This document shows positions 1 to 64,000 of a DNA stretch of 64,000 bases, in pieces (the stretch's first letter is position 1; each line of letters opens with the position of its first letter). A program made the position numbers and the translations under genes. Origin of the DNA: Croceibacterium salegens (GTDB lineage Bacteria; Pseudomonadota; Alphaproteobacteria; Sphingomonadales; Sphingomonadaceae); assembly GCF_009827435.1 (NCBI RefSeq), contig NZ_WTYM01000033.1:186001-250000 (forward strand), in the 5' to 3' direction. A model generated the notes under the pieces. The model saw only the letters and a list, made by a program, of their open reading frames with translations. It did no database searches and was not told where the DNA came from.

Positions 1-283
1 TGTAACCACCCTCGCGATCGGCGTAACGCTCGGCGAGGACGTCGAACAGCTTCTTTTCCTGCGCGTCGTCCATGATCCGGGCGTGCGCGAGGCGACGATT
101 CGACAGGCCGCCGCGCTTGGCCAGCGTGACCAGCTTCTCGACGTAGGGGCGCAGTTCCTTCGCCTTGGGCGTGGTGGTCATGATCTGCTCGTGCTTGATC
201 AGCGCGGCAGCCATGTTGCGCAGCAGGGCGGCGCGGTGGCCCGACTTGCGCTGCAGCTTGCGGCCGGAAATGCCGTGTTTCAT
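1..283 (-). CDS. rplQ: 50S ribosomal protein L17 (partial, C-terminus cut by window edge)
   Basis: Structural protein of the large subunit near the peptide exit tunnel. The visible N-terminus begins [17 protein letters not shown], the typical L17 opening, followed by the conserved stretch around residues 25-50 ([12 protein letters not shown], then the [10 protein letters not shown] region). The ATG is the complement of 281-283. The reading frame stays open to base 1, so the C-terminus lies outside the window. It follows rpoA by 88 bases, the standard rpoA-rplQ end of the alpha operon. Identification is secure; only the length is unknown. Confidence 0.97.
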
Positions 284-371
284 CTCAGATACTCCGTTCG
301 TAGGGGGCCCGTGTCAGGTAGCCCGATGCAGGCCGGAAGGAGGGGTCCGGCCCATGCCCCCGTGCGGCAAG

Positions 372-1427
372 TTAGCCCAGCAGTTCCTGCTCGAGCTTCT
401 TGGCCATCTCTTCGATGTTCTCCGGCGGCCAGCCGGGGATGTCCATGCCGAGGCGCAAGCCCATCGAGCTCAGGACTTCCTTGATCTCGTTGAGCGACTT
501 GCGGCCGAAGTTGGGCGTGCGGAGCATCTCGGCCTCGGTCTTCTGGACCAGGTCGCCGATGTAGATGATGTTGTCGTTCTTCAGGCAGTTGGCCGAACGC
601 ACCGACAGCTCCAGTTCGTCGACCTTCTTGAGGAGGTAACGGTTGAGCTGGTTGGCGTCGCTCTCTTCCGGCTGCGCCGCGACACCGATCATGGTGCCCT
701 GCGGCTGCGGAATGCCGTCCTCGAAGTGGACGAACAGCGTCAGCTGGTCCTGGAGGATCCGCGCGGCGTAGGCCACGGCGTCTTCCGGGGTCACGGTGCC
801 GTCGGTCTCGACCGTCAGGCTGAGCTTGTCGAAGTCGAGCTCCTGCCCGACGCGGGCGTTCTCGACCTTGTAGCTCACCTGGCGGACCGGCGAGTAGAGC
901 GAGTCGATCGGGATCAGGCCGATCGGAGCGTCGACCGGACGGTTCGACACGGCCGGGACGTAGCCCTTGCCGCTGTCCGCGGTCAGTTCCATGTTGAGCG
1001 TCGCGCCTTCGTCCAGGTGGCAGATCACCAGGTCGGGGTTGAGCACTTCGATATCGCCGGTCACGGCAATGTCGCCGGCCTTCACTTCGGCCGGGCCTGT
1101 GGCGGAAAGCTGCAGGCGCTTGGGGCCTTCGCCTTCCATCTTGAGCGCGACCTGCTTCACGTTGAGCACGATGTCGGTCACGTCCTCACGCACGCCGGCG
1201 AGCGACGAGAATTCGTGCAGGACGTTCTCGATCTTGATCGAGGTGATGGCTGCGCCCTGCAGCGAGGACAGCAGTACGCGGCGCAGCGCGTTGCCGAGCG
1301 TCAGGCCGTAGCCACGCTCGAGCGGCTCGGCGACGAAGGTGGCCTTGCGCTTCTTGTCGCCGCCTTCCTTGACCTCGAGCTGGTTGGGTTTCTTGAGTTC
1401 CTGCCAGTTCTTCATGTTGACGGACAT
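372..1427 (-). CDS. rpoA: DNA-directed RNA polymerase alpha subunit
   Basis: Assembly platform of RNA polymerase and contact for activators and UP elements. The 351-residue product has the normal family length. The N-terminal dimerisation/assembly domain (about 1-235) contains the conserved [17 protein letters not shown] segment (about residues 59-75). The C-terminal domain from about residue 265 carries [13 protein letters not shown] and the helix-hairpin [12 protein letters not shown], the residues used for DNA and activator contact. It lies between rpsK (103 bases upstream) and rplQ (88 bases downstream), as in other proteobacteria, and is probably cotranscribed with them. No anomaly is seen. 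Confidence 0.99.
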
Positions 1428-1530
1428 GGACTTCCCCTAAAGGTGTTTGTCTTGTGGCATCGACCGCGGAGCACTTGTGTGCCGCCGCCGATGCGAATTT
1501 CTGTGCGGCTTGCGCCGCGGCAGGTTCGAA

Positions 1531-1920
1531 TCAGACGCGGCGGCGCTTGGACGGCCGGACGCCATTGTGCGGGATCGGCGTCACGTCACGGATCGACGTG
1601 ATCGTAAAGCCGACGGCCTGGAGGGCGCGCAGTGCGCTCTCACGGCCCGAGCCCGGGCCCTTGATCTCGATTTCAAGGGTGCGGACGCCGTGTTCGGCGG
1701 CCTTCTTGCCGGCGTCGTCCGCGGCCACCTGGGCGGCATACGGGGTCGACTTGCGGCTGCCCTTGAATCCCATCATGCCCGCGCTGGACCAGCTGATCGC
1801 ATTGCCCTGCGCATCGGTGATGGTGATCATGGTGTTATTGAAGCTGGCGTTCACGTGCGCGACGCCACTGGTGATGTTCTTGCGTTCCCGCCTGCGGAGG
1901 CGCTGAGGTTCACGAGCCAT
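1531..1920 (-). CDS. rpsK: 30S ribosomal protein S11
   Basis: Platform protein of the small subunit that contacts 16S rRNA near the mRNA exit (E-site) region. The 129-residue product has the expected length. It contains the diagnostic [18 protein letters not shown] and the central [14 protein letters not shown] segment, and ends in a basic tail ([10 protein letters not shown]). The start ATG gives [14 protein letters not shown]. It is 53 bases downstream of rpsM and 103 bases upstream of rpoA, the classical alpha-operon order. Nothing unusual. Confidence 0.99.
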
Positions 1921-1973
1921 GGTTCGTATCCTGTCCTAATCTCTTCTCGAAGAAGCGCTGCCCGAGGCCGCGC

Positions 1974-2342
1974 TTACTTCTTCTTGCCGGCGATCGGCTT
2001 GGCCTTGCCCTTGCGGGTGCGCGCGTTGGTGTGCGTGCGCTGGCCACGGACCGGAAGGCCCTTGCGATGGCGCAGGCCGCGGTAGCAGGCGAGGTCCATC
2101 AGCCGCTTGATGTTCATCGCGGTGTCGCGACGGAGGTCGCCTTCCACGGTGTAATCGGCGTCGATCGTTTCACGGATTTGCAGCACTTCGGCGTCGGACA
2201 GGTCCTGCACGCGGCGGCTGTGATCGATGCCGAGCTTGTCGGCGATCTTCTTGGCCGTCGTCGGGCCGATTCCGTGGATATAGGTTAGCGCGACGATCAC
2301 GCGCTTATTGGTGGGGATATTGACCCCGGCAATACGAGCCAC
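1974..2342 (-). CDS. rpsM: 30S ribosomal protein S13
   Basis: Head protein of the small subunit that forms the intersubunit bridge to L5 and contacts P-site tRNA through its basic tail. The 122-residue product starts [15 protein letters not shown], has the helix-two-turn-helix motif ([11 protein letters not shown]) and the conserved [25 protein letters not shown] tail region. It is first of the alpha operon here. It is separated from the upstream adk/SRPBCC pair by 290 bases, a gap long enough to hold its own promoter, although I could not identify one with confidence. Confidence 0.99.
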
Positions 2343-2632
2343 TTACTTCTCCATGCTCCACAGGGGATGGCCAAATGGCGCCCCTATCTCATCGCGTTTG
2401 CTTCGAAACACCGGATTGCCTGGACGGCAAAAAGCCCGGATGGGGCGCGCACATGGCTGCCGCCTGCCGGACTGGTCCCGATTTCTCGAATGTGGGGCGC
2501 TTAGGGCGATTCGCAAGGCCCGTCAACAGCAGAAAGGGCGCAAAGCACTTTGCTTCGCCCCGGCGATGATCGCAGCCCCAGCGATCGCTTGCCAGTCTAT
2601 AGCCTTAACCTTTGCATTGGTCAAAATCAGTC

Positions 2633-3154
2633 TCAGGGTTTGCCCGTAGCCAACCGATCAAATTGTTCCCCTATGACGCCTTCGACGACCGGCGCGAGAC
2701 CTTCGAGGGGAATGTCGGAAACACCGCTCACCTTGTAGGTCCAGACCAATTTGGTGCCCTCGCCTGCCGCTTCGAGCGTCACCGTGAGAACACCCAGCAA
2801 CGATTCCGACTGCAGCGGGCCGAGCGTCCCGGTCATGCGCAATCGCTGGCCGGGCGCGGCGTAGATGATCCGCATGTGCTCGACCGATCCGCCGTCTGGC
2901 AACGCTTCGCAAAAACATCCTCCCGCGCGCGGATCGAGCGAGAAGTTGGCCGCGTCGCCCGACCAACTGTGCTCGGCGCTCCACCAATCTGCGATGTGGA
3001 TCAACTTACGCCAGGCCTCGGCAGGAGGCACGCCGAGAGTCTCGGTGCGGGTTACGGCAAATCCGTCGGGAGAGGTCCGCAGAACCTCGGCGGCAGCAGG
3101 TTGGCAGGTCAGCGCGAGCACCCCTCCAAGGGCGAAACTCGCGATCCGGATCAT
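2633..3154 (-). CDS. Secreted SRPBCC/START-fold protein
   Basis: The product is a 173-residue protein with an N-terminal signal peptide (MIRIASFALGGVLALTCQPAAA, predicted cleavage after AAA). The body is SRPBCC-like: VTRTETLGVPPAEAWRKLIHIADWW near the start, a central strand series, then LGVLTVTLEAAGEGTKLVWTYKVSG and a final helix, the pattern of polyketide-cyclase/START hydrophobic-ligand proteins. The start was chosen because the ATG at 3154 overlaps the adk stop by 4 bases (ATGA), implying translational coupling, and because it gives a good signal peptide; longer in-frame starts run through adk. The ligand is unknown. Its position inside the spc/alpha ribosomal cluster is unusual. Confidence 0.85.
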   Translation of the reverse strand: MIRIASFALGGVLALTCQPAAAEVLRTSPDGFAVTRTETLGVPPAEAWRKLIHIADWWSAEHSWSGDAANFSLDPRAGGCFCEALPDGGSVEHMRIIYAAPGQRLRMTGTLGPLQSESLLGVLTVTLEAAGEGTKLVWTYKVSGVSDIPLEGLAPVVEGVIGEQFDRLATGKP

Positions 3155-3798
3155 CCCCGGAGGACCTGTTCGATTTCGTCGGTCACCGCATCCATCTCGG
3201 CCATGCCGTCGACACGAGTGACGATGCCCCGCGCCTCGTAGATCGGAAGGATCGGCGCGGTCTTGCCGCGATATTCGGCCATTCGCGTACGCACGGTTTC
3301 CTCGTTGTCGTCGGGACGACGCTTGAATTCGGTGCTTCCGCATTTGTCGCAAACGCCCTCGACCTGCGGGAGCTTGTACTTGTCGTGATAACCCTCGCCG
3401 CACTTGGCGCAGGTGAAGCGACCGGTGATGCGTTCGACCAGCGCGTCCTCGTCGACATCGAGTTCGATAACGTGGTCAAGCTTGCGGCCGTGCTGGTCGA
3501 GGATTGTATCAAGCTGCTCGGCCTGAGCTGCTGTGCGCGGATAGCCGTCGAAAATCGCGCCGACGTGGTCGCCCATCGCGGTCAGTTCGGCATCGATCAA
3601 TTTGCTGACGATCGCGTCGCTGACGAATTCGCCGCGTTCCATGATTGCCTTGGCTTCGAGGCCGACCGGCGTCTCTGCCTTGACCGCGGCGCGCAGCATG
3701 TCGCCGGTCGAGAGCTGGCGCATGCCGTGATGCTCGACCAGGCGCGCGGCCTGTGTGCCCTTGCCCGCACCGGGCGGTCCGAGGAGGATGATATTCAA
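3151..3798 (-). CDS. adk: Adenylate kinase
   Basis: Catalyses ATP + AMP to 2 ADP in the cytosol. The 215-residue product starts MNIILLGPPGAGKGTQA, a complete P-loop. The AMP-binding segment (STGDMLRAAV, about residues 31-40) and the GYPRTAAQAEQ motif (about 85-95) are present. The LID domain contains a four-cysteine zinc knuckle (CAKC near residue 129 and CDKC about 20 residues later), so this is the long, zinc-LID form. Adk follows secY by 26 bases, the common secY-adk pairing in the spc operon, and overlaps the downstream SRPBCC gene by 4 bases. Confidence 0.98.
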   Translation of the reverse strand: MNIILLGPPGAGKGTQAARLVEHHGMRQLSTGDMLRAAVKAETPVGLEAKAIMERGEFVSDAIVSKLIDAELTAMGDHVGAIFDGYPRTAAQAEQLDTILDQHGRKLDHVIELDVDEDALVERITGRFTCAKCGEGYHDKYKLPQVEGVCDKCGSTEFKRRPDDNEETVRTRMAEYRGKTAPILPIYEARGIVTRVDGMAEMDAVTDEIEQVLRG

Positions 3799-3824
3799 AC
3801 GCCTGCCCCCATTTGCGCTGCGCT

Positions 3825-5189
3825 TTAGCGCAGTCGGCCCTTGAGCTTTGCCTTCTTGATAAGGTCACCGTACTGGTGAGCCAACAGGTGCGACTGGATC
3901 TGGCTAATCGTGTCCACCGTAACGTTGACCACGATCAGCAGGCTCGTGCCGCCGAGGAACAGCTGGACGCCGGTTTCCTTGACCAGGAGTTCGGGCGTGA
4001 CGCAGACCAGAGTCAGGTACAGCGCGCCGATCACCGTGATCCGGTCGAGCACGTAGTCGAGGTATTTCTCGGTGTTCTTGCCCGGACGGATGCCGGGAAT
4101 GAAGCCGCCGTTCTTCTTCAGGTTCTCCGCCGTCTCCTCGGGGTTGAACACCACCGAAGTGTAGAAGAAGCAGAAGAAGATGATGCCCAGCGCATAGAGC
4201 GCCATGTACAACGGCTGGCCGCGTCCGAGGTACTGATTGAGTGTCTGCACGATATTGTAGAACATCGAATCTGTGTTCATCGAACTGCCGGCAAACTGGG
4301 TAATCGTCAGCGGCAGCACGAGCAGCGAGCTGGCGAAGATCGGCGGGATGACCCCCGCGGTGTTGAGTTTCAGCGGCAGGTGACTGCGATCGGCCTGCAT
4401 CATGCCCTTGGCGCTGGCGCGCTTGGGATACTGGATCAGCAGGCGGCGCTGGGCGCGCTCGACGAAGCAGATGAAGATCACGAGCCCGACGATCACGGCG
4501 ATGATCGCGACGATCGCGAACATGCTGACCGAGCCGGTGCGGCCGCCTTCGAACAGATTGGCGGCGAAGGTCGGGAACTGGGCGACGATGCCCGCCATGA
4601 TGATCAGCGAAACACCGTTGCCGATGCCACGGCTGGTAATCTGCTCACCCAGCCAGAGCAGGAACATGGTCCCGCCAATTAGGTTGATGACGGCAGTAAT
4701 CTTAAACAGCATGCCCGGGTTGATGACCGCCTGCAGACCGCTCGATGCGCCGTAGGCCTCGAGACCGGTAGCAAGGAACCAGCCCTGGACCGCGCACAGC
4801 AGCACCGCGCCGTAACGGGTGTACTGGTTGAGCTTCTTCCGCCCCGCCTCGCCTTCCTTCTTCAGCGCCATCAGCGAAGGATGGAGCGCGGCGGCGAGCT
4901 GCACGACGATGGAACTGGTGATATAGGGCATCACGCCGAGAGCGATCAGGCTCATGCGTTCCAGCGAACCGCCCGAGAACGTGTTGAACAGGTCGAGGAT
5001 GCCGCCGCGGGTCTGGTCGTATAGGGTTTCCAGCACCAGCGGGTTGACGCCCGGAAGCGGCACGAAGCTGAGGAAGCGGAATACGACGAGCGCACCGACG
5101 GTAAACCAGATGCGCTGCTTGAGCTCGGTCGCCTTGCCGAAGTTGGCGAGGCTGAGATTGCTGGCGAGATTGTCGGCGCGTGATGCCAT
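3825..5189 (-). CDS. secY: Protein translocase subunit SecY
   Basis: Channel-forming subunit of the SecYEG translocon in the inner membrane. The 454-residue product shows about ten hydrophobic segments. It has the N-terminal KATELKQRIWFTVGALVVFRF, the plug-region FNTFSGGSLERMSLIALGVMPYI, and the C-terminal cytosolic loop with NPEETAENLKKNGGFIPGIRPG, all strong SecY markers. It lies between rplO and adk as in most bacterial spc operons. A GC-rich 9-bp hairpin sits in the 115-base gap upstream of the gene. Family length is normal. Confidence 0.99.
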   Translation of the reverse strand: MASRADNLASNLSLANFGKATELKQRIWFTVGALVVFRFLSFVPLPGVNPLVLETLYDQTRGGILDLFNTFSGGSLERMSLIALGVMPYITSSIVVQLAAALHPSLMALKKEGEAGRKKLNQYTRYGAVLLCAVQGWFLATGLEAYGASSGLQAVINPGMLFKITAVINLIGGTMFLLWLGEQITSRGIGNGVSLIIMAGIVAQFPTFAANLFEGGRTGSVSMFAIVAIIAVIVGLVIFICFVERAQRRLLIQYPKRASAKGMMQADRSHLPLKLNTAGVIPPIFASSLLVLPLTITQFAGSSMNTDSMFYNIVQTLNQYLGRGQPLYMALYALGIIFFCFFYTSVVFNPEETAENLKKNGGFIPGIRPGKNTEKYLDYVLDRITVIGALYLTLVCVTPELLVKETGVQLFLGGTSLLIVVNVTVDTISQIQSHLLAHQYGDLIKKAKLKGRLR

Positions 5190-5262
5190 CGTCTTGCAAA
5201 TGCCTTAACTGAAGGCGCCGGATCTGCCCCGGCGAGGACCCTGTGAACGGCCCATATAGGAT

Positions 5263-5290
5263 GCGGGCGGGATCATGTAACCCCGCCCGC
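5263..5290 (-). other. GC-rich hairpin between rplO and secY
   Basis: A 9-bp perfect inverted repeat, GCGGGCGGG at 5263-5271 and CCCGCCCGC at 5282-5290, with a 10-base loop. On the transcribed (minus) strand no T-run follows, so it is not a canonical terminator. It could limit read-through, protect the rplO 3' end, or act as a leader structure for secY. Function is inference only. Confidence 0.55.
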
Positions 5291-5304
5291 TCCGATAGTA
5301 CCGA

Positions 5305-5826
5305 TTACTTCTTGGCTGCCTTGTTGGCTTCGCGGCGAGCGGTCTTCTTTTCGTGCTCGCTTACCTTCGGGGCAGCGACCTCGACGGTGCCACCGGCCTT
5401 CTCGACCGCAGCGATCGCGCCCTTGCTGGCGCCGTCGACCTTGAAGGTCACCTTGGTGGTCAGCTCACCCTTGCCGAGGAGACGGACGCCGTCCTTGCCG
5501 CCACGCGCCAGGCCGGCGGCCTTGAGCGCTTCGTGGTCGATCGGCTTCTTGGCGTCGAGCTTCTTGGCGTCGATGAACTTCTGGACCATGCCGATGTTCA
5601 CCTCGGCAAAGTCCTTCCCGAACGGGTTGTTGAAGCCACGCTTCGGCAGGCGCATGTGGAGCGGCATTTGGCCGCCCTCGAAGCCCTTGATGGCCACGCC
5701 CGAACGGCTCTTCTGGCCCTTCTGGCCGCGGCCGCCGGTCTTGCCCTTGCCCGAGCCGATACCACGGCCGACACGCATGCGCCCCTTGCGGGCGCCTTCG
5801 TTGTCACGGAGATCGTTAAGTTTCAT
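5305..5826 (-). CDS. rplO: 50S ribosomal protein L15
   Basis: Late-assembly protein of the large subunit. The 173-residue product starts [30 protein letters not shown], with the glycine/arginine-rich N-terminal extension that threads into 23S rRNA. It then has the conserved [20 protein letters not shown] segment. The ATG at 5826 was chosen over an upstream in-frame start because it matches the universal L15 N-terminus. The C-terminus has an extra Lys/Ala-rich tail ([15 protein letters not shown]). It follows rpmD by 70 bases. Confidence 0.98.
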
Positions 5827-5896
5827 AGTGTGCACTCGCTTTCGCTTTTGTCGCGCTGATAGGGTGTGCCCGGCACACAGGCCGGGCACTGGATGA

Positions 5897-6082
5897 TCAG
5901 TCGACCACCTGGACGAGATGCGGGACCTTGGCGATCGCGCCGCGCACCTCTGGGGTGTCCTGGCGTTCGACGACCTTGTGCATCTTGTTCAGCCCCAGAC
6001 CGATGAGGATCTGGCGCTGGTGCTCCGGGCGGCGGATCGGCGAACCGATCTGCTTGATCTTGATGGTCTTCTTGTCGGCCAT
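5897..6082 (-). CDS. rpmD: 50S ribosomal protein L30
   Basis: Small large-subunit protein of 61 residues, starting [26 protein letters not shown], with the characteristic [21 protein letters not shown] core. Two in-frame ATGs lie close together (6088 and 6082). The second is preferred because the GGAG Shine-Dalgarno sequence lies 8 bases before it but only 2 before the first. The upstream rpsE stop sits between the ribosome-binding site and the start, so translation is probably coupled to rpsE. Its place between rpsE and rplO is the conserved spc order. Confidence 0.96.
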
Positions 6083-6087
6083 CGTCA

Positions 6088-6894
6088 TTACTCCGCGATA
6101 GCGGCGGCGTCGGCTTCAGCCTCGGCCTCCGAAGCGCCACCACGGCCAAGCAGGTCGACGACCTTCTTGCCGCGACGCTGCGCGACCGACTTCGGCGAAG
6201 TCTGGTCCTGCAGCGCCTCGAAGGTGGCGCGGATCATGTTGTAGGGGTTCGAGGTGCCGATCGACTTGGTGACCACGTCGTGGACGCCAAGGCTTTCGAA
6301 CACAGCGCGCATCGGGCCGCCGGCGATGATGCCGGTACCCGCCGGAGCCGTACGAACGTTGACCTTGCCGGCACCGAAACGGCCCTTGCCGTCGTGATGC
6401 AGCGTGCGGCCTTCCTTGAGTGGCACGCGGATCATCTTCTTCTTGGCCGAAGCGGTCGCCTTGTTGATGGCTTCCGGCACTTCGCGAGCCTTGCCGTGGC
6501 CGAAGCCGACGCGGCCCTTGCCGTCACCGACCACGACCAGCGCAGCAAAGCCGAAGCGCTTGCCGCCCTTCACGGTCTTCGAGACGCGGTTGATGTGGAC
6601 CAGCTTCTCGATCAGCTCTTCGCCGCTGTCTTCGTCACCGCGGTTGCGACGATCTTCGCGCCCACGGCCACGGCCGCCGCGCTCTCCGCGCTCGCCTCGA
6701 TCGTTGCGACCACCACGGCCACCACGGCCGCCACGGCCTTCGCGCTGCGGGGCCCCGTCGGCAGCCGGAGCTTCCTCGGTCGCTACTTCAGCAGCCGGAG
6801 CCTCTTCGGCAGCGGCTTCCACAGCCGGAGCTGCTTCCACCACGGCCTCTTCGACCTTGGCTTCGGTCTCTTCGGTTGTTTTCTTGTCAGCCAT
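6088..6894 (-). CDS. rpsE: 30S ribosomal protein S5 with long low-complexity N-terminal extension
   Basis: S5 shapes the mRNA entry channel and affects decoding fidelity. The core (about residues 93-268) is a normal S5: [24 protein letters not shown], the [15 protein letters not shown] segment, and the C-terminal [18 protein letters not shown]. Residues 1-92 are an added region: first an Ala/Glu-rich acidic stretch (about 1-50), then an Arg/Gly-rich RGG-type stretch (about 51-88). The total of 268 residues compares with about 165-200 usual for the family. The gene lies 2 bases after rplR. The extension is translated in frame from a normal ATG ([10 protein letters not shown]); its role is unknown. 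Confidence 0.98.
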
Positions 6895-6896
6895 CG

Positions 6897-7241
6897 TCAG
6901 AACTCCAGCCCGCCTTCGCGGGCGGCATCGGCCAGCGCCTTGACGCGGCCATGGAACAGGTAGCCGCCGCGATCGAACACGACGGTGGTGACGCCGGCCT
7001 TTTTGGCCGCCGCGGCGATGTCCTTGCCCACCTGGCTGGCAGCACCGATGTTGGCGCCCGAAACCTTGCCGCCCAGCGTGCTCGCTGCGGCGACGGTCCG
7101 GCCGTCCTTGTCGTCGATGATCTGCGCGTAGATGTGCTTGCCGGTGCGGTGCACCGACAGGCGCGGCTTACCGCCAGCGCGGCTCTTGAGCGCGGTCCGC
7201 ACTCGGCGGCGGCGGCGTTCGAAAAGGGAAAGCTTGGCCAT
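6897..7241 (-). CDS. rplR: 50S ribosomal protein L18
   Basis: Binds 5S rRNA in the central protuberance with L5 and L25. The 114-residue product starts [21 protein letters not shown] and contains the conserved [19 protein letters not shown] and the C-terminal [25 protein letters not shown] signature. The start at 7241 matches family N-termini and lies just 1 base after the rplF stop. Longer in-frame starts would intrude into rplF. Standard spc-operon position between rplF and rpsE. Confidence 0.98.
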
Positions 7242-7242
7242 C

Positions 7243-7776
7243 TTACTTCTTCTTCCCTTCCTTGCGGAAGATGTACTCGCCACGGTACTTGATGCCCTTG
7301 CCCTTGTAGGGCTCCGGCTTGCGCCAGCGGCGAATTTCGGCGGCGAACTGGCCGACCGCCTGCTTGTCGATACCGCTGATCTCGACCGTGGTCTGGTCGG
7401 GGGTCTTGACTTCGAGGCCTTCGGGCACGTCGAGGTTGACGTCGTGGCTGTAGCCGAGCTGCAGCTTCAGGGTCTTGCCCTGGGCCTGCGCACGGTAGCC
7501 GACGCCGGTGATCTCGAGAACTTTGGTGAAGCCCGCGGTCACACCCTCAACCAGGTTCGACACCAGCGTGCGCTGCATGCCCCAGTGGTTGCGCGCGGCG
7601 CGCGTGTCGTTGGCCGGCTTGACCGAGATCTCGCCTTCCTCGACCTTGTAGTCAATCAGGTCCGACAGGCCGAGAGTGAGGGTGCCCTTGGGTCCCTTCA
7701 CCGACAGCGTGTCGCCCTCGATATTGGCGGTGACGCCACTCGGGATCGTCACCGGCTTCTTGCCGATGCGGCTCAT
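7243..7776 (-). CDS. rplF: 50S ribosomal protein L6
   Basis: Large-subunit protein near the factor-binding (GTPase-associated) centre, with two tandem RNA-binding domains. The 177-residue product starts [15 protein letters not shown] and has the family signature near the C-terminus ([18 protein letters not shown]). It ends in a Lys-rich tail. It overlaps the rpsH stop by a single base, so the two are probably translationally coupled. Length and sequence are ordinary. Confidence 0.99.
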
Positions 7777-8171
7777 CAGAACACCTCCGCCAGCACTTCG
7801 CCGCCGACGTTCTGGGTGCGCGCTTCGTTGTCCGAAAGCACGCCCTTCGGCGTCGAGACGATGGTGATGCCGAGACCGTTGCGGACATTCGGCAGTTCCT
7901 TGGAACCCGAATATACGCGGCGGCCAGGCTTGGAGATACGGGCCACGTGCTTGATCGCGGGCTCGCCTTCGAAATACTTCAGTTCGATCCGCAGCGCCTT
8001 GTGCTTGCCGGTCGAGTCCTCGGAATAGCCACGGATGTAGCCTTCGCGCTGGAGCACTTCCAAAACGTTCGCGCGCAGCTTGGACGCCGGCGAAAGGACG
8101 GAGTCCTTCTTCGCCTGCTGGCCGTTGCGGATGCGGGTGAGCATGTCACCCAAGGGATCGGTCATAGCCAT
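7776..8171 (-). CDS. rpsH: 30S ribosomal protein S8
   Basis: Primary 16S-binding protein of the central domain and, in enterobacteria, translational repressor of the spc operon. The 131-residue product starts [22 protein letters not shown] and has the C-terminal signature [29 protein letters not shown] sequence 7 bases upstream supports the ATG at 8171. It overlaps rplF by 1 base and follows rpsN by 10 bases. S8-type autoregulation is plausible here but no target helix was identified. Confidence 0.99.
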
Positions 8172-8181
8172 CTTGTGATCC

Positions 8182-8487
8182 TCACCAGCTCGACTTGGTC
8201 ACGCCCGGGATCAGGCCCTTGTTGGCCTTGTCGCGGAGCTCGATCCGGCACAGGCCGAACTTGCGGTAGTAGCCGCGCGGGCGGCCGGTGGTGGTGCAGC
8301 GGTTGCGAATGCGCGTCGGGTTACCGTTGCGCGGCAGCTCCGCCATCTTGAGGCGCGCCATCAAACGCTCGGTCTCGTCGACCGACTTGTCGTCCGCGAT
8401 AGCCTTCAGCTTCGCGTACTTGGCCGCATACTTCTTGACGAGCTTCTTGCGCCGCTCGTTCTTGTTGATGGAACTCAGTTTCGCCAT
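8182..8487 (-). CDS. rpsN: 30S ribosomal protein S14 (zinc-independent form)
   Basis: Head protein of the small subunit. The 101-residue product starts [20 protein letters not shown] and contains the signature [26 protein letters not shown]. It lacks the paired CxxC motifs of the short zinc-ribbon S14 and has the longer length typical of the zinc-independent C-minus form found in proteobacteria. It sits between rplE and rpsH as expected. Confidence 0.98.
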
Positions 8488-8511
8488 GGACTTAAGCTCT
8501 CCTGAAGCGGC

Positions 8512-9093
8512 TTACGCCGCCTCCTTCTCTTCGGCCTGCTCGGCCGGGAACGGGAAACCGAAAAGACGCAGCAGTTCACGCGCCTCTTCGTCGGTCTTGG
8601 CAGTGGTCGTGACGATCACATCCATGCCGCGGACCTTTTCGATACGGTCGTAGCTGATCTCGGGGAACACGATCTGTTCCTTGAGACCCATCGCATAGTT
8701 GCCGCGGCCGTCGAACGACCGCGGGTTAAGACCGCGGAAGTCGCGGATGCGAGGCATCGCGATGGTGACGAGGCGGTCGAGGAACTCGTACATGCGCTCG
8801 CGACGCAAGGTCACCTTGCAGCCGATCGGCATGCCTTCACGCAGCTTGAACTGCGCGATCGACTTCTTCGCCTTGGTGATGACCGGCTTCTGACCGGCAA
8901 TCAGTTCCATTTCCTCGGCAGCGGTCTGGACCTTCTTCTTATCCTGGCTCGCCTCACCCACGCCCATGTTGAGCGTGATCTTCTCGAGCCGGGGCACTTC
9001 GAGGCGATTGGTGTAACCGAACTTCTCGGTCATCGCCTTGACGATGCGGTCCTCGTACTGCTGCTTGAGGCGCGGGGTGTACTTATCAGCCAT
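8512..9093 (-). CDS. rplE: 50S ribosomal protein L5
   Basis: Binds 5S rRNA and forms an intersubunit bridge to S13. The 193-residue product contains the family signature [18 protein letters not shown] and the later [20 protein letters not shown] segment. It is slightly longer than the usual 178-180 residues because of a Glu/Ala-rich C-terminal tail ([11 protein letters not shown]). The gene overlaps the rplX stop by 8 bases, which implies coupled translation. Confidence 0.99.
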
Positions 9094-9406
9094 CGATGGT
9101 CTCCCCGGACTTCACGGCAACGCGCACCTTCTTGCCGTCCTTCTCTTCGAAGCGGACGCGGGTAGGCTTGCCGTCCTTCGGGTCGGCAACGGCGACCTTG
9201 CTGATCGCCATGGGAGCGGGCGAACGGTCGATGCCGCCCTGCGGATTGGTCTGCGTCGGCTTGCGGTGGCGCGCCGCGACGTTGATCCCGTCGACAACGA
9301 CCTTGCCTTCCTTGGGCATGACCTTGGTGACAGTGCCGGTGCGGCCCTTGTCCTTGCCGGACAGGACGACGACGGAGTCACCCTTCTTGATCTTCGCGGC
9401 GGCCAT
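9086..9406 (-). CDS. rplX: 50S ribosomal protein L24
   Basis: Assembly initiator of the large subunit with a KOW motif. The 106-residue product starts [26 protein letters not shown], a textbook KOW segment, followed by [23 protein letters not shown] lies directly upstream of the ATG, but the ATG at 9406 is preferred because a GGAGG sequence lies 7 bases before it. The start overlaps the rplN stop by one base (TGATG). The C-terminal half is acidic/basic mixed and ordinary. Confidence 0.97.
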
Positions 9407-9774
9407 CACAGCACCTCCGGAGCGAGCGAGATGATCTTCATGAAGCCCTTGGAGCGCAGTTCGCGCACCACCGGGCCGAAGATACGGGTGCCGATCGGCT
9501 CCTCGCTCTTGTTCACGAGAACCGCGGCGTTGCTGTCGAAGCGGATAACGCTGCCGTCGGGGCGGCGCACGTCCTTCTTCGTGCGAACGATGACCGCGCG
9601 GTGCACGTCACCCTTCTTCACGCGGGCACGCGGCTGCGCCTCCTTGACGGAGACGACGATCACGTCGCCGACGCTCGCGGTCCGGCGCTTCGAGCCACCC
9701 AGCACCTTGATGCACTGGACGCGCTTCGCGCCGCTGTTGTCCGCGACGTCGAGATTGGATTGCATCTGGATCAT
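9406..9774 (-). CDS. rplN: 50S ribosomal protein L14
   Basis: Intersubunit-bridge protein of the large subunit that also binds the silencing factor RsfS. The 122-residue product starts [28 protein letters not shown], which is diagnostic. It ends with the conserved [24 protein letters not shown]. An AAGGA sequence 9 bases upstream supports the start. The 58-base gap to rpsQ contains a small palindrome. Confidence 0.99.
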
Positions 9775-9798
9775 CGATCCGGTTCCTTCTCACTGGCT

Positions 9799-9817
9799 TG
9801 CCGGAACAAGTCCGGCA
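9799..9817. repeat. Short palindrome related to the str-operon REP elements
   Basis: TGCCGGA and TCCGGCA form a perfect 7-bp stem around the loop ACAAG (9799-9817), in the 58-base rpsQ-rplN gap. The core CCGGAACAAGTCCGG is the same as the core of the longer elements near 19642 and 20227, read on the opposite strand. It probably belongs to the same family of dispersed palindromes. Confidence 0.6.
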
Positions 9818-9832
9818 GTCCCTAACGTCAAA

Positions 9833-10123
9833 TCAGTTGCTTGCCGCCTCGACATCGAGATCGGCTTCGACTGCCTGCACACCGCCGGCCTGGACCCGGT
9901 CGAGGACCGCCCAGGTCTTGGTCTTCGAAATCGGGCGGGTCTCTTCGATCCGCACGATGTCGCCGGGGTGGTACTCGTTGGCCTCGTCGTGGGCGTGGTA
10001 CTTCTTCGAGCGGCGGATGATCTTCCCGTACAGCGGGTGCTTCACCTTGCGCTCGACAAGCACGGTCACGGTCTTGTCGGTCTTGTCGGAAACGACGGTC
10101 CCGATCAGGATACGCTTGGGCAT
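9833..10123 (-). CDS. rpsQ: 30S ribosomal protein S17
   Basis: Primary 16S rRNA-binding OB-fold protein of the small-subunit body. The 96-residue product starts [21 protein letters not shown] and has the signature [18 protein letters not shown]. It carries an extra C-terminal acidic tail of about 20 residues ([17 protein letters not shown]) beyond the usual length, another small appended extension in this cluster. It follows rpmC by 11 bases. Confidence 0.98.
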
Positions 10124-10134
10124 CGTCTGGTTCC

Positions 10135-10347
10135 TTACTTCGCCGCCACGCGGGCGCGTTCGCCCTGCAGCGTCTGGATGCGGGCGATCTCGCGGCGCAC
10201 TTCACGGATGCGCGCGGGACCCTTGCCCTCAAGCTGGTTGGTCGCGGCCTGGAAGCGCAGGTTGAACTGCTCCTTCTTCAGCTCGACCAGTTGCTGGCTG
10301 AGCTGGTCATCGCTCTTGGCGCGCATGTCTTCGGTCTTGGTGGCCAT
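10135..10347 (-). CDS. rpmC: 50S ribosomal protein L29
   Basis: Small helical protein at the exit tunnel and part of the docking site for trigger factor and SRP. The 70-residue product starts [20 protein letters not shown] and has the conserved [19 protein letters not shown] core. Two adjacent ATGs exist (10350 and 10347). The second has a GGAGG sequence 6 bases upstream and is preferred; the first would leave only 3 bases. The start overlaps the rplP stop, giving translational coupling. Confidence 0.97.
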
Positions 10348-10781
10348 CATTCGCCTCCCAGGTGCGAGGTGTCACCCAGGCGGGCAACGACCTTGGTCTT
10401 GATCGGCAGCTTCATCGCCGCGCGGCTGAAAGCCTCCGCGGCGAGCGGGCCGGGAACGCCGTCGAGTTCGAACAGGATGCGGCCCGGCTTAACGCGAGCA
10501 GCCCAGTATTCGATCGCGCCCTTGCCCTTGCCCTGGCGGACTTCGGCCGGCTTCTTCGACACTGGCACGTCGGGGAACACGCGGATCCACAAGCGTCCCT
10601 GACGCTTGATGTGGCGCGTGATCGCACGGCGCGCGGCCTCGATCTGGCGCGCGGTGATCCGCTCGGGCTCCATCGCCTTCAGCCCGTAGGAGCCGAAATT
10701 GAGCGCGGTGCCGCCCTTGGCGTTGCCGTGAATCCGGCCCTTGAACGCCTTGCGGAACTTGGTTTTCTTCGGTTGCAGCAT
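10347..10781 (-). CDS. rplP: 50S ribosomal protein L16
   Basis: Large-subunit protein at the A-site side of the peptidyl-transferase centre. The 144-residue product starts [24 protein letters not shown] and has the family segments [22 protein letters not shown] and the [22 protein letters not shown] region. Normal length. It follows rpsC by 21 bases and overlaps rpmC at its stop. Confidence 0.99.
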
Positions 10782-10802
10782 TGTCTCTACTCAATCCAGC
10801 AA

Positions 10803-11498
10803 TCAGCGGGCCGGGCGGACGCCGGAGGTCTGAGCCTCCATCATCAGCCGGTCCTGAGCGGTCGGGTCGTGGCCGAGGATCTCGCCCTTGAAGACCCAAA
10901 CCTTGATACCGATGATGCCGTAGGCGGTGAGCGCCTCGGCTTCGGCGTAATCGACGTTGGCGCGCAGTGTGTGGAGCGGCACGCGGCCTTCGCGGTACTG
11001 CTCGACGCGGGCGATTTCGGCGCCGCCGAGACGACCGCCGCACATCACCTTGATGCCTTCGGCACCGAGACGCATGGCCGACTGCATCGCGCGCTTCATC
11101 GCACGACGGAAGGCAACACGGCGAACCAGCTGGTCGGCGATGCCCTGAGCGATCAGCTTGGCATCGATTTCCGGCTTGCGGATCTCGACGATGTTCAGCT
11201 TCACTTCGCTTTCGGTCATCTTCGACAGCTTGAGCCGCAGCTTCTCGATGTCGGCGCCCTTCTTGCCGATGATGACACCCGGACGGGCGGCATAGATCGA
11301 CACTCGGCACAGCTTGGCCGGACGCTCGATGACAACCTTCGAGATCGCCGCCTGCGGCAGGCTCTCGAGGATGTACTTGCGGATCTCGATGTCTTCCTTG
11401 AGCAGCTGCGCATAATCGCGGCCCTCGGAGTACCAGCGGCTGTCCCAGGTACGGTTGATCTGCAGGCGCAGGCCGATCGGATTGGATTTATGACCCAT
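10803..11498 (-). CDS. rpsC: 30S ribosomal protein S3
   Basis: Part of the mRNA entry tunnel and helicase activity of the small subunit. The 231-residue product starts [23 protein letters not shown]. It contains a type-II KH domain with the GKKG loop (about residues 77-80) and the C-terminal signature region ([13 protein letters not shown], then [11 protein letters not shown]). It lies 2 bases after rplV. No anomaly. Confidence 0.99.
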
Positions 11499-11500
11499 GA

Positions 11501-11878
11501 TCAGGCCTCCTCTTGCTCGCGGACGACGATCCGCAGCCGGCTGAACGGCTTCAGGATACGGGTGGACTTGCCACGACCGCGCGTCGCGAAGCGCTTCATG
11601 GTTATCGACTTGCCGACCGAAGCTTCCGCCACGACCAGAGCGTCGACATCCAGGTTGTGGTTGTTCTCGGCATTGGCGATCGCCGAAGCGAGCACCTTGC
11701 GAGCGTCAACCGCCATCGCCTTCTTCGAGAAGGCGAGGATGTTCATGGCCTCTTCGGCCTTCTTGCCGCGGATCAGGCCGGCAACGAGGTTCAGCTTCTG
11801 CGCGGAACCACGGATCGTGGTACCGACAGCCAGCGCCTCGTTGTCGCCGACGCGACGGGGGGCTTTCTGCTTGCTCAT
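11501..11878 (-). CDS. rplV: 50S ribosomal protein L22
   Basis: Its beta-hairpin lines the exit-tunnel constriction together with L4. The 125-residue product starts [19 protein letters not shown], with the conserved [21 protein letters not shown] helix and the hairpin region [20 protein letters not shown]. The N-terminal dozen residues are a small extra extension. It overlaps the rpsS stop by one base. Confidence 0.98.
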
Positions 11879-12153
11879 CAGCGCTTACCCTTCTTGTCGG
11901 CGGCGTGACCCGGGAAATTGCGCGTGGGCGCGAACTCGCCGAGCTTGTGGCCGACCATATCCTCGTTGACGGACACGGGAATGAACTTCTGGCCGTTGTA
12001 GACGCTGAACGTCAGGCCGACGAAATCCGGCAGGATCGTCGAACGGCGCGACCAGGTCTTGATCGGCGCGCGGCCGCCAGCTTCCTGGGCGGTCTGCGCC
12101 TTCTTCAGCAGGTGAAGGTCGACGAAAGGACCTTTCCAGACGGAACGAGCCAT
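11878..12153 (-). CDS. rpsS: 30S ribosomal protein S19
   Basis: Head protein that forms a complex with S13 and an intersubunit bridge. The 91-residue product starts [19 protein letters not shown] and has the signature [23 protein letters not shown] and [16 protein letters not shown]. Standard length. It lies 6 bases after rplB and overlaps rplV by one base. Confidence 0.99.
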
Positions 12154-12159
12154 GTCCGA

Positions 12160-12996
12160 TTACCTCTTCTTCTTCGCGTGACGCGAACGGATGATCATCT
12201 TGTCCGTCTGCTTGTTGTGACGGGTCCTGGCGCCCTTGGTCGGCTTGCCCCACGGGGTAACCGGATGACGGCCACCCGAGGTGCGGCCTTCACCACCGCC
12301 GTGCGGGTGGTCGACCGGGTTCTTGGCCACGCCGCGGGTCAGCGGACGGCGGCCCATCCAGCGCTTGCGGCCGGCCTTGCCCAGGTTCTGGTTCTGGTTG
12401 TCGGGGTTCGACACCGCACCGACCGTGCCCATGCAGTCCGAACGCAGGTAACGCTGCTCGCCCGAGTTGAGGCGGACGATGACGAGACCACGGTCGCGAC
12501 CGACCAGCTGCACGTAGGTGCCCGCCGAACGGGCGATCTGGCCGCCCTTGCCCGGCTTCATCTCCACGTTGTGGCAGATGGTGCCGACCGGCATCTGGCC
12601 GAGAAGCATGGCGTTGCCCGGCTTCACGTCGACGCGCTCGCCGGCGATGACCTTGTCACCGACTGCGATGCGCTGCGGCGCGAGGATATAGGCCAACTCA
12701 CCGTCGTCGTACTTGACGAGCGCGATGAACGCCGTGCGGTTCGGGTCGTATTCGAGCCGCTCGATGGTGCCTTCTACGTCCCACTTGCGGCGCTTGAAGT
12801 CCACATAGCGGTACTTCTGCTTGTGACCGCCCGCGATACCGCGGCTGGTGACGTGGCCCTTGTTGTTGCGGCCACCGGTCTTGCGCTTGCCTTCCGTGAG
12901 CGACTTGACCGGGCTGCCCTTGTAGAGGCCCGACTTGTCGACAAGGATGAGGCCGCGGCGCGCCGGGCTCGTCGGATTATAGTGCTTGAGTGCCAT
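12160..12996 (-). CDS. rplB: 50S ribosomal protein L2
   Basis: Large-subunit protein needed for subunit joining and peptidyl-transferase function. The 278-residue product starts [24 protein letters not shown]. It ends with the highly conserved [21 protein letters not shown] region containing the functionally important histidine. It follows rplW by 11 bases in the S10 operon. Length and motifs are entirely normal. Confidence 0.99.
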
Positions 12997-13007
12997 TGTT
13001 CCTGCCC

Positions 13008-13316
13008 TCAGATCCCGCTGGTGACGTCGATCGAGTCACCGTCTTTCAGGGTGACGACCGCCTTCTTGACGTCGGTGCGCTTGTAGGGACGGCCCTTCCA
13101 GCGCTTGCTCTTGCCCTTAGTCACGAGCGTGTTCACGCCGGTCACGGTCACGTCGAACAGGGCCTCGACCGCAGACTTGATCTGCGGCTTGGTGGCGTCG
13201 TTCGCGACCTTGAACACCACCGCGTTATGCTCGGAAGCCATGGTCGACTTCTCGGTGATGTGCGGAGCGAGGATCACGTCGTAGTGACGGGCGTCGATTT
13301 CCTGCTTCTTAGCCAT
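13008..13316 (-). CDS. rplW: 50S ribosomal protein L23
   Basis: Exit-tunnel protein and main docking site for trigger factor and SRP. The 102-residue product starts [26 protein letters not shown], typical of L23, with the signature [24 protein letters not shown]. The start at 13316 overlaps the rplD stop by 8 bases. An upstream in-frame start would extend inside rplD and does not fit the family. Confidence 0.98.
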
Positions 13317-13932
13317 TGAAACGCGCCTCCAGCTTTTCGACCGCGGCCTTGGAGAGGACCAACGTGTCATGCTTCAGGATGTCGTAAACGTTGGCGCCGG
13401 CGGCCGGCAGGACGTTTACGCCCGGCAGGTTGCCCGCAGCCTTCTTGAAGCTGTCGGTCACCGCTTCGCCGTCGATCACCAGAACCTTGCCGTTCCAGCC
13501 GTTCTTGCCGAAGGTTTCGGCCAGGGCCTTGGTCTTGGCGTCTTTCAACTCGAGGCTGTCGACGATCACGAGACCGTCCTTGGCCTTAGCCGAGAGCGCC
13601 ATCTTCAGGCCGAGGGCACGGACCTTCTTGTTGAGCGACTGCTCGAACTCGCGCTTGCGCGCACCGTGGGCCTTACCACCGCCGATGAACACGGGAGCAC
13701 TGCGGTCGCCATGACGAGCGGTACCACCACCCTTCTGGCGACCCCACTTCTTGCCCGTGCGGGCCACGTCCGAACGCTCACGCGTCGGGCGGGCGGTTCC
13801 GCGGCGGTTCTCGAGCTGCCAGGTGACGACGCGGTGCAGGATGTCGGCACGCGGCTCGACACCGAACACGGCGTCGTTGAGCTCGACGTCACCGGCGGCC
13901 TTGCCGTCGATTTTCTGGACCTTCACCTTCAC
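13309..13932 (-). CDS. rplD: 50S ribosomal protein L4
   Basis: Early-assembly large-subunit protein whose extended loop reaches the exit tunnel. In gammaproteobacteria L4 also represses the S10 operon. The 207-residue product has the loop region [25 protein letters not shown] (about residues 57-82) and a C-terminal Rossmann-like half ending [17 protein letters not shown]. It follows rplC by 3 bases. Whether L4 autoregulates here is unknown, but a terminator-like leader hairpin precedes rpsJ. Confidence 0.99.
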
Positions 13933-13935
13933 GGC

Positions 13936-14829
13936 TCAGCCCTCCTTGTTTTCGTCGGCTGCGGGCGCATTGCCCTCAGCTTCGTTGGTTTCGCCAACCG
14001 CGGGAGTGGTCTCGTCACCGGCGCCGGCCTGCTGCTCTTCGAGAAGCTGGACCTGCATTTCGGGGGAGACCTCCGGGTGAACTTCGTGCTCGGCGGCGTG
14101 CTCCACCATGCCGGCCGGAGCTTCCTCGTGCTCGGGGAGATGCTCACCCTTGGCCGAGAGGATCGCACCGGGGAACGGCGCGCCTTCGGGAATCGGCAAC
14201 TTCACAGCGTCGCGAACCAGCAGCCACGAGTTCTTCGTGCCGGGCACCGAGCCCTTGACGAAGATCAGGCCGCGGTCGGCGTCGGTGCGCACGACTTCGA
14301 GATTCTGCTGGGTGCGCTGACGGTCGCCCATGTGGCCGGCCATCTTCTTGTTCTTGAAGACCTTGCCCGGATCCTGGCGGTTACCGGTCGAACCGTGCGA
14401 ACGGTGACTGACCGAAACACCGTGGGTGGCGCGAAGGCCCCCGAAGCCCCAACGCTTCATGGCGCCGGCGAAGCCCTTGCCCTGCGTGTGACCGGTGATG
14501 TCGACCTTCTGGCCGGCGATGAAATGCTCGGCCGAAATGGTCGCGCCGACGGGAAGGAGACCTTCCTCGTCATCGACGCGGAATTCGGCGACCTTCATCT
14601 TCAGCGGAACTTCGGCCTTGGCGAAGTGCTCACGCTGCGGCTTGTTGACGTTCTTCTGCTTGGCCTCGCCCGAACCGACCTGAAGCGCGACGTAACCATC
14701 ACGCTCGGCGGTGCGATGCGACACGACCTGGCAATTTTCCAGCGCCAGGACGGTGACGGGCACGTGGCGGCCGTCCTCCTGGAACAGGCGGGTCATCCCG
14801 ACTTTTTTCGCGATCACGCCAGTGCGCAT
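13936..14829 (-). CDS. rplC: 50S ribosomal protein L3 with acidic C-terminal extension
   Basis: Assembly initiator that contacts the peptidyl-transferase centre. Residues 1 to about 220 form a normal L3: [41 protein letters not shown], then [27 protein letters not shown] with the methylatable Gln in GNRQDPG. Residues from about 222 to 297 are an added Glu/Ala/His-rich acidic tail with no globular signature. The total of 297 residues is clearly longer than the usual 205-240. The gene follows rpsJ after 183 bases and precedes rplD by 3 bases. Confidence 0.98.
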
Positions 14830-15012
14830 GATCCAATCTCCTTACAGAGGCCTGTCGGGACCATCCCGAGAGGCTTGCCAGCCCGATTGTCATGCGTCGC
14901 CCCGTCCGGGCTGAAAATTGCTCACCCTTGCGGGAGAGCGAGACGGGGGACGCTTACCCGGCAAATGCCGGAGGTATCCCTAAGTCCGCGAGCCTTGCGG
15001 CCCGCATCGAAA

Positions 15013-15324
15013 TCAAGCCAGCTTGATCTCGACGTTCACGCCGGCGGCCAGGTCGAGCTTCATCAGCGCGTCCACGGTCTGGGCGTTGGGCTGCACGATG
15101 TCGAGCAGCCGCTTGTAGGTGCGCACCTCGAACTGCTCGCGCGACTTCTTGTCGATGTGCGGGCCGCGGTTCACGGTGAACTTCTCGATGCGCGTCGGGA
15201 GAGGAATGGGACCCCGGATCAGCGCGCCCGTGCGACGGGCGGTATCGGCGATCTCACCAGTGGCCTGGTCGAGAACGCGATGGTCAAACGCCTTAAGGCG
15301 AATGCGAATATTCTGGGCTTCCAT
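15013..15324 (-). CDS. rpsJ: 30S ribosomal protein S10
   Basis: Small-subunit head protein that also serves as NusE in transcription antitermination. The 103-residue product starts [20 protein letters not shown] and has the signature [21 protein letters not shown]. The ATG at 15324 was fixed by family alignment; the frame stays open far upstream but that sequence is leader. It is the first gene of the S10 operon. A sigma70-like promoter (15469-15497) and a terminator-like hairpin (15381-15422) precede it. Confidence 0.99.
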
Positions 15325-15370
15325 GTCCTGTACCGATGCGAAAGAGCCAAGCGAGCCGTTTCCGGTCCGC

Positions 15371-15422
15371 AAAAAAGAAAGGCCCGCCCCGCTTTGGTCC
15401 GGAGTTCCGGAACGGGCGGCCT
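15371..15422 (-). terminator. Terminator-like hairpin in the rpsJ leader (possible attenuator)
   Basis: On the minus strand a GC-rich stem (arms 15381-15389 and 15415-15422, with an inner TCCGGA/TCCGGA pairing) is followed by TTTC then six T (complement of 15371-15380). This has the form of a rho-independent terminator. It lies between the predicted rpsJ start of transcription (about 15462) and the rpsJ ATG (15324), so it would act as an attenuator unless read through. It could also catch read-through from tuf. Confidence 0.6.
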
Positions 15423-15468
15423 TCCCTGAATTCTTTTCGACAGAGACGAATCTCCGTCTGTGGGCGGG

Positions 15469-15497
15469 CCTATACGTATGTGCCGGCGACCTGACAA
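15469..15497 (-). promoter_or_regulatory. Predicted sigma70-type promoter of the S10 operon
   Basis: On the minus strand TTGTCA (complement of 15492-15497) and TATAGG (complement of 15469-15474) are separated by exactly 17 bases. Transcription would start near 15462 and give a leader of about 140 bases before rpsJ. It lies just downstream of the tuf terminator, which is where a promoter is needed. Seen in sequence; activity is inferred. Confidence 0.55.
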
Positions 15498-15569
15498 CCC
15501 CGAAAAACGGCAAATTCCAGCTGAACCTGACGACTTTCGGCGGAGCGTTCCACCGGCGGCGCGAGCCGC

Positions 15570-15608
15570 AAAGGAAAGGGCCCGACTCTCCGTAGAGAGC
15601 CGAGCCCC
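15570..15608 (-). terminator. Rho-independent terminator after tuf
   Basis: On the minus strand a 13-bp stem (arms 15578-15590 and 15596-15608, including G-T wobble pairs, loop TACG) is followed by a T-rich tail TTTCCTTT (complement of 15570-15577). It begins 18 bases after the tuf stop and separates the str operon from the S10 operon. Confidence 0.75.
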
Positions 15609-15625
15609 AATCCTGTAGCCGAAGC

Positions 15626-16816
15626 TTACTTCGTGATGCTCGAGACGACGCCCGAACCCACGGTGCGGCCGCCTTCACGGATCGCGAAGCGCAGGCCTTC
15701 GTCCATCGCGATCGGCGCGATGAGCTTGACCGAGATCGTAACGTTGTCGCCCGGCATGACCATCTCGACACCCTCGGGGAGGATGACTTCGCCGGTCACG
15801 TCGGTGGTGCGGAAGTAGAACTGCGGGCGGTAGTTGGCGAAGAACGGCGTGTGACGGCCACCTTCGTCCTTCGACAGCACGTAGACTTCAGCGCTGAATT
15901 CGGTGTGCGGGGTGACCGAGCCGGGCTTGGCCAGAACCTGGCCACGCTCGACATCGTCACGGCCCGTGCCACGAAGCAGCGCACCGATGTTGTCGCCGGC
16001 TTCGCCGCTGTCGAGCAGCTTGCGGAACATTTCGACGCCGGTGACCGTGGTCTTCTGCGTGTCGCGGATGCCGACGATTTCGACTTCGTCGCCAACCAGA
16101 ACCTTGCCGGTCTCGACACGGCCGGTGACGACGGTGCCGCGGCCCGAGATCGAGAACACGTCTTCGATCGGCATCAGGAACGGCTTGTCGACGGGACGGT
16201 CGGGCTGCGGGATGTATTCGTCGACGGCTTCGATCAGGGCAACGATCGAATCCTTGCCGATGGCATCGTCACGGCCCTCGAGGGCGGCCAGGGCCGAACC
16301 CTTGACGATCGGAATGTTGTCGCCGTCGAAGTCGTACGAGCTGAGCAGCTCGCGAACTTCCAGCTCGACGAGCTCGAGGATTTCCTCGTCGTCGACCTGG
16401 TCGACCTTGTTCATGTACACGACCAGCGCCGGAACACCGACCTGACGGGCGAGCAGGATGTGCTCGCGGGTCTGCGGCATCGGGCCGTCGGCAGCGTTCA
16501 CGACCAGGATCGCGCCGTCCATCTGGGCGGCACCGGTGATCATGTTCTTCACGTAGTCGGCGTGACCCGGGCAGTCGACGTGCGCGTAGTGACGGGCAGC
16601 CGATTCATACTCGACGTGTGCGGTCGAGATGGTGATGCCGCGCTCGCGCTCTTCCGGAGCCTTGTCGATGTTCGCGAAATCGACCGCGGCGCCGCCGTTC
16701 AGTTCCGCCATCACCTTGGTGATCGCGGCGGTCAGCGTGGTCTTGCCATGGTCGACGTGACCGATGGTGCCGATGTTGCAGTGCGGCTTGTTCCGCTCGA
16801 ATTTTGCCTTAGCCAT
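15626..16816 (-). CDS. tuf: Elongation factor Tu
   Basis: GTPase that delivers aminoacyl-tRNA to the ribosome. The 396-residue product starts [27 protein letters not shown] (G1), then has [12 protein letters not shown] (G3), NKVDQVDD (G4) and the C-terminal barrel domains ending [14 protein letters not shown]. Normal length. It lies 93 bases after fusA, and a terminator follows. AGAGG upstream is about 11 bases from the ATG. Whether the genome has a second tuf copy cannot be told from the window. Confidence 0.99.
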
Positions 16817-16909
16817 TTTGCTTATAACCTCTGTCTGTCGAATTGAATTTCATCAGGCCGGAAACGGCACCCGGTGAATCAGGCGCCGCCCCTAGACGCT
16901 TGCCAATCC

Positions 16910-19003
<2,094 letters not shown>

Positions 19004-19085
19004 GGAAAATTCCTCGGTTCGTATTGGGGGCCCCTGCGAAGGGTCGCGCCCCATATAGTTAATAATGTGACCGGTTGAAGACCGG

Positions 19086-19112
19086 ATCCTTCGACAGGCT
19101 CAGGATGAGCGG
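19086..19112. repeat. Dispersed short repeat between rpsG and fusA
   Basis: The sequence ATCCTTCGACAGGCTCAGGATGAGCGG (19086-19112) has terminal inverted arms ATCCT/AGGAT. From memory, near-identical copies are scattered through intergenic DNA of sphingomonads and other bacteria. Only this copy was noticed in the window. It may be a REP-like element; there is no evidence of a coding role. Confidence 0.55.
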
Positions 19113-19143
19113 GTGAAGGAGCCGGCCTGCAATCCGCCCGCCG

Positions 19144-19614
19144 TTACCAGCGGTAGTGGCTGAACGCGCGGTTGGCGTCGGCCATGCGGTGGGTATCTTC
19201 CCGCTTCTTGACCGCGTTGCCGCGATTGTTGGCCGCATCCATCAGCTCGCCCGAAAGGCGCGCCGACATGGTGGTCTCCGGACGGCCGCGCGCGGCCGAG
19301 ATGAGCCAGCGGATGGCCAGCGCCTGGGCACGCTCGGGGCGAACCTCGACCGGCACCTGGTAGGTGGCGCCGCCGACACGGCGCGAACGCACTTCGACCT
19401 GCGGCTTGATGTTGTTCAGCGCGTCATGGAACAGCGCGATGGGGTCGGCCTTGGCCTTCGCCTCGACGGTTTCGAGCGCGCCGTACACGATCTTCTCGGC
19501 GGCGGACTTCTTCCCGTCATACATCAGGTTGTTCATGAACTTCGACAGCACCTGATCCCCGAACTTGGGATCGGGCAGGATTTCCCGCTTCTCGGGACGA
19601 CGACGACGTGACAT
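19144..19614 (-). CDS. rpsG: 30S ribosomal protein S7
   Basis: Primary assembly protein of the small-subunit head and, in E. coli, translational repressor of the str operon. The 156-residue product starts [21 protein letters not shown] and has the signature [23 protein letters not shown] and [20 protein letters not shown]. It ends [11 protein letters not shown], the short C-terminal form. It follows rpsL after 146 bases that contain two palindromic repeats. Confidence 0.99.
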
Positions 19615-19641
19615 TTCTATGTCTCCAAAAATCTCTGACCA

Positions 19642-19665
19642 GTCACCCCGGACTTGTTCCGGGGC
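19642..19665. repeat. REP-like palindrome, rpsL-rpsG gap (copy 1)
   Basis: The arms CCCCGGA and TCCGGGG flank the loop CTTGT. The preceding GTCA and the core match the copy at 20227. It is one of at least three related palindromes around rpsL. Such elements are often found in alphaproteobacterial intergenic DNA and can form mRNA hairpins. Confidence 0.65.
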
Positions 19666-19715
19666 GGTGCTTCACTTCAGGCGGCACGCGCGGGAGAAGG
19701 AAGCACTGGCCCGGA

Positions 19716-19750
19716 CCATCCCGGATTAATTCCGGGACCGGGCTGACAAG
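19716..19750. repeat. REP-like palindrome, rpsL-rpsG gap (copy 2)
   Basis: The arms TCCCGGA and TCCGGGA flank the loop TTAAT, followed by CCGGGCTGACAAG. The trailing GGCTGACAAG is shared with the copy at 20227-20262, so the repeat unit extends beyond the palindrome itself. Confidence 0.6.
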
Positions 19751-19760
19751 TGGGAAAACC

Positions 19761-20132
19761 TTACTTCGGACGCTTGGCGCCGTACTTCGAGCGGCTCTGG
19801 CGGCGGTCCTTGACACCCTGGGTGTCGAGCACGCCGCGCAGCACGTGGTAACGCACACCGGGAAGGTCGCGCACACGGCCGCCACGGATCAGGACCACGG
19901 AGTGCTCCTGCAGGTTGTGGCCCTCGCCGGGGATGTAGGAAATGACCTCGCGCCCGTTGGTTAGGCGAACCTTGGCCACCTTGCGCAGCGCCGAGTTCGG
20001 CTTCTTCGGGGTCGTGGTATAGACACGGGTGCACACGCCGCGCTTCTGCGGGTTCTGCTCCATCGCAGGGACCTTGGACTTGGCCTTCTGCGGTTCGCGG
20101 CCCTTGCGGACCAGCTGGTTGATCGTCGGCAT
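19761..20132 (-). CDS. rpsL: 30S ribosomal protein S12 (Arg at position 88)
   Basis: Decoding-centre protein that controls fidelity and is the target-site protein of streptomycin resistance. The 123-residue product starts [20 protein letters not shown] and has the two decoding loops. [12 protein letters not shown] has Lys at 43, and [13 protein letters not shown] has Arg at 88 where E. coli and mycobacteria have Lys. It is the first gene of the str operon. The leader just upstream folds into a nested hairpin that reaches the ribosome-binding region (20143-20186). Confidence 0.99.
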
Positions 20133-20142
20133 TAAGACTTTC

Positions 20143-20186
20143 TCTCTTCACCGTTTGGTGGCGCCACAAACGCGAAGGTGAAGAGA
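20143..20186 (-). promoter_or_regulatory. Nested hairpin in the rpsL leader
   Basis: The outer arms TCTCTTCACC (20143-20152) and GGTGAAGAGA (20177-20186) are perfectly complementary. Inside, GTTTG-TGGCGCCA-CAAAC (20153-20171, one extra G) makes a second stem. On the minus-strand mRNA the outer right arm ends 10 bases before the rpsL ATG and contains the purine-rich GAAGAGA, the best Shine-Dalgarno candidate. The structure could therefore hide the ribosome-binding site. Structure is seen; regulation is inferred. Confidence 0.5.
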
Positions 20187-20226
20187 AAGAGGATCGCACT
20201 GCCCCGTTAACCCGGTTCACTTCCGG

Positions 20227-20262
20227 GTCACCCCGGATTTATTCCGGGGCAAGGCTGACAAG
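20227..20262. repeat. REP-like palindrome upstream of rpsL (copy 3)
   Basis: The arms CCCCGGA and TCCGGGG flank the loop TTTAT. It starts with GTCA and ends with AAGGCTGACAAG, sharing ends with the copies at 19642 and 19716. It belongs to the same dispersed family. Confidence 0.65.
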
Positions 20263-20352
20263 AGAGCCGCGAAAGGCGACCATCTTGCTTCTTGCGAGCC
20301 TGAAACACTCCACCCGAACACGAACGCCGGGTTACTTTGACGGCTGCCCCAA

Positions 20353-20401
20353 GCTCCCGAAAGGCCCCCTTTCGGGAGCGCAGCCCCTGCGAAGGCAGGG
20401 G
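20353..20401. repeat. Two tandem intergenic hairpins
   Basis: The first hairpin is an 11-bp perfect stem GCTCCCGAAAG/CTTTCGGGAGC (20353-20379). Three bases later a second perfect stem, CCCCTGC/GCAGGGG with a GAAG loop (20384-20401), follows. The second resembles a widespread CCCTGCGAAGGCAGGGG-type element of sphingomonad genomes. No T-run follows on either strand, so they are not canonical terminators. Confidence 0.55.
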
Positions 20402-20595
20402 CCGGTGGCCTTTCAGAAGAGCCAATAGAAAAGAGCCTCGGCACACGCAGAGTTTCCTCTGGCACCAGGCCCCCGGGACATAGCCGGCAATGTTCAGCTC
20501 TATCTGCCCGAGCGGGGTCAGACCCCGGTTCGGATGGGCGCGCCTTTAGTGGGAGTTGTGGTGCGGGTCAAGGGAGACGGCATATCAGCTATGCG

Positions 20596-20626
20596 CCCTA
20601 ATTTCGGTAATTAGGGTCGTTTTTTT
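20596..20626 (+). terminator. Plus-strand rho-independent terminator without an annotated gene
   Basis: CCCTAATT and AATTAGGG form an 8-bp stem around TCGGT (20596-20616), followed on the plus strand by TCG and seven T. This is a good intrinsic terminator for plus-strand transcription. The flanking genes are both on the minus strand, so any transcript it ends would be an unannotated RNA from within 20190-20590. Confidence 0.55.
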
Positions 20627-20645
20627 GAATACCTGATAGCGGACC

Positions 20646-20703
20646 GTCTGCTTTTCTTGGCTAAGAAGCTCAGCCAATGGCAACTATCGGAAAGAAAGCA
20701 GAC
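20646..20703. repeat. Compound palindrome
   Basis: The outer arms GTCTGCTTTTC (20646-20656) and GAAAGAAAGCAGAC (20690-20703) pair with a small bulge. The inner arms TTGGCT (20657-20662) and AGCCAA (20672-20677) form a second stem. It lies 107 bases downstream of the 20811-21158 gene stop. It may be a dispersed intergenic element or a decayed mobile-element end; no T-run follows on the minus strand. Confidence 0.45.
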
Positions 20704-20810
20704 ATCGGCGAACTTGGGCCGCTAGATGGACATCATCAATTGTCATGGATTTCCGCAGGCTTCTAGCAAAGCTAGGCACAATGCACCAACGAACTCATGC
20801 CGGACGCGTG

Positions 20811-21158
20811 TTAGTTGCCATCGGGAGCCAGGTAGATTCGCGCGCACCATGTTTCGTAGCAAATGGTGCTCACGCCCTCGTCCTGGCCGTTCGCCGTGTC
20901 AATCGCGGCGGTAGCAACGGATTGGAGGGCAATGAGATCCGGACGAATTCCGACACTTCCGAGCATATTTCTCACGGTCGACTGAACCAATTGTCGACTG
21001 AGCGAATCCCGGTGGCGGTCAACGACGATCACCACTTCGGGAACCTGATTGCCGTTCAAGCCGGGTGTTGACGAAAGGGAAGTGGTAAATCCGTCCGCCG
21101 CCATCGCGGAAGTCGATATAGATGCCAAAAGGGCAACCAGGCCATGCCACCGCTTCAC
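20811..21158 (-). CDS. Small secreted protein of unknown function downstream of the autotransporter
   Basis: No family is recognised. The 115-residue product begins with a clear signal peptide (KRWHGLVALLASISTSAMA, cleavage before ADG). The mature part is about 95 residues with a central VPEVVIVVDRHRDSLSRQLVQ stretch and two cysteines near the end (STICYETWCARIY) that could form a disulfide. The start is the GTG at 21158, chosen because AGGAGA lies 6 bases upstream; an ATG 15 bases earlier overlaps that site. It lies 70 bases after the giant autotransporter on the same strand, so they are probably cotranscribed, with a 12-bp hairpin between. A helper or partner role is possible but unproven. 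Confidence 0.75.
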   Translation of the reverse strand: MKRWHGLVALLASISTSAMAADGFTTSLSSTPGLNGNQVPEVVIVVDRHRDSLSRQLVQSTVRNMLGSVGIRPDLIALQSVATAAIDTANGQDEGVSTICYETWCARIYLAPDGN

Positions 21159-21187
21159 CGAAAGTCTCCTCATATTTTCATGTTTGG

Positions 21188-21220
21188 ATCGGTTCAGCCA
21201 AGAATTGCGGCTGAACCGAT
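21188..21220 (-). other. Intercistronic hairpin between autotransporter and small secreted protein
   Basis: A 12-bp perfect inverted repeat (ATCGGTTCAGCC at 21188-21199, GGCTGAACCGAT at 21209-21220) with a 9-base loop. It begins 8 bases past the autotransporter stop. No T-run follows on the minus strand. It may set the ratio of the two products by partial termination or mRNA end protection. Confidence 0.6.
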
Positions 21221-21228
21221 GCCATTCG

Positions 21229-24200
21229 TCAAAATTTGAACGCCAGTTTTGCACTGAACTTCTGCAGACGATCCTGACCACCTTTCTCAAGGTCGTAGTT
21301 CACGCGCGCCTCGAGCTCTTCGGACAGGTCGAGGATCATGCCTAGACCGTAGGTCGGCAACGAATCCTCACGATGCGATGTGACTTTGGTGAAGAAACTG
21401 CTGTCGTAGCCCTCGGCCATGCCGGCCCGCATGTGCAGGTCGCCGATGCGGAAGCGGTAGCCGAGTTCGGCATAGGTGCGCACGCTGATCTTGCCGAGGC
21501 TGAAATGCTTGCCGATTTGCGCCGCAGGACGGAAGTCGAAGACTGTATTGGTGGTCGGCGCGACCGTCAGGTTCATGCTACCCGCGCCATCTTCGGTATA
21601 CCCGTAATTGTGCAGCACCGACATATCCGCATCGATCAGGGTCGTGACGTCGATAAAGCCGAGGTCAAAGAGGTGCCCACCGCGCAGGCGGGTAGTGAAG
21701 GTCAGCGCCTCGTGCTCGGAGTTGGCCGTCAGTGTCTCGCCGCCGAGTTCCACCGGGAGTGTGACGCTGCGCGTGCCATCGGCCCAGCTGTACGACCCCA
21801 AGACGGAGAGCGATGCGAAGTTGCTGTCGGTGTTGTACTTCAAGATGGCGCCGAGGCCGACACGCGATCCTTCGCTCAGCGCGGTGGCGCTGGTGAAGCG
21901 CGTGTCTTCGAAAACGCCGCTCACGCCGAGGTGGACGCGATCGTTGATGGTGAACTGGCGCCCGAGCGCCAGACCGCTGGCGTGGTCCTTTTGCGCCCCA
22001 TCGAGATGCTCATTGTCGCGCCAGATATACTTGGCCCAATAGCACTCGCCCTGAACGATCGGATTGACGGAGGCCATGCGCGTATCGCCGCAGCTCTGCA
22101 GGTCGTTCAATGCCGCCTGGATTGCAGTGGCGTCCGACTGGGCGGTGCCGTAGTGGAGCGACGGCTCGATGATCGTCAGTTCATCCTGCAGGCGCTGGAG
22201 ATCAGTCTCGTTGGCGCCCATCAGGAGATATTTGACGAGATTGTCGTCTGACGTGACCGTCGTGTCGCCTGTCGCATAGGCATCGACTTGCGCGTTGGCG
22301 AGCGTGGCCATCTGCGCGAAATTGCCCGTCAGCCCGGCCCGCGTGAAGTCGATGTCGATGCTGTCGAGCGTGACCGACGACCAATAGGGATTAAAGCCGA
22401 GGCTCACATTGAATGTCGTTGCCAGCGTCTGGGTGACGAGACCGTAGACCGAACTCGCATCGCCGCTTGAAAGCCCGCCATCGGTGAAGATGAGCGTGCT
22501 GGGCTCGAAATCGCCGGTCGGGAGCGACGTGAGTTTGAGGATGATCCCGCCGTCCGGGCCGCCCGCCTGGAACGAGCGAACGTTGATGTAATCGCTCGTG
22601 CCCCCGTCGCCTGAAATGTTGAGAATGTGGGCTGCGGCCGAGGTGCCGAACTGGTAATCGAAGGCCCCGTCGATAGTGCCGTTGATCGTGCCGTGTGCCA
22701 TCAGAGTCGATGCGCCCGATGACTGTTCGAGATCCAAGCCCGTGATCTTGCCGTTGACGTCGCCAAGGACGAACGTCCCGCTGGTGGTCTCCGTGGAAAG
22801 AGCCAAGCCATCGTCGCCAGCAGTGATCGTCCCGTCCACGCTGTAGACGGAGACGGTCCCACCATAATCGCTGAGGGTGAGCGAGCCATTGAGCGTCCCA
22901 TCCAGCAGAACCGAAATGGATGCCGCTGACGCGCTGATATCACCATCGATAGTACCGTCGAGGTTCATCGCGATGATGTCGCCCGCGTTCACGTCGATCG
23001 CGGTCCCACCGTAGGCAATGATCGACCCTGTGATATCGAGAATCACATTGCCATTGTCCGCGACGTAGATTCCGCCAGCGCTGTTGGCGGCAGCCGTGAT
23101 CGTGCCGGGCGATTCCAGAAGGATATGGGTCGTGTAGACGCTGACCGACACGGTGCCGCAGCAGAAGCTGTTGTTCGAGTAGATGCCCCAGGCATCATCG
23201 CCCGACACCGAGATGCTCCCCGCAATATCGATGGTCTGCGCGCGGTCGTATCCGTAACCCGTATAGTCCCCGGCGAGGGCCTTGTTGTTTTCATAAGCCG
23301 CCCCATTGGCAGAGGCGGTTTGCATCATGATGCCATGGGCGCTTGCGCCCGTCGTTGTGACAGACGAACCGGACCGCATGGTCAGGTTGTTGACGGCCTT
23401 GTTGTCGGTCGTCTCCAATGCGGCGCTGCCATAAAGCTGCGCGCCGTCGGGAGTGATGATCACATAGGCGTTGCTGAGGCTTTGCCCAAGAATGCCGATG
23501 GCGTTGCCCCCCGTAGTCGACACTTTACCCTGCAGGTCGACCAGCACGCCGCCATTGGCCGCCGTCGCACTGAGCATGCCGAAATCATCCGAGGTGATAT
23601 TGGGGGCGCTATCGGCGATGATTGTTGCCCCCGCGGAATCGATCGACTGGGCGAGGATTCCGATGGCGCCTTCACCCGACGTTGTAACGTCTATGTTGCC
23701 ATTGCCGCCGATGTCGCTGACGATCACGCGGCCACTGGCACCCGAGCCAGTGGTCGATTTCCCGAGATTGAGATTGAGTGGCGTGTCGAGAGTGTTCGAC
23801 ACTTGGAACAGGCCACCGCCGCCGCCGATCGATTGGGCGACGATGCCGATCCCCACCACACCTGAGGTGTTGACCTTGACGCCACATGTGTCGGTAGAGG
23901 GGTCTCCGGCCGCGCCGCAGCCGATGATCACATCGCCGCCGCCGCCGTCACCGCCAGCGACATCTACGTTAAGGTCGGTGGCGATCGCTTTGGCTGCATC
24001 GTCCACCCAGTTGTTCCATCCACCAGCGCTGGCAACGCCGGCATTGCCGCCGCCGCCGCCGATCGACTGGGCGACAATGCCCGCTGAGCCGACTCCGGTT
24101 GTTTGCGCGAGGGCGTTCCTGATGGTGACCGTGCCGCCATCATTGCCGCTGCCGCCGCTGCCCCCGATCTTGACCTGGACCGTGCCGCTGCCGTCGGCCG

Positions 24201-27200
24201 CGCCGCCGCTGCCGCCGCCGCCGCCGATCGTCTGGGCGAGAATGCCGTATGCATTGGTGCCGGACGTAAGGGCTGTCACGTCTCGTACAAGGATGTCGCC
24301 ACCGACATTGCCGGTGCCGCCTACACCGCCGACCCCGATGGTCAGGTTGAGACCGGTCAGTACCGATGCGGTATATTTCGCGGAATCGGTCGCGCCGCCA
24401 GCGCCGCCACCGCCACCGATTGACTGAGCATGGATGCCGTAGCTATGCTCACCACTAGTCTGGACGGTTGTATTGCCAACGTCGGCTTCGTTCTTGATGG
24501 TGACGTCGCCCCCGGTCGCACCCGCCCCGCCATGGCCACCGACACTCACGGAAATGCCGACGGTCGACAGGCCCGCAAAGCCGTTGGCAATCGCGCTTCC
24601 GCCGTTGCCGCCGCCGCCGCCGATCGACTGGGCGTGGAGCCCCGTGGCGTGATAACCTGAGGTCGTGATGGTGCCGCCGTCGAGCAGGGCATAGACATCA
24701 CCGCCTACGCCGCCGCCGCCGCCCGATCCGCCGACGTTGACGGTCAGATCGAGGTTTGTGTTGCCGTCGAACGTCTCGCCGAAATAGGAAGACGCGAGGT
24801 TGGCGACCCGGTTGCCGAGTCCCCCGAGCGACTTGGGCACCGACGTCGTGAGCGAAAAGCTGTGGACGTTTCCGCCATTGCCGCCGCCGCCGCCGATCGA
24901 TTGGAGCAGGGCACCGGTTGAAAGCGACCCTTCGGTAGTGAACGATCCACCAAGTTTGAGCGTCACGTCGCCGCCATCGGCGCCAGCACCGCCGGCGCCG
25001 CCGACATTCACGTTGGCGTTGACCGCCTTGCCTTCGGTGCCGTCGATGTCGCTGTCGACCGAGGCGGCGATGTCAACCGCGAAGACGTGGCCACCATTGC
25101 CGCCGCCTCCGCCAATCGATTGGGCGACCGCGCCCATCGACATAACGCCGTAGGTGGTGATTGTGCCATCGACGGTCTGCGTGATTGTGCCGCCCGCGCC
25201 GCCGTTACCGGCGCCGCCGCCAAGATTAACGCCAATGTTCGCCGCCATGCCGTCGCCGGCCTGGATGCCTGCGGCGTAGGTCTGGACCGAACCGCCGCTT
25301 CCGCCGCCGCCGCCGGTCGACTGGGCGAGCATCCCCGTCGCCATGTCGCCATAGGTTTCGACGATCCCCGAGGCCTGCAGGATCGACGTCACGTCTCCGG
25401 CCTGGCCGCCGATTCCGCCGCCACCCCCCATCGACACGCCGAGGTTGATGCTGGTGTCACCGACCATGTTTGATGAATCGAACGTTTGGCCACCATTGCC
25501 GCCGCCGCCGGCGATTGACTGGGCGATTATCCCGCTCGAGAACATGCCGGCGGTGGTGATATCGCCCGACACGGTGGTCCAGACATTGCCGCCTGCTCCG
25601 CCGCCGCCGCCCGAACCGGCGAGGTTGATCGATAGGGTTCCTCCCATCGGCGCAACCGCGACATCGACAGCGAACGTATGGCCGCCATTGCCGCCCCCGC
25701 CACCAATCGACTGAGCGAGGATGCCCGAGGCAAAGCGACCGAATGTGGCAATCGAGCCGTCCGACTGTACGTCGACCTCTCCTCCATGACCGCCATCTCC
25801 ACCGCTGCCGCCGAGCGCGACGTTGACTGACAGGCTGGCTTCGTCGCTCGCCGAAGCGGCGACCGTAAAGGCGGTGTGCGCGTTGCCGCCGCCTCCGCCG
25901 ATCGACTGCGCCAGAAGGCCCGTCGCGAAGTCGCCGAGCAACTTGGAGCCCGAAGACAGGTCGAGACTGTCGTTGTCACCAGAGCCGGTGACGATGCTGC
26001 CAGCCGCGTAGTTGGTCACCGAGACGATGTTGCCATCCCCGCCATGGCCGCCACTGCCGCCCATCGCGAAGGAGAAGGCGAAGTTGCTTCCGACAGACAC
26101 GGCATAAGCCGACCCGCCATCGCCGCCACCGCCGCCGATCGACTTGGCGCTGATGCCCATGCCACCGACACCCGATGTGTTGATCGATCCACTGTTGAAA
26201 GCCTCGACTACGCCGGCATCGCCTCCATAACCGCCCGAACCGCCAATCGCGACGTCGAAGAATGCGCCGACGGAGTAGGCACTGCCCCCGTCACCGCCGC
26301 CGCCGCCGAGGGAAAGCGCATCGATGCCCTTGGCGTTGTAGCCCGTGGTCAGGATTGTCCCGGAGTTCGATGCGCTAACGAAGCCGCCAAGGCCGCCCGG
26401 GCCGCCATCCCCGCCCATCGCAAAGAACAGTCCGTTAGTTGTCCCGCCATAGCCGCCTTGGCCGCCAACACTATGCATCGCGATGCCGTGGCTCTTGACT
26501 CCAGAGGTAATGACCGAACCCGAGTTGACGCCGATTGCGTCCGAGCCCGAGTTGCCGCCCGTGCCACCGTCGCCGCCCTTGCCCGAGAACCAGCCGCCTG
26601 ATCCCCCATAACCTGCCGTGCCACCTTGGGTAAGGCCGAACATGCCAGCTGCCTGGTCGTTGATCGTAGAGACCGATCCGTCATTGATTACATAGACGTC
26701 GCCACCATTCCCACCATTCCCGCCATCGGCACCACTACCGAATGTGTCGGCATCGCCGCCGTGACCGCCATTGCCCCCTTGGCTAAGGGCAAACAGGCCC
26801 GTGCCCCAGGCAGGGACATCACCGTTCGCGAGATTCTCGACGATGACGGTTCCACCATCCCCGCCACGACCGCCCGTTCCGGGCGTTGCCGGCGCAACCG
26901 CGGACGTACCACTCCCGCCAGAACCACCGTAGGACGCGGCCGAGAGCGAAGCCGAAGCCGGCAGGGTGCTGCAATTCAACAGAGTGAGCGATGGTGCGCT
27001 CGGCGCATCATGGCCATTCCCGCCGTCCCAGCTGCCGCCTTCCCCGTTGCTGCCTGTGACGGACGGCGTCAGTTCTGTCGTGGCTTGCACTATCTGCGAG
27101 CCGCTGCTCGGATAGGTTGTAAGCGCGGTACAATCCTGCGCTTTTGCCGGGGATGAGAACAGTACAGTCCCAAGTGAAGTCGAAACGAGGAGAGCTGCAA

Positions 27201-27252
27201 GTGGCCGAGTGAACGATGCTCGGTTACTGCGCATTGATGCGCCATGGGACAT
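21229..27252 (-). CDS. Giant glycine-rich autotransporter (type Va secretion)
   Basis: A surface or secreted protein of about 2007 residues. It has an N-terminal signal peptide (RPLAALLVSTSLGTVLFSSPAKAQ). The passenger of about 1700 residues contains some sixteen repeats centred on AQSIGGGGGNGG, spaced roughly 60-110 residues and alternating with beta-helix-like strands (GTITTSGYHATGLHAQS). The C-terminal autotransporter beta-barrel of about 280 residues ends in Phe (SAKLAFKF), the signature for outer-membrane insertion. Two Cys flank the passenger-barrel junction (QSCGDTR and QGECYW). The start is uncertain: ATG at 27252 is given; a TTG at 27258 has AGGA 10 bases upstream, and an ATG at 27234 is also possible. 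It probably acts in adhesion, autoaggregation or biofilm formation, inferred from family. A small secreted protein follows in the same transcript. Confidence 0.9.
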   Translation of the reverse strand: MSHGASMRSNRASFTRPLAALLVSTSLGTVLFSSPAKAQDCTALTTYPSSGSQIVQATTELTPSVTGSNGEGGSWDGGNGHDAPSAPSLTLLNCSTLPASASLSAASYGGSGGSGTSAVAPATPGTGGRGGDGGTVIVENLANGDVPAWGTGLFALSQGGNGGHGGDADTFGSGADGGNGGNGGDVYVINDGSVSTINDQAAGMFGLTQGGTAGYGGSGGWFSGKGGDGGTGGNSGSDAIGVNSGSVITSGVKSHGIAMHSVGGQGGYGGTTNGLFFAMGGDGGPGGLGGFVSASNSGTILTTGYNAKGIDALSLGGGGGDGGSAYSVGAFFDVAIGGSGGYGGDAGVVEAFNSGSINTSGVGGMGISAKSIGGGGGDGGSAYAVSVGSNFAFSFAMGGSGGHGGDGNIVSVTNYAAGSIVTGSGDNDSLDLSSGSKLLGDFATGLLAQSIGGGGGNAHTAFTVAASASDEASLSVNVALGGSGGDGGHGGEVDVQSDGSIATFGRFASGILAQSIGGGGGNGGHTFAVDVAVAPMGGTLSINLAGSGGGGGAGGNVWTTVSGDITTAGMFSSGIIAQSIAGGGGNGGQTFDSSNMVGDTSINLGVSMGGGGGIGGQAGDVTSILQASGIVETYGDMATGMLAQSTGGGGGSGGSVQTYAAGIQAGDGMAANIGVNLGGGAGNGGAGGTITQTVDGTITTYGVMSMGAVAQSIGGGGGNGGHVFAVDIAASVDSDIDGTEGKAVNANVNVGGAGGAGADGGDVTLKLGGSFTTEGSLSTGALLQSIGGGGGNGGNVHSFSLTTSVPKSLGGLGNRVANLASSYFGETFDGNTNLDLTVNVGGSGGGGGVGGDVYALLDGGTITTSGYHATGLHAQSIGGGGGNGGSAIANGFAGLSTVGISVSVGGHGGAGATGGDVTIKNEADVGNTTVQTSGEHSYGIHAQSIGGGGGAGGATDSAKYTASVLTGLNLTIGVGGVGGTGNVGGDILVRDVTALTSGTNAYGILAQTIGGGGGSGGAADGSGTVQVKIGGSGGSGNDGGTVTIRNALAQTTGVGSAGIVAQSIGGGGGNAGVASAGGWNNWVDDAAKAIATDLNVDVAGGDGGGGDVIIGCGAAGDPSTDTCGVKVNTSGVVGIGIVAQSIGGGGGLFQVSNTLDTPLNLNLGKSTTGSGASGRVIVSDIGGNGNIDVTTSGEGAIGILAQSIDSAGATIIADSAPNITSDDFGMLSATAANGGVLVDLQGKVSTTGGNAIGILGQSLSNAYVIITPDGAQLYGSAALETTDNKAVNNLTMRSGSSVTTTGASAHGIMMQTASANGAAYENNKALAGDYTGYGYDRAQTIDIAGSISVSGDDAWGIYSNNSFCCGTVSVSVYTTHILLESPGTITAAANSAGGIYVADNGNVILDITGSIIAYGGTAIDVNAGDIIAMNLDGTIDGDISASAASISVLLDGTLNGSLTLSDYGGTVSVYSVDGTITAGDDGLALSTETTSGTFVLGDVNGKITGLDLEQSSGASTLMAHGTINGTIDGAFDYQFGTSAAAHILNISGDGGTSDYINVRSFQAGGPDGGIILKLTSLPTGDFEPSTLIFTDGGLSSGDASSVYGLVTQTLATTFNVSLGFNPYWSSVTLDSIDIDFTRAGLTGNFAQMATLANAQVDAYATGDTTVTSDDNLVKYLLMGANETDLQRLQDELTIIEPSLHYGTAQSDATAIQAALNDLQSCGDTRMASVNPIVQGECYWAKYIWRDNEHLDGAQKDHASGLALGRQFTINDRVHLGVSGVFEDTRFTSATALSEGSRVGLGAILKYNTDSNFASLSVLGSYSWADGTRSVTLPVELGGETLTANSEHEALTFTTRLRGGHLFDLGFIDVTTLIDADMSVLHNYGYTEDGAGSMNLTVAPTTNTVFDFRPAAQIGKHFSLGKISVRTYAELGYRFRIGDLHMRAGMAEGYDSSFFTKVTSHREDSLPTYGLGMILDLSEELEARVNYDLEKGGQDRLQKFSAKLAFKF

Positions 27253-27658
27253 AATCAACGAGACGTATTCCTGTTCAAAATCTATGGCTTCGACGATCGT
27301 CGTGCCTTGCTCGTCAATCTGTGAAAGGAATTTGAAAATTTTGAATTAACTTTGAGGTATAAACGCGCTTCTGAAAGGGTTTGCGAACCGTCAAATCCGC
27401 CGAACGTTTTCCCGGACAACAATCATTTTGCCAGAATCGAGTGTTCCGGTCCCATGAAGCCGCACTTCGTGAAAATGCTCGTCGACCTCTTCGAGAATGC
27501 GTGCCTTGTAGTCCCACTAATCCCGCTTGAAATTCGTCTTTTCGGCTATGGGCGAAGCGATAGCGAGTTGAATCTCCACCGCACATTCTAATGTCGGTTA
27601 AGCCCACATGTCGCTCAAAAGCTGACAGTCTGGAAACGGCCCAATTCCAGACGAAAAT
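27253..27658. other. AT-richer intergenic region upstream of the autotransporter
   Basis: About 400 bases without a credible gene. The part at 27330-27370 is AT-rich and likely contains the autotransporter promoter on the minus strand, but no clear box pair was found. An 8-bp inverted repeat (GTCTGGAA at 27628-27635, TTCCAGAC at 27645-27652) lies just before the conserved element at 27659. Short open frames here have no ribosome-binding site or family features. Confidence 0.5.
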
Positions 27659-27715
27659 CACTTTCCTACCGGCCCCATCCCATGCCACCCCTAGGCATGT
27701 CAGCCGAATCCAACA
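27659..27715 (+). repeat. 57-base direct repeat, copy A (upstream element of an HTH-family gene)
   Basis: CACTTTCCTAC (27659-27669), 11 variable bases, then a 35-base block (27681-27715) that contains the small inverted repeat CATGCC-ACCCCTA-GGCATG. The same arrangement with identical spacing occurs at 28797-28853, with one mismatch in the 35-base block. It directly precedes a truncated copy of the HTH gene and may be its duplicated promoter/leader. Confidence 0.75.
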
Positions 27716-27948
27716 GCCCCGAACCGCCCGTCCCCACTGGGGATGACTCTTTCGATGTGTCCGCCGAGGACCGTCTCCCTTCGTCGCCCGACTCGGCTGT
27801 ACGCGATCCACCTCCCGCTTCGCAGCCGCCGTCTTGCCTGCGGCGGCGGCCCCGCCAGGGCACCAGCTACATGGCCTTTCGCCACGAACCGCTCGAGCCG
27901 GGCGATCCCTTGCTCGGGTTCCGGCCCGTCGTGAAAGTCGCCCCGTGA
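27682..27948 (+). pseudogene. Truncated N-terminal copy of the HTH-family gene at 29048
   Basis: An open frame of 88 codons. Residues near the start (ESNSPEPPVP) and the last 29 (RQGTSYMAFRHEPLEPGDPL, then LGFRPVVKVAP) match the N-terminus of the gene at 29048 (QSNSPKPPVP and RQGTSYMAFRHEPLEPGDPL). At DNA level 27853-27945 and 29102-29194 differ at about 7 of 93 positions by eye. The copy stops just before the region that encodes the HTH. No Shine-Dalgarno sequence precedes its ATG. Best read as a remnant of a tandem duplication, though translation of a short peptide cannot be excluded. Confidence 0.7.
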
Positions 27949-28078
27949 AGCGCTCCAAAGTCGGACCAGCCAACGCGCCTTGCCTACGGCCCTTACCTAG
28001 CTACACCCGCAAGAAGAGGGTGCATGTCCGGTGTCTTGCGGGGAAGCCCGCGACCATATTCATTGAAGAGCAATTCCA

Positions 28079-28768
28079 GTGAACACACGCATTACCATGG
28101 CAATGGCGCTGACGGTCGCGGTCGTACCGCTGGCCCAGGCGCAGGCGCAGGAAGCGCCGCAGATCTATGCCGGATCGAACGGCGAGATCGAGGCGACCTA
28201 CAGCAACAACTGCGTCGTCTACTACGATGCCAACGGCAATCGGCGCGAATCCAATCCGAACTGCTCACGCAACCAGGTCTCGAGAGCGGATACCGGGGTG
28301 GCGGCATACCGCCGCGAGCAGGGGCTGGAAGGCTATGCCGGCAGCGAAGCGCCTCCGGGCGGGTTCGGCAATCCGGGCCAGCACTATGGTCCGCCAGAAG
28401 TGGTGATGGACGGTCACGGTCGCGGCCATGTCCTCGTCGGCCCGAGCTGCATCGTCTATTATGGCCGCGACGGCGATCGCAGCGATACGAACCAGCAATG
28501 CAGCAGGGGTGAGAGAAACCAGGCGGACGGTGCGATGGCTTCGTTCCGCAGGGAACAGGGACTGAGCGAACAGAAGACGTCCGGCTATGCCTACGGCCTG
28601 CCTGTCTTCCGCCTGCGCAACGGGAACTACCAGGTGACGACCGGCACCGGCTGCACCGTCTATTTCCGCTCCAACGGGACCCTGCTCACCTGGCTGCCGA
28701 AATGCGAGGCGATCGACCGGTCCCGGGCAACCGCCGCCGTGGTCATCTTCCGCCGCGAGAACCCCTGA
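28079..28768 (+). CDS. Secreted protein with three C-x16-C-x15-RRE repeats
   Basis: No known family is recognised. The 229-residue product has a signal peptide (RITMAMALTVAVVPLAQAQAQ). It then has three repeat units with identical internal spacing: Cys45-Cys62-Arg78, Cys124-Cys141-Arg157, Cys192-Cys209-Arg225. Each unit reads C-x-V-Y-[YF] followed by a D/N-G-containing turn, a second Cys 17 residues on, then [YF]-R-R-E 15-18 residues later. The first two units are followed by QGL. The pairs suggest one disulfide per unit in the periplasm or outside. The start is a GTG with GAAGAG about 9 bases upstream; an ATG at 28097 is an alternative but shortens the signal peptide. It lies between the two copies of the HTH-upstream element. 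Confidence 0.85.
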   Translation: MNTRITMAMALTVAVVPLAQAQAQEAPQIYAGSNGEIEATYSNNCVVYYDANGNRRESNPNCSRNQVSRADTGVAAYRREQGLEGYAGSEAPPGGFGNPGQHYGPPEVVMDGHGRGHVLVGPSCIVYYGRDGDRSDTNQQCSRGERNQADGAMASFRREQGLSEQKTSGYAYGLPVFRLRNGNYQVTTGTGCTVYFRSNGTLLTWLPKCEAIDRSRATAAVVIFRRENP

Positions 28769-28796
28769 TCGACGCTTCCGGGGCGGGTACGAAAAA

Positions 28797-28853
28797 CACT
28801 TTCCTACAAGCACTTGTTCATGCCACCCCTAGGCATGCCAGCCGAATCCAACA
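28797..28853 (+). repeat. 57-base direct repeat, copy B
   Basis: Same layout as copy A: CACTTTCCTAC (28797-28807), 11 unrelated bases, then the 35-base block (28819-28853) with CATGCC/GGCATG arms. After the block the sequence diverges into about 190 bases rich in GC hairpins before the HTH gene at 29048. The conservation of a non-coding block with fixed spacing suggests a functional site. Confidence 0.75.
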
Positions 28854-29047
28854 TTGCTTGTTTGCGCCCTCAGGCGCCGGGCGCCGGGCGTCCGCCCGGC
28901 TTGGGTTGTCTCTGCGAGACTGCTTCGCAACCCGGCCTAGCCGGCCGACGGCCGGGCAGTTGTCCTTTGGGCGTCTACGCCTTCGGCTTCGACTCCGGCC
29001 TTTGGCTGCCGCGTCCAAGTTTCGCGTTCGAATAGCGGAGGTTGCGC

Positions 29048-29623
29048 ATGACCGATCAATCGAATTCACCCAAACCGCCCGTCCCCCTCCGTAAGACCCC
29101 GCGCCAGGGCACCAGCTACATGGCCTTTCGCCACGAGCCGCTCGAGCCGGGGGATCCCTTGCTCGGGTTCCGACCCGTCGCGCACGTCGCGCCGCGGCGC
29201 AACTCGATCACGTCGGCGCGGCAGCGGGCGTTTATCGCGGCGCTGGCCGAGGGCGGGATCGTCAAGGATGCGGCTCGTTCCATCGGGGCCAGTCTCGAGG
29301 CGCTCTACAAGCTGCGCAACAAGCCCGGGGCCGAGGAATTCCGCGCCGCGTGGGACATGGCGATCGACCGGGGGATCGCGCGGCTGGAGGACAGCGCCCT
29401 CGCCCGCGCGATCGAGGGGGAGATGCGCTGGGTCGTCTCGGGCGGCAATATCCTCGGGCGCGAGAGGCGCTTCAACGACAACCTTGTGATGTTCTTCCTC
29501 AAGAACCGCCGCGGCGAGCGGTACGCCCCCGACTGGCGCAACGTGCGCCCCGGGCACCCGCTGTACGAGGCGATCAAGGCCGAGGTGCTGGCGGAGATGG
29601 AGGGGGAGAAGGGGAAAGAGTAA
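29048..29623 (+). CDS. HTH-domain protein resembling terminase-small-subunit-type DNA-binding proteins
   Basis: The 191-residue product has a short Pro-rich start and a conserved GTSYMAFRHEPLEPGDPLLGFRPV block (residues 21-44). A helix-turn-helix segment follows (about 57-92: ARQRAFIAALAEGGIVKDAARSIGASLEALYKLR). The rest is helical (EEFRAAWDMAIDRGIARLED onward) with a basic FFLKNRRGERYAPDW stretch and an acidic C-terminus. The HTH resembles those at the N-terminus of phage terminase small subunits and of uncharacterised sphingomonad proteins. The ATG at 29048 has GGAGG 6 bases upstream, better than the TTG at 29042. Transcription factor is the likely role; phage origin is possible. A truncated paralogue lies 1.3 kb upstream. 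Confidence 0.75.
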   Translation: MTDQSNSPKPPVPLRKTPRQGTSYMAFRHEPLEPGDPLLGFRPVAHVAPRRNSITSARQRAFIAALAEGGIVKDAARSIGASLEALYKLRNKPGAEEFRAAWDMAIDRGIARLEDSALARAIEGEMRWVVSGGNILGRERRFNDNLVMFFLKNRRGERYAPDWRNVRPGHPLYEAIKAEVLAEMEGEKGKE

Positions 29624-29648
29624 GGTTGGTGGCTCCGGGTGTCTTTTT

Positions 29649-29682
29649 GTTTCATGCCCGCGCGGAGGCGCGAGCATGAAAC
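29649..29682. other. Hairpin between convergent HTH and TIR genes
   Basis: The arms GTTTCATGC (29649-29657) and GCATGAAAC (29674-29682) are perfect, with an inner CGCGC/GCGCG stem. The T-run lies on the 5' side on the plus strand, so this is not a textbook terminator for either gene. It sits in the 72-base gap between two converging genes and may still end both transcripts. Confidence 0.5.
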
Positions 29683-29695
29683 AAGCTCTCCTCCT

Positions 29696-31669
29696 TCAAC
29701 TCTTCACCACCGCCAGCGCCCGCTTGAACCTCGCCTCCCCGCGCAGCGCATCGAGCAGCGGGTCCGTCCGCGCCAGCAGCAACCCCGGGTCCCTTGCCGC
29801 GGCCGCTCGTTCCAGCCGTGCCAGCGCGTCGCGCAGCCTGCCCCACTGCGCCAGGACCTGCGCCTGCTGGTAGAGGCTGTTGTCGCCGTATTCGTCCTCG
29901 ACCTGCTTGAGGCTGGCCGCGGCGGCCGCGGTGTTGCCGAGCCGGGCCTGGGCGATGGCCTTGCCGGTGAGGGCGAAGATCGGGACCGATTCCGCCTCGA
30001 ACGCGGCGAGGGCCTCGCGGTATTGCTGCTGCAAGTAGTGGGCGCTGCCGATGGCGAAGTTGGCGCTGGCGAGGTCGGGGTTGAGGGCCAGCGCGCGGCG
30101 CATGCGCTCGATCGTGGCGGGGTAGTCGCGCAGCGCGAAGGCGACGTTGCCGGCGCTGCGGAAGGCGCGGCCGTTGAGCGGGTCGAGCTCGAGCACGCTC
30201 TCGATCATCCCGACCGCGGAGGCGGCGCGGTCGTCGTAGGCGAGGAAGGTGGCGACCGCGCGCAGGGTGTCGGCGTCGCCCGGGGCGAGGTCCTGCGCGC
30301 GCTGGTAGGGCTCGCGGGCGGCGGCCGGGTTCAGCTCGCCGTTGTTGAGCGCGAAGCCGAGCGCGAGGTGGCCCTGTGCGAGGTCGGGGGCGAGTTCGAT
30401 GGCCTTCCTCGCGGCGGCGATGGAATCGGCGAACAGGCGGCGGACCGCGTTCTGCTCGCTGGTGGCGTTGGCCACCGCCGCCAGCATCGTCGCGCGCCAG
30501 GCGTGGGCGGCGGCGTAGCGCGGGTCGGCGGCGATGGCGGCGTCGAACTGGGCCAGAGCGGCGCGGTCGCCCTCCTCGCCGTTCGACAGGTCGTAGAACG
30601 CCTTGCCGCGCAGGTAGGCGTCGTAGGCGGCGACGATGTCGGTGCCGCCCACTTCCTGCTGCTGCTCGACGCTGCGCTTCGCCTCGTCCTTGCCGGCGAC
30701 CTCGGCGGCGAGCGCAAGGCCGACCGCCTCGGCGATGTCGCGCTGGACCTCGAACACGTCCTGCATGTCGCGGTCGAAGCTGTCGGCCCAGCGGACCAGC
30801 GAGTCCTTCACCCGCACCAGCTCGGCGGCGACGCGGACCGTCTCCTCCTGCCGCTGGACGCTGCCGCGCAGGACGTTGGCGACGCCCAGCTTGCGCGCCG
30901 CGGCGATGACGTCCCCGCCCTCCCCGGCGATTACCTCCGAGGATGTCGGCGCGGCGACGCGCAGCAGCGGGTTGCGGGCGAGGACGATGCGCAGTTCGTT
31001 CGACAGCCCGTCGGAGAAGAACCGCTCCTCGGTCCGGCCGGAGAGGTTCTGGAACGGGAACACCGCGATCGAGTTCGAGCCGAGGCCTCCGCCGAACACC
31101 CCGGCGCGCCACAGGCCCCACCCGGCCAGCGCCGCCGTTCCTAGCCCCGCCGCCGCGATCGCCTCGCGCCGGTGCAGGCGTATCCGCCCGAGCATCGAGC
31201 GGCGCGGCACCAGACGGTCGTCGCGCTCGATCCCGCACTGGGCGAGCACCGCACGCACGATCCGCTCTGCATCCTCGCCCTCCTTCGCACCGTGCCAGGC
31301 GCTGATGTCGATGGTCTGGAACTGGCGGAAGCCGAGCGGCGGCAGCGTCGCGTCGAGGCCGAGCGGGACGAGGCAGTTGCGGTCGCGCCCCGCCTGCGCC
31401 TCGTCGCGCACCCAGAAGGAATCGACCGAGACCTTCGACCACAGCACGACCACGCAATCGGCCTCGTCGAGCGCCCGCTGGGTTTCGGGCAAGTAATTGA
31501 CCCCGCCTTCGATCAGGCTGTCCCACCAGACGCTGACGCCGGCGCTTTCCAGTAACGTGACGACGCGGCGAGCGGCAGCGCTATCCTCGCGCGCATAGCT
31601 CAGGAACACGGTCCTGTCGGTCGCCTCCGTCTCGCCAATTTGCTGCGCGTCGTTCGCCATTGCCGTCAT
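29696..31669 (-). CDS. TIR domain - transmembrane - TolB-like - TPR protein
   Basis: The 657-residue product has an N-terminal TIR domain (about 18-145: TVFLSYAREDSAAARRV, WWDSLIEGG, then VVVLWSKVSVDSFWVRDEAQAG, with Glu90 at the position of the catalytic Glu of TIR NADases). A linker and one membrane helix follow (about 170-190). Next is a TolB/FlgO-like domain (about 199-310: NSIAVFPFQNLSGRTEERFF), and then tandem TPR repeats to the C-terminus. The TIR would lie in the cytosol and the TolB-TPR part in the periplasm. Proteins of this layout occur in sphingomonads; function is not established. TIR domains act as NAD-consuming effectors or as protein-interaction modules. The first ATG (31669) is given; ATG at 31660 is also possible. 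No obvious partner effector or sensor gene lies next to it. Confidence 0.85.
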   Translation of the reverse strand: MTAMANDAQQIGETEATDRTVFLSYAREDSAAARRVVTLLESAGVSVWWDSLIEGGVNYLPETQRALDEADCVVVLWSKVSVDSFWVRDEAQAGRDRNCLVPLGLDATLPPLGFRQFQTIDISAWHGAKEGEDAERIVRAVLAQCGIERDDRLVPRRSMLGRIRLHRREAIAAAGLGTAALAGWGLWRAGVFGGGLGSNSIAVFPFQNLSGRTEERFFSDGLSNELRIVLARNPLLRVAAPTSSEVIAGEGGDVIAAARKLGVANVLRGSVQRQEETVRVAAELVRVKDSLVRWADSFDRDMQDVFEVQRDIAEAVGLALAAEVAGKDEAKRSVEQQQEVGGTDIVAAYDAYLRGKAFYDLSNGEEGDRAALAQFDAAIAADPRYAAAHAWRATMLAAVANATSEQNAVRRLFADSIAAARKAIELAPDLAQGHLALGFALNNGELNPAAAREPYQRAQDLAPGDADTLRAVATFLAYDDRAASAVGMIESVLELDPLNGRAFRSAGNVAFALRDYPATIERMRRALALNPDLASANFAIGSAHYLQQQYREALAAFEAESVPIFALTGKAIAQARLGNTAAAAASLKQVEDEYGDNSLYQQAQVLAQWGRLRDALARLERAAAARDPGLLLARTDPLLDALRGEARFKRALAVVKS

Positions 31670-31772
31670 GCCCCATGTCGACCCCGGCAGGAGCGGGTAT
31701 GCCCCGAATCCGCATGACGGGCCAGTTTGCGTTGCTCCGGCCGGGCCGTTTCAGGTCGCTGTGCGGCGCATG

Positions 31773-32360
31773 CTATCCGTCCAGCCGCCCGGGCTTCGGA
31801 ACGCCGGGTCCGATGGGGTTCGAGAAGATCACGTCGTCGCCGCCCTGGACGACAGGTGGCTCCGCGACAGGATCAACGCGGTTGAGGTCGGTGACAATCC
31901 GCCACGTCCCGCCACGGCGTTCCCACACCGTGACGTTTTGCAGGGTGTCGGTGTGAGGCTTGCCGTCGAAGGTGTAGGTCCACTTGGCGGTGAATTGCGT
32001 GACCGCAAAATCGGCCCCTCCGGCGATGCGATACTTCTTGCTGCCGGGCACGAGTTCGACGTTGTATGCACTGTCATCTAAGCCGGCCTTGAACGCTTCA
32101 GCGATGGCTGCCTGCCCGACCAGGGCGGGTTCGCTAGGCACGAGCAACACTGCATCATCGGCATAGACCGCCGCCGCTGAGGCTGCATTTTTCGTGCCGA
32201 TGGCATCGATCTGGGCCTGTTCGACGGCCTGGATTTCTCGCTTTACCGAGGCGATGTCGGAGTCCGTACTCTCGGCGACGGCCTTGGTGTCCGAGGTCCC
32301 GCGATCGCAGGCGGCAAGCAAGACCAACGGTGCAGCAACAAGTATGAGATATTTGCGCAT
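31773..32360 (-). CDS. SnoaL/NTF2-like lipoprotein (DUF4440 type)
   Basis: The 195-residue product has a lipoprotein signal (MRKYLILVAAPLVLLAAC, acylated Cys18). The body is an NTF2-like cone: helix VKREIQAVEQAQIDAIGTKN, then AASAAAVYADDAVLLVPSEPALVGQAAIAEAF, and later strands ending TVWERRGGTWRIVTDLNR. This matches ketosteroid-isomerase-like/DUF4440 proteins. The start at 32360 has GGAGG about 8 bases upstream and gives the lipobox; longer frames do not. Substrate unknown. Divergent from the secreted protein at 32572. Confidence 0.85.
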   Translation of the reverse strand: MRKYLILVAAPLVLLAACDRGTSDTKAVAESTDSDIASVKREIQAVEQAQIDAIGTKNAASAAAVYADDAVLLVPSEPALVGQAAIAEAFKAGLDDSAYNVELVPGSKKYRIAGGADFAVTQFTAKWTYTFDGKPHTDTLQNVTVWERRGGTWRIVTDLNRVDPVAEPPVVQGGDDVIFSNPIGPGVPKPGRLDG

Positions 32361-32571
32361 GGTACCTGCCTCCCCAAAAAGGATCGCATTCCACGGCGGA
32401 AAAGAAGCATATTTCGAGCAATAAGTGAAGTAATTGCGCCGCGCGGCCAAATAAACTGAATTTCGGCGGACCGCAGGACGCCGCCGAGAAGCACCCAACA
32501 AATCATTTGAGACAAAGTCAAATTGGCCGTAGGCTTCCCGTCAAACAGAACCCTGGAGAGGAGCCTTTCCC

Positions 32572-33837
32572 ATGCGCACGATGCGCCTTGTCACCACCGC
32601 CGTTTCGGCACTGGCCGTCGCCGTCACGATTTCTCTGGCCGCGCCCGCCGCAGCGCAGAACGTGCCTGCCGACCTCTCCACGCTGCCGCCGCCGGACACC
32701 AGCTACACTCCGCCGAAGACCGCGTGGGGCGACTACGACTTCAGCCACACCTACCAGATCGAATACATCAACAACGCGCGCATCCTGTTGCAGCGACCGG
32801 AAAGCTTCGGCAATCGCTTCTTCCTGACGCCCGAGGAGTTCGCCAAGCGCCTCGCCGCAGCCGAACGCTCGGACGCCAGCTATTCCGCCGCCAGCGACCG
32901 CGGCATCGGCACTTCGGGCACCGAGGGGCTGGCCGACTGGATCAAGTCGAGCACCTTCGCGCACCGCACCTCGATGCTGGTAGATCCGGTGGACGGGCAG
33001 CTCCCGCCGATGACGCCGTGGGCCAAGGACATGATGGAGAAGGGCCGCTCGAGCTGGGTGCCGGTGCAGGACTTCGACTGGGTTTCGGACTTCGACAGCT
33101 GGGACCGTTGCGTCTCGCGCGGCTTTCCGGCGAGCATGTTCCCGTTCCGCTACAACAACGGCATTCGCGTGTTCCAGAGCCCGGGCTACGTCACCATCGT
33201 TCTCGAGATGCTCGGCACCCGGGTGATCCCGCTCTACAAGGACAAGGCGACCGCCGAGGCCGCCGGCTGGCCCGGCAACGTCGAGAGCTGGATGGGTGAC
33301 AGCCGCGCCTGGTGGGAAGGCAAGGTGATGGTCATCGAAACGACCAACATCAAGTCGGGCGACAGCGTCGCGGGCGACGGCTATTCGCGCGCCGCCTCGC
33401 CGCTCAACGTCGCCACCCAGGCCACGCTGCCGTTCAACACTACCCCGATGACCAAGCAGGCGAGGACGATCGAGCGCCTGTCGATGCCCAACGACCATGC
33501 GATCGACTATACGCTGACCTATACCGACCCGGCGGTGTTCACCGCGCCGTGGACCGCGCGTATCGAATGGGTGCGCGACGACAAGTACGAGTTCTTCGAA
33601 TACGCCTGTCACGAGGGCAACCAACAGATCAAGGACTACATCAGCGCCAGCCGCGCGCACCGCAAGGCGGTGATCGAAGGGACGCAGGAGGCCGTCACGC
33701 TCGAAAATGATCCGAGCGCCCGCTTCGCCACCATTTTCGATCGCGACCCGGCGGCGACCTATCCGAATGCGCCCGGCGGTTTCGGCGGACCGCCGCCGCC
33801 CCCGCCGCCGCCGAAGGACGACAACAAGGGCGGTTGA
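32572..33837 (+). CDS. Secreted protein of unknown function with poly-proline C-terminus
   Basis: The 421-residue product has a signal peptide (about 1-28, ending PAAAQ). The mature protein contains blocks typical of an uncharacterised secreted family in Sphingomonadales and Acidobacteria as I remember it: PWAKDMMEKGRSSWVPVQDFD, then DRCVSRGFPASMFPFRYNNGIR, WWEGKVMVIETTNIKSG and, near the end, YEFFEYACHEGNQQI. The single late Cys-His pair (ACHEGN) could bind metal but this is speculation. It ends in a run of eight prolines and a charged tail (KDDNKGG). It converges on the GNAT gene with a 10-base gap. Confidence 0.75.
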   Translation: MRTMRLVTTAVSALAVAVTISLAAPAAAQNVPADLSTLPPPDTSYTPPKTAWGDYDFSHTYQIEYINNARILLQRPESFGNRFFLTPEEFAKRLAAAERSDASYSAASDRGIGTSGTEGLADWIKSSTFAHRTSMLVDPVDGQLPPMTPWAKDMMEKGRSSWVPVQDFDWVSDFDSWDRCVSRGFPASMFPFRYNNGIRVFQSPGYVTIVLEMLGTRVIPLYKDKATAEAAGWPGNVESWMGDSRAWWEGKVMVIETTNIKSGDSVAGDGYSRAASPLNVATQATLPFNTTPMTKQARTIERLSMPNDHAIDYTLTYTDPAVFTAPWTARIEWVRDDKYEFFEYACHEGNQQIKDYISASRAHRKAVIEGTQEAVTLENDPSARFATIFDRDPAATYPNAPGGFGGPPPPPPPPKDDNKGG

Positions 33838-33847
33838 GCCTGCTTCC

Positions 33848-34393
33848 CTAACTGGTGGGCGAACTCCATTCGTCCACCAGTAGCCCCCAGATAAAGCTAT
33901 CGCGGCGACCGATGTGCGTTGTCCACTGCTCGCGCAGCCGGCCCTCGAGCTTGAAGCCAAGCTTTTCGAGCAGGCGGTTGCTGCCCGCGTTGTCAGGGTC
34001 GGTGTCGGCGTAGATGCGGCGCTTGCCATCGACTGCGAACAAGTGGGCGATGACCGCGGCGAGCGCCTCGCTGGCGACGCCCTGCCGCATTCGCTCCTTC
34101 GCGATTACGTATCCCAATTCGCAGATCCCGTCCCCGCGGTCGGCCACAGTGACGCGCCCAATCGCCGGCCCGCCGGACTTGTCGACCACCGCCCAGGTTC
34201 GAGCATCCCAGCCCGGGCTGTTCTCGGTCAGGTAGCTGGCCAGATCGTCGAGGTCGGTGAACGGAGCACGGCTCCACCAGCGCATCGACTCCTCGTCGGC
34301 GAAAGTCGGGTAGAGCGCCGCCGCATCCGCGCGCACCAGTTCGCGCAGGATGAAACGCGTGGTTTCGAGGGTCGGGGTGGATTCGGTTGTCAT
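33848..34393 (-). CDS. GNAT-family N-acetyltransferase (RimJ/RimL-like)
   Basis: The 181-residue product begins MTTESTPTLETTRFILRELVRADAAALY, the usual RimJ/RimL-type opening. It has the acetyl-CoA region GYVIAKERMRQGVASEALAAVIAHLF, with RQGVAS as motif A, followed by RIYADTDPDNAGSNRLLEKLGFKLEGRLRE, the typical late motif. It probably acetylates a small molecule or protein N-terminus; substrate unknown. The start at 34393 is chosen from family alignment. It is divergent from the signal-peptidase-like gene by only 28 bases. Confidence 0.9.
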   Translation of the reverse strand: MTTESTPTLETTRFILRELVRADAAALYPTFADEESMRWWSRAPFTDLDDLASYLTENSPGWDARTWAVVDKSGGPAIGRVTVADRGDGICELGYVIAKERMRQGVASEALAAVIAHLFAVDGKRRIYADTDPDNAGSNRLLEKLGFKLEGRLREQWTTHIGRRDSFIWGLLVDEWSSPTS

Positions 34394-34421
34394 ATCAAGG
34401 GGTGCCGCTAGGCTCTGCAGC

Positions 34422-34997
34422 ATGAGATTGGCAAGCCCGGCCGCGCTACTTGCATCTTGCCTCACCTTCCCACTCGCGGCGTGCGGGGACATGATGCCGT
34501 GGCACGGTTATCACGCTGCATCCCATGGTATGGAGCCGACCTTACCCATGGGCACTCGCTTCGGGTCCTGGAGTGTCCGGCCCAGCGAACTTGCTCGTGG
34601 CGACATCGTCATCGTCAAGACCGCGAACGGGGACTACGTCAGCCGCATTGCCGCCCTTCCGGGCGATCGCATTGCCATGGTGAAAAGCGTCGTCGTCCTG
34701 AACGGCAAGCCGATGCACCAGCAGCGCAAGGGATCGTGGCGCTACAAGGACGAGGGCGATGAAGTAACCGGCAGTGTCCTTCTCGAACGCTTCCCCGGTG
34801 AAAAATCGCCGCATCGCATCCTCGACAGTGCCGACAGCATGCAGGACCAACTGGCCGAAACCGTGTTGCCCAGGAACCGCTACTTCCTGCTCAGCGATAA
34901 CCGAGATCACGCCGCAGACAGCCGGTACCCTCCAGATATGTTTGGGATCGGGATGGTCGATGGTGGGAGCATCACCCACCGGATCGACCTGGACTGA
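34422..34997 (+). CDS. Signal-peptidase-I-like lipoprotein lacking the catalytic Ser/Lys dyad
   Basis: The 191-residue product has a lipobox (FPLAAC, Cys21) instead of the usual membrane anchor. It then carries S26 peptidase boxes: SHGMEPTLPMG (box B), ARGDIVIVK (box C), DYVSRIAALPGD (box D) and LLSDNRDHAADSRY (box E). In active enzymes box B has Ser directly before Met (SMxPT) and box D has Lys before Arg (YxKR). Here these positions are Gly36 and Ser74, so the catalytic dyad is absent. It is likely an inactive pseudo-peptidase or a protein with a changed role, anchored by lipid at the outer leaflet of the inner membrane or at the outer membrane. The ATG at 34422 is given; upstream ATGs would overlap the divergent GNAT gene. 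Confidence 0.85.
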   Translation: MRLASPAALLASCLTFPLAACGDMMPWHGYHAASHGMEPTLPMGTRFGSWSVRPSELARGDIVIVKTANGDYVSRIAALPGDRIAMVKSVVVLNGKPMHQQRKGSWRYKDEGDEVTGSVLLERFPGEKSPHRILDSADSMQDQLAETVLPRNRYFLLSDNRDHAADSRYPPDMFGIGMVDGGSITHRIDLD

Positions 34998-35094
34998 ACG
35001 AACTGCGGATTGCCCCGGGCGAAACTCGACTGTCTCCCGGCACACGATTGCGGTATCGTCCCTCACGAACCGCACCGCCGGAAAAGGGTCCGCC

Positions 35095-36468
35095 ATGCCG
35101 TTCTATACACGCCTGAAGTCCGCCCAAGCCGATCCGGTAGCGGAGGCCGTCCGCAAGCGAACCATCGCCGGTATCGAGCGGCTGCGCACCGCGCTCGCCG
35201 CGCACTTCCCGGCCGGGTCGGACCGCATGACGACGATCCGTATCGGCACCTGGAACGTTCGCGAATTCGGCACCAGCAAGTCTGGTGGACGCGGGTTCGA
35301 GCCGCTTTACTACATCGCCGAAATCCTCTCGAAGTTCGACCTCGTGGCGATGCAGGAAGTGCGCGAGAACCTGCGCCAGTTCCTCGACTTGCTCGACATC
35401 CTCGGACCCGACTGGGACTATATCGCCACCGACGTGGTCGATGACGGCGCGGGCAACGGGGAGCGGATGGTCTTCCTCTACAACCGCGGCCGCGTGCAGT
35501 TTCGCCACATCGCCGGCGAGCTGACCCTGCCCGACGGCAAGAAGGTCCTCGCCAGCTTCGGCGAACGGCTGCTGCTACAGAACGGGATCGAGCTCGAACT
35601 TCCGGACGGCGAAGACCTTTCGGGCGACCACAAGGCAAATTCGGAAAGCAGAAGTAACGGCAAGGCCGCGCTGACCTACGATCTCGAGCTGCCGCTTCCC
35701 GCCGGGACCATGCTGCGCGTGCCAGACGGCAGCTCGCTGGCGATCACCAAGAACTCGCTGGTGACCCGCGTTTCGGGCAGGCGCGGCTGGGTCCATGTCG
35801 ACGTGCCGCAAGGCACGGTCGCGGGTAAGGACTATCGCCTGCGCTTCCCCGGCGAGGCGATCGACGACAGCTTCAAGCAGTTTGCCCGCACGCCGTTCAT
35901 CGTCAGCTTCCAGGCAGGCTGGATGAAGATCGACCTCGCCACGGTGCACATCTACTTCGGCGACAACGACGAACCGCGCCTGCTCGAACAGCGCAGGCGG
36001 GAAATCGAGCGCCTGACCGAACTGCTCGGCGACCGGGCGAGGAAGGAGATGGAAAAGAACCCCGCCAACCCCGTGCTCACCGCGCTCCTAGGCGACTTCA
36101 ACATCCTGTCGAAGGAACACGAAACCATGCAGGCGCTTGAAGCAAACGGCTTCGAGGTGCCGGAGCAGATCCGCACGATCCCCGGCTCCAACGTGGAAAA
36201 GGACAAGGCCTACGACCAGATCGCCTTCTGGGAGCCGGAACGCGATCGCGGTTACGTGAAGGTCGACATCCGCGGGGCCGACGTGTTCGATTACTTCAAG
36301 TACGTTTACCGGCTGGAAGATCGCGAGGTTTACCTGCCCGGTGAGAGCGAAGGCGCCTACCGCCTCTGGCGAACCTACAAGATGAGCGACCACCTGCCGA
36401 TGTGGATCGAATTGCGCAGCGACTTCTCCGACGACTACATCGCCGCCTGCGATGCCGCGGAACCCTGA
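35095..36468 (+). CDS. Endonuclease/exonuclease/phosphatase (EEP) fold protein
   Basis: The 457-residue product has an N-terminal helix region (1-45). An EEP domain follows: TIRIGTWNVREFG, DLVAMQEVRENLRQF (catalytic Glu in MQEV), LTALLGDFNILSKEHETM (Asp-Phe-Asn metal/phosphate site), and KMSDHLPMWIELRSDF (terminal Asp-His). Between about residues 140 and 240 an extra beta-rich, charged stretch (ELTLPDGKKVLASFGERLLL, then RVSGRRGWVHVDVPQG) is inserted relative to a minimal EEP domain. The start has AAGGG 7 bases upstream. No signal peptide, so probably cytosolic. Nuclease or phosphodiesterase activity is likely; the substrate is unknown. Confidence 0.85.
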   Translation: MPFYTRLKSAQADPVAEAVRKRTIAGIERLRTALAAHFPAGSDRMTTIRIGTWNVREFGTSKSGGRGFEPLYYIAEILSKFDLVAMQEVRENLRQFLDLLDILGPDWDYIATDVVDDGAGNGERMVFLYNRGRVQFRHIAGELTLPDGKKVLASFGERLLLQNGIELELPDGEDLSGDHKANSESRSNGKAALTYDLELPLPAGTMLRVPDGSSLAITKNSLVTRVSGRRGWVHVDVPQGTVAGKDYRLRFPGEAIDDSFKQFARTPFIVSFQAGWMKIDLATVHIYFGDNDEPRLLEQRRREIERLTELLGDRARKEMEKNPANPVLTALLGDFNILSKEHETMQALEANGFEVPEQIRTIPGSNVEKDKAYDQIAFWEPERDRGYVKVDIRGADVFDYFKYVYRLEDREVYLPGESEGAYRLWRTYKMSDHLPMWIELRSDFSDDYIAACDAAEP

Positions 36469-36476
36469 GCCGGGTC

Positions 36477-37271
36477 TCAGCCCTCGCCGCTGAGGTAGGC
36501 GACCAGCGCCTTGACCTTCTTCTGCCGCCATTGCGGGCGCGGGGCGACGAGCCAGTAGGCGCGGCGGCCCTCCTCGGGGCCTTCGAGGACCTCGAGCTGG
36601 CCGTGGCCGATCGCCTCGTCGCACAGCAGCAGCGGCAGCATAGTGCGGCCGAGCCCGGCGATGGCGCTGGCCAGCGCCTGTCCGGCGTCGCCGGCCTGGA
36701 TTTCCGCCTCGCGGCCTTCGGGAAGCGGTGCGCCGGGCCAGTGGATCCAGCGGTCGGGCGCGCCCTTGGCGGCGACAATAACCCGCTGCGCCGGGGCCAG
36801 CGGAACCCCTTCGAGTTCGCCCGGCCCGTCGACCAGACGCACGGCGAGGTCGAGGTTGGCCTCGGTGAAATCGACCTGCTCGCCGCCGACGATCTGCCAG
36901 CGCACTTCGGGATTTTCCGCCTGGAAGCCCGCGAGACGCTGGGCGAGCCACTGTGCGTAGAATTCGCGCGGCGCGGCGATGGTGTAGTAGCTGCTCGACT
37001 GTCCGGCCTGCATGGCCTGGACCGATTCCTCGAACTTGATGAACCCTTCGCGCAGCGCGTCGAGCCCAGCCTCGCCTTCTTCCGTCAGTTCGAGGCCCTT
37101 CGAGGTGCGGCGGAACAGCACCACGCCGAGCACGTCCTCCAGCGCCCTGATCTGCTGCCCTACCGCCGCCGGCGTCACCGCCAGTTCGTCCGCCGCGCGC
37201 GTGAACGACAGGTGCCGCGCCGCGGCATCGTAGACGCGCAAGGCGTTCAAGGGCAGGTGCGTGCGCTTCAT
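36477..37271 (-). CDS. LysR-family transcriptional regulator (GcvA-like)
   Basis: The 264-residue product has a winged HTH at 1-65 (LPLNALRVYDAAARHLSFTR, then AADELAVTPAAVGQQIRALEDVLGVVLF). The effector domain is short and GcvA-like, with AVRLVDGPGELEGVPLAPAQRVIVA. The LPLNALR opening and the AVTPAAVGQQIRALE recognition helix are typical of the GcvA/AmpR-like subgroup. It converges with the EEP gene (8-base gap). The likely target is not adjacent: apaG upstream is on the same strand. It is slightly shorter than the usual 295-305 residues, which may reflect a reduced effector domain. Confidence 0.9.
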   Translation of the reverse strand: MKRTHLPLNALRVYDAAARHLSFTRAADELAVTPAAVGQQIRALEDVLGVVLFRRTSKGLELTEEGEAGLDALREGFIKFEESVQAMQAGQSSSYYTIAAPREFYAQWLAQRLAGFQAENPEVRWQIVGGEQVDFTEANLDLAVRLVDGPGELEGVPLAPAQRVIVAAKGAPDRWIHWPGAPLPEGREAEIQAGDAGQALASAIAGLGRTMLPLLLCDEAIGHGQLEVLEGPEEGRRAYWLVAPRPQWRQKKVKALVAYLSGEG

Positions 37272-37347
37272 GGTCGGGGCGCTTTATTGCTGTCGCGTAC
37301 GACCGGCAAGGGCGCTCAACATGTTAGGTCGAGTCTGGTGCGACTGG

Positions 37348-37758
37348 TCAGCCCGCCTCGGCGGGTGCGGCGAGCGGGAAGAAGGGGATGCGCGCCTCGA
37401 ACGTGCCGCCTTCGCTGCTTCCGAAGGTATAGAACCCTTCCATCGAGCCGTGCGGCGTCGCCAGCGGGCAGCCCGAGACATAGTCGTAGGTCTGGCCCGG
37501 TGCGAGCACCGGGGACTCGCCGACCACGCCCTCGCCATCGACGATATTGATCATCCCGCGCCCGTCAGTGATCCGCCAGTGACGAGTGAGCAGCCGGATG
37601 GTGTCCTCGCGGTGGTTCTCGATACGGATGTGGTAGACCCAGAACCACTTGCCCGCCTCGACCCGCGACTGCTCAGGCATATACGTTACTGCGACGCGGA
37701 CGGTGACCCCGTCGGTCATGGCTGCGTGTTGGAAGAGGCTGCCTAGCGCATCAAGCAT
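37348..37758 (-). CDS. apaG: ApaG/CorD-type protein (DUF525)
   Basis: The 136-residue single-domain beta-sandwich product has the signature GVTVRVAVTYMPEQSRVEAGKWFWVYHIRIEN. The glycine-rich GVVGESPVLAPGQTYDYVSGCPLATPHGSMEGFY region follows and is diagnostic of ApaG. In enterobacteria apaG lies beside apaH (Ap4A hydrolase) and ksgA; here neither is adjacent. The ATG at 37758 was chosen because AGG lies just upstream and the residues LGSLFQHAAMTDG fit family N-termini; an ATG at 37719 is the alternative. Molecular function is not firmly known. Confidence 0.92.
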   Translation of the reverse strand: MLDALGSLFQHAAMTDGVTVRVAVTYMPEQSRVEAGKWFWVYHIRIENHREDTIRLLTRHWRITDGRGMINIVDGEGVVGESPVLAPGQTYDYVSGCPLATPHGSMEGFYTFGSSEGGTFEARIPFFPLAAPAEAG

Positions 37759-37852
37759 CACGACCTGCAGCGTAGCGGGTTTGGCCTGCGCGTAAAGGGC
37801 CGGATTGGCAATCCAGCGCACGATTGCCCGGATTCTTCCGCTGCCGTTGCCC

Positions 37853-39205
37853 CTAAGCCGCAAAGCGGCCCGTGGCAGCGAGAACCGAGTCATCGGCGAC
37901 AAGCATCCACTGCAAGCCTTCGGGCGGGTAGCTCAATTCGACTTCGGCGCCGAACGTATGCCGCGGGACGTCGCGGATCAGTGTGGTTCCGAAACCGCTT
38001 CCGGTCGGCTCCGAAGCCGCTGGACCGCCGCTCTCGCGCCACCACAGACGGAAGCCCTTGCCGTCTTCGCCGTCGTCCCAGCCGATATCAACCTTGCCGC
38101 CGTCGACCGAGAGCGAGCCGTACTTGAGCGAGTTGGTCGCAAGTTCGTGCATAGCCATTCCGATGACTTCGGCGGCGCGGGGGGTGAGCGAACGATCCGG
38201 TCCGCTGATGTCGAGATCGCCTAGCGTGTCCTTCAGGAAGGCGAGCTGCAGCTTGACCAGTTCATCGATCGGCACCTCGCGCCATTGCCGCCGCACGAGG
38301 ATATCCTGGTTAACCGCGAGGCTGCGGACCCGGTCCTCGAAGCGCGAGATGAAACCCTCCGCATTCGGGTCGCTGCGCCGGGCGAGCGCCTGGATCGTCG
38401 ACAGCATGTTCTTCGAACGGTGATTGAGTTCGAGCAGCAGCAGGCGAATCTGCTCTGCCTGTTCGCGCTGTTCGGTGATGTCGGTGTTGGTGCCGAACCA
38501 AAATTCAATTTCGCCCGCCTCGTTGCGGATCGGGTGCGCACGGGTAAGGAACCAGCGATAGGTGCCGTCCTTGCCGAGCAGCGGAAAAGTCTGCTCCCAA
38601 TCGCTTCCTTCGGCCAGAGTCACCTGCCAGAGATCGACGATGCGCTGCATGTGATCGGGATGATGGACCTTGGTCCAGCCCCAGCCGTCCATCTCTTCCA
38701 GGGTGGTGCCGGTGTAATCGTACCAGCGCTGGTTGTACCAGAAGATGTGCCCGTCAGGCCGGGCAATCCAGGCGCACTGGTTCATGTTTTCCGCCAGCAG
38801 GCGGAAGCGTTCCTCGCTCTCGCGCAGTCGGGCCTGGTTGCGCAAGTAGGGGCCGGCGTCGCGTGCGATCTTGCTCGCCCCGACGACCTCGCCCGCGGCA
38901 TTGCGAACCGGCGAGACAGTCACGGAAACGTCGAGAAGCGTCCCGTCCTTGTGCAGCCGCTTTGTCATGAACTGACCGATGCGTTCGCCGGCGCGGATGC
39001 GCGAAAGAATCCGGTCCTCTTCGTCCTGTCGGTCTTCCGGCAGCAGGCGGCGGATCGAGTTGCCAACCATCTCCGCCGCGCTCCAGCCGAACAGCCGCTC
39101 GGCCGCCGGATTCCAGGCGATGACGATTCCGTCGGTATCCTTCGCCACGATGGCGTCGTCGGAAGAGTCGACGAGAGCCTCGTAGAAATCACGAACTTCG
39201 AGCAT
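37853..39205 (-). CDS. HWE-family sensor histidine kinase with two PAS domains
   Basis: The 450-residue product has no membrane helix. PAS1 is about 5-115 (DSSDDAIVAKDTDGIVIAWN), with a PAC-like segment. PAS2 is about 128-245 (RPDGHIFWYNQRWYDYTG). The kinase domain has the H-box LELNHRSKNMLSTIQALARR (His262), the N-box HELATNSLKYG (about 354-364) and the W-x-E motif of HWE kinases (WWRES, about 386-390). HWE kinases are common in alphaproteobacteria and often feed the general stress response or light signalling. PAS1 lacks an obvious GxNCRFLQ LOV motif, so flavin photosensing is unlikely. No response regulator is adjacent, so it is an orphan kinase. Confidence 0.93.
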   Translation of the reverse strand: MLEVRDFYEALVDSSDDAIVAKDTDGIVIAWNPAAERLFGWSAAEMVGNSIRRLLPEDRQDEEDRILSRIRAGERIGQFMTKRLHKDGTLLDVSVTVSPVRNAAGEVVGASKIARDAGPYLRNQARLRESEERFRLLAENMNQCAWIARPDGHIFWYNQRWYDYTGTTLEEMDGWGWTKVHHPDHMQRIVDLWQVTLAEGSDWEQTFPLLGKDGTYRWFLTRAHPIRNEAGEIEFWFGTNTDITEQREQAEQIRLLLLELNHRSKNMLSTIQALARRSDPNAEGFISRFEDRVRSLAVNQDILVRRQWREVPIDELVKLQLAFLKDTLGDLDISGPDRSLTPRAAEVIGMAMHELATNSLKYGSLSVDGGKVDIGWDDGEDGKGFRLWWRESGGPAASEPTGSGFGTTLIRDVPRHTFGAEVELSYPPEGLQWMLVADDSVLAATGRFAA

Positions 39206-39391
39206 CTGGTGGTTTGTCCAACATGCCCCGGATGCGACCCGGGGTTCTCAGAGCAAGATTGTTACAACATTGGCTATCGCATGGCGAATCAATACTCGCC
39301 GACAGACAATTGAAAAAAATCAGCCGCTTATCGCGAGTTTGTTGGATAATTTTCCGCGCCGGAAGGCAGCCCGAGAGGCGTTTTCGCGCCT

Positions 39392-40600
39392 CTACACCCC
39401 TGCGCGGTCAAAGGCCTGGGCGAGGTCCTCGATCAGGTCGAGCGGGTCTTCGAGCCCAATGTTGATGCGCAGCATGCCTTCCCCGATACCCGCTTCGGCC
39501 CGGCCTTCGGGGCCCATGTTGTGATGGGTGGTCGTCGCCGGGTGGCAGATCAGCGACTTCGAATCGCCGATGTTGTTGGAGATGTCGATCAGGTCGCAGG
39601 CGTTGCACACCGCCATTGCCGGCCCGCGTCCGCCAGGCACGAAGAAGCTGAAGATCGGTCCCGCCGCATTCATCTGCCGGTGCGCGAGGTTGTGCTGCGG
39701 GTGGCTCGGCAGCCAGGGATGGAGCACGCGGAGGCCGCGGTCTTCGACGAAGCGGGCGACGGCAAGCGCGCTCTCGCTCTGGTGCCGGGCGCGCAAATCG
39801 AGCGTTTCCAGCCCCTTCATGATGACCCAGGCGTTGAACGGGGCGCAGATCGGCCCGGTGTTGCGCTGGAACGGGCTGAGCTTTTCCTCGATCCACTGCT
39901 GGCTGGCGCAGACCGCTCCGGCCATGACCCGGCCCTGCCCGTCCATCAGCTTGGTCGCCGAATAGGCGACGACGTCGGCGCCGAAATCGAGCGGGCGCTG
40001 GAGGACAGGCGTGGCGAAGGCGTTGTCGACGATCGAGGTGATGCCTTTCGACCGGGCGAGGCCGCAGACGAATTCGAGGTCGACCAGGTCCATCGTCGGA
40101 TTGGCCGGGGTCTCGAAGAAGAACGCCTTGGTGTTCGGCTGGATCGCCGCTTCCCACGCCGCGTTGTCGGTCCCGTCGATAGCGGTGTGAGTGATGCCGA
40201 AGCGTTCGAGCACGTTGTTTAGGATCCAGCGGCACGATCCGAACGCCGCCCGGCCCGCGACTACGTGGTCGCCCGCCGAAAGCATGCACAGCAGCGAACT
40301 GGTCATCGCCGCCATGCCGCTGGCTTGAACGAGGCACGCCTCGGCCCCTTCCATTGCCGCAATGCGTTCCTGCAGCATCTCGACCGTCGGATTCTTGAAG
40401 CGCGAGTACTGCATGCCCGACTGCTCGCCGGCGAAGCGCGCGGCGACGGTCTCGGCATCGTCGTATGTGTAACCCGAGGTGAGGAACAGCGCCTCGCTCG
40501 TCTCCCCCTGCTCGGAGCGCCAGGTGCCCGCGCGCACCGCCTGCGTGGCGGGGCGCCATTTCGAGGTGATCGAGCGGTCGGTTCCAGTAGTCTTCTTCAT
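39392..40600 (-). CDS. metZ: O-succinylhomoserine sulfhydrylase
   Basis: A PLP enzyme of methionine synthesis that makes homocysteine from O-succinylhomoserine and sulfide. The 402-residue product belongs to the Cys/Met metabolism PLP family. It has MQYSRFKNPTVEMLQERIAAMEGAE, then the PLP-Lys region VVAYSATKLMDGQGRVMAG (Lys in SATK), and C-terminal FSFFVPGG and SLICHPATTTHHNM. The overall pattern (ATQAVRAGTWRSEQGETSEALFLTSG start) is that of MetZ rather than MetB/MetC. The start is the ATG at 40600; an upstream in-frame start adds 13 unrelated residues. It is divergent from the glycosyltransferase gene at 40684 by 83 bases. Confidence 0.92.
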   Translation of the reverse strand: MKKTTGTDRSITSKWRPATQAVRAGTWRSEQGETSEALFLTSGYTYDDAETVAARFAGEQSGMQYSRFKNPTVEMLQERIAAMEGAEACLVQASGMAAMTSSLLCMLSAGDHVVAGRAAFGSCRWILNNVLERFGITHTAIDGTDNAAWEAAIQPNTKAFFFETPANPTMDLVDLEFVCGLARSKGITSIVDNAFATPVLQRPLDFGADVVAYSATKLMDGQGRVMAGAVCASQQWIEEKLSPFQRNTGPICAPFNAWVIMKGLETLDLRARHQSESALAVARFVEDRGLRVLHPWLPSHPQHNLAHRQMNAAGPIFSFFVPGGRGPAMAVCNACDLIDISNNIGDSKSLICHPATTTHHNMGPEGRAEAGIGEGMLRINIGLEDPLDLIEDLAQAFDRAGV

Positions 40601-40683
40601 CGCGGGCGCAGGTCTAGGGTGCACATTGGATACGGGCAAGCGCGCGCTTGATGTGAATCTTTGCCCGCCCTAAGCCGGAGCTA

Positions 40684-41973
40684 ATGAGCGAGGCCCCCGA
40701 GCACCCACGCGATCCGTTGGGCTGGCATGTGCTGGTCGCCATCGCCTTCCTCGCCTTGTGCTGCATGCGGCTGACGATTCCGTCCCAGCCGTTCTTCGAC
40801 GAGGTGCATTACCTGCCCGCGGCGCGCGACTGGCTCGCGCTCAATCAACCGGGCAATATCGAGCATCCGCCGCTCGGCAAGGAACTGATGGCATTGGGTA
40901 TCAGGCTGTTCGGCGACAATCCGCTGGGCTGGCGGATCATGTCGATGCTTTTCGGCACGCTCGGACTGTTCGCCTCGATGCGCGCGCTGTGGTTCGCCTC
41001 GCTCTCGCGCTTCGCCTCGACCGCCTGCGGCTGGCTGGTGGCGACCGGGTTCCTGCTGTTCGTCCAGAGCCGCATTGCCATGCTCGACGTGTTCATGGTC
41101 AGCCTCGTGCTGGTCGCGCTCTGGGCACTGGCCGGGGCGGTGCGCGAGAACGAGACCGGCCGCAAGCGCCTCGCCATCGCCGGGGCATGCCTCGGGTTTG
41201 CAATGGCGGCGAAATGGAATGCCATTCCGATTGCCGTGCTGCCGGGCCTGGCCTTCGTCCTGGTCCGCGCCCACGCCGCCGGGTGGAGGGTGGTGACGAC
41301 GCACCGCGGTGCCCCGGTTGCAGGCATCTCGACTCTGGAGGCGTTCCTGTGGCTCGGCGCGGTGCCGCTGCTCGCCTATGCCGCGTGCTACCTGCCGGGA
41401 GTGTGGTTCGCCGCGCATGGTTACGCGCTCGATCCTCTCGCGCCGGAGGGGATCGTCGCGCTGCACCGGCACATGCTCGAACTGCAGACGCAGCAATTGC
41501 CGCCGCACACCTACCAGTCGCGCTGGATCCAGTGGATCTTCGACTGGCGGCCGATCTGGTATCTCTACGAGAACGCCGACGGCGCGCAGCGCGGAGTGCT
41601 GATGATCGGAAACCCGCTTACCATGCTGCTCGGCCTCCCGGCGATCCTCTGGGCCGGGTGGCAGGGCCTGCTGCGCGGACGGCGCGATACGCTGGCGGTA
41701 TTCGTGCTTTACGCAGCGGCGCTGGGCATGTGGGTCTTCGCCGACAAGCCGGTGCAATTCTACTACCACTACCTGTTGCCCGCCACCTTCCTGCTCGCCG
41801 CGCTCGCCCTTGCGCTCGATGAGTTCTGGAAGCGCGGCAACCGCTGGCTGCCGTTGGCGGTGCTGGTCCTGAGTGGGCTGCTCTTCGCCTATTACTTCCC
41901 GATCCTAACCGCCGACGCCCTGCCGGGCGAGATGAGTTTCCTCGACTACGCCTGGCTCAACAGCTGGCGGTAG
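40684..41973 (+). CDS. PMT-family lipid-carrier-dependent glycosyltransferase (membrane)
   Basis: The 429-residue polytopic membrane protein has the PMT/GT-C signature. The first loop holds the acidic motif FFDEVHYLPAARDWLALNQ (Asp-Glu) and then IEHPPLGKELMALGI. Some nine to eleven hydrophobic helices follow, with a late HTYQSRWIQWIFDWRPIWYLYE loop, typical of protein O-mannosyltransferase relatives. It likely transfers a sugar from a polyprenyl-phosphate donor to protein or lipid at the periplasmic face; acceptor unknown. The GT2-GtrA gene 2.5 kb downstream could supply such a lipid-linked sugar. The gene converges with the small membrane protein at 41987 (13-base gap). Confidence 0.88.
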   Translation: MSEAPEHPRDPLGWHVLVAIAFLALCCMRLTIPSQPFFDEVHYLPAARDWLALNQPGNIEHPPLGKELMALGIRLFGDNPLGWRIMSMLFGTLGLFASMRALWFASLSRFASTACGWLVATGFLLFVQSRIAMLDVFMVSLVLVALWALAGAVRENETGRKRLAIAGACLGFAMAAKWNAIPIAVLPGLAFVLVRAHAAGWRVVTTHRGAPVAGISTLEAFLWLGAVPLLAYAACYLPGVWFAAHGYALDPLAPEGIVALHRHMLELQTQQLPPHTYQSRWIQWIFDWRPIWYLYENADGAQRGVLMIGNPLTMLLGLPAILWAGWQGLLRGRRDTLAVFVLYAAALGMWVFADKPVQFYYHYLLPATFLLAALALALDEFWKRGNRWLPLAVLVLSGLLFAYYFPILTADALPGEMSFLDYAWLNSWR

Positions 41974-41986
41974 GGCCGGCGCCAGG

Positions 41987-42172
41987 TCAGGCGATCATGC
42001 GGGTGTCGCCGCGCGGACCGGCAAAATACCAGACCGCCGCACCGATCACCGGGAAAATCAGTACGCCGAGCGCCCAAAGCACCTTGCCCCCAACCGAGGC
42101 GTTGCTGCCGATGACGTTGATGATCGCCCAGATGTCGATGACGAGGACGATGATGCCGATAATGGTACCCAT
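41987..42172 (-). CDS. Small PLDc_N-type membrane protein
   Basis: A 61-residue protein with two hydrophobic segments: TIIGIIVLVIDIWAIINVIG and KVLWALGVLIFPVIGAAVWYF, ending GPRGDTRMIA. The pattern matches the short phospholipase-D nuclease N-terminal (PLDc_N) membrane domain found as a stand-alone protein in many bacteria. CAGGAG lies 6 bases upstream of the ATG at 42172; longer in-frame starts lack support. It is 110 bases after the prolyl oligopeptidase on the same strand. Function unknown. Confidence 0.85.
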   Translation of the reverse strand: MGTIIGIIVLVIDIWAIINVIGSNASVGGKVLWALGVLIFPVIGAAVWYFAGPRGDTRMIA

Positions 42173-42282
42173 GTCTTGCTCCTGTATCCGTGTTGCGCGC
42201 AGTGGCGCGTTTCCGGGAGCAAGAACGGGCCCGCCGGCGGTCCGGTTCCACGGATCGCCGGCGTGGGCCAGGGCAGCGGGCG

Positions 42283-44388
42283 CTATTTCAGGCACAACTT
42301 CTCCGCGAAGTAGGTGTACATCTGCGCGTACATCACCGCCGACTGGCGCACGTCCGCGCCCGAGCCGTGCCCGCCTTCGGTGTTCTCGTAGAACAGGAAA
42401 GGCAGTCCGTATTCCTCCATCCGCGCGGCGAACTTGCGGGCGTGCTGGGGGCCGGTGCGGTCGTCGCGCGTCGTCGTGAAGATCCACGGCTCGGGGTATT
42501 TCCCGTTCGGATCGAGGTTCTGGTAGGGCGAGGTCTTCTCCCAGAAGGCGCGAACTTCGGGGTCGGTATCGGCGTTGCCGTATTCGCCCTGCCAGCTCGC
42601 CCCGCGGGCGATCTTGCTGATGCGTATCATGTCGAGCAGCGGGACCTGGATGCCGATGGCGCTGTAGAGTTCAGGATGTTGGACCATGGTGACGCCCGCC
42701 AGCAGTCCGCCGTTCGAGCCGCCGTACATGCCGAGGTACGCAGGCGAGGATAGCCCGCGCGCGATCACGTCCTTTGCCACGGCGGTGAAGTCGTCGTAGA
42801 TTATCTGCCGCTTCGTGCCGAGCCCGGCCTCGTGCCACGCCGGCCCGAATTCGCCGCCGCCGCGGATGTTCGCGAGGACATAAGCACCGCCGCGTTCAAG
42901 CCACAGCTTGCCGACGGTACCCGAATAAAACGGCGTCTCCGAAGAAGAGAACCCTCCATAGGCGTAGATCACCGTCGGGGTCGTCCCGTCCATCGGCGCG
43001 TCCTTGGCGCGGATCACGAAATAGGGGATCTTGGTTCCGTCGCTCGATGCCGCCTCGTGCTGCTCGACCGTGTAGCCGGGCGCGGAGAACTGGGTCTTCA
43101 GCGTCTTCAGCGTTTCCGGCGCGGCATTGCTCGCCGCGTCGGCGAGATAGAGCGAATCCGGCGTCAGGAAGCTTTCTGCACCGATCAACACCCTGTTGCT
43201 GTCATCGTCCGCCGCGCTGATGCCGAGCGCCATGTTATCGGGCAACGGCAGGCGATGAGCCGCCCAGGCTCCACCCGGCAGCGGCTCGTAGGAGGTGATC
43301 CGGCCGCTGACGTTGTCGAGCGTGGCCAGCAGCAGTCGGTCCTTCGTCGTCGCAATGCTCTGGATTGCTTCGCGCGGACCGGGTGCCCAGATCAGGGTCG
43401 GTGCAAGGTTGGCCGGATCGGCAAGCATTGCAGCGCGGTCGAGTGCGACGACCGAACCGGCCTTGTAGGTCGTGCCTCCCACCGACCAGTCCTCGTCGAG
43501 CCCGACGATTACGCGACCCGAGACCATGCCGTTGACCGAAGACTTCTGCGGGATCGCCAACTGCTTCGGCTCTCCGTCCACGATGACGTAGGTGTTCGAA
43601 TGGAAAATATCGGTGGCCTGGACGAGCATCTCGACCTGGTTTCCGTCACCGTCTCGCACGACACCCGAGAAGGTACCGACATCGTCCTTGCCGCCGCGGA
43701 AAATTTCGACAGCGTTTGCCAGCGGCTGGCCGCGCGTGACGCGCTTGACGATGTAGGGATAGCCCGAACCGGTCAGGTCCTTGCCCGTCCAGTTGGTCGC
43801 CACAAGAAGGTGGTTCTCGTCGACCCAGTCATAGGCCTGCTGGCTCATCGGAATGAAGAATCCGCCTTCGACGAAGGACTTGGTGGCAAGGTCGAACTCG
43901 CGCACCTCGGTCGCATCGGCCCCGCCGTCGGACAGCGCGACGAGGCACAGCCGTTCCTCGGGCCGCAGGCAGGAAACGCCCTTGTATACCCAGCTCTTGC
44001 CCTCGGCCTTGCCCAGAGCATCGATGTCGAGGATCGTTTCCCATTGCGGTGCGGCGGTGCGATAGCTGTCGAGCGTGGTGCGCCGCCAGATGCCGCGCAG
44101 GTGCTCGCCGTCCTGCCAGAAGTTGTAGAGCTTGTCCTTGCGGAAGCTTACGCTCGGGATGCGATCGGGCGAGGAGAGGATCGCGTAGGCCTCGTCGTAA
44201 AGCGTCTTGTACAGCGGATCGGCCTCGAACCGTTTGGTCGTCACCGCATTGTGCGCCTCGACCCAGGCCATCGCTTCGGGCGAAGCAGGCGCTTCGAGCC
44301 AGATGTAGGGGTCCTCGTTCGTGTCCTGCGCCATCACGGGTGTGGACATCGCAGCCAGTAAGGGCAGCGACAAACGGAAAATGCGCAT
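42283..44388 (-). CDS. Secreted prolyl oligopeptidase family protease (S9)
   Basis: The 701-residue product has a signal peptide (MRIFRLSLPLLAAMSTPVMAQ). The N-terminal part is beta-propeller-like and begins DPYIWLEAPASPEAMAWVEAHN, typical of S9A proteins. The C-terminal alpha/beta hydrolase has the nucleophile motif MYGGSNGGLLAG (Ser near 555), an Asp in the TTRDDRTGP segment (about 640), and a His in EGGHGSGAD (about 674). It cleaves proline-containing peptides, here probably in the periplasm. A 22-base inverted repeat lies 13 bases upstream of the start. It is one of three secreted peptidase-type genes in the window. Confidence 0.95.
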   Translation of the reverse strand: MRIFRLSLPLLAAMSTPVMAQDTNEDPYIWLEAPASPEAMAWVEAHNAVTTKRFEADPLYKTLYDEAYAILSSPDRIPSVSFRKDKLYNFWQDGEHLRGIWRRTTLDSYRTAAPQWETILDIDALGKAEGKSWVYKGVSCLRPEERLCLVALSDGGADATEVREFDLATKSFVEGGFFIPMSQQAYDWVDENHLLVATNWTGKDLTGSGYPYIVKRVTRGQPLANAVEIFRGGKDDVGTFSGVVRDGDGNQVEMLVQATDIFHSNTYVIVDGEPKQLAIPQKSSVNGMVSGRVIVGLDEDWSVGGTTYKAGSVVALDRAAMLADPANLAPTLIWAPGPREAIQSIATTKDRLLLATLDNVSGRITSYEPLPGGAWAAHRLPLPDNMALGISAADDDSNRVLIGAESFLTPDSLYLADAASNAAPETLKTLKTQFSAPGYTVEQHEAASSDGTKIPYFVIRAKDAPMDGTTPTVIYAYGGFSSSETPFYSGTVGKLWLERGGAYVLANIRGGGEFGPAWHEAGLGTKRQIIYDDFTAVAKDVIARGLSSPAYLGMYGGSNGGLLAGVTMVQHPELYSAIGIQVPLLDMIRISKIARGASWQGEYGNADTDPEVRAFWEKTSPYQNLDPNGKYPEPWIFTTTRDDRTGPQHARKFAARMEEYGLPFLFYENTEGGHGSGADVRQSAVMYAQMYTYFAEKLCLK

Positions 44389-44401
44389 CGGGGAAACTTT
44401 C

Positions 44402-44423
44402 GAAAGCGGTTGTTATCGCTTTC
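44402..44423. promoter_or_regulatory. Inverted repeat upstream of the S9 peptidase gene
   Basis: GAAAGCG (44402-44408) and CGCTTTC (44417-44423) are perfect inverted repeats separated by 8 bases (GTTGTTAT). They lie between the S9 start (44388) and the GT2-GtrA stop (44454). The 22-base size and position suit a dimeric repressor operator; a small leader hairpin is the alternative. Confidence 0.4.
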
Positions 44424-44453
44424 TAACAAGCACCCCCGATTTGGCAAACCGGG

Positions 44454-45596
44454 CTACTTGAAGCGGCCCCAGACGAAGCGGCTCGACAGCGCGTAGTTCC
44501 ACACCGAGGCGATGATCACACCGATCAGCGCGGCGGCATACCAGTGGAATTGTATGGCCTCGAGCACCGAGGACACGCCGACGTTGGCCAGCGCCCCAAC
44601 CGAGCAGGCGAGGCAGAACTTGATCCAGCCGAAGAACATGCCCTCCGCCCCGGCTAGCTTCTGGTCCCGGTAAGTGAGCAGGTTGTTGAGCCAGAAGTTG
44701 AAGGTCATCGCCACGACGGTCGCGATTGCCACGGCCCAGGTAAAGCTCAGGTCGAGCAGGCGGAAGAACAGTCCGACCACCGCCATGTGCACGAGCACGC
44801 CGAGCCCGCCAACGGTGCCGAATAGGGCGAAGCGCGTCGGGATCACGCGACCCAGCCAGCGGTCGTAGAGACCGGCGATGAAATCGAGCACGACGCCGTG
44901 GTCGAGTTTGGATTCGCCGGCGGCGCGTTGGGCGAACTTCAATGGGAATTCCTTTACGCGAAGCTTGGGTTCGGCGGTTGCGAGGATGTCGAGCATGATC
45001 TTGAAGCCGATGCCGGAAAGGCGGTCAGCCTGTGAGCGAAGCTGTTCGGCGCGCAGCAGGAAGAACCCGCTCATCGCGTCGCTGAGCTCGGTCCCGGTGA
45101 GCTTGCGCGCAAGCGAATTGGCAAACTGCGAGCCCTTTTCGCGTCCCTTGCTTGAAAGACCTTCGGCGCTCCCCCCCTCGGCGAAGCGGCTGGCGTAGGC
45201 GAGATCGTATTCGCCCGACTTCACCACCGCGAGCATGTCGAGCAGCAGCGCCGGATCGTGCTGGTGGTCGGCATCCATCACCGCGACATAGGGCGCGGCG
45301 GTGGCGCACATGCCCTCGATCGCCGCGCTGGCGAGGCCGCGGCGGCCGATGCGCTGGATTACGCGGATGCGCGGATCGGTCTGACCGATGCGGCGCGCCT
45401 CTTCGGCGGTGCCGTCCTTCGAATTGTCGTCGACGAAAACGGCTTCCCAGCCGCTCGGTCCGAGCGCCTGTTCGAGTCGCATAACCATCGGCGCGATATT
45501 GGCTTTTTCGTTAAGTGTGGGCAGCACGATCGCGAGTTCGAGCGGCTTTGCGGCAGCTTCGGCGGCGTGTGCGATTGCGGCGTGATTCATGTCCAT
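44454..45596 (-). CDS. GT2 glycosyltransferase fused to GtrA-like membrane domain
   Basis: The 380-residue product has a DPM1-like GT2 domain (about 20-240: LAIVLPTLNEKANI, VFVDDNSKDGTAEEARRIG, and the metal motif MDADHQHDP). The GtrA domain (about 250-380) has four hydrophobic helices ending ASVWNYALSSRFVWGRFK. The N-terminal enzyme probably makes polyprenyl-phosphate-linked sugar in the cytosol. The GtrA part may help flip it across the membrane, for use by GT-C enzymes such as the PMT-like protein at 40684. A second ATG (45590) is two codons downstream. It is divergent from the DUF418 gene. Confidence 0.93.
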   Translation of the reverse strand: MDMNHAAIAHAAEAAAKPLELAIVLPTLNEKANIAPMVMRLEQALGPSGWEAVFVDDNSKDGTAEEARRIGQTDPRIRVIQRIGRRGLASAAIEGMCATAAPYVAVMDADHQHDPALLLDMLAVVKSGEYDLAYASRFAEGGSAEGLSSKGREKGSQFANSLARKLTGTELSDAMSGFFLLRAEQLRSQADRLSGIGFKIMLDILATAEPKLRVKEFPLKFAQRAAGESKLDHGVVLDFIAGLYDRWLGRVIPTRFALFGTVGGLGVLVHMAVVGLFFRLLDLSFTWAVAIATVVAMTFNFWLNNLLTYRDQKLAGAEGMFFGWIKFCLACSVGALANVGVSSVLEAIQFHWYAAALIGVIIASVWNYALSSRFVWGRFK

Positions 45597-45709
45597 CGGC
45601 TCGGCGGATATATGGTAAATATCAATAAAACGTTTGCGGGGTGGCTAGGCCGCGTGGGCAAATACTGTAGGATGCGGGCACGCGCCAGATCCGGGGGGAG
45701 TTTTCGGCG

Positions 45710-47011
45710 ATGGCCACAGCACTTTCCAAAGACAGCTTGCTTCCGGTCGACGCCGCGGCGAGTGGCACACCAGACCAGCCGGAAGGGCGGATCTCGACGC
45801 TCGACTTCGTTCGCGGTGTCGCGATCCTCGGCATCCTTGCGACCAATATCCTCAACTACGGCCAGCTACCCGGCACGCACCGCTGGCTCAGACTGATCGG
45901 CGAGCCCTCGCTGGCCGACAAGCTGCTGTGGGTACTCAACTACCTGTTCATCGATGGCAAGCTGCGCGGGCTGTTTGCAATCCTGTTCGGAGCGGGCCTG
46001 GTTCTGTTCATGGATCGGGCGAAGAAGAAGGACGTCCATCCGTACTGGCTACAGTTCCGCCGCCTGTTCTGGCTCGCGCTGTTCGGGCTGTTCCATTTCT
46101 ACGTGCTGTTCGCTGGCGACATCCTGTTCCACTACGCGGCGCTTGGGGTGGTGGCGATGTTGCTCGTTCGCCTTCCGGTCAAGCCGCTGCTGATCGCCGG
46201 GTTGCTGCTCTACTGTTCGGACGCGGTGTTCAGCTCCATCGATCTCGGCGGTTGGGCGCTGCACGAGCGCGAAGTGCTTGCCGCGCCCGCGACCGACCCG
46301 GGGCGGGTTGCATATTTCGAAGACCAGCAGAACTTCATCGCCGAAACCCGCGAGGAGGGAGAAGTGCTCGCAACCGGCAGCCTGCCGGAGATTGTCCGCT
46401 GGCGGCTCGGCAACCTGACCTGGGAGCCGTTCCTCGAATTGCCCTTCATGGTGCTGGATTCATTCGCCTGCATGCTGATCGGGGCGGCGCTGTTCCGCAT
46501 GGGATTCTTCTCGGGGGGCTGGAACCGCCGCAAGCTGATCCGTTGGGGAACACTTGGTATCGTCGTATCGGTGCTGCTGTCGCTGCCGCTGATCGTGCTC
46601 GTCTGGCAAGCCGACTTTCCGCGCGCGCTCAACATGTTCGTGTTTTACGGTCCGGTCCACGTCACCCGCCTGCCGATGATCTTCGGATTCGCTGCCGTCC
46701 TGGTGGCAATGACGCCGAAATGGGCGCCTACCGCGCTCGGGCAACGGCTCTCGGCGGCGGGGCGGATGGCGTTCACCAACTACGTCGGCGCCTCGGCGGT
46801 GATGGCGCTCATCTTCCAGGGCTGGGGCCTTGCGCTGTACGGCCAGTTCATGCGCCCCGGCCTCGAGCTGTTCGTGTTGCTGGGCTGGGCGCTGATGCTG
46901 GTTTGCTCGCCCTGGTGGCTCGCCCGCTTCCGCTTCGGTCCGCTCGAATGGATCTGGCGCTGCCTGACTTACTGGCGGCTGTTCCCGATCAGGAAGGCCG
47001 CAGCCGCTTAA
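45710..47011 (+). CDS. DUF418 family membrane protein
   Basis: The 433-residue polytopic membrane protein has about ten hydrophobic helices. It opens with [21 protein letters not shown], the typical first helix of DUF418/YeiB-like proteins, followed by [26 protein letters not shown]. The C-terminal half carries the DUF418 consensus ([19 protein letters not shown], then [20 protein letters not shown]). It may be a transporter or acyl/sugar-transfer-related protein; function is not established. GGGGAG lies about 9 bases before the ATG. It overlaps leuB by 4 bases tail to tail. Confidence 0.92.
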
Positions 47012-48066
47012 AGACGGGCCAGAACTTCATCGCCGATTTCGACCGTCCCTGCGCCGCCGCCAAGGTCGGCGCCCTTCACGCCGTCGGCCAGTGCCTGCGC
47101 CACTGCCGTCTCAATCCGAGTTGCATCGGCCTCGCGGCCGAACGAATGGCGCAGCATCATTGCTGCGGAGAGGATCATGGCCATCGGGTTGGCCTTGCCG
47201 GTCCCGGCAATGTCGGGCGCGCTGCCGTGGATCGGTTCGTAGAGGCCCTTCGTGCCAAACTCAGTCTGGGATTCGCCTAGCGACGCGCTGGCCAGCAGGC
47301 CGATCGACCCGACGCACATGCTGGCCTGGTCGGAGAGGATATCGCCGAACAGGTTGCCCGTCACGACGGTGTCGAACTGGCCCGGGTTGCGGACAAGCTG
47401 CATCGCCGCGTTATCGACGTACATGTGAGTCAGCTCGACGTCGGGATATTCGGCCGAGACCTCGATAACCACGTCGCGCCAAAGCTGGCTGGTTTCGAGC
47501 ACGTTGGCCTTGTCGACGCTGCACAGGCGGCCCTTCCGCCCCTGTGCGGCACGGAAGCCGACATGGGCGATGCGCCGCACCTCGTCCTCTGCATAGGACA
47601 TGAAATCGAAGCCTTGCCGCCGCCCATCGTCGAGCGTGCGGATCGCCTTTTCGCCGAAATAGACGTCGCCGTTCAGTTCACGGACGATCAGAAGGTCAAT
47701 TTCGCGGGCGATCTCGGGGCGCAAGCCCGACAGGTCCTCGAGCCCGGGAAACATCGTCGCAGGCCTCAGATTGGCGAACAGGCCGAGCGCGGTGCGCAGG
47801 CCAAGGATCGCCTGCTCGGGCCGCAAGTGGCGTTCGAGGCCGTCGCACGCGGGATCGCCGACCGCGCCGAACAGCACCGCATCAGCGGCCCTGGCCATCT
47901 CGAGCGTTTCGGGCGGCAGCGGCTGGCCGTGACGGCGATAGCCGATTCCGCCGACGTCGCCTTCCCACAGGATCACGCCGGGCAGGTCGAGCGCGGCAAG
48001 GACCTTCCTAGCCTCGGCCATTATTTCCGGGCCGATTCCATCTCCGGGGAGTACCGCGATCTTCAT
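47008..48066 (-). CDS. leuB: 3-isopropylmalate dehydrogenase
   Basis: NAD-dependent oxidative decarboxylation of 3-isopropylmalate in leucine synthesis. The 352-residue product starts [23 protein letters not shown] and has the Arg cluster [23 protein letters not shown]. The signature [27 protein letters not shown] follows, and then the NAD-binding [20 protein letters not shown]. Length is standard. The start overlaps the recO stop by 4 bases, so the two are coupled. leuC and leuD are not in the window; ilvE for the last step lies 3.4 kb away. Confidence 0.98.
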
Positions 48067-48662
48067 GCCATTCGTCCGAGCAGTTCCAGTAGCCGAGTGC
48101 GCGCGGCCATAACGTCTCCCCGCCGGTCGGCAAGCAGGTACTGGTCGATCGGGTCCCCCAGCTTGCCCAGCACATCGAGGATTTCGGGCAGCTCGCCCTC
48201 GGGGATGCGAGCGCCACCGCCATAGCCCAGCTCGCGCAGCAGCAAGATTTCATAGCCCGCCAGCGCCCGCGCCCAGCCGCGCGCCGACGGCGCATGGCAG
48301 ATCGCGTCGAGAAGCCCGCCCAGCGCTTCCCACAGCGAGGGATAGGGATGCCGCTCGGGGAGCGCGGTGGCGGTTAGCGCGCAGGCCCAGCCGATCGCCG
48401 CGGCAGGCAGCGGCTCGCTCAGCCACGGCCCACGACTCTCGATCAGCTCCAGCTTGGCGAACGGCAACTGGCTGTCCGAGCGCGAACGAAGTTCCGCCGC
48501 GACGGTGTTGCCGGGAATGATCACCGGCCGCAGCTGGCGCCCGCGCCCGCCGGCGATATAGCCCGCGACGACTCCCGCCTGCTCGGTCAGCAGCCTCGCG
48601 ACGACCGCAGTCTCGCCGTGCTGGCGGGCGGCAAGGAGGATGGCGGGTGCTCGCAGGTGCAT
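48063..48662 (-). CDS. recO: DNA repair protein RecO (short form)
   Basis: Loads RecA onto SSB-coated DNA with RecR. The 199-residue product starts [30 protein letters not shown], matching the RecO OB-fold N-terminus (usually xxxAIVLxxxxxGExxxIxxxLT), with [12 protein letters not shown]. The helical C-terminal part has [20 protein letters not shown]. It is shorter than the typical 230-250 residues and has only one Cys (in AICHA), so the C-terminal zinc finger of many RecO proteins is missing. It is coupled to leuB by a 4-base overlap. Confidence 0.9.
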
Positions 48663-48707
48663 GGTTTCGCTGTGGCGAAGCCCGGCGCTGCGTTCAATTC
48701 GCCGTTG

Positions 48708-48956
48708 TTATTTGGAGAGCTTGGCTTCCAGCGCCGCCACGCGCTCAGCGAGCGCTTCAGCCTGTTCGCGCGCCTTCGACGCCATGTCCTTGACCGCGTC
48801 GAATTCCTCGCGGCTGACGAAATCGAGGCCGCCGAGGGCTTCCTTCATCCGCTCACGCGCGCCCTCGCGGGCTTCACGGGTCATGCCGGCAAAGGTTCCG
48901 GCGGCGGCGTTGGCCATCTTCACGAAGTCGGCCACAAGGGGGTTTTCGCTTTGCAT
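48708..48956 (-). CDS. ubiK: UbiK/BMFP-type ubiquinone-biosynthesis accessory factor
   Basis: The 82-residue helical product starts MQSENPLVADFVKMANAAAGTFAGMTREAREG. A C-terminal coiled coil follows (VSREEFDAVKDMASKAREQAEALAERVAALEAKL), the pattern of the membrane fusogenic/UbiK family. In E. coli UbiK (YqiC) binds UbiJ and aids aerobic ubiquinone synthesis. Gene symbol by family only; no other ubi gene is adjacent. It lies between tspO and recO on the same strand. Confidence 0.88.
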   Translation of the reverse strand: MQSENPLVADFVKMANAAAGTFAGMTREAREGARERMKEALGGLDFVSREEFDAVKDMASKAREQAEALAERVAALEAKLSK

Positions 48957-48980
48957 GGCAGCTATGTGGACCCGCGTTTC

Positions 48981-49535
48981 CTAGAATTCAATCCGCTGCA
49001 CCGAGCCGCTGACCTCGGCGCCGTCGGCCTGCGGGTTGAGTTGCAGGAATTGCCAGTTGAGCAGAGTCGCGAACAGGATCCACGCGAGGTACGGCAGCAA
49101 CAGCACTCCGGCGAGGCGGCGTACGCGCCAGAACAGCAACACGGTAATCACGACCAGCACATCCAGCGCCGCGATCACGGCAAGCGCCCCAGTGATCTGG
49201 TGCATGGCGAAGAACACCGGCGACCACGCCAGGTTGACGAGGAACTGCACGACAAACACCGCAATTGCCCACGCGCGGACGCGCGCGCCCCACGCTGCGC
49301 AAACAAGCGCCAGCGCCAGCCCCATCATCACGTAAAGCACCGTCCAGACCACGCCGAACAGGGCAGGCGGCGGAAAAGTCGGCGGTTTGGCCAGCGCTTC
49401 GAACCACGGGGATTGGGCGGTGCTTCCGGCCATCTGGCCCGAAAGGAACCCGAACAGCACGATGACCGGCACGATAAACAGGGACCAGCGAACGAAGCTG
49501 GCGCGCAACTGGGCAGGCGAAGCGAGGCGGTTCAT
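48981..49535 (-). CDS. tspO: TspO/MBR family tryptophan-rich sensory protein
   Basis: A membrane protein of 184 residues with five hydrophobic helices. It has the family hallmarks SPWFEALAKPPTFPPPALFGVVWTVLYVMMGLAL, the NLAWSPVFF motif in helix 3-4, and PYLAWILFATLLNWQFLQLNP near the end. TspO proteins bind porphyrins and regulate pigment synthesis in photosynthetic alphaproteobacteria. That may be relevant because many Erythrobacteraceae are phototrophs, but no photosynthesis genes are in the window. Confidence 0.93.
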   Translation of the reverse strand: MNRLASPAQLRASFVRWSLFIVPVIVLFGFLSGQMAGSTAQSPWFEALAKPPTFPPPALFGVVWTVLYVMMGLALALVCAAWGARVRAWAIAVFVVQFLVNLAWSPVFFAMHQITGALAVIAALDVLVVITVLLFWRVRRLAGVLLLPYLAWILFATLLNWQFLQLNPQADGAEVSGSVQRIEF

Positions 49536-49600
49536 TCGGACTCCCTTGATTCGGCGGCGGGATATTGGCGGCGCACTTCACCGGGCGCAACGCCGGGGCG

Positions 49601-50341
49601 TTAAACCGTCCCCCGACGGGCGGCGATCAGGAACTCCACGTTGCCCTCCGGACCGGTGATCGGGCTCTCGACAATTCCGTCGACGGCCCATCCCGAGCCT
49701 TCGAGCCATTCGCGCACTTCATCGCAAACGCGAGAGTGCAAGGCCGGGTCCCGCACTACCCCGCCCTTGCCCACCTCTTCGCGCCCGACTTCGAACTGCG
49801 GCTTGATCAGCGCCACTAAGCGGCAATCCGGCGCGGCCAGTTCGAGCGGGCGTTCGAGAACCTTGGCGAGCGAGATGAACGAGGCGTCGCAAACCACCCA
49901 GTTGCACGGCCGGTCGATCTGTTCGGCGGTGAGGATGCGCGCACTGGTCTGTTCGAGCACGGTGACGCGCGGGTCCTGCCGCAACTTCCAGGCAAGCTGG
50001 TTGGTGCCGGAATCGACCGCGAAGACATGTTCGGCCCCGCCTTGCAGCAGGACATCGGTAAAACCGCCGGTCGAACTGCCGATGTCCATCGCCACCGCAC
50101 CTGCGGGACCGAGCCCGAAATGCTCGATCGCATGGGCAAGCTTGATGCCGCCGCGGCTGACCCAGGGGTGGTCGCGGCCCTTTACAATTATTTCCGCTTC
50201 TTCGGATACTTGCTGGCCCGACTTATCGACCTTTCGAGTACCTTCGAAGACCAGCCCCGCCATGATCAGCGCCTGCGCCCGGGCGCGGCTCTCCGCCAGC
50301 CCGCGGGACACAAGCAGCTGGTCGATGCGTTGTTTCGCCAT
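49601..50341 (-). CDS. tlyA: TlyA-family rRNA methyltransferase / putative hemolysin
   Basis: The 246-residue product begins with an S4 RNA-binding domain (MAKQRIDQLLVSRGLAESRARAQALIMAGLVF). A linker (KGRDHPWVSRGGIKLAHAIEHFGL) and an RrmJ/FtsJ-like methyltransferase domain follow. The SAM-binding motif is AVAMDIGSSTGGFTDVLLQGGA, with later DASFISLAKVL and ALIKPQFEVGREEVGKGGVV. Mycobacterial TlyA 2'-O-methylates 16S and 23S rRNA; whether this one does is not known. A second ATG two codons upstream (50347) is an alternative start. It is divergent from the lipoprotein at 50405 by 63 bases. Confidence 0.92.
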   Translation of the reverse strand: MAKQRIDQLLVSRGLAESRARAQALIMAGLVFEGTRKVDKSGQQVSEEAEIIVKGRDHPWVSRGGIKLAHAIEHFGLGPAGAVAMDIGSSTGGFTDVLLQGGAEHVFAVDSGTNQLAWKLRQDPRVTVLEQTSARILTAEQIDRPCNWVVCDASFISLAKVLERPLELAAPDCRLVALIKPQFEVGREEVGKGGVVRDPALHSRVCDEVREWLEGSGWAVDGIVESPITGPEGNVEFLIAARRGTV

Positions 50342-50404
50342 ATGCATGCGCTTAGTCGTTTCCGTCCTCTTGAGCCAATCCCGCGCATCGGCCACAGCAG
50401 CGAA

Positions 50405-50944
50405 ATGACCGCGCTGCGCTTGCTGATCGCCTTGCCCATCGTCGCCCTCGCCGCCTGCGTGCCCTCTGCACCCGCGCCGACCCCGGCGCCGACTCCGGCC
50501 CCCGCGCCACCGCCTACCCAGGCACCGGAGGAGGTCGTCGCTCCAACGCCGAGCAACTGGATGGACGCCCCGCAAACCGCCGGCGACTGGAGCTACGTCG
50601 CCTACGCGTCGGGCAGTTCGGCCAGCTTCGGAGTGTCGGCGGACCAGCCGCGCTTCGCGATCGCCTGCGTAAAGGCGTCGCGCACCATCGCATTGATGCG
50701 CTTCGGCCGCGCCGCCGCTCCGGTACCGATGACCATCCGCACCGAATTCTCGAGCCGCACCTTCACCGCCGAACCGAAGGATGACGGCCAGCCAACGATC
50801 CGCACCGAACTCCCGGCGCGCGACTCGTTCCTCGATGCGATCGCCTTTTCGAAAGGACGCTTTTCAGTCGAGATGTACGGACTCGATACGCTTTACCTGC
50901 CTTCCTGGCCGGAAATCAGCCGAGTCCTGGACGACTGCAGGTAA
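50405..50944 (+). CDS. Pro/Ala-rich lipoprotein of unknown function
   Basis: The 179-residue product has a lipobox (LPIVALAAC, Cys18), followed by a Pro/Ala/Thr-rich linker of about 30 residues (APTPAPTPAPAPPPTQ). A globular domain follows with GDWSYVAYASGSSASFGVSADQPRFAIACV, LMRFGRAAAPVPMTIRTEFS and a C-terminal RFSVEMYGLDTLYLPSWPEISRVLDDC. Proteins with this composition are frequent in sphingomonads and are uncharacterised. Two Cys in the mature part (ACVKA and DDCR) may pair. The ATG at 50405 is supported by the signal peptide. Confidence 0.82.
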   Translation: MTALRLLIALPIVALAACVPSAPAPTPAPTPAPAPPPTQAPEEVVAPTPSNWMDAPQTAGDWSYVAYASGSSASFGVSADQPRFAIACVKASRTIALMRFGRAAAPVPMTIRTEFSSRTFTAEPKDDGQPTIRTELPARDSFLDAIAFSKGRFSVEMYGLDTLYLPSWPEISRVLDDCR

Positions 50945-50948
50945 GAAA

Positions 50949-50972
50949 AAGGCCCACCCCAAGGGGCAGGCC
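50949..50972 (-). terminator. Minus-strand intrinsic terminator without an annotated gene
   Basis: On the minus strand GGCCTGCCCC and GGGGTGGGCC form a 10-bp stem (two G-T pairs, TT loop; complement of 50951-50972), followed by TTTTTCTTAC. The plus strand has two mismatches and no T-run, so it acts on minus-strand transcripts only. No gene on the minus strand between 51000 and 51430 is evident. Confidence 0.65.
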
Positions 50973-51111
50973 GGAAGCGCAGGATTCTGACAGTGAAAAA
51001 CTGAAATGCAAGACTTGTGTTAGCGTTCAACAAGACTCAAATTACACCCAAGGCCGGCGGTACACGCAGGTCTTGGCCACCGGTGAAACGGTGACCTGGC
51101 TTTAAAGCGCG

Positions 51112-51125
51112 AAAGGAGGTGATCC
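51112..51125 (+). promoter_or_regulatory. Extreme Shine-Dalgarno: 14-nt complement of the 16S rRNA 3' end
   Basis: AAAGGAGGTGATCC is the exact reverse complement of the last 14 bases (GGATCACCTCCTTT) of bacterial 16S rRNA. Typical sites match 4-7 bases. GGAGG lies 7 bases before the ATG at 51127, the ideal distance. Confidence 0.8.
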
Positions 51126-51126
51126 G

Positions 51127-51183
51127 ATGTCTCATGGTTCAGCAGGGAGGTCGGAAACGACCCGCGCGGAGCACTATCGGTAA
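51127..51183 (+). CDS. 18-codon mini-ORF with a very strong ribosome-binding site
   Basis: Translates to MSHGSAGRSETTRAEHYR followed by TAA. It is hydrophilic and Arg-rich, with no Ile, Leu or Val, so it is not a classical branched-chain amino acid attenuator peptide even though ilvE lies downstream. The stop codon lies inside the inverted repeat CTATCGG/CCGATAG. Its Shine-Dalgarno sequence matches the 16S 3' end over 14 bases. It could be a real small protein, a ribosome-loading device for a regulatory RNA, or a structured RNA in which the coding potential is incidental. Confidence 0.5.
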   Translation: MSHGSAGRSETTRAEHYR

Positions 51184-51240
51184 CCTCTGAAAACCGCCGA
51201 TAGAGGCTTCGTGAGCGGTTTAATCGACCGCTGACCATGC

Positions 51241-51285
51241 GAAGGCCGGTTCCACCGACAGGCGGAGCCGGCCTTCTCATTTTTT
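51241..51285 (+). terminator. Strong rho-independent terminator before ilvE
   Basis: A 13-bp stem (51241-51253 with 51264-51276, one G-T pair) is followed by TCA and six T. It ends the plus-strand mini-ORF transcript about 150 bases before ilvE. It could serve as an attenuator if transcription normally continues into ilvE. Confidence 0.8.
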
Positions 51286-51432
51286 GCGGTTCTGCTCCGC
51301 CGCCCTTCAATTCGGGCACACTTCAGGCTAGTGCGGCGGCGAAAGGTTGCAACGCTTACCATTTATTTCATTTTTCTTGCTCATAATGAAATTATCGGTC
51401 AATCGTAGCACTGCCACATTAGGAAAGTTCCC

Positions 51433-52536
51433 ATGCACGCCACCGCCGGTCAGTCGCTCGACTTTGCCCGCATCCCTCACCCGTCGCCGGTCCCCGCGGC
51501 CGAGCGCAACACATTGATCGCCGCTCCCGGCTTCGGCACGGTGTTCACCGATCACATGGTGATGATCGAGTACGACGCGGATCGCGGCTGGCATTCGGCG
51601 ACTCTCGGCCCTCGGGGACCTCTCAGCCTCGATCCGGCTTGCGCGGTGCTGCACTACGCGCAGGAAATCTTCGAGGGCATGAAGGCCTACAAGCTGGCCG
51701 ACGGCACGATGGCGCTGTTCCGGCCCGAGCAGAACGCGCGGCGCTTCAACGACTCGGCCGACCGGCTCGCCATGCCGAACTTACCCGAGAAAGTCTTCGT
51801 CGAGGCGGTTCGCCGGCTGGTGCTGGCCGACAAGGACTGGTTCCCCATGGTCGAGGGAGGCTCAATCTACCTGCGTCCCTTCATGTTCGCGTCCGAGGCC
51901 TTTCTCGGCGTGCGTCCGGCGAAGCAGTACAAGTTCCTCGTCATCGCCAGCCCCTCGGGCAACTACTTCAAGTCGGGCGCCCCTGCGGTCTCGATCTGGG
52001 TCTCTGAGAACTACACCCGCGCCGCGCCGGGCGGCACCGGGGCGGCCAAGTGCGGCGGCAACTACGCCGCCAGCCTCGTCCCGCACGCCAATGCCGTCGC
52101 CAGGGGCTTCGACCAGGTCTGCTTCCTCGACGCCGCCGAGCACAAGTGGATCGAGGAACTGGGCGGGATGAACCTGTTCTTCGCCTTCGAGGACGGGACC
52201 CTGCTGACGCCCCAGCTGACCGGCACGATTTTGCCCGGCATCACCCGCGATTCGATCATCAAGCTCGCCCGCGAAGAAGGGCTGACGGTGAAGGAAGGCC
52301 GCTACAGCTTCGACCAGTGGCGCGCCGATGCGGAGAGCGGGCACCTGCTCGAAACCTTTGCCTGCGGCACCGCAGCGGTCGTCACCCCGGTCGGCAGGGT
52401 GGCCGGCGCAGCCGGCGAATTCACCATCGGCGGCGGCGGTCCCGGGCAGCTGACCGAGCGGATTCGCGAGAAGCTCGTCGGCATCCAGCGCGGGACGATC
52501 AAGGACCGGCACGGCTGGGTCCACAGGATCGACTGA
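51433..52536 (+). CDS. ilvE: Branched-chain amino acid aminotransferase
   Basis: A class-IV PLP aminotransferase for the last step of Leu, Ile and Val synthesis. The 367-residue product is of the longer type-II (eukaryote-like/IlvE2) form. It has FTDHMVMIEYDADRGWHSATLGPRGPLSLDPA, then LHYAQEIFEGMKAYKLADGTMALFRPEQNARRF, the PLP-Lys segment GTGAAKCGGNYAASLVPHANA, and WIEELGGMNLFF with the C-terminal EAFACGTAAVVTP-like motif. AGGA lies 8 bases upstream of the ATG. The preceding region holds the structured mini-ORF locus and a terminator. Its leader may be regulated by it. Confidence 0.96.
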   Translation: MHATAGQSLDFARIPHPSPVPAAERNTLIAAPGFGTVFTDHMVMIEYDADRGWHSATLGPRGPLSLDPACAVLHYAQEIFEGMKAYKLADGTMALFRPEQNARRFNDSADRLAMPNLPEKVFVEAVRRLVLADKDWFPMVEGGSIYLRPFMFASEAFLGVRPAKQYKFLVIASPSGNYFKSGAPAVSIWVSENYTRAAPGGTGAAKCGGNYAASLVPHANAVARGFDQVCFLDAAEHKWIEELGGMNLFFAFEDGTLLTPQLTGTILPGITRDSIIKLAREEGLTVKEGRYSFDQWRADAESGHLLETFACGTAAVVTPVGRVAGAAGEFTIGGGGPGQLTERIREKLVGIQRGTIKDRHGWVHRID

Positions 52537-52542
52537 CGGGGG

Positions 52543-55074
52543 CTACTCCCCGGCGGCGGGGCGCAGGAAGAACACTTCCGGAATGACGTTGTCGTCGATG
52601 CGGTAGAACCGCAGGCGATGCTCGCCGCGCGACAGGCGGCCGAGCGGGCGCGACAGTTCGACCGTGTTGTCGCTCACCGCATCGTACCAGGCCTGTTTGG
52701 CAGGCGCGTCGGCAGCGCCTCCGGTCGGTTCGAGTACGATGGCGAGCGTTTCGACCGGCCCGTCGTCGAGCTGGATCGCGAAGCGCGGCCCGCCAGTGCC
52801 GATGGTATCGAGCGTTGGCACGAGCTGGACGTCGAGATCGTATTCGCCCGTCTCGGTCAGCCGGAAGGGGTATTCGAGGAACACGCCGTCGCTCACGGTG
52901 GTCGGCGCCTGCCCCTGCGGCAACGCCAGCGGCGCCGCGCCCCATTGGCCGAGTTGGGGAACAGCCGTCCATTCGAATCGGCCCGCGCCCGCGGCGGTTT
53001 CGAACGCGGCTGCTGGAATGGCGAGGACTTCCTTTGCCTCTACCTCCTGTTCGGCAGGCGGGCCGGTGACGGCCCCGACCCCACGCACGAGCGGCGGCAT
53101 CACGTCCTCCGGCGGGTCGTTCCAGCTCGAATAGCCGATGTGGGTCTGGTTCATCATCCCGGCCCACTTGCCGCCGGCCATCTCGTCGTATTGACGGGTC
53201 AGGACCTTGTCGCGGGCGAAGGCGCGCTCTGCCTCGGCGGCATTGGCCTCGGCGCGCGCCGGGTCGCGGCCCGCGTAGAATGCGTTCCACGCCGCCGCTG
53301 CGTACATCCGGTAGAGGTTGGCGAGCGACAGGACGCGGTATTCGACGAGCTGGTAATAGGCATCGCGCTGGTCGGGCCGCAGCCCTGCCCCGGCACGCGC
53401 CACGCGCCCCACGAGATCGTCCCACCGCGCGGCGAGCATGCGGTATTCGTCTGGCGCGAAGCTTTTCGCGTCGAGAAGTTCCGGTTTTCGCTTCGAAGCA
53501 AGCGTTCCGTAATCGGCCAGCACTGCGCCAATCGCCTCGCCGTTCGCCGCGCCGAACTGTTTGGCGGCCCACTCGACCGGATTGGTGGCGATCGCCTCTG
53601 GCGTCATGGCCTGCGGGTCCCACGCCATGTGGAGGAAGAAATCGAGCGGGTACTCCATCGGTTTGATGTCGCCGACGTTGACCACCCACATTGCGCGAGC
53701 TCCGCGTTGCCAGGCGAGGTCCATCTGCTGCCAGACCTTGGCTACCTGGTTGGTATCGGTCCACTTGTAGCTGCGCGGCGCGCCGACGTAGTCGAAGTGG
53801 TAATAGATCCCGTATCCGCCCGAACGCGGCGGCGCGGCGGGATCGGGCAGGCGGCGAATTTGGCCCCAGTTGTCATCGGAGAACAGCAGCGTCACGTCGT
53901 CGGGGACGCGCATGCCCTGATCGTAATAGTCCTGCACTTCCTTGTAGAGCGCCCAGACCTGCGGCGTCTCGCTCGCCGGCTTGCCGGTGGTCGCAGCGAT
54001 GATCTCGCGCTGGTCGGTGACGATCCGCTCGAGCAGGGGAATCGCGGTTTCCTCGCTCATCGCCTCGTCGCCGTCACCGCGCATGCCGACCGTGACCACC
54101 GCGTCGCCACCGCTGGCGGCGAAGCGCTCCATCCCCTCGCGCCAGAACCTGCGCAGCACCGCGCCGTTGGTCTCGTAGTTCCAGTCGCCCGAGGCCCGGC
54201 CCGACTCCTTGGCATGACTCCATTCGGCCTGCGCGCGCGTCAGCGGTTCGTGGTGCGAAGTGCCGAGCACCACGCCCATCTCGGCCGCCAGAGCGAGGCT
54301 CTTCGGATCGTCCTCGGCGAGCGACTTGTCCCACATCGCCGGCCACAGGTAGTTGCCCTTGAGGCGGAAGAGCAGCTCATAGACGTGGGCGTATGCTGCT
54401 GAATTGACGCCGCCGAACTTCGCCCGCGCCCAGCCGCCGAAGGCCGGATCCTCGTCGTTGATGAAGAAGCCGCGGTAGCGCACAGCCGGAGCATCGGTCC
54501 TCGATCCGGCGGTTAGGTAAAGCATGTCGCGACGTTCGACGGGAACGTCTGCCCACCAATACCACGGCGATACGCCGATCCGTTCCGACAGGTCGTAGAG
54601 CCCGTAGACCGCGCCCCGCTTGTCGCTCCCGGCGATGACGAGCGCGCGTTCGACGCCGGGCAAGGGGTTGTCGACCACGAACTGGCCGAAGGCCTCCCAC
54701 TTGCCGGTCACCTGAGACAGATCGATCCGCCCTTCGGCGGCGAGCCGGTCGACCAACCCGCCATTGCCCGCGACACCGACGATGACCGCGCCGGTTGCGG
54801 CGGCAGGAGCCGCTTGCAGGACGTCCGCCGCATTACCCCCGACCCGCCCAAGGTCCGCCGCAAAACCTTCCGCCGCGTGGCGCACCGCCGGACCGGCCGC
54901 CGAATCCACGACCACCGGCAGGGCGCGCCCGCCCGCAATCAGACCGAGAGAACCCTCGCCTGCGGTCTCGCAAACGGCGACCGCTCCCTCGCAGGCCAAA
55001 ACGGCGCGCGGGAAGAACAACAGCAAGGCCGCAACGAGCGGCAGTAAGAGCGAGCGAAGCGTGCGACCGGGCAT
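52543..55074 (-). CDS. Glycoside hydrolase family 115 (alpha-glucuronidase type)
   Basis: The 843-residue secreted product has an N-terminal signal peptide (RTLRSLLLPLVAALLLFFPRAVLA). It shows the GH115 arrangement: an N-terminal domain with GAVIVGVAGNGGLVDRLA; ALVIAGSDKRGAVYGLYDLSERIGVSPWYWWADVPV; then RYRGFFINDEDPAFGGWARAKFGGVNSAAYAHVYELLFRLKGNYLWPAMWD; and EMGVVLGTSHHEPLTRAQAEW, all family markers. It removes (4-O-methyl)glucuronic acid from xylan-type polysaccharides. It looks somewhat short at the C-terminus. There are no other polysaccharide-utilisation genes next to it. The start is uncertain (ATG 55074 preferred for the signal peptide; an upstream start at 55128 exists). It converges with ilvE (6-base gap). 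Confidence 0.9.
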   Translation of the reverse strand: MPGRTLRSLLLPLVAALLLFFPRAVLACEGAVAVCETAGEGSLGLIAGGRALPVVVDSAAGPAVRHAAEGFAADLGRVGGNAADVLQAAPAAATGAVIVGVAGNGGLVDRLAAEGRIDLSQVTGKWEAFGQFVVDNPLPGVERALVIAGSDKRGAVYGLYDLSERIGVSPWYWWADVPVERRDMLYLTAGSRTDAPAVRYRGFFINDEDPAFGGWARAKFGGVNSAAYAHVYELLFRLKGNYLWPAMWDKSLAEDDPKSLALAAEMGVVLGTSHHEPLTRAQAEWSHAKESGRASGDWNYETNGAVLRRFWREGMERFAASGGDAVVTVGMRGDGDEAMSEETAIPLLERIVTDQREIIAATTGKPASETPQVWALYKEVQDYYDQGMRVPDDVTLLFSDDNWGQIRRLPDPAAPPRSGGYGIYYHFDYVGAPRSYKWTDTNQVAKVWQQMDLAWQRGARAMWVVNVGDIKPMEYPLDFFLHMAWDPQAMTPEAIATNPVEWAAKQFGAANGEAIGAVLADYGTLASKRKPELLDAKSFAPDEYRMLAARWDDLVGRVARAGAGLRPDQRDAYYQLVEYRVLSLANLYRMYAAAAWNAFYAGRDPARAEANAAEAERAFARDKVLTRQYDEMAGGKWAGMMNQTHIGYSSWNDPPEDVMPPLVRGVGAVTGPPAEQEVEAKEVLAIPAAAFETAAGAGRFEWTAVPQLGQWGAAPLALPQGQAPTTVSDGVFLEYPFRLTETGEYDLDVQLVPTLDTIGTGGPRFAIQLDDGPVETLAIVLEPTGGAADAPAKQAWYDAVSDNTVELSRPLGRLSRGEHRLRFYRIDDNVIPEVFFLRPAAGE

Positions 55075-55285
55075 GGCGGCGGAGCTAACACGCTCCGCAC
55101 GCCCCGTCACGCGTGCCACAGAGGTCACACGTCGGGGGGATTCGGCGTAACACGATCAAGGACAGGCACCGTTGGGGCCACATGCGCGACTGGCCCTCTT
55201 GCATTGGCGCGCCGGCTCCGCCTAAGCGGATTGTCTCGTAGCACCGCAAAGGTGCCGGTCGCAATGTCACTTCAAAAGGGTCAAA

Positions 55286-56914
55286 ATGCCGCTTCGTAAA
55301 TCTCTCGCGCTTGCGTGCGCGATGCCGCTTGTTTTGCTTTCCGCCCCCCTCCATGCCGAAGACGATAGCGCGGTCGCCGCCGTCATCGACGAAGGCCTCA
55401 ACCGCAACGAGGCGCTACTACGCGCGCAGGACCTGATGGACCGCATCGGGCCGCGGCTGACCAACTCGCCGGGTATGCGCAAGGCCGAGGAATGGGCGGT
55501 CAAGGAAATGGCCGAGATCGGCCTTTCGAACATCCACAAGGAAGGCTTCGAGTTTGGCCGCGGCTGGGAACAGGTCCGCTCTGACGTCTGGATGCTCTCC
55601 CCGCGCCCGATCGAACTGACCGCGATTCCGCTGGCCTGGACCCCCGGCACCGATGGCCGGATCGAAGGCGAAGTCGTCGTCGCGCCGATGAGCAAGAAGG
55701 AACACTTCGAAGCCTATCGCGGCAAGCTGGCCGGCAAGATCGTCCTCGTCAGCAAGCCAGGCACCGGCGACGAACCGTCAACTGCACCTTTCAACCGGCT
55801 GGAAACGTCCGACATCGCCAAGAGAGACACCATGGCGCTGCCGACATACGATCCGCACGCCATCGCCGAGCGCGAGGCCAAGGGAACGCTGGTGCGCGGC
55901 GACTTCACGCTGGCGCTCGACGAATTCCTCCGCAGCGAGGGGGCTATCGCCTGGGCCAAGATCTCCTACCGCGACGGCAAGCTCCTGCACGGCAGTAACT
56001 ATACCTACCTCTCCGGACGCACACCGCAGTTGCCGGCATTCGAAATCGCCGCGGAAGACTACCGCCGCCTCGCCCGACTGAGCCGGGTCGGCCCGGCACC
56101 GCGCGTCTCGCTCGACAGCGAAGTGCGCTTCACCGATGACGATACCAAGGGATACAACATCATCGGCGAAATCCCGGGCAGCGATCCCAAGGCCGGTTAC
56201 ATCATGGTCGGCGGTCACTTCGACAGCTGGGCCGCGGGTGACGGAGCGGTCGACAACGGCGCCTCGACCGTTGCGATTCTCGAAGCGGCGCGCATCCTCA
56301 AGGCGACTGGCGCAAAACCGAAGCGCACCATTCGCTTCGTTCTGTGGTCAGGCGAGGAACAAGGCCTGCTCGGTTCATTCGCCTATATCCGCCAGCACAT
56401 CGCCAGCCGTGCCGGTGAAGAGAATGCGATCCCGGGTGCAGAACCTTCGTTCTGGGCGGATTCATGGCCGATTACCCCGAAGCCGGGTTACAGCGAACTC
56501 AAGGCCTACTTCAACATGGACAACGGCGTGGGCAAGATCCGCGGCATCCACGCCGAGGGCAACGTTGCCGCCGAATCGCTGCTCGGCAAGTGGCTCAAGC
56601 CGTTCGCCAGCCTCGGGGCGGAAAAGGTCGTTTCCGGCAGTACCAGCGGGACCGACCACGTGTTCTTCCAGCGTCTCGGCCTGCCGGCGTTCCAGTTCAT
56701 CCAGGACCCGCTCGATTACAGCGCGCGCCTGCACCACACCAACATCGACACTTTCGACCACATCCCCGCAGACGACCTGCGCCAGACGTCGACCGTGATA
56801 GCCGGTATCCTGTTGCAAGCGGCCAACGACAGCGCGACCCTGCCGCGCGAACCGCTGCCGAAGAAGCCGGTCGAGACCAAGCCGTTCGAATGGAAGTATC
56901 CGGACGAAGACTAA
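55286..56914 (+). CDS. Secreted M28-family zinc aminopeptidase
   Basis: The 542-residue product has a signal peptide (LALACAMPLVLLSAPLHAE). A PA-like insert lies in the first half (about 125-270). The M28 peptidase domain has the metal ligands and catalytic residues in order: GGHFDSWAAGDGAVDNGAS (His311, bridging Asp323), WSGEEQGLLGS (Glu357/Glu358), the NMDNG region, and LHHTNIDTFDHIP (late His). All expected ligands are present, so it should be active as a di-zinc aminopeptidase or carboxypeptidase in the periplasm. AAGGG lies 6 bases before the ATG. It is followed by another peptidase-like gene 85 bases downstream. Confidence 0.95.
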   Translation: MPLRKSLALACAMPLVLLSAPLHAEDDSAVAAVIDEGLNRNEALLRAQDLMDRIGPRLTNSPGMRKAEEWAVKEMAEIGLSNIHKEGFEFGRGWEQVRSDVWMLSPRPIELTAIPLAWTPGTDGRIEGEVVVAPMSKKEHFEAYRGKLAGKIVLVSKPGTGDEPSTAPFNRLETSDIAKRDTMALPTYDPHAIAEREAKGTLVRGDFTLALDEFLRSEGAIAWAKISYRDGKLLHGSNYTYLSGRTPQLPAFEIAAEDYRRLARLSRVGPAPRVSLDSEVRFTDDDTKGYNIIGEIPGSDPKAGYIMVGGHFDSWAAGDGAVDNGASTVAILEAARILKATGAKPKRTIRFVLWSGEEQGLLGSFAYIRQHIASRAGEENAIPGAEPSFWADSWPITPKPGYSELKAYFNMDNGVGKIRGIHAEGNVAAESLLGKWLKPFASLGAEKVVSGSTSGTDHVFFQRLGLPAFQFIQDPLDYSARLHHTNIDTFDHIPADDLRQTSTVIAGILLQAANDSATLPREPLPKKPVETKPFEWKYPDED

Positions 56915-56999
56915 ACTGCATTGGTCGGGCGGCGTGGAGACAGCGCCGCCCGATCAGGCTATTGCCCCTGACAGAGAGAATTCACCTACAGGGGAAATC

Positions 57000-58781
57000 A
57001 TGAAAACCAGATCTGCCGCCCTGTTCGGCGCCGCCGCCCTTGCACTCGCCATTCCCGCCGTCGCGCAGGCGCAGGAATCTTCCACTGCACCGGCTAGCCA
57101 GGATTGGATCGCGAAGAGCAACGAATACACCCAGCAACTGATGCTGGCCGAAGCCCAGTTCGCACCGGAGAATGCCTCGTCCAACGGACTCGAGCAGTTC
57201 GACGGCAAGGCCATCGACCTCGGGCCAGACCTGTCACAACGGTACATCGCGATGGAGCAGGCGCAGCGCGCCCGTTTCGCTGCCGCGCTGGCGAGCGAAA
57301 GCGATCCGCTGGTCAAGCAGGACCTGCAGATCCTGATCGATTCGATCGACCAGTCGGTCGAGGGCACCCAGCTCACCGACCGGCTTCAACTCACCTGGAT
57401 CGACGTTCCGCAGTTCATTTTCGGCTCGATGAATTCGGCGCTCGATGCGCAGATCGGTGCCAAGCGGCAGGCCAAGGCCCTCGAACTGCTGCAGCGATAC
57501 GCCGGACTCTACCCCGGCTCTACGCCGCTGACCGAACTGGCCAAGGCCCGCTGGGCCGAGAGCCTCGGCGACGGCAAGGTCGGCCCTTACAAGGGCCGCG
57601 TCGAAGATACGCTGGGCAAGACCGAGACTTACATCGCCGGCATCCATGCGCTGTTCGCCAAGGCCAACATCAAAGGCTCGGACAAGGCGCTCGCTACGCT
57701 CGACAGGCAATTGCGCGAATACGCCGAGTGGGAAAAGGCCAACGTCTTGCCGAAGGCCCGCGACGATTTCCGCCTGCCGCCCGAGCTCTATGCCTTCCGT
57801 CTGAAGCAGTTCGGCATCGACATTCCGCCCGAAGAGCTGATCGAACGGGCGCGGCGCGGGTTCTACGATACGCGTACCCAGATGATGGCGCTGGCCCCGC
57901 AGGTCGCCGCCAAGTTCGGGTTCGAGAAGACCGACTATCCTTCGGTCATCGCCGCACTCAAGAAGGACGTCATCCCGAATGACGAGATGGAAACCTTCTA
58001 CGCCGGTGTGCTTGGGCAAATCGACAAGATGATCACCGATGAGAAGATCATCGACGTCCCCGATTTCCCGGTCCTGATGCGGCTCGGCACCCCGGCGGAG
58101 AACGCCTCGCAGCCCGCGCCGCACATGCAGCCGCCGCGCTTGATCGGCAACACCGGCGAACGCGGCCAGTTCGTGCTCGGCACCGGCGATCCCTCGGCCG
58201 GACCCGACGCCGCCTACGACGACTTCAATTTCAAGGCAGCCTCGTGGACACTGAGCGCGCACGAAGCTCGGCCGGGACATGAATTGCAGTTCGCCCAGAT
58301 GGTCCTGCGCGGAGTCAGCCAGGCGCGCGCACTCTACGCATTCAACAGCGTCAACGCCGAAGGCTGGGGCCTCTACGCCGAAGCCGAGTTCATGCCCTAC
58401 GAGCCGATTGAGGGGCAGCTCATCGCGCTGCAGTTCCTGTTGCTGCGCGAGAGCCGGGCGATCCTCGACCCTATGCTCAATCTCGGCATGATCACGCCCG
58501 CCGAAGCGACCAAATGGCTGCGCGAAGAAGTCGGCCTGTCGGTCGCCATGACCAAGCAGGAAGTCGACCGCTACACCTTCCGCGGCCAGGGCCAGGCGGG
58601 AAGCTACTTCTACGGCTACGGCAAGCTCGCCAACCTCAGGATCGAAACCGAGGTGGCGCTTAGCGACAAGTTCGATCGCACGGCGTTCAACGATTTCGTC
58701 ATCTCGCAAGGCCTGCTGCCGCTCGGCCAATTGGCCGACACGGTACGCAGCGACTTCATCCCCGCGCAGCTGGCGAAATAA
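57000..58781 (+). CDS. Secreted DUF885 peptidase-like protein
   Basis: The 593-residue product has a signal peptide (AALFGAAALALAIPAVAQAQ). The DUF885 signature lies in the second half: SAHEARPGHELQFAQMVL, a variant HExxxGH zinc site, and ALYAFNSVNAEGWGLYAEAEF, the third-ligand EGW(G/A)LYAE motif. VDRYTFRGQGQAGSYFYGYGKL near the end is also typical. These are M3-like metallopeptidase relatives. AGGGG lies 6 bases upstream of the ATG at 57000; an upstream in-frame start lacks support. It is in the same direction as the M28 gene, probably one transcript devoted to peptide degradation. Confidence 0.93.
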   Translation: MKTRSAALFGAAALALAIPAVAQAQESSTAPASQDWIAKSNEYTQQLMLAEAQFAPENASSNGLEQFDGKAIDLGPDLSQRYIAMEQAQRARFAAALASESDPLVKQDLQILIDSIDQSVEGTQLTDRLQLTWIDVPQFIFGSMNSALDAQIGAKRQAKALELLQRYAGLYPGSTPLTELAKARWAESLGDGKVGPYKGRVEDTLGKTETYIAGIHALFAKANIKGSDKALATLDRQLREYAEWEKANVLPKARDDFRLPPELYAFRLKQFGIDIPPEELIERARRGFYDTRTQMMALAPQVAAKFGFEKTDYPSVIAALKKDVIPNDEMETFYAGVLGQIDKMITDEKIIDVPDFPVLMRLGTPAENASQPAPHMQPPRLIGNTGERGQFVLGTGDPSAGPDAAYDDFNFKAASWTLSAHEARPGHELQFAQMVLRGVSQARALYAFNSVNAEGWGLYAEAEFMPYEPIEGQLIALQFLLLRESRAILDPMLNLGMITPAEATKWLREEVGLSVAMTKQEVDRYTFRGQGQAGSYFYGYGKLANLRIETEVALSDKFDRTAFNDFVISQGLLPLGQLADTVRSDFIPAQLAK

Positions 58782-58810
58782 GGAGCGGCCCCGGTGGCGG
58801 AGCCGCTTCC
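58782..58810. terminator. Hairpin shared by convergent DUF885 and MBL genes
   Basis: GGAGCGGC (58782-58789) pairs with GCCGCTTCC (58802-58810) with one bulge, starting at the DUF885 stop and ending 5 bases before the MBL stop. No T-run follows, so efficiency is uncertain. The location suggests it ends transcription from both sides. Confidence 0.4.
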
Positions 58811-58814
58811 CAAC

Positions 58815-59873
58815 TCAGCGCTTGTAGGCTTCCTCGGGCTTGAGGTTCATGATCGTGACCGGCTTTTCGCCGCGAAGTTCCTGAAGCCCGACGATCGCGT
58901 TGATCAGCGCGCGGTTCTGCCCGGTGCTGCCGTATTCGAGCCCGGTCAGCGTGTGGTCTGTGAGGAAGGTCGTCCACTTGCCGCCATCGACGAGGTTGTC
59001 GACGACGTCCTTGGGCGTGCCGCCCGCGGCGTTCACCTTGCGGGTCTCGTCGGCTAGCGCCTTGTTGAAATTGGCGAAGTCGACAAAGCGCGACCACGGC
59101 TGGATGTAGCCATGGCCTTCGACGATCGTGTCGACGCCCTTGATGCCGGCGGCCGCCTTCATCAGTGTGTCGGCCGCACCGATCGCGCTGCCGCCGCTCG
59201 AGGGGTCGATCAGCGGAGCCATCGACCACGCCATGATGTCACCGGTCGCCATGACCTTGTCGTTGGCAAAGACGATGAAGGCGTCACCGTTGGTGTGGCC
59301 GGGACCGAAGTAATAGACGTCGATGCGGTCCTTGCCCGCGCCCAGAGTGGTCTTGGTCTCGAAGCTCGTGGTCGCCGGGTTGGCCGGGAACGGCCCGCTC
59401 GCCACCGCCATGCGGGAGGCGGAATTGGCCTGCGCCACGACCTCGACAGTCGGCAGCTGGTCCTTGAAGAACTGGTTCGAGCCGACGTGGTCGGGGTGAC
59501 TGTGGGTGTTGATGACGATCGTTACTGGCTTGTCGGTAACCTTGCGCACCTCGTCGAGGATCGCCTGCCCGGTGTTGGGCAGCTTGGTGTCGACCAGGGC
59601 CACACCGTCGGACATCACGAACACGGTGGTATTCCCGCCGGCGCCAAAGATCTTGTAGACCTGTCCCTTGACGTGCTCGATCGGGGAGACGCCCGGCAGC
59701 CCCGGCCCGGTGGCCGGTTGATACCCCGGAGGCGGCGTGTCCATCGGCGTTGTCGCGATTGCCGTGCTCGCCCCGGCGGTGGCGGAGGCCGTGCTGTCGG
59801 CGGAAGGCGCCGTCGCGCAGGCGGCGATCACACCTGTGGCAACGATCGTGCCGATAATCAGGCTGCGGTTCAT
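58815..59873 (-). CDS. MBL-fold metallo-hydrolase lipoprotein
   Basis: The 352-residue product has a lipobox (ATGVIAAC, Cys19), then a Ser/Thr/Ala linker. The metallo-beta-lactamase fold has VFVMSDGVALVDTKLPN, the HxHxDH site NTHSHPDHVGSNQ (His124, His126, Asp128, His129), FGPGHTNGDAFIVF, TGDIMAW and TIVEGHGYI, giving a full set of metal ligands. It resembles the broad hydrolase subgroup near subclass-B3-like or quorum-quenching enzymes; substrate unknown. GGGAGGA lies 6 bases upstream of the ATG. It overlaps the hupE-like gene by one base and is probably cotranscribed. Confidence 0.92.
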   Translation of the reverse strand: MNRSLIIGTIVATGVIAACATAPSADSTASATAGASTAIATTPMDTPPPGYQPATGPGLPGVSPIEHVKGQVYKIFGAGGNTTVFVMSDGVALVDTKLPNTGQAILDEVRKVTDKPVTIVINTHSHPDHVGSNQFFKDQLPTVEVVAQANSASRMAVASGPFPANPATTSFETKTTLGAGKDRIDVYYFGPGHTNGDAFIVFANDKVMATGDIMAWSMAPLIDPSSGGSAIGAADTLMKAAAGIKGVDTIVEGHGYIQPWSRFVDFANFNKALADETRKVNAAGGTPKDVVDNLVDGGKWTTFLTDHTLTGLEYGSTGQNRALINAIVGLQELRGEKPVTIMNLKPEEAYKR

Positions 59874-60958
59874 CAGGTTCCTCCCATCAGGAATGTTCTT
59901 TGTACAAACCAATAGACGCCCGCGGCTACCACGACAACCGAACCCGCTGTCGCCAATTGTCGCGCGTTTGCAGGACGTTTCCGCCATAGCCAGCCGAGCG
60001 CCAGTGCTAGCGGGATAACCACTGCGAGCTGGCCCAGCTCGACGCCGAAGTTGAACCCGAACAGGCTCCACCCGAGCGCCGCCTGCGGAAGCCCGAATTC
60101 GCGCAGGACCGAGGCGAAACCAAAGCCGTGGATCAGCCCGAATGTCCCGGCGAGCCAGATGCGTAGGTCCTTGCCCTCGCCGCGAAGCAGGTTGTCCGCC
60201 CCGACCACGATGATGGTCAGAGCGATCATGGGCTCGACCAGCCATGACGGCGGGCTCCAGATCTCGAGGACCGCCAGCGACAGGGTGATCGAATGGCCGA
60301 CGGTGAAGGCGGTAACGATGCCGGCCAGCCGCCGCCAGGTGCCGCCGAACAGCAACAGCCCGAGCAGGAACAGCAGGTGGTCGGGTCCGATCCAGATGTG
60401 ATGCGCGCCCGCGGGAATGAAGGTCTTGAGGACCTGCACTGCGCCGGCGGCGTTGCCGCGGTAATAGGTCCGCGACGCGTCCCCCTTCCCGACAATCCAC
60501 TGGTCGACCAGCTTGCCGCCGTCATAGACGTTGATGAAGGTCTGGTGCTGCGGATCGTAGGGGAACATTTCGCCCGAGTAATGCAGCTTGCCGCCGGGAG
60601 GCCCGGTGGCATGAAACCACAACCGCACCGCGTTTTGTTCGGCCAGCGGCTCGGCATACTCCCACTCGAGGGTGAGCGGCCTTCCGTCGGCGGCGAGCAC
60701 GAAGCGCTTGGCCATCATCGGCCCGATGTCGTCCATCATGTGGATCAGCAGGTGCGCGTCCCGCAGTTGTGCCGGATCGGTCAGCTGCAGGTCATGCGCG
60801 AGGTCGAATTCGTGGATCGTCAGCGTGCCGACGATACCGCGCTGCTCGTCATAACGGACGTCGAGGTAGGAGAACGGCGCCGGGTGCGCCTGCGCCGGAC
60901 CCGCCGCGAGCAGCGCCAGCGCAAATGCGGCGAGAAATCGGCAAACCAAACTCACCAT
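59873..60958 (-). CDS. HupE/UreJ family membrane protein
   Basis: The 361-residue product has a signal peptide (LAAFALALLAAGPAQA) cleaved before HPAPFSYLDVRYDE. A periplasmic beta-rich domain of about 150 residues follows. Then comes a membrane domain with about six helices carrying the HupE_UreJ_2 signature IWIGPDHLLFLLGLLLFGG, AFTVGHSITLSLAVL and FGLIHGFGFASVLREFGL, whose His-rich helices may move nickel or another metal. No hydrogenase or urease genes are near, so the cargo is uncertain. The start lies directly at the edge of a large inverted repeat (60958-61046) and no clear ribosome-binding site is seen. Confidence 0.9.
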   Translation of the reverse strand: MVSLVCRFLAAFALALLAAGPAQAHPAPFSYLDVRYDEQRGIVGTLTIHEFDLAHDLQLTDPAQLRDAHLLIHMMDDIGPMMAKRFVLAADGRPLTLEWEYAEPLAEQNAVRLWFHATGPPGGKLHYSGEMFPYDPQHQTFINVYDGGKLVDQWIVGKGDASRTYYRGNAAGAVQVLKTFIPAGAHHIWIGPDHLLFLLGLLLFGGTWRRLAGIVTAFTVGHSITLSLAVLEIWSPPSWLVEPMIALTIIVVGADNLLRGEGKDLRIWLAGTFGLIHGFGFASVLREFGLPQAALGWSLFGFNFGVELGQLAVVIPLALALGWLWRKRPANARQLATAGSVVVVAAGVYWFVQRTFLMGGT

Positions 60959-61046
60959 TCGTCATTGCGAGCGCAGCGAAGCAATGCAGGGAGACACAGG
61001 GCCGCGCTGGATTGCTTCGTCGGCTTTGCCTCCTCGCAATGACGAA
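60958..61046. repeat. 89-base inverted-repeat element between hupE-like and GMC genes
   Basis: The terminal arms TTCGTCATTGCGAG (60958-60971) and CTCGCAATGACGAA (61033-61046) are perfect 14-bp inverted repeats. The inner parts GCGAAGCAAT and ATTGCTTCGT pair as well, so the element can fold into one long hairpin. From memory, similar CGTCATTGCGAGCGCAGCGAAGCAAT-type elements are scattered in sphingomonad genomes. It touches the start codon of the hupE-like gene. Confidence 0.8.
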
Positions 61047-61061
61047 GAATATCGGGCTGCA

Positions 61062-62675
61062 CTAAGCTGCGAGCCTCTCCTTGAGACCCGACAGGATCAG
61101 GTCGCTGGCCCGCTCGCCGATCATGATTGCCGTGGCGTTGGTGTTGCCCTGCGGGATCGTCGGCATGATCGAGGCATCGGCGACCCACAGGCCGTCGAGT
61201 CCGCGCAGCCTGCAATCAGGTCCGACCACCGCCTCGGGATCGTCCTTCGCGCCCATCTTTGCTGTGCCAACCGGGTGGAACATCGGGATCGTCGCCGCGC
61301 GCGCATAGTGGCCGAGCGCCTCGCGGCTATCGAGTTCGCGGCCGGGACGGACCTCGCCCGTAACGTCTCCGGCAATCGCCGGCTGGTCCATGATCCGGCG
61401 GGCGATCTCCAGTCCGTCGATCAGCTGTTCGAGGTCGTCGCCCTCGCCGAGCAGGCGGTGGCGGATCAGCGGCGGGGCATCCGGATCGGCGCGGCGCAGC
61501 TCGACCATCCCGCGCGATTGTGGCCGCATCAGCCCGACCAGTGTCGTCACCGAGGCTTCCTTGCGCAACTCGAGGTTGCCCTGCGGCGTTATGTCGAAGG
61601 CGAAGGCGGAGAATGCCAGTTGCAGATTTGGGGCCTGAAGTTCCGCGCGGCTCTTGATGAAGGCCTGCGCGTGGCCGATACCTGTCGTCAGCGCCCCGCT
61701 CCTGCGGATGGCAAGCGCCAGCACCTGCCGCACGCCCGACATGCCGCGGCTGTCGTCATTGAGCGTGCGGGCACTGACCGTGTTGACGAGGTGGCAGGCC
61801 GAATGCTCCTGCAGGTTCTGCCCCACCCCCGGCAAGTCCTGCACCACCGCAATGCCGTGATGCGCAAGATGCTTGGCCGGACCGATCCCGCTGAGCATCA
61901 GCAGCCGCGGCGTGTTGAGCGCACCGGCGCAGAGCACCACACCCTCACGCGAGGTCAGCGTCTCCTCGCGCCCATCGCGCCGCACCACGACGGCGGTGAC
62001 GCGGCCTTCTCTGGCAACGATCCGCTGGACGGAGGCTTCGAGCATCACCTCCAGCCCGCGCGGTGGCGGGGAAAGGTAGGCGCTGGCGGTCGAATGCCTC
62101 AGTCCGCGACGCTGCGAGAGCTGGATGTAGTCGACGCCCTCGGCACTCTCGCCATTGAGGTCGAGCGAGCGCGGGTAGCCCGCCTCCTGAACCGCGGCGA
62201 TCCATTCGTCGGTGACCTTGTAGCGGCTGCGCACCTCGCTGACCGACACAGGCCCGCCGCGCCCGCGCCACTGGTCGGCACCTCGCTCGTTGTCCTCCAT
62301 CCGGCGGAAATAGGGCAGCACGCTGGCATAGTCCCAGCCAGTCGCGCCGAGCTCGGCCCAGCGATCGTAGTCCCACTGGTGGCCACGAATGAACATCATC
62401 CCGTTGATCGCGCTGCCGCCGCCCAGCCGCTTGGCAGCAGGCCAGACGTCGGGCCGCCCGCCGACGCTTTCGTCGGGTTCGGCCGAGTACATCCAGTCGA
62501 ATTCGGGCGTGTGGACGATCCCGCTCATCAGCGCCGGGACCTTCGAGCGAATGTCCTTGTCGGACTTGCCCGCCTCGACCAGCAGCACGCGCTTGCCGCC
62601 TTCGGCCAGCCGCGCCGCGCAGGCCGCCCCGGCCGATCCGCCGCCGATTATGATGAGGTCCGGTTGTCCGGCCAT
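61062..62675 (-). CDS. GMC-family FAD-dependent oxidoreductase (choline-dehydrogenase-like)
   Basis: The 537-residue product starts MAGQPDLIIIGGGSAGAACAARLAEGG, the FAD-binding beta-alpha-beta motif, with Glu in LLVEAGKSD. It has GMC signature 1 (WPAAKRLGGGSAINGMMFIRGHQWDYD) and signature 2 (GALNTPRLLMLSGIGP). The active-site His is in MFHPVGTAKMG, and the terminal segment is WVADASIMPTIPQGNTNATAIMIGERASD. It oxidises an alcohol; substrate unknown. The start at 62675 has GGGAGA 5 bases upstream; the longer upstream frame is not used. It is divergent from the MEKHLA gene by 60 bases. Confidence 0.94.
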   Translation of the reverse strand: MAGQPDLIIIGGGSAGAACAARLAEGGKRVLLVEAGKSDKDIRSKVPALMSGIVHTPEFDWMYSAEPDESVGGRPDVWPAAKRLGGGSAINGMMFIRGHQWDYDRWAELGATGWDYASVLPYFRRMEDNERGADQWRGRGGPVSVSEVRSRYKVTDEWIAAVQEAGYPRSLDLNGESAEGVDYIQLSQRRGLRHSTASAYLSPPPRGLEVMLEASVQRIVAREGRVTAVVVRRDGREETLTSREGVVLCAGALNTPRLLMLSGIGPAKHLAHHGIAVVQDLPGVGQNLQEHSACHLVNTVSARTLNDDSRGMSGVRQVLALAIRRSGALTTGIGHAQAFIKSRAELQAPNLQLAFSAFAFDITPQGNLELRKEASVTTLVGLMRPQSRGMVELRRADPDAPPLIRHRLLGEGDDLEQLIDGLEIARRIMDQPAIAGDVTGEVRPGRELDSREALGHYARAATIPMFHPVGTAKMGAKDDPEAVVGPDCRLRGLDGLWVADASIMPTIPQGNTNATAIMIGERASDLILSGLKERLAA

Positions 62676-62735
62676 TCCAGTCTCCCTTGCGCGTCGTCCT
62701 TGCGACACAGCAGCTGGCGGCGCAAGGCGTGTGCA

Positions 62736-63182
62736 ATGGACGAACGGGCAAAAATGCAGGCCAATGCCGGGCCGCGCCTGAGGCTGATTGTAGAGAGTTT
62801 CGCGCGACTGGCGGGACAGCCACTCGCGCCGTCCCCGGCTCTCCTGTGGGATGCCCCGCGCGCCGTTCTGGCGCACGGGACCGAAGATCCGCCGCTGTTC
62901 TTCTACGGTAACCAGCTGGTGCTCGAGCTGTTTGCGATGACCGCCGTCCAGTTCATCGGCCTGCCATCGTACCAGTCTGCCGAGCCTGACGCCCGCGAAG
63001 AGCGTGCGCGCATGTTCGAGCGGCTCGAAACGGACGACATCGTGACCGGTTATGGCGGCGTCAGGATTGCAGCCGACGGAACGCGATTCCGCATCGAAAA
63101 CGCCATTATCTGGAACCTCGTCGACGAAGCCGGCACCCGCCACGGGCAGGCCGCCACCTTCACCGACTGGATCCCCGTCTAA
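62736..63182 (+). CDS. MEKHLA domain protein
   Basis: The 148-residue product matches the MEKHLA domain, a PAS-like domain of bacteria and plants. It has LWDAPRAVLAHGTEDPPLFFYGNQLVLELFAMTAVQFIGLPS, then SAEPDAREERARMFERLETDD, and RFRIENAIIWNLVDEAGTRHGQAATFTDW. In bacteria it is usually a stand-alone protein of unknown function. It is divergent from the GMC oxidoreductase with a shared 60-base promoter region, so they may be co-regulated. It overlaps the GST gene tail to tail by 4 bases. Confidence 0.92.
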   Translation: MDERAKMQANAGPRLRLIVESFARLAGQPLAPSPALLWDAPRAVLAHGTEDPPLFFYGNQLVLELFAMTAVQFIGLPSYQSAEPDAREERARMFERLETDDIVTGYGGVRIAADGTRFRIENAIIWNLVDEAGTRHGQAATFTDWIPV

Positions 63183-64000
63183 CCGCCGCGGATTCCGCTC
63201 CCCTTCAAGCCTTCCCGTCCGTGGGTCGTCGAAAGATCGACCTTCGGCCCGATTGGGTAAATGTGGTGCCGGTCGGTCAGCGCGTAGTAGTTGCGCTTGA
63301 TCTCCTCCAGCTTCACCGTTCCGGCGATGCCCGGCCACTGGTAGAGTTCGCGCAGGTAGCCCGACAGCGCCGGGTAATCGTCGATCCGCCTGAGGTTGCA
63401 CTTGAAGGCGCCGTGATACCCGACGTCGAAGCGCACCAGCGTGGTGAAAGCGCGCCAGTCGGCCTCGGTCAGCCATTCGCCGGCGAGGTAGCGGTTGGTC
63501 GCAAGGTGCGCTTCCATCGCATCGAGCGTCTCGAACACCCCATGCGCAGCACGTTCGTAGGCGCTCTGGGAGGCGGCGAACCCGGCGCGGTAGACCCCGT
63601 TGTTGAGACCCGGATAGATCACGTCGTTCCAGCGATCGATCTCGGGCCGCAGGTCCTCGGGATAGAGGTCCAGCGTGTTGCCCGTGATCTCGTCGAAGGC
63701 GCCGTTGAACATGCGGATGATGTCGGCGCTTTCGTTGTTTACGATCTGCCCGGTCTTCTTGTCCCACAGCGTCGGTACGGTCGCCTTGCCGGTGTAGTGC
63801 GCGTCATGCTCCTGGTAGACGCGATACAGCGGATGCGGGATCGTGAATGGCGGGATCGTCTCGTGGTCGAACATCCAGCCCTGGTTGTCGATGGTCGGCC
63901 CCGCGGCGGACATGCTGACCACGTCCTGCAGCCCCATGAGCACGCGATAGGCGGTAACGCGCGAGGCCCACGGGCAGGTCCACGAAACGAACACGTGGTA
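63179..64000 (-). CDS. Glutathionyl-hydroquinone-reductase-type GST (partial, N-terminus cut)
   Basis: Xi-class glutathione S-transferase related to YqjG/ECM4/PcpF, which reduces glutathionyl-hydroquinones. The visible 273 residues start inside YHVFVSWTCPWASRVTAYRVL, with the catalytic Cys in CPWAS. They include TVPTLWDKKTGQIVNNESADIIRMFN (GSH-binding thioredoxin half), and the helical domain AGEWLTEADWRAFTTLVRFDVGYHGAFKCNLRRIDDYPALSGYLRELYQWPG, typical for the class. It ends in a short Gly-rich tail. The N-terminal 40-50 residues lie beyond the window. No quinone-degradation genes are visible. Confidence 0.95.
   Translation of the reverse strand, partial: YHVFVSWTCPWASRVTAYRVLMGLQDVVSMSAAGPTIDNQGWMFDHETIPPFTIPHPLYRVYQEHDAHYTGKATVPTLWDKKTGQIVNNESADIIRMFNGAFDEITGNTLDLYPEDLRPEIDRWNDVIYPGLNNGVYRAGFAASQSAYERAAHGVFETLDAMEAHLATNRYLAGEWLTEADWRAFTTLVRFDVGYHGAFKCNLRRIDDYPALSGYLRELYQWPGIAGTVKLEEIKRNYYALTDRHHIYPIGPKVDLSTTHGREGLKGSGIRGG

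Follow-up and report, generated by a model that had tools for sequence, protein, structure and literature searches.

The window analysed here is a 64,000-nt stretch of the Croceibacterium salegens contig NZ_WTYM01000033.1 (positions 186,001 to 250,000 of the forward strand). Between a gene for a short protein ending in VLDDCR (50405-50944) and ilvE, which starts at 51433, this stretch carries a compact element with a promoter-like block, leader hairpins, an extended Shine-Dalgarno sequence (SD), a short open reading frame (ORF) and an intrinsic terminator (Table 1). A terminator-like hairpin on the minus strand (50951-50972) lies directly after the upstream gene. A homologue of that gene is found on the same strand, within 700 nt upstream, in 85 of the 123 loci that could be tested. 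If transcription begins just past the putative promoter-like block, the RNA would be about 240 nt long; the core of the family to which we assign it below spans ~170 nt.

Table 1. Coordinates of the features of the element in the window
Feature	Position	Strand	Basis
Promoter-like block: CAAGACTTG (51009-51017), GACTCA (51034-51039), AATT	51009-51043	+	Motif recurrence in relatives
Leader hairpins CCAAGGCCGG...GGTCTTGG; CACCGGTGAAACGGTG	51048-51093	+	Predicted folds
Extended SD GAAAGGAGGTGATCC	51111-51125	+	15 nt complementary to the 16S 3' end
Local start-occluding helix TCCGAT (51123-51128) / GTCGGA (51150-51155)	51123-51155	+	Fold, 6-bp match
18-codon ORF MSHGSAGRSETTRAEHYR, stop TAA	51127-51183	+	18 codons in 119/134 sphingomonad copies
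Lock, 5' arm: CATGGTTCAGC (51133-51143), GGTCGG (51149-51154)	51133-51154	+	Duplex -23.4 kcal/mol; arm coevolution
Alternative local hairpin GCGGTTTAATCGACCGC, masking part of the 3' arm	51215-51231	+	In best fold
Lock, 3' arm: CGACCGCTGACCATG	51225-51239	+	CTGA-N0-3-CATG motif in relatives
Intrinsic terminator: stem 51242-51253/51264-51275, tail CTCATTTTTT	51242-51285	+	Fold, family match

Being on the same strand, with ilvE beginning ~150 nt past the terminator, the element could be a leader or attenuator of ilvE. Among sphingomonad-type loci with at least 1500 nt of downstream sequence, ilvE follows on the same strand within 1000 nt in 56 of 112 (30 of 84 for loci in named genomes). The other 56 have no ilvE within that distance, and in one locus (L030) ilvE lies upstream and points away; in the window, a terminator intervenes and the ORF has no Ile, Leu or Val codons. 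We give this reading practically no credence, and the partial linkage agrees with the preliminary description, which had held ordinary ilv attenuation inapplicable. Since ilvE is found downstream in just these 56 loci, the element is, on its genomic context, a predicted stand-alone small-RNA gene. Judged from ORF listings alone rather than by homology, the surroundings of 11 loci look unlike between clades.

The promoter-like block recurs in relatives. Of 129 sphingomonad copies, 117 have the motif CAAGNCTTG in the 160 nt before them (shuffled sequences would give 0.18). Unique stretches upstream number 116, and in 75 of them GANTC follows exactly 16 nt past CTTG, with an A-rich stretch preceding. 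The background density of GANTC in upstream sequence is 0.0058 per position. GANTC, which in the window falls at 51034-51039, is the CcrM methylation motif, and its place in the block might link the RNA to GcrA/CcrM cell-cycle control. A sigma-70 scan returned no site at the block, nor on either strand, thereby missing the proposed promoter too. The copies of other clades have CTTG...TATA-like promoters near the SD (by eye, 34 copies), and leaders similar to that of the window were seen by eye in L003, L006 and L027 and were absent from the Sphingomonas loci inspected. At the other end, nine of the 12 terminator stem pairs have changed on both sides in 22 relatives; a simple terminator scan of the window omitted this hairpin. 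The stretch 50973-51290 folds far below its shuffles (z -7.0, 0/100). This fold and the hairpin with its CTCATTTTTT tail confirm that hairpins and a terminator follow the ORF, as initially described.

The SD contains AAAGGAGGTGATCC at 51112-51125, the perfect 14-nt match to the 16S 3' end that had been noticed at the outset, and the G at 51111 extends the match to 15 nt; one further G separates the SD from the ATG. The 16S 3' end used (CTGGATCACCTCCTTTCT) is that of the relative Sphingomonas paeninsulae, not of the window genome; a search of five genomes, two of them single-contig, gave no SSU rRNA (0/5), and it seems that rRNA is either missing from these or masked. The 3.64 Mb genome contains the exact 14-mer a single time, for ~0.03 expected by arithmetic. 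It was found in 118 of 149 family genomes, counted as 14-mer places and not as confirmed elements, with two or more places in 15 of them; the backwards 14-mer gave 0/149. When up to three mismatches were allowed, the window contained 7 matches vs 3.7 expected, which leaves the perfect site as the one notable match. The 16S complementarity of the SD is genuine and not due to chance. The calculated SD-16S duplex ranges from -29.5 kcal/mol in the window to -32.2 kcal/mol for the CCAG type, and such near-maximal complementarity recurs across the class.

At the gathering level, an Rfam scan of the window returned nothing. Under an E-value threshold, RF01867 (CC2171, a Caulobacter sRNA) surfaced with a match to 51103-51274 that covers the whole model (1-159 of 159, E 3.1e-11) and scores 55.6 bits, below the cut-off of 75. 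Intermediate scores were obtained for L200 (68.9 bits) and L137 (66.9 bits), and the consensus SD/start block, long-range helix and terminator of RF01867 are all present in the window alignment. Homology is near certain. Given a full-length match with a score under the cut-off, we have classed the element with the CC2171 family as a divergent branch from sphingomonads, and not among its curated members. It is thus not the undescribed element that the preliminary description proposed, and the 5' limit given there (50973) lies too far upstream of both the Rfam match and the promoter-like block. Landt's Caulobacter array study of 2008 is said to be the origin of CC2171. Our literature search on CC2171 and Caulobacter, limited to the library at hand, found no paper. 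In the Rfam 15 release description CC2171 is listed as having gained one covarying pair, and a Mesorhizobium huakuii relative is tabulated as a 215-nt RNA-seq product (PMC5596092); neither that description nor the PMC5596092 table rows state a function or an ORF for CC2171.

The family is widespread among Alphaproteobacteria. At E 0.01, RF01867 matched in 91 of 372 class genomes, with the weakest matches probably due to chance; 13 of 372 score above the cut-off. Thirty of the class matches were taken as loci and 40 more as further stretches, the mostly weak remainder being left out. Among 14 control genomes, matches were found in Caulobacter vibrioides and in Deinobacterium chartae, the latter probably by chance. 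The pattern AAAGGAGGTGATCCNRTGTCT, with at most one mismatch, was present in 47 of 299 Pseudomonadota genomes, all 47 within the 86 Alphaproteobacteria and none among the 213 others. An exact pattern gave at least 119 loci in named genomes; among the matches listed (80), most are from Sphingomonadales, with Azospirillum, Devosia and Phycosocius also represented. A BLASTN search with 50940-51300, a query that makes no assumption about the SD, found matches in 125 of 149 family genomes; in the more distant ones, what is left is a core of ~46 nt that runs from the SD to GGTCGG. The sphingomonad genome G091 carries, besides its standard copy, a second one of Caulobacter type (L200, AAAGGAGGTGATCGAATGTCTCATTGTC).

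Similar DNA was not found in the plasmids or phages searched. Two IMG/VR contigs carry the SD/start pattern (L265:3866-3889 and L266:9759-9782), with sub-cut-off RF01867 scores of 43.3 and 43.8 bits, and these copies may be prophage cargo or host DNA. Two other associations were considered and dropped. In L163 (1357-3024), the copy lies ~1.2 kb from an alphaproteobacterial tmRNA gene, but none of 18 other scanned loci has a tmRNA at gathering score, a weak tmRNA match in L097 being a tRNA. An overlap of L210 with Brucella BASRCII26 was treated as chance (30.1 bits vs a cut-off of 218).

We have then compared the ORFs. A regular expression for SD plus start codon retained 201 distinct instances from 253 loci; those retrieved by exact pattern (L032-L150) have their first 23 nt conserved by construction. 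Twelve of the 70 fetched RF01867 loci (L181-L250) lack the expression: three combine the full 14-mer with TTG as start codon, one (L241) looks false, and eight have just 11-13 of 14 SD matches (three of them with TTG), so that a perfect SD is not obligatory. An ATG, GTG or TTG stands at one fixed place in 69 of the 70, a count that includes duplicates and comes from a model that itself contains the SD/start block. Translation of the window confirmed the 18-codon frame free of Ile, Leu and Val that had been annotated beforehand. In 134 sphingomonad copies the ORF length ranges from 15 to 20 codons with a standard deviation of 0.6, against 20.7 in frame +1, 17.5 in frame +2 and 25.9 in shuffled sequences, and the stop codon varies, with TAA, TGA and TAG all in use. 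The 67 other copies have 22-26 codons in 44 cases and 56-59 in the eight Azospirillum-type ones (L051, L068, L073, L099, L101, L145, L153 and L156), where the ORF resembles a secreted peptide. In three Azospirillum plasmids, for which the gene table is incomplete, no gene is listed under this frame. These ORF counts are descriptive, as related sequences are not independent.

The element could be a small mRNA for a functional micropeptide, its strong SD just driving high expression and offsetting structure. The maintained length, start and stop would fit such a product, as would the invariant MSHG and nearly invariant MSHGS of 119 sphingomonad 18-codon ORFs, the first three residues of which are fixed by construction in the pattern-fetched loci; moreover, some annotated Sinorhizobium sRNAs are described as translated (PMC10117765). 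However, codon positions 1 and 2 are more variable than position 3: over codons 7-18, diversity is 0.449, 0.467 and 0.315 at positions 1, 2 and 3 in 88 unique ORFs, and 0.504, 0.509 and 0.346 in 23 non-redundant ones, although third-position conservation may stem from GC3 bias. Between clades, the peptide is by eye unrecognisable past the first codons, and the conserved nucleotides of the ORF fall on paired arms. We consider a functional micropeptide unlikely, and the peptide product suggested in the preliminary description is not supported, the length of the ORF and its pairing in the RNA being maintained as the peptide drifts. Comparison of relatives shows selection on the extended SD, on the start codon and length of the ORF, and on the way its first codons pair with the 3' end, and much less on the peptide. 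What matters is probably the act of translation. The constrained length also bears on an ordinary trans-acting or dual-function sRNA, in which a seed lies somewhere in the RNA and translation does no more than protect or clear it. The family is catalogued as sRNA and the element has its own promoter-like block and terminator, but a seed needs no constrained ORF length, and we regard this explanation as unlikely.

The first codons can pair with the 3' end of the RNA in a long-range helix, here called the lock, in which the stretch from the start codon to codon 10 meets the 26 nt before the terminator. The CTGA-N0-3-CATG motif of its 3' arm is present downstream in 133 of 134 sphingomonad copies vs 1 of 134 in one shuffle. 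From 192 copies with a terminator call, 80 distinct arms were obtained. Matched arms gave a mean of -21.6 kcal/mol vs -15.4 for permuted ones (sd 0.39; 0/10,000 permutations), and the difference persisted when the main sphingomonad arm type was removed (-21.0 vs -14.4 kcal/mol, 62 arms, 0/10,000). Control pairings gave z values of +1.8 (codons 11-20), +1.7 (SD), +1.2 (shifted partner), -1.3 (downstream) and -2.1 (reversed partner, 91/5000). In 22 chosen Caulobacter-type sequences, the lock core is paired in 86.9% of cells, with three of seven pairs changed on both sides, and its extension in just 68.7%. This supported the conclusion that the arms of the predicted lock coevolve in relatives. 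Lock duplexes remain strong in the four Azospirillum-type copies with distinct arms (-18.7 to -26.1 kcal/mol).

SD-sequestering hairpins together with an end-to-end interaction in one small mRNA, the latter computed here, recall type I toxin mRNAs folded like hok or AapA3, which are described as following the same logic, SD hairpins first and interaction of both ends afterwards (PMC6733600). In contrast to hok and aapA, the element has no conserved toxin peptide, its peptide being drifting and hydrophilic by eye, and the lock begins at codon 3 and covers the first codons, not the SD. As to an antisense antitoxin RNA, the sigma-70 scan, which overlooks the proposed promoter as well, gave no site on either strand. 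Its broad distribution (125/149 family genomes) and the retained upstream gene (85/123 testable loci) are likewise unlike patchy toxin genes, and we hold a type I toxin to be very improbable.

A second helix involves the SD and start codon. The window form, TCCGAT/GTCGGA, is too conserved among sphingomonads for a covariation test. In Caulobacter-type relatives, the SD/start strand GGTGATCCAG can pair with a CTGGATNRYC-like sequence around codons 12-16, and this ORF-internal strand resembles the 16S end CTGGATCACC. In 22 relatives, 89.5% of cells are paired and four of ten pairs have changed on both sides, and the arm test on all arms gave z -6.9 (84 arms), or -5.4 without the CATGG type (55 arms), both with 0/5000. 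Compensated examples are GATCCAG/CTGGATC, GATCCTG/CAGGATC and GATCCCG/CGGGATC. L208 (CCTG/CAGG) and L203 (CCCG/CGGG) compensate their spacer changes, L175 does not, and parts of the helix are broken in L151, L162, L175 and L200. Four helices taken jointly are 88.9% paired vs 83.5% in shuffles (0/500), although these shuffles include the terminator, the source of much of the signal. For this covariation alignment we chose the 22 sequences ourselves and wrote the structure string by hand from the alignment; an alignment that misaligned the 3' arm between sphingomonads and others was excluded from the counts. The evidence for this candidate SD/16S-mimic helix is thus covariation, and it is missing from the predicted best folds of L163, L165 and L179, which have the lock. 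The two helices together would be a pseudoknot, or else they would alternate.

The predicted folds, made for the single strand free of ribosome and proteins by a program that cannot represent pseudoknots, place the window RNA in a local structure (-92.5 kcal/mol) that beats the enforced lock (-84.3 kcal/mol) by 8 kcal/mol. Once the SD is forced to stay open, the lock takes over as the most stable fold (-81.3 kcal/mol). Freeing the SD costs 11.2 kcal/mol in the window and 4.3-6.8 kcal/mol in four relatives, compared with the -29.5 to -32.2 kcal/mol to be gained from the duplex with 16S. The local fold pairs the start codon and leaves SD bases 51112-51114, 51117-51118 and 51121-51122 open. Four SD bases (GG at 51115-51116 and GT at 51119-51120), besides both ends, are predicted to be paired, so that the SD foothold would be partly open at most. 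That the lock is predicted to form with the SD held open would suit an RNA that acts as a 30S decoy or sensor, binding free 30S subunits through a 15-17 bp duplex while its amount or decay reports subunit supply; the recurrence of near-maximal complementarity across the class points the same way. The ribosome-sensor role suggested in the preliminary description would fit as well. A decoy or sensor would leave ORF length and termination unexplained, as a pure sponge cannot account for a constrained ORF, and we judge it improbable.

The best explanation, to which we give a probability of only about 0.4, is a ribosome-gated RNA whose long-range helix would open through translation. The free RNA would be closed, its start region held by the local helix or by the lock beside the terminator, or, in Caulobacter-type relatives, by the ORF-internal strand resembling the 16S 3' end. 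The weakly paired, partly open, purine-rich 5' part of the SD would offer a foothold to the 16S 3' end in the 30S subunit, the 15-17 bp SD-16S duplex would pay for initiation beside a stable helix, and the 30S subunit would displace the internal pairing. Translation of the short, sequence-neutral ORF would then melt the lock and expose the 3' half. The open form would probably act in trans by base pairing, or be handed over to a nuclease; this output step is a guess. Our confidence in the gate is lowered by the absence of the SD/16S-mimic helix from the relatives' best folds and by the partly paired foothold in the window, and the strong SD may merely compensate for a structured start. In a more specific version, which we find rather doubtful, the 16S 3' end would itself be the ligand: by strand displacement against the internal 16S-like strand the RNA would read 30S availability, and translation of the length-fixed, sequence-free ORF would open the lock and turn on a trans-acting 3' half.

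Initiation on such an SD has a precedent in Staphylococcus aureus, where a longer-than-usual SD-aSD helix is described as fitting an initiation complex, as for the aur mRNA, while in E. coli bS21 would hinder the extended helix (PMC13009471). S. aureus has extended SDs in many mRNAs, whereas here there is usually one exact 14-mer per genome together with an internal competing strand. Dual-function sRNAs such as rnTrpL and Spot 42 likewise join an sRNA-sized transcript with a very short ORF, predicted in our case; unlike theirs, the peptide of the window element is not conserved. With CC2171 itself, the window element shares the extended SD, the NTG-TCT start context, the long-range helix and the terminator. 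It differs in the lock letters (CATGGTTCAGC/GCTGACCATG), in its 18-codon ORF (mostly 22-26 codons in the CC2171 type), in a longer leader and in promoter type.

With these comparisons, a widespread RNA family gains a testable anatomy, namely a near-maximal SD, an ORF under selection in length and not in sequence, and coevolving helices that share strands with the ribosome. The sphingomonad branch is missed by the RF01867 cut-off. If the gate is real, the family would be a natural example of a regulatory RNA switched by an rRNA strand, and genes of CC2171 type would merit annotation as translated RNAs.
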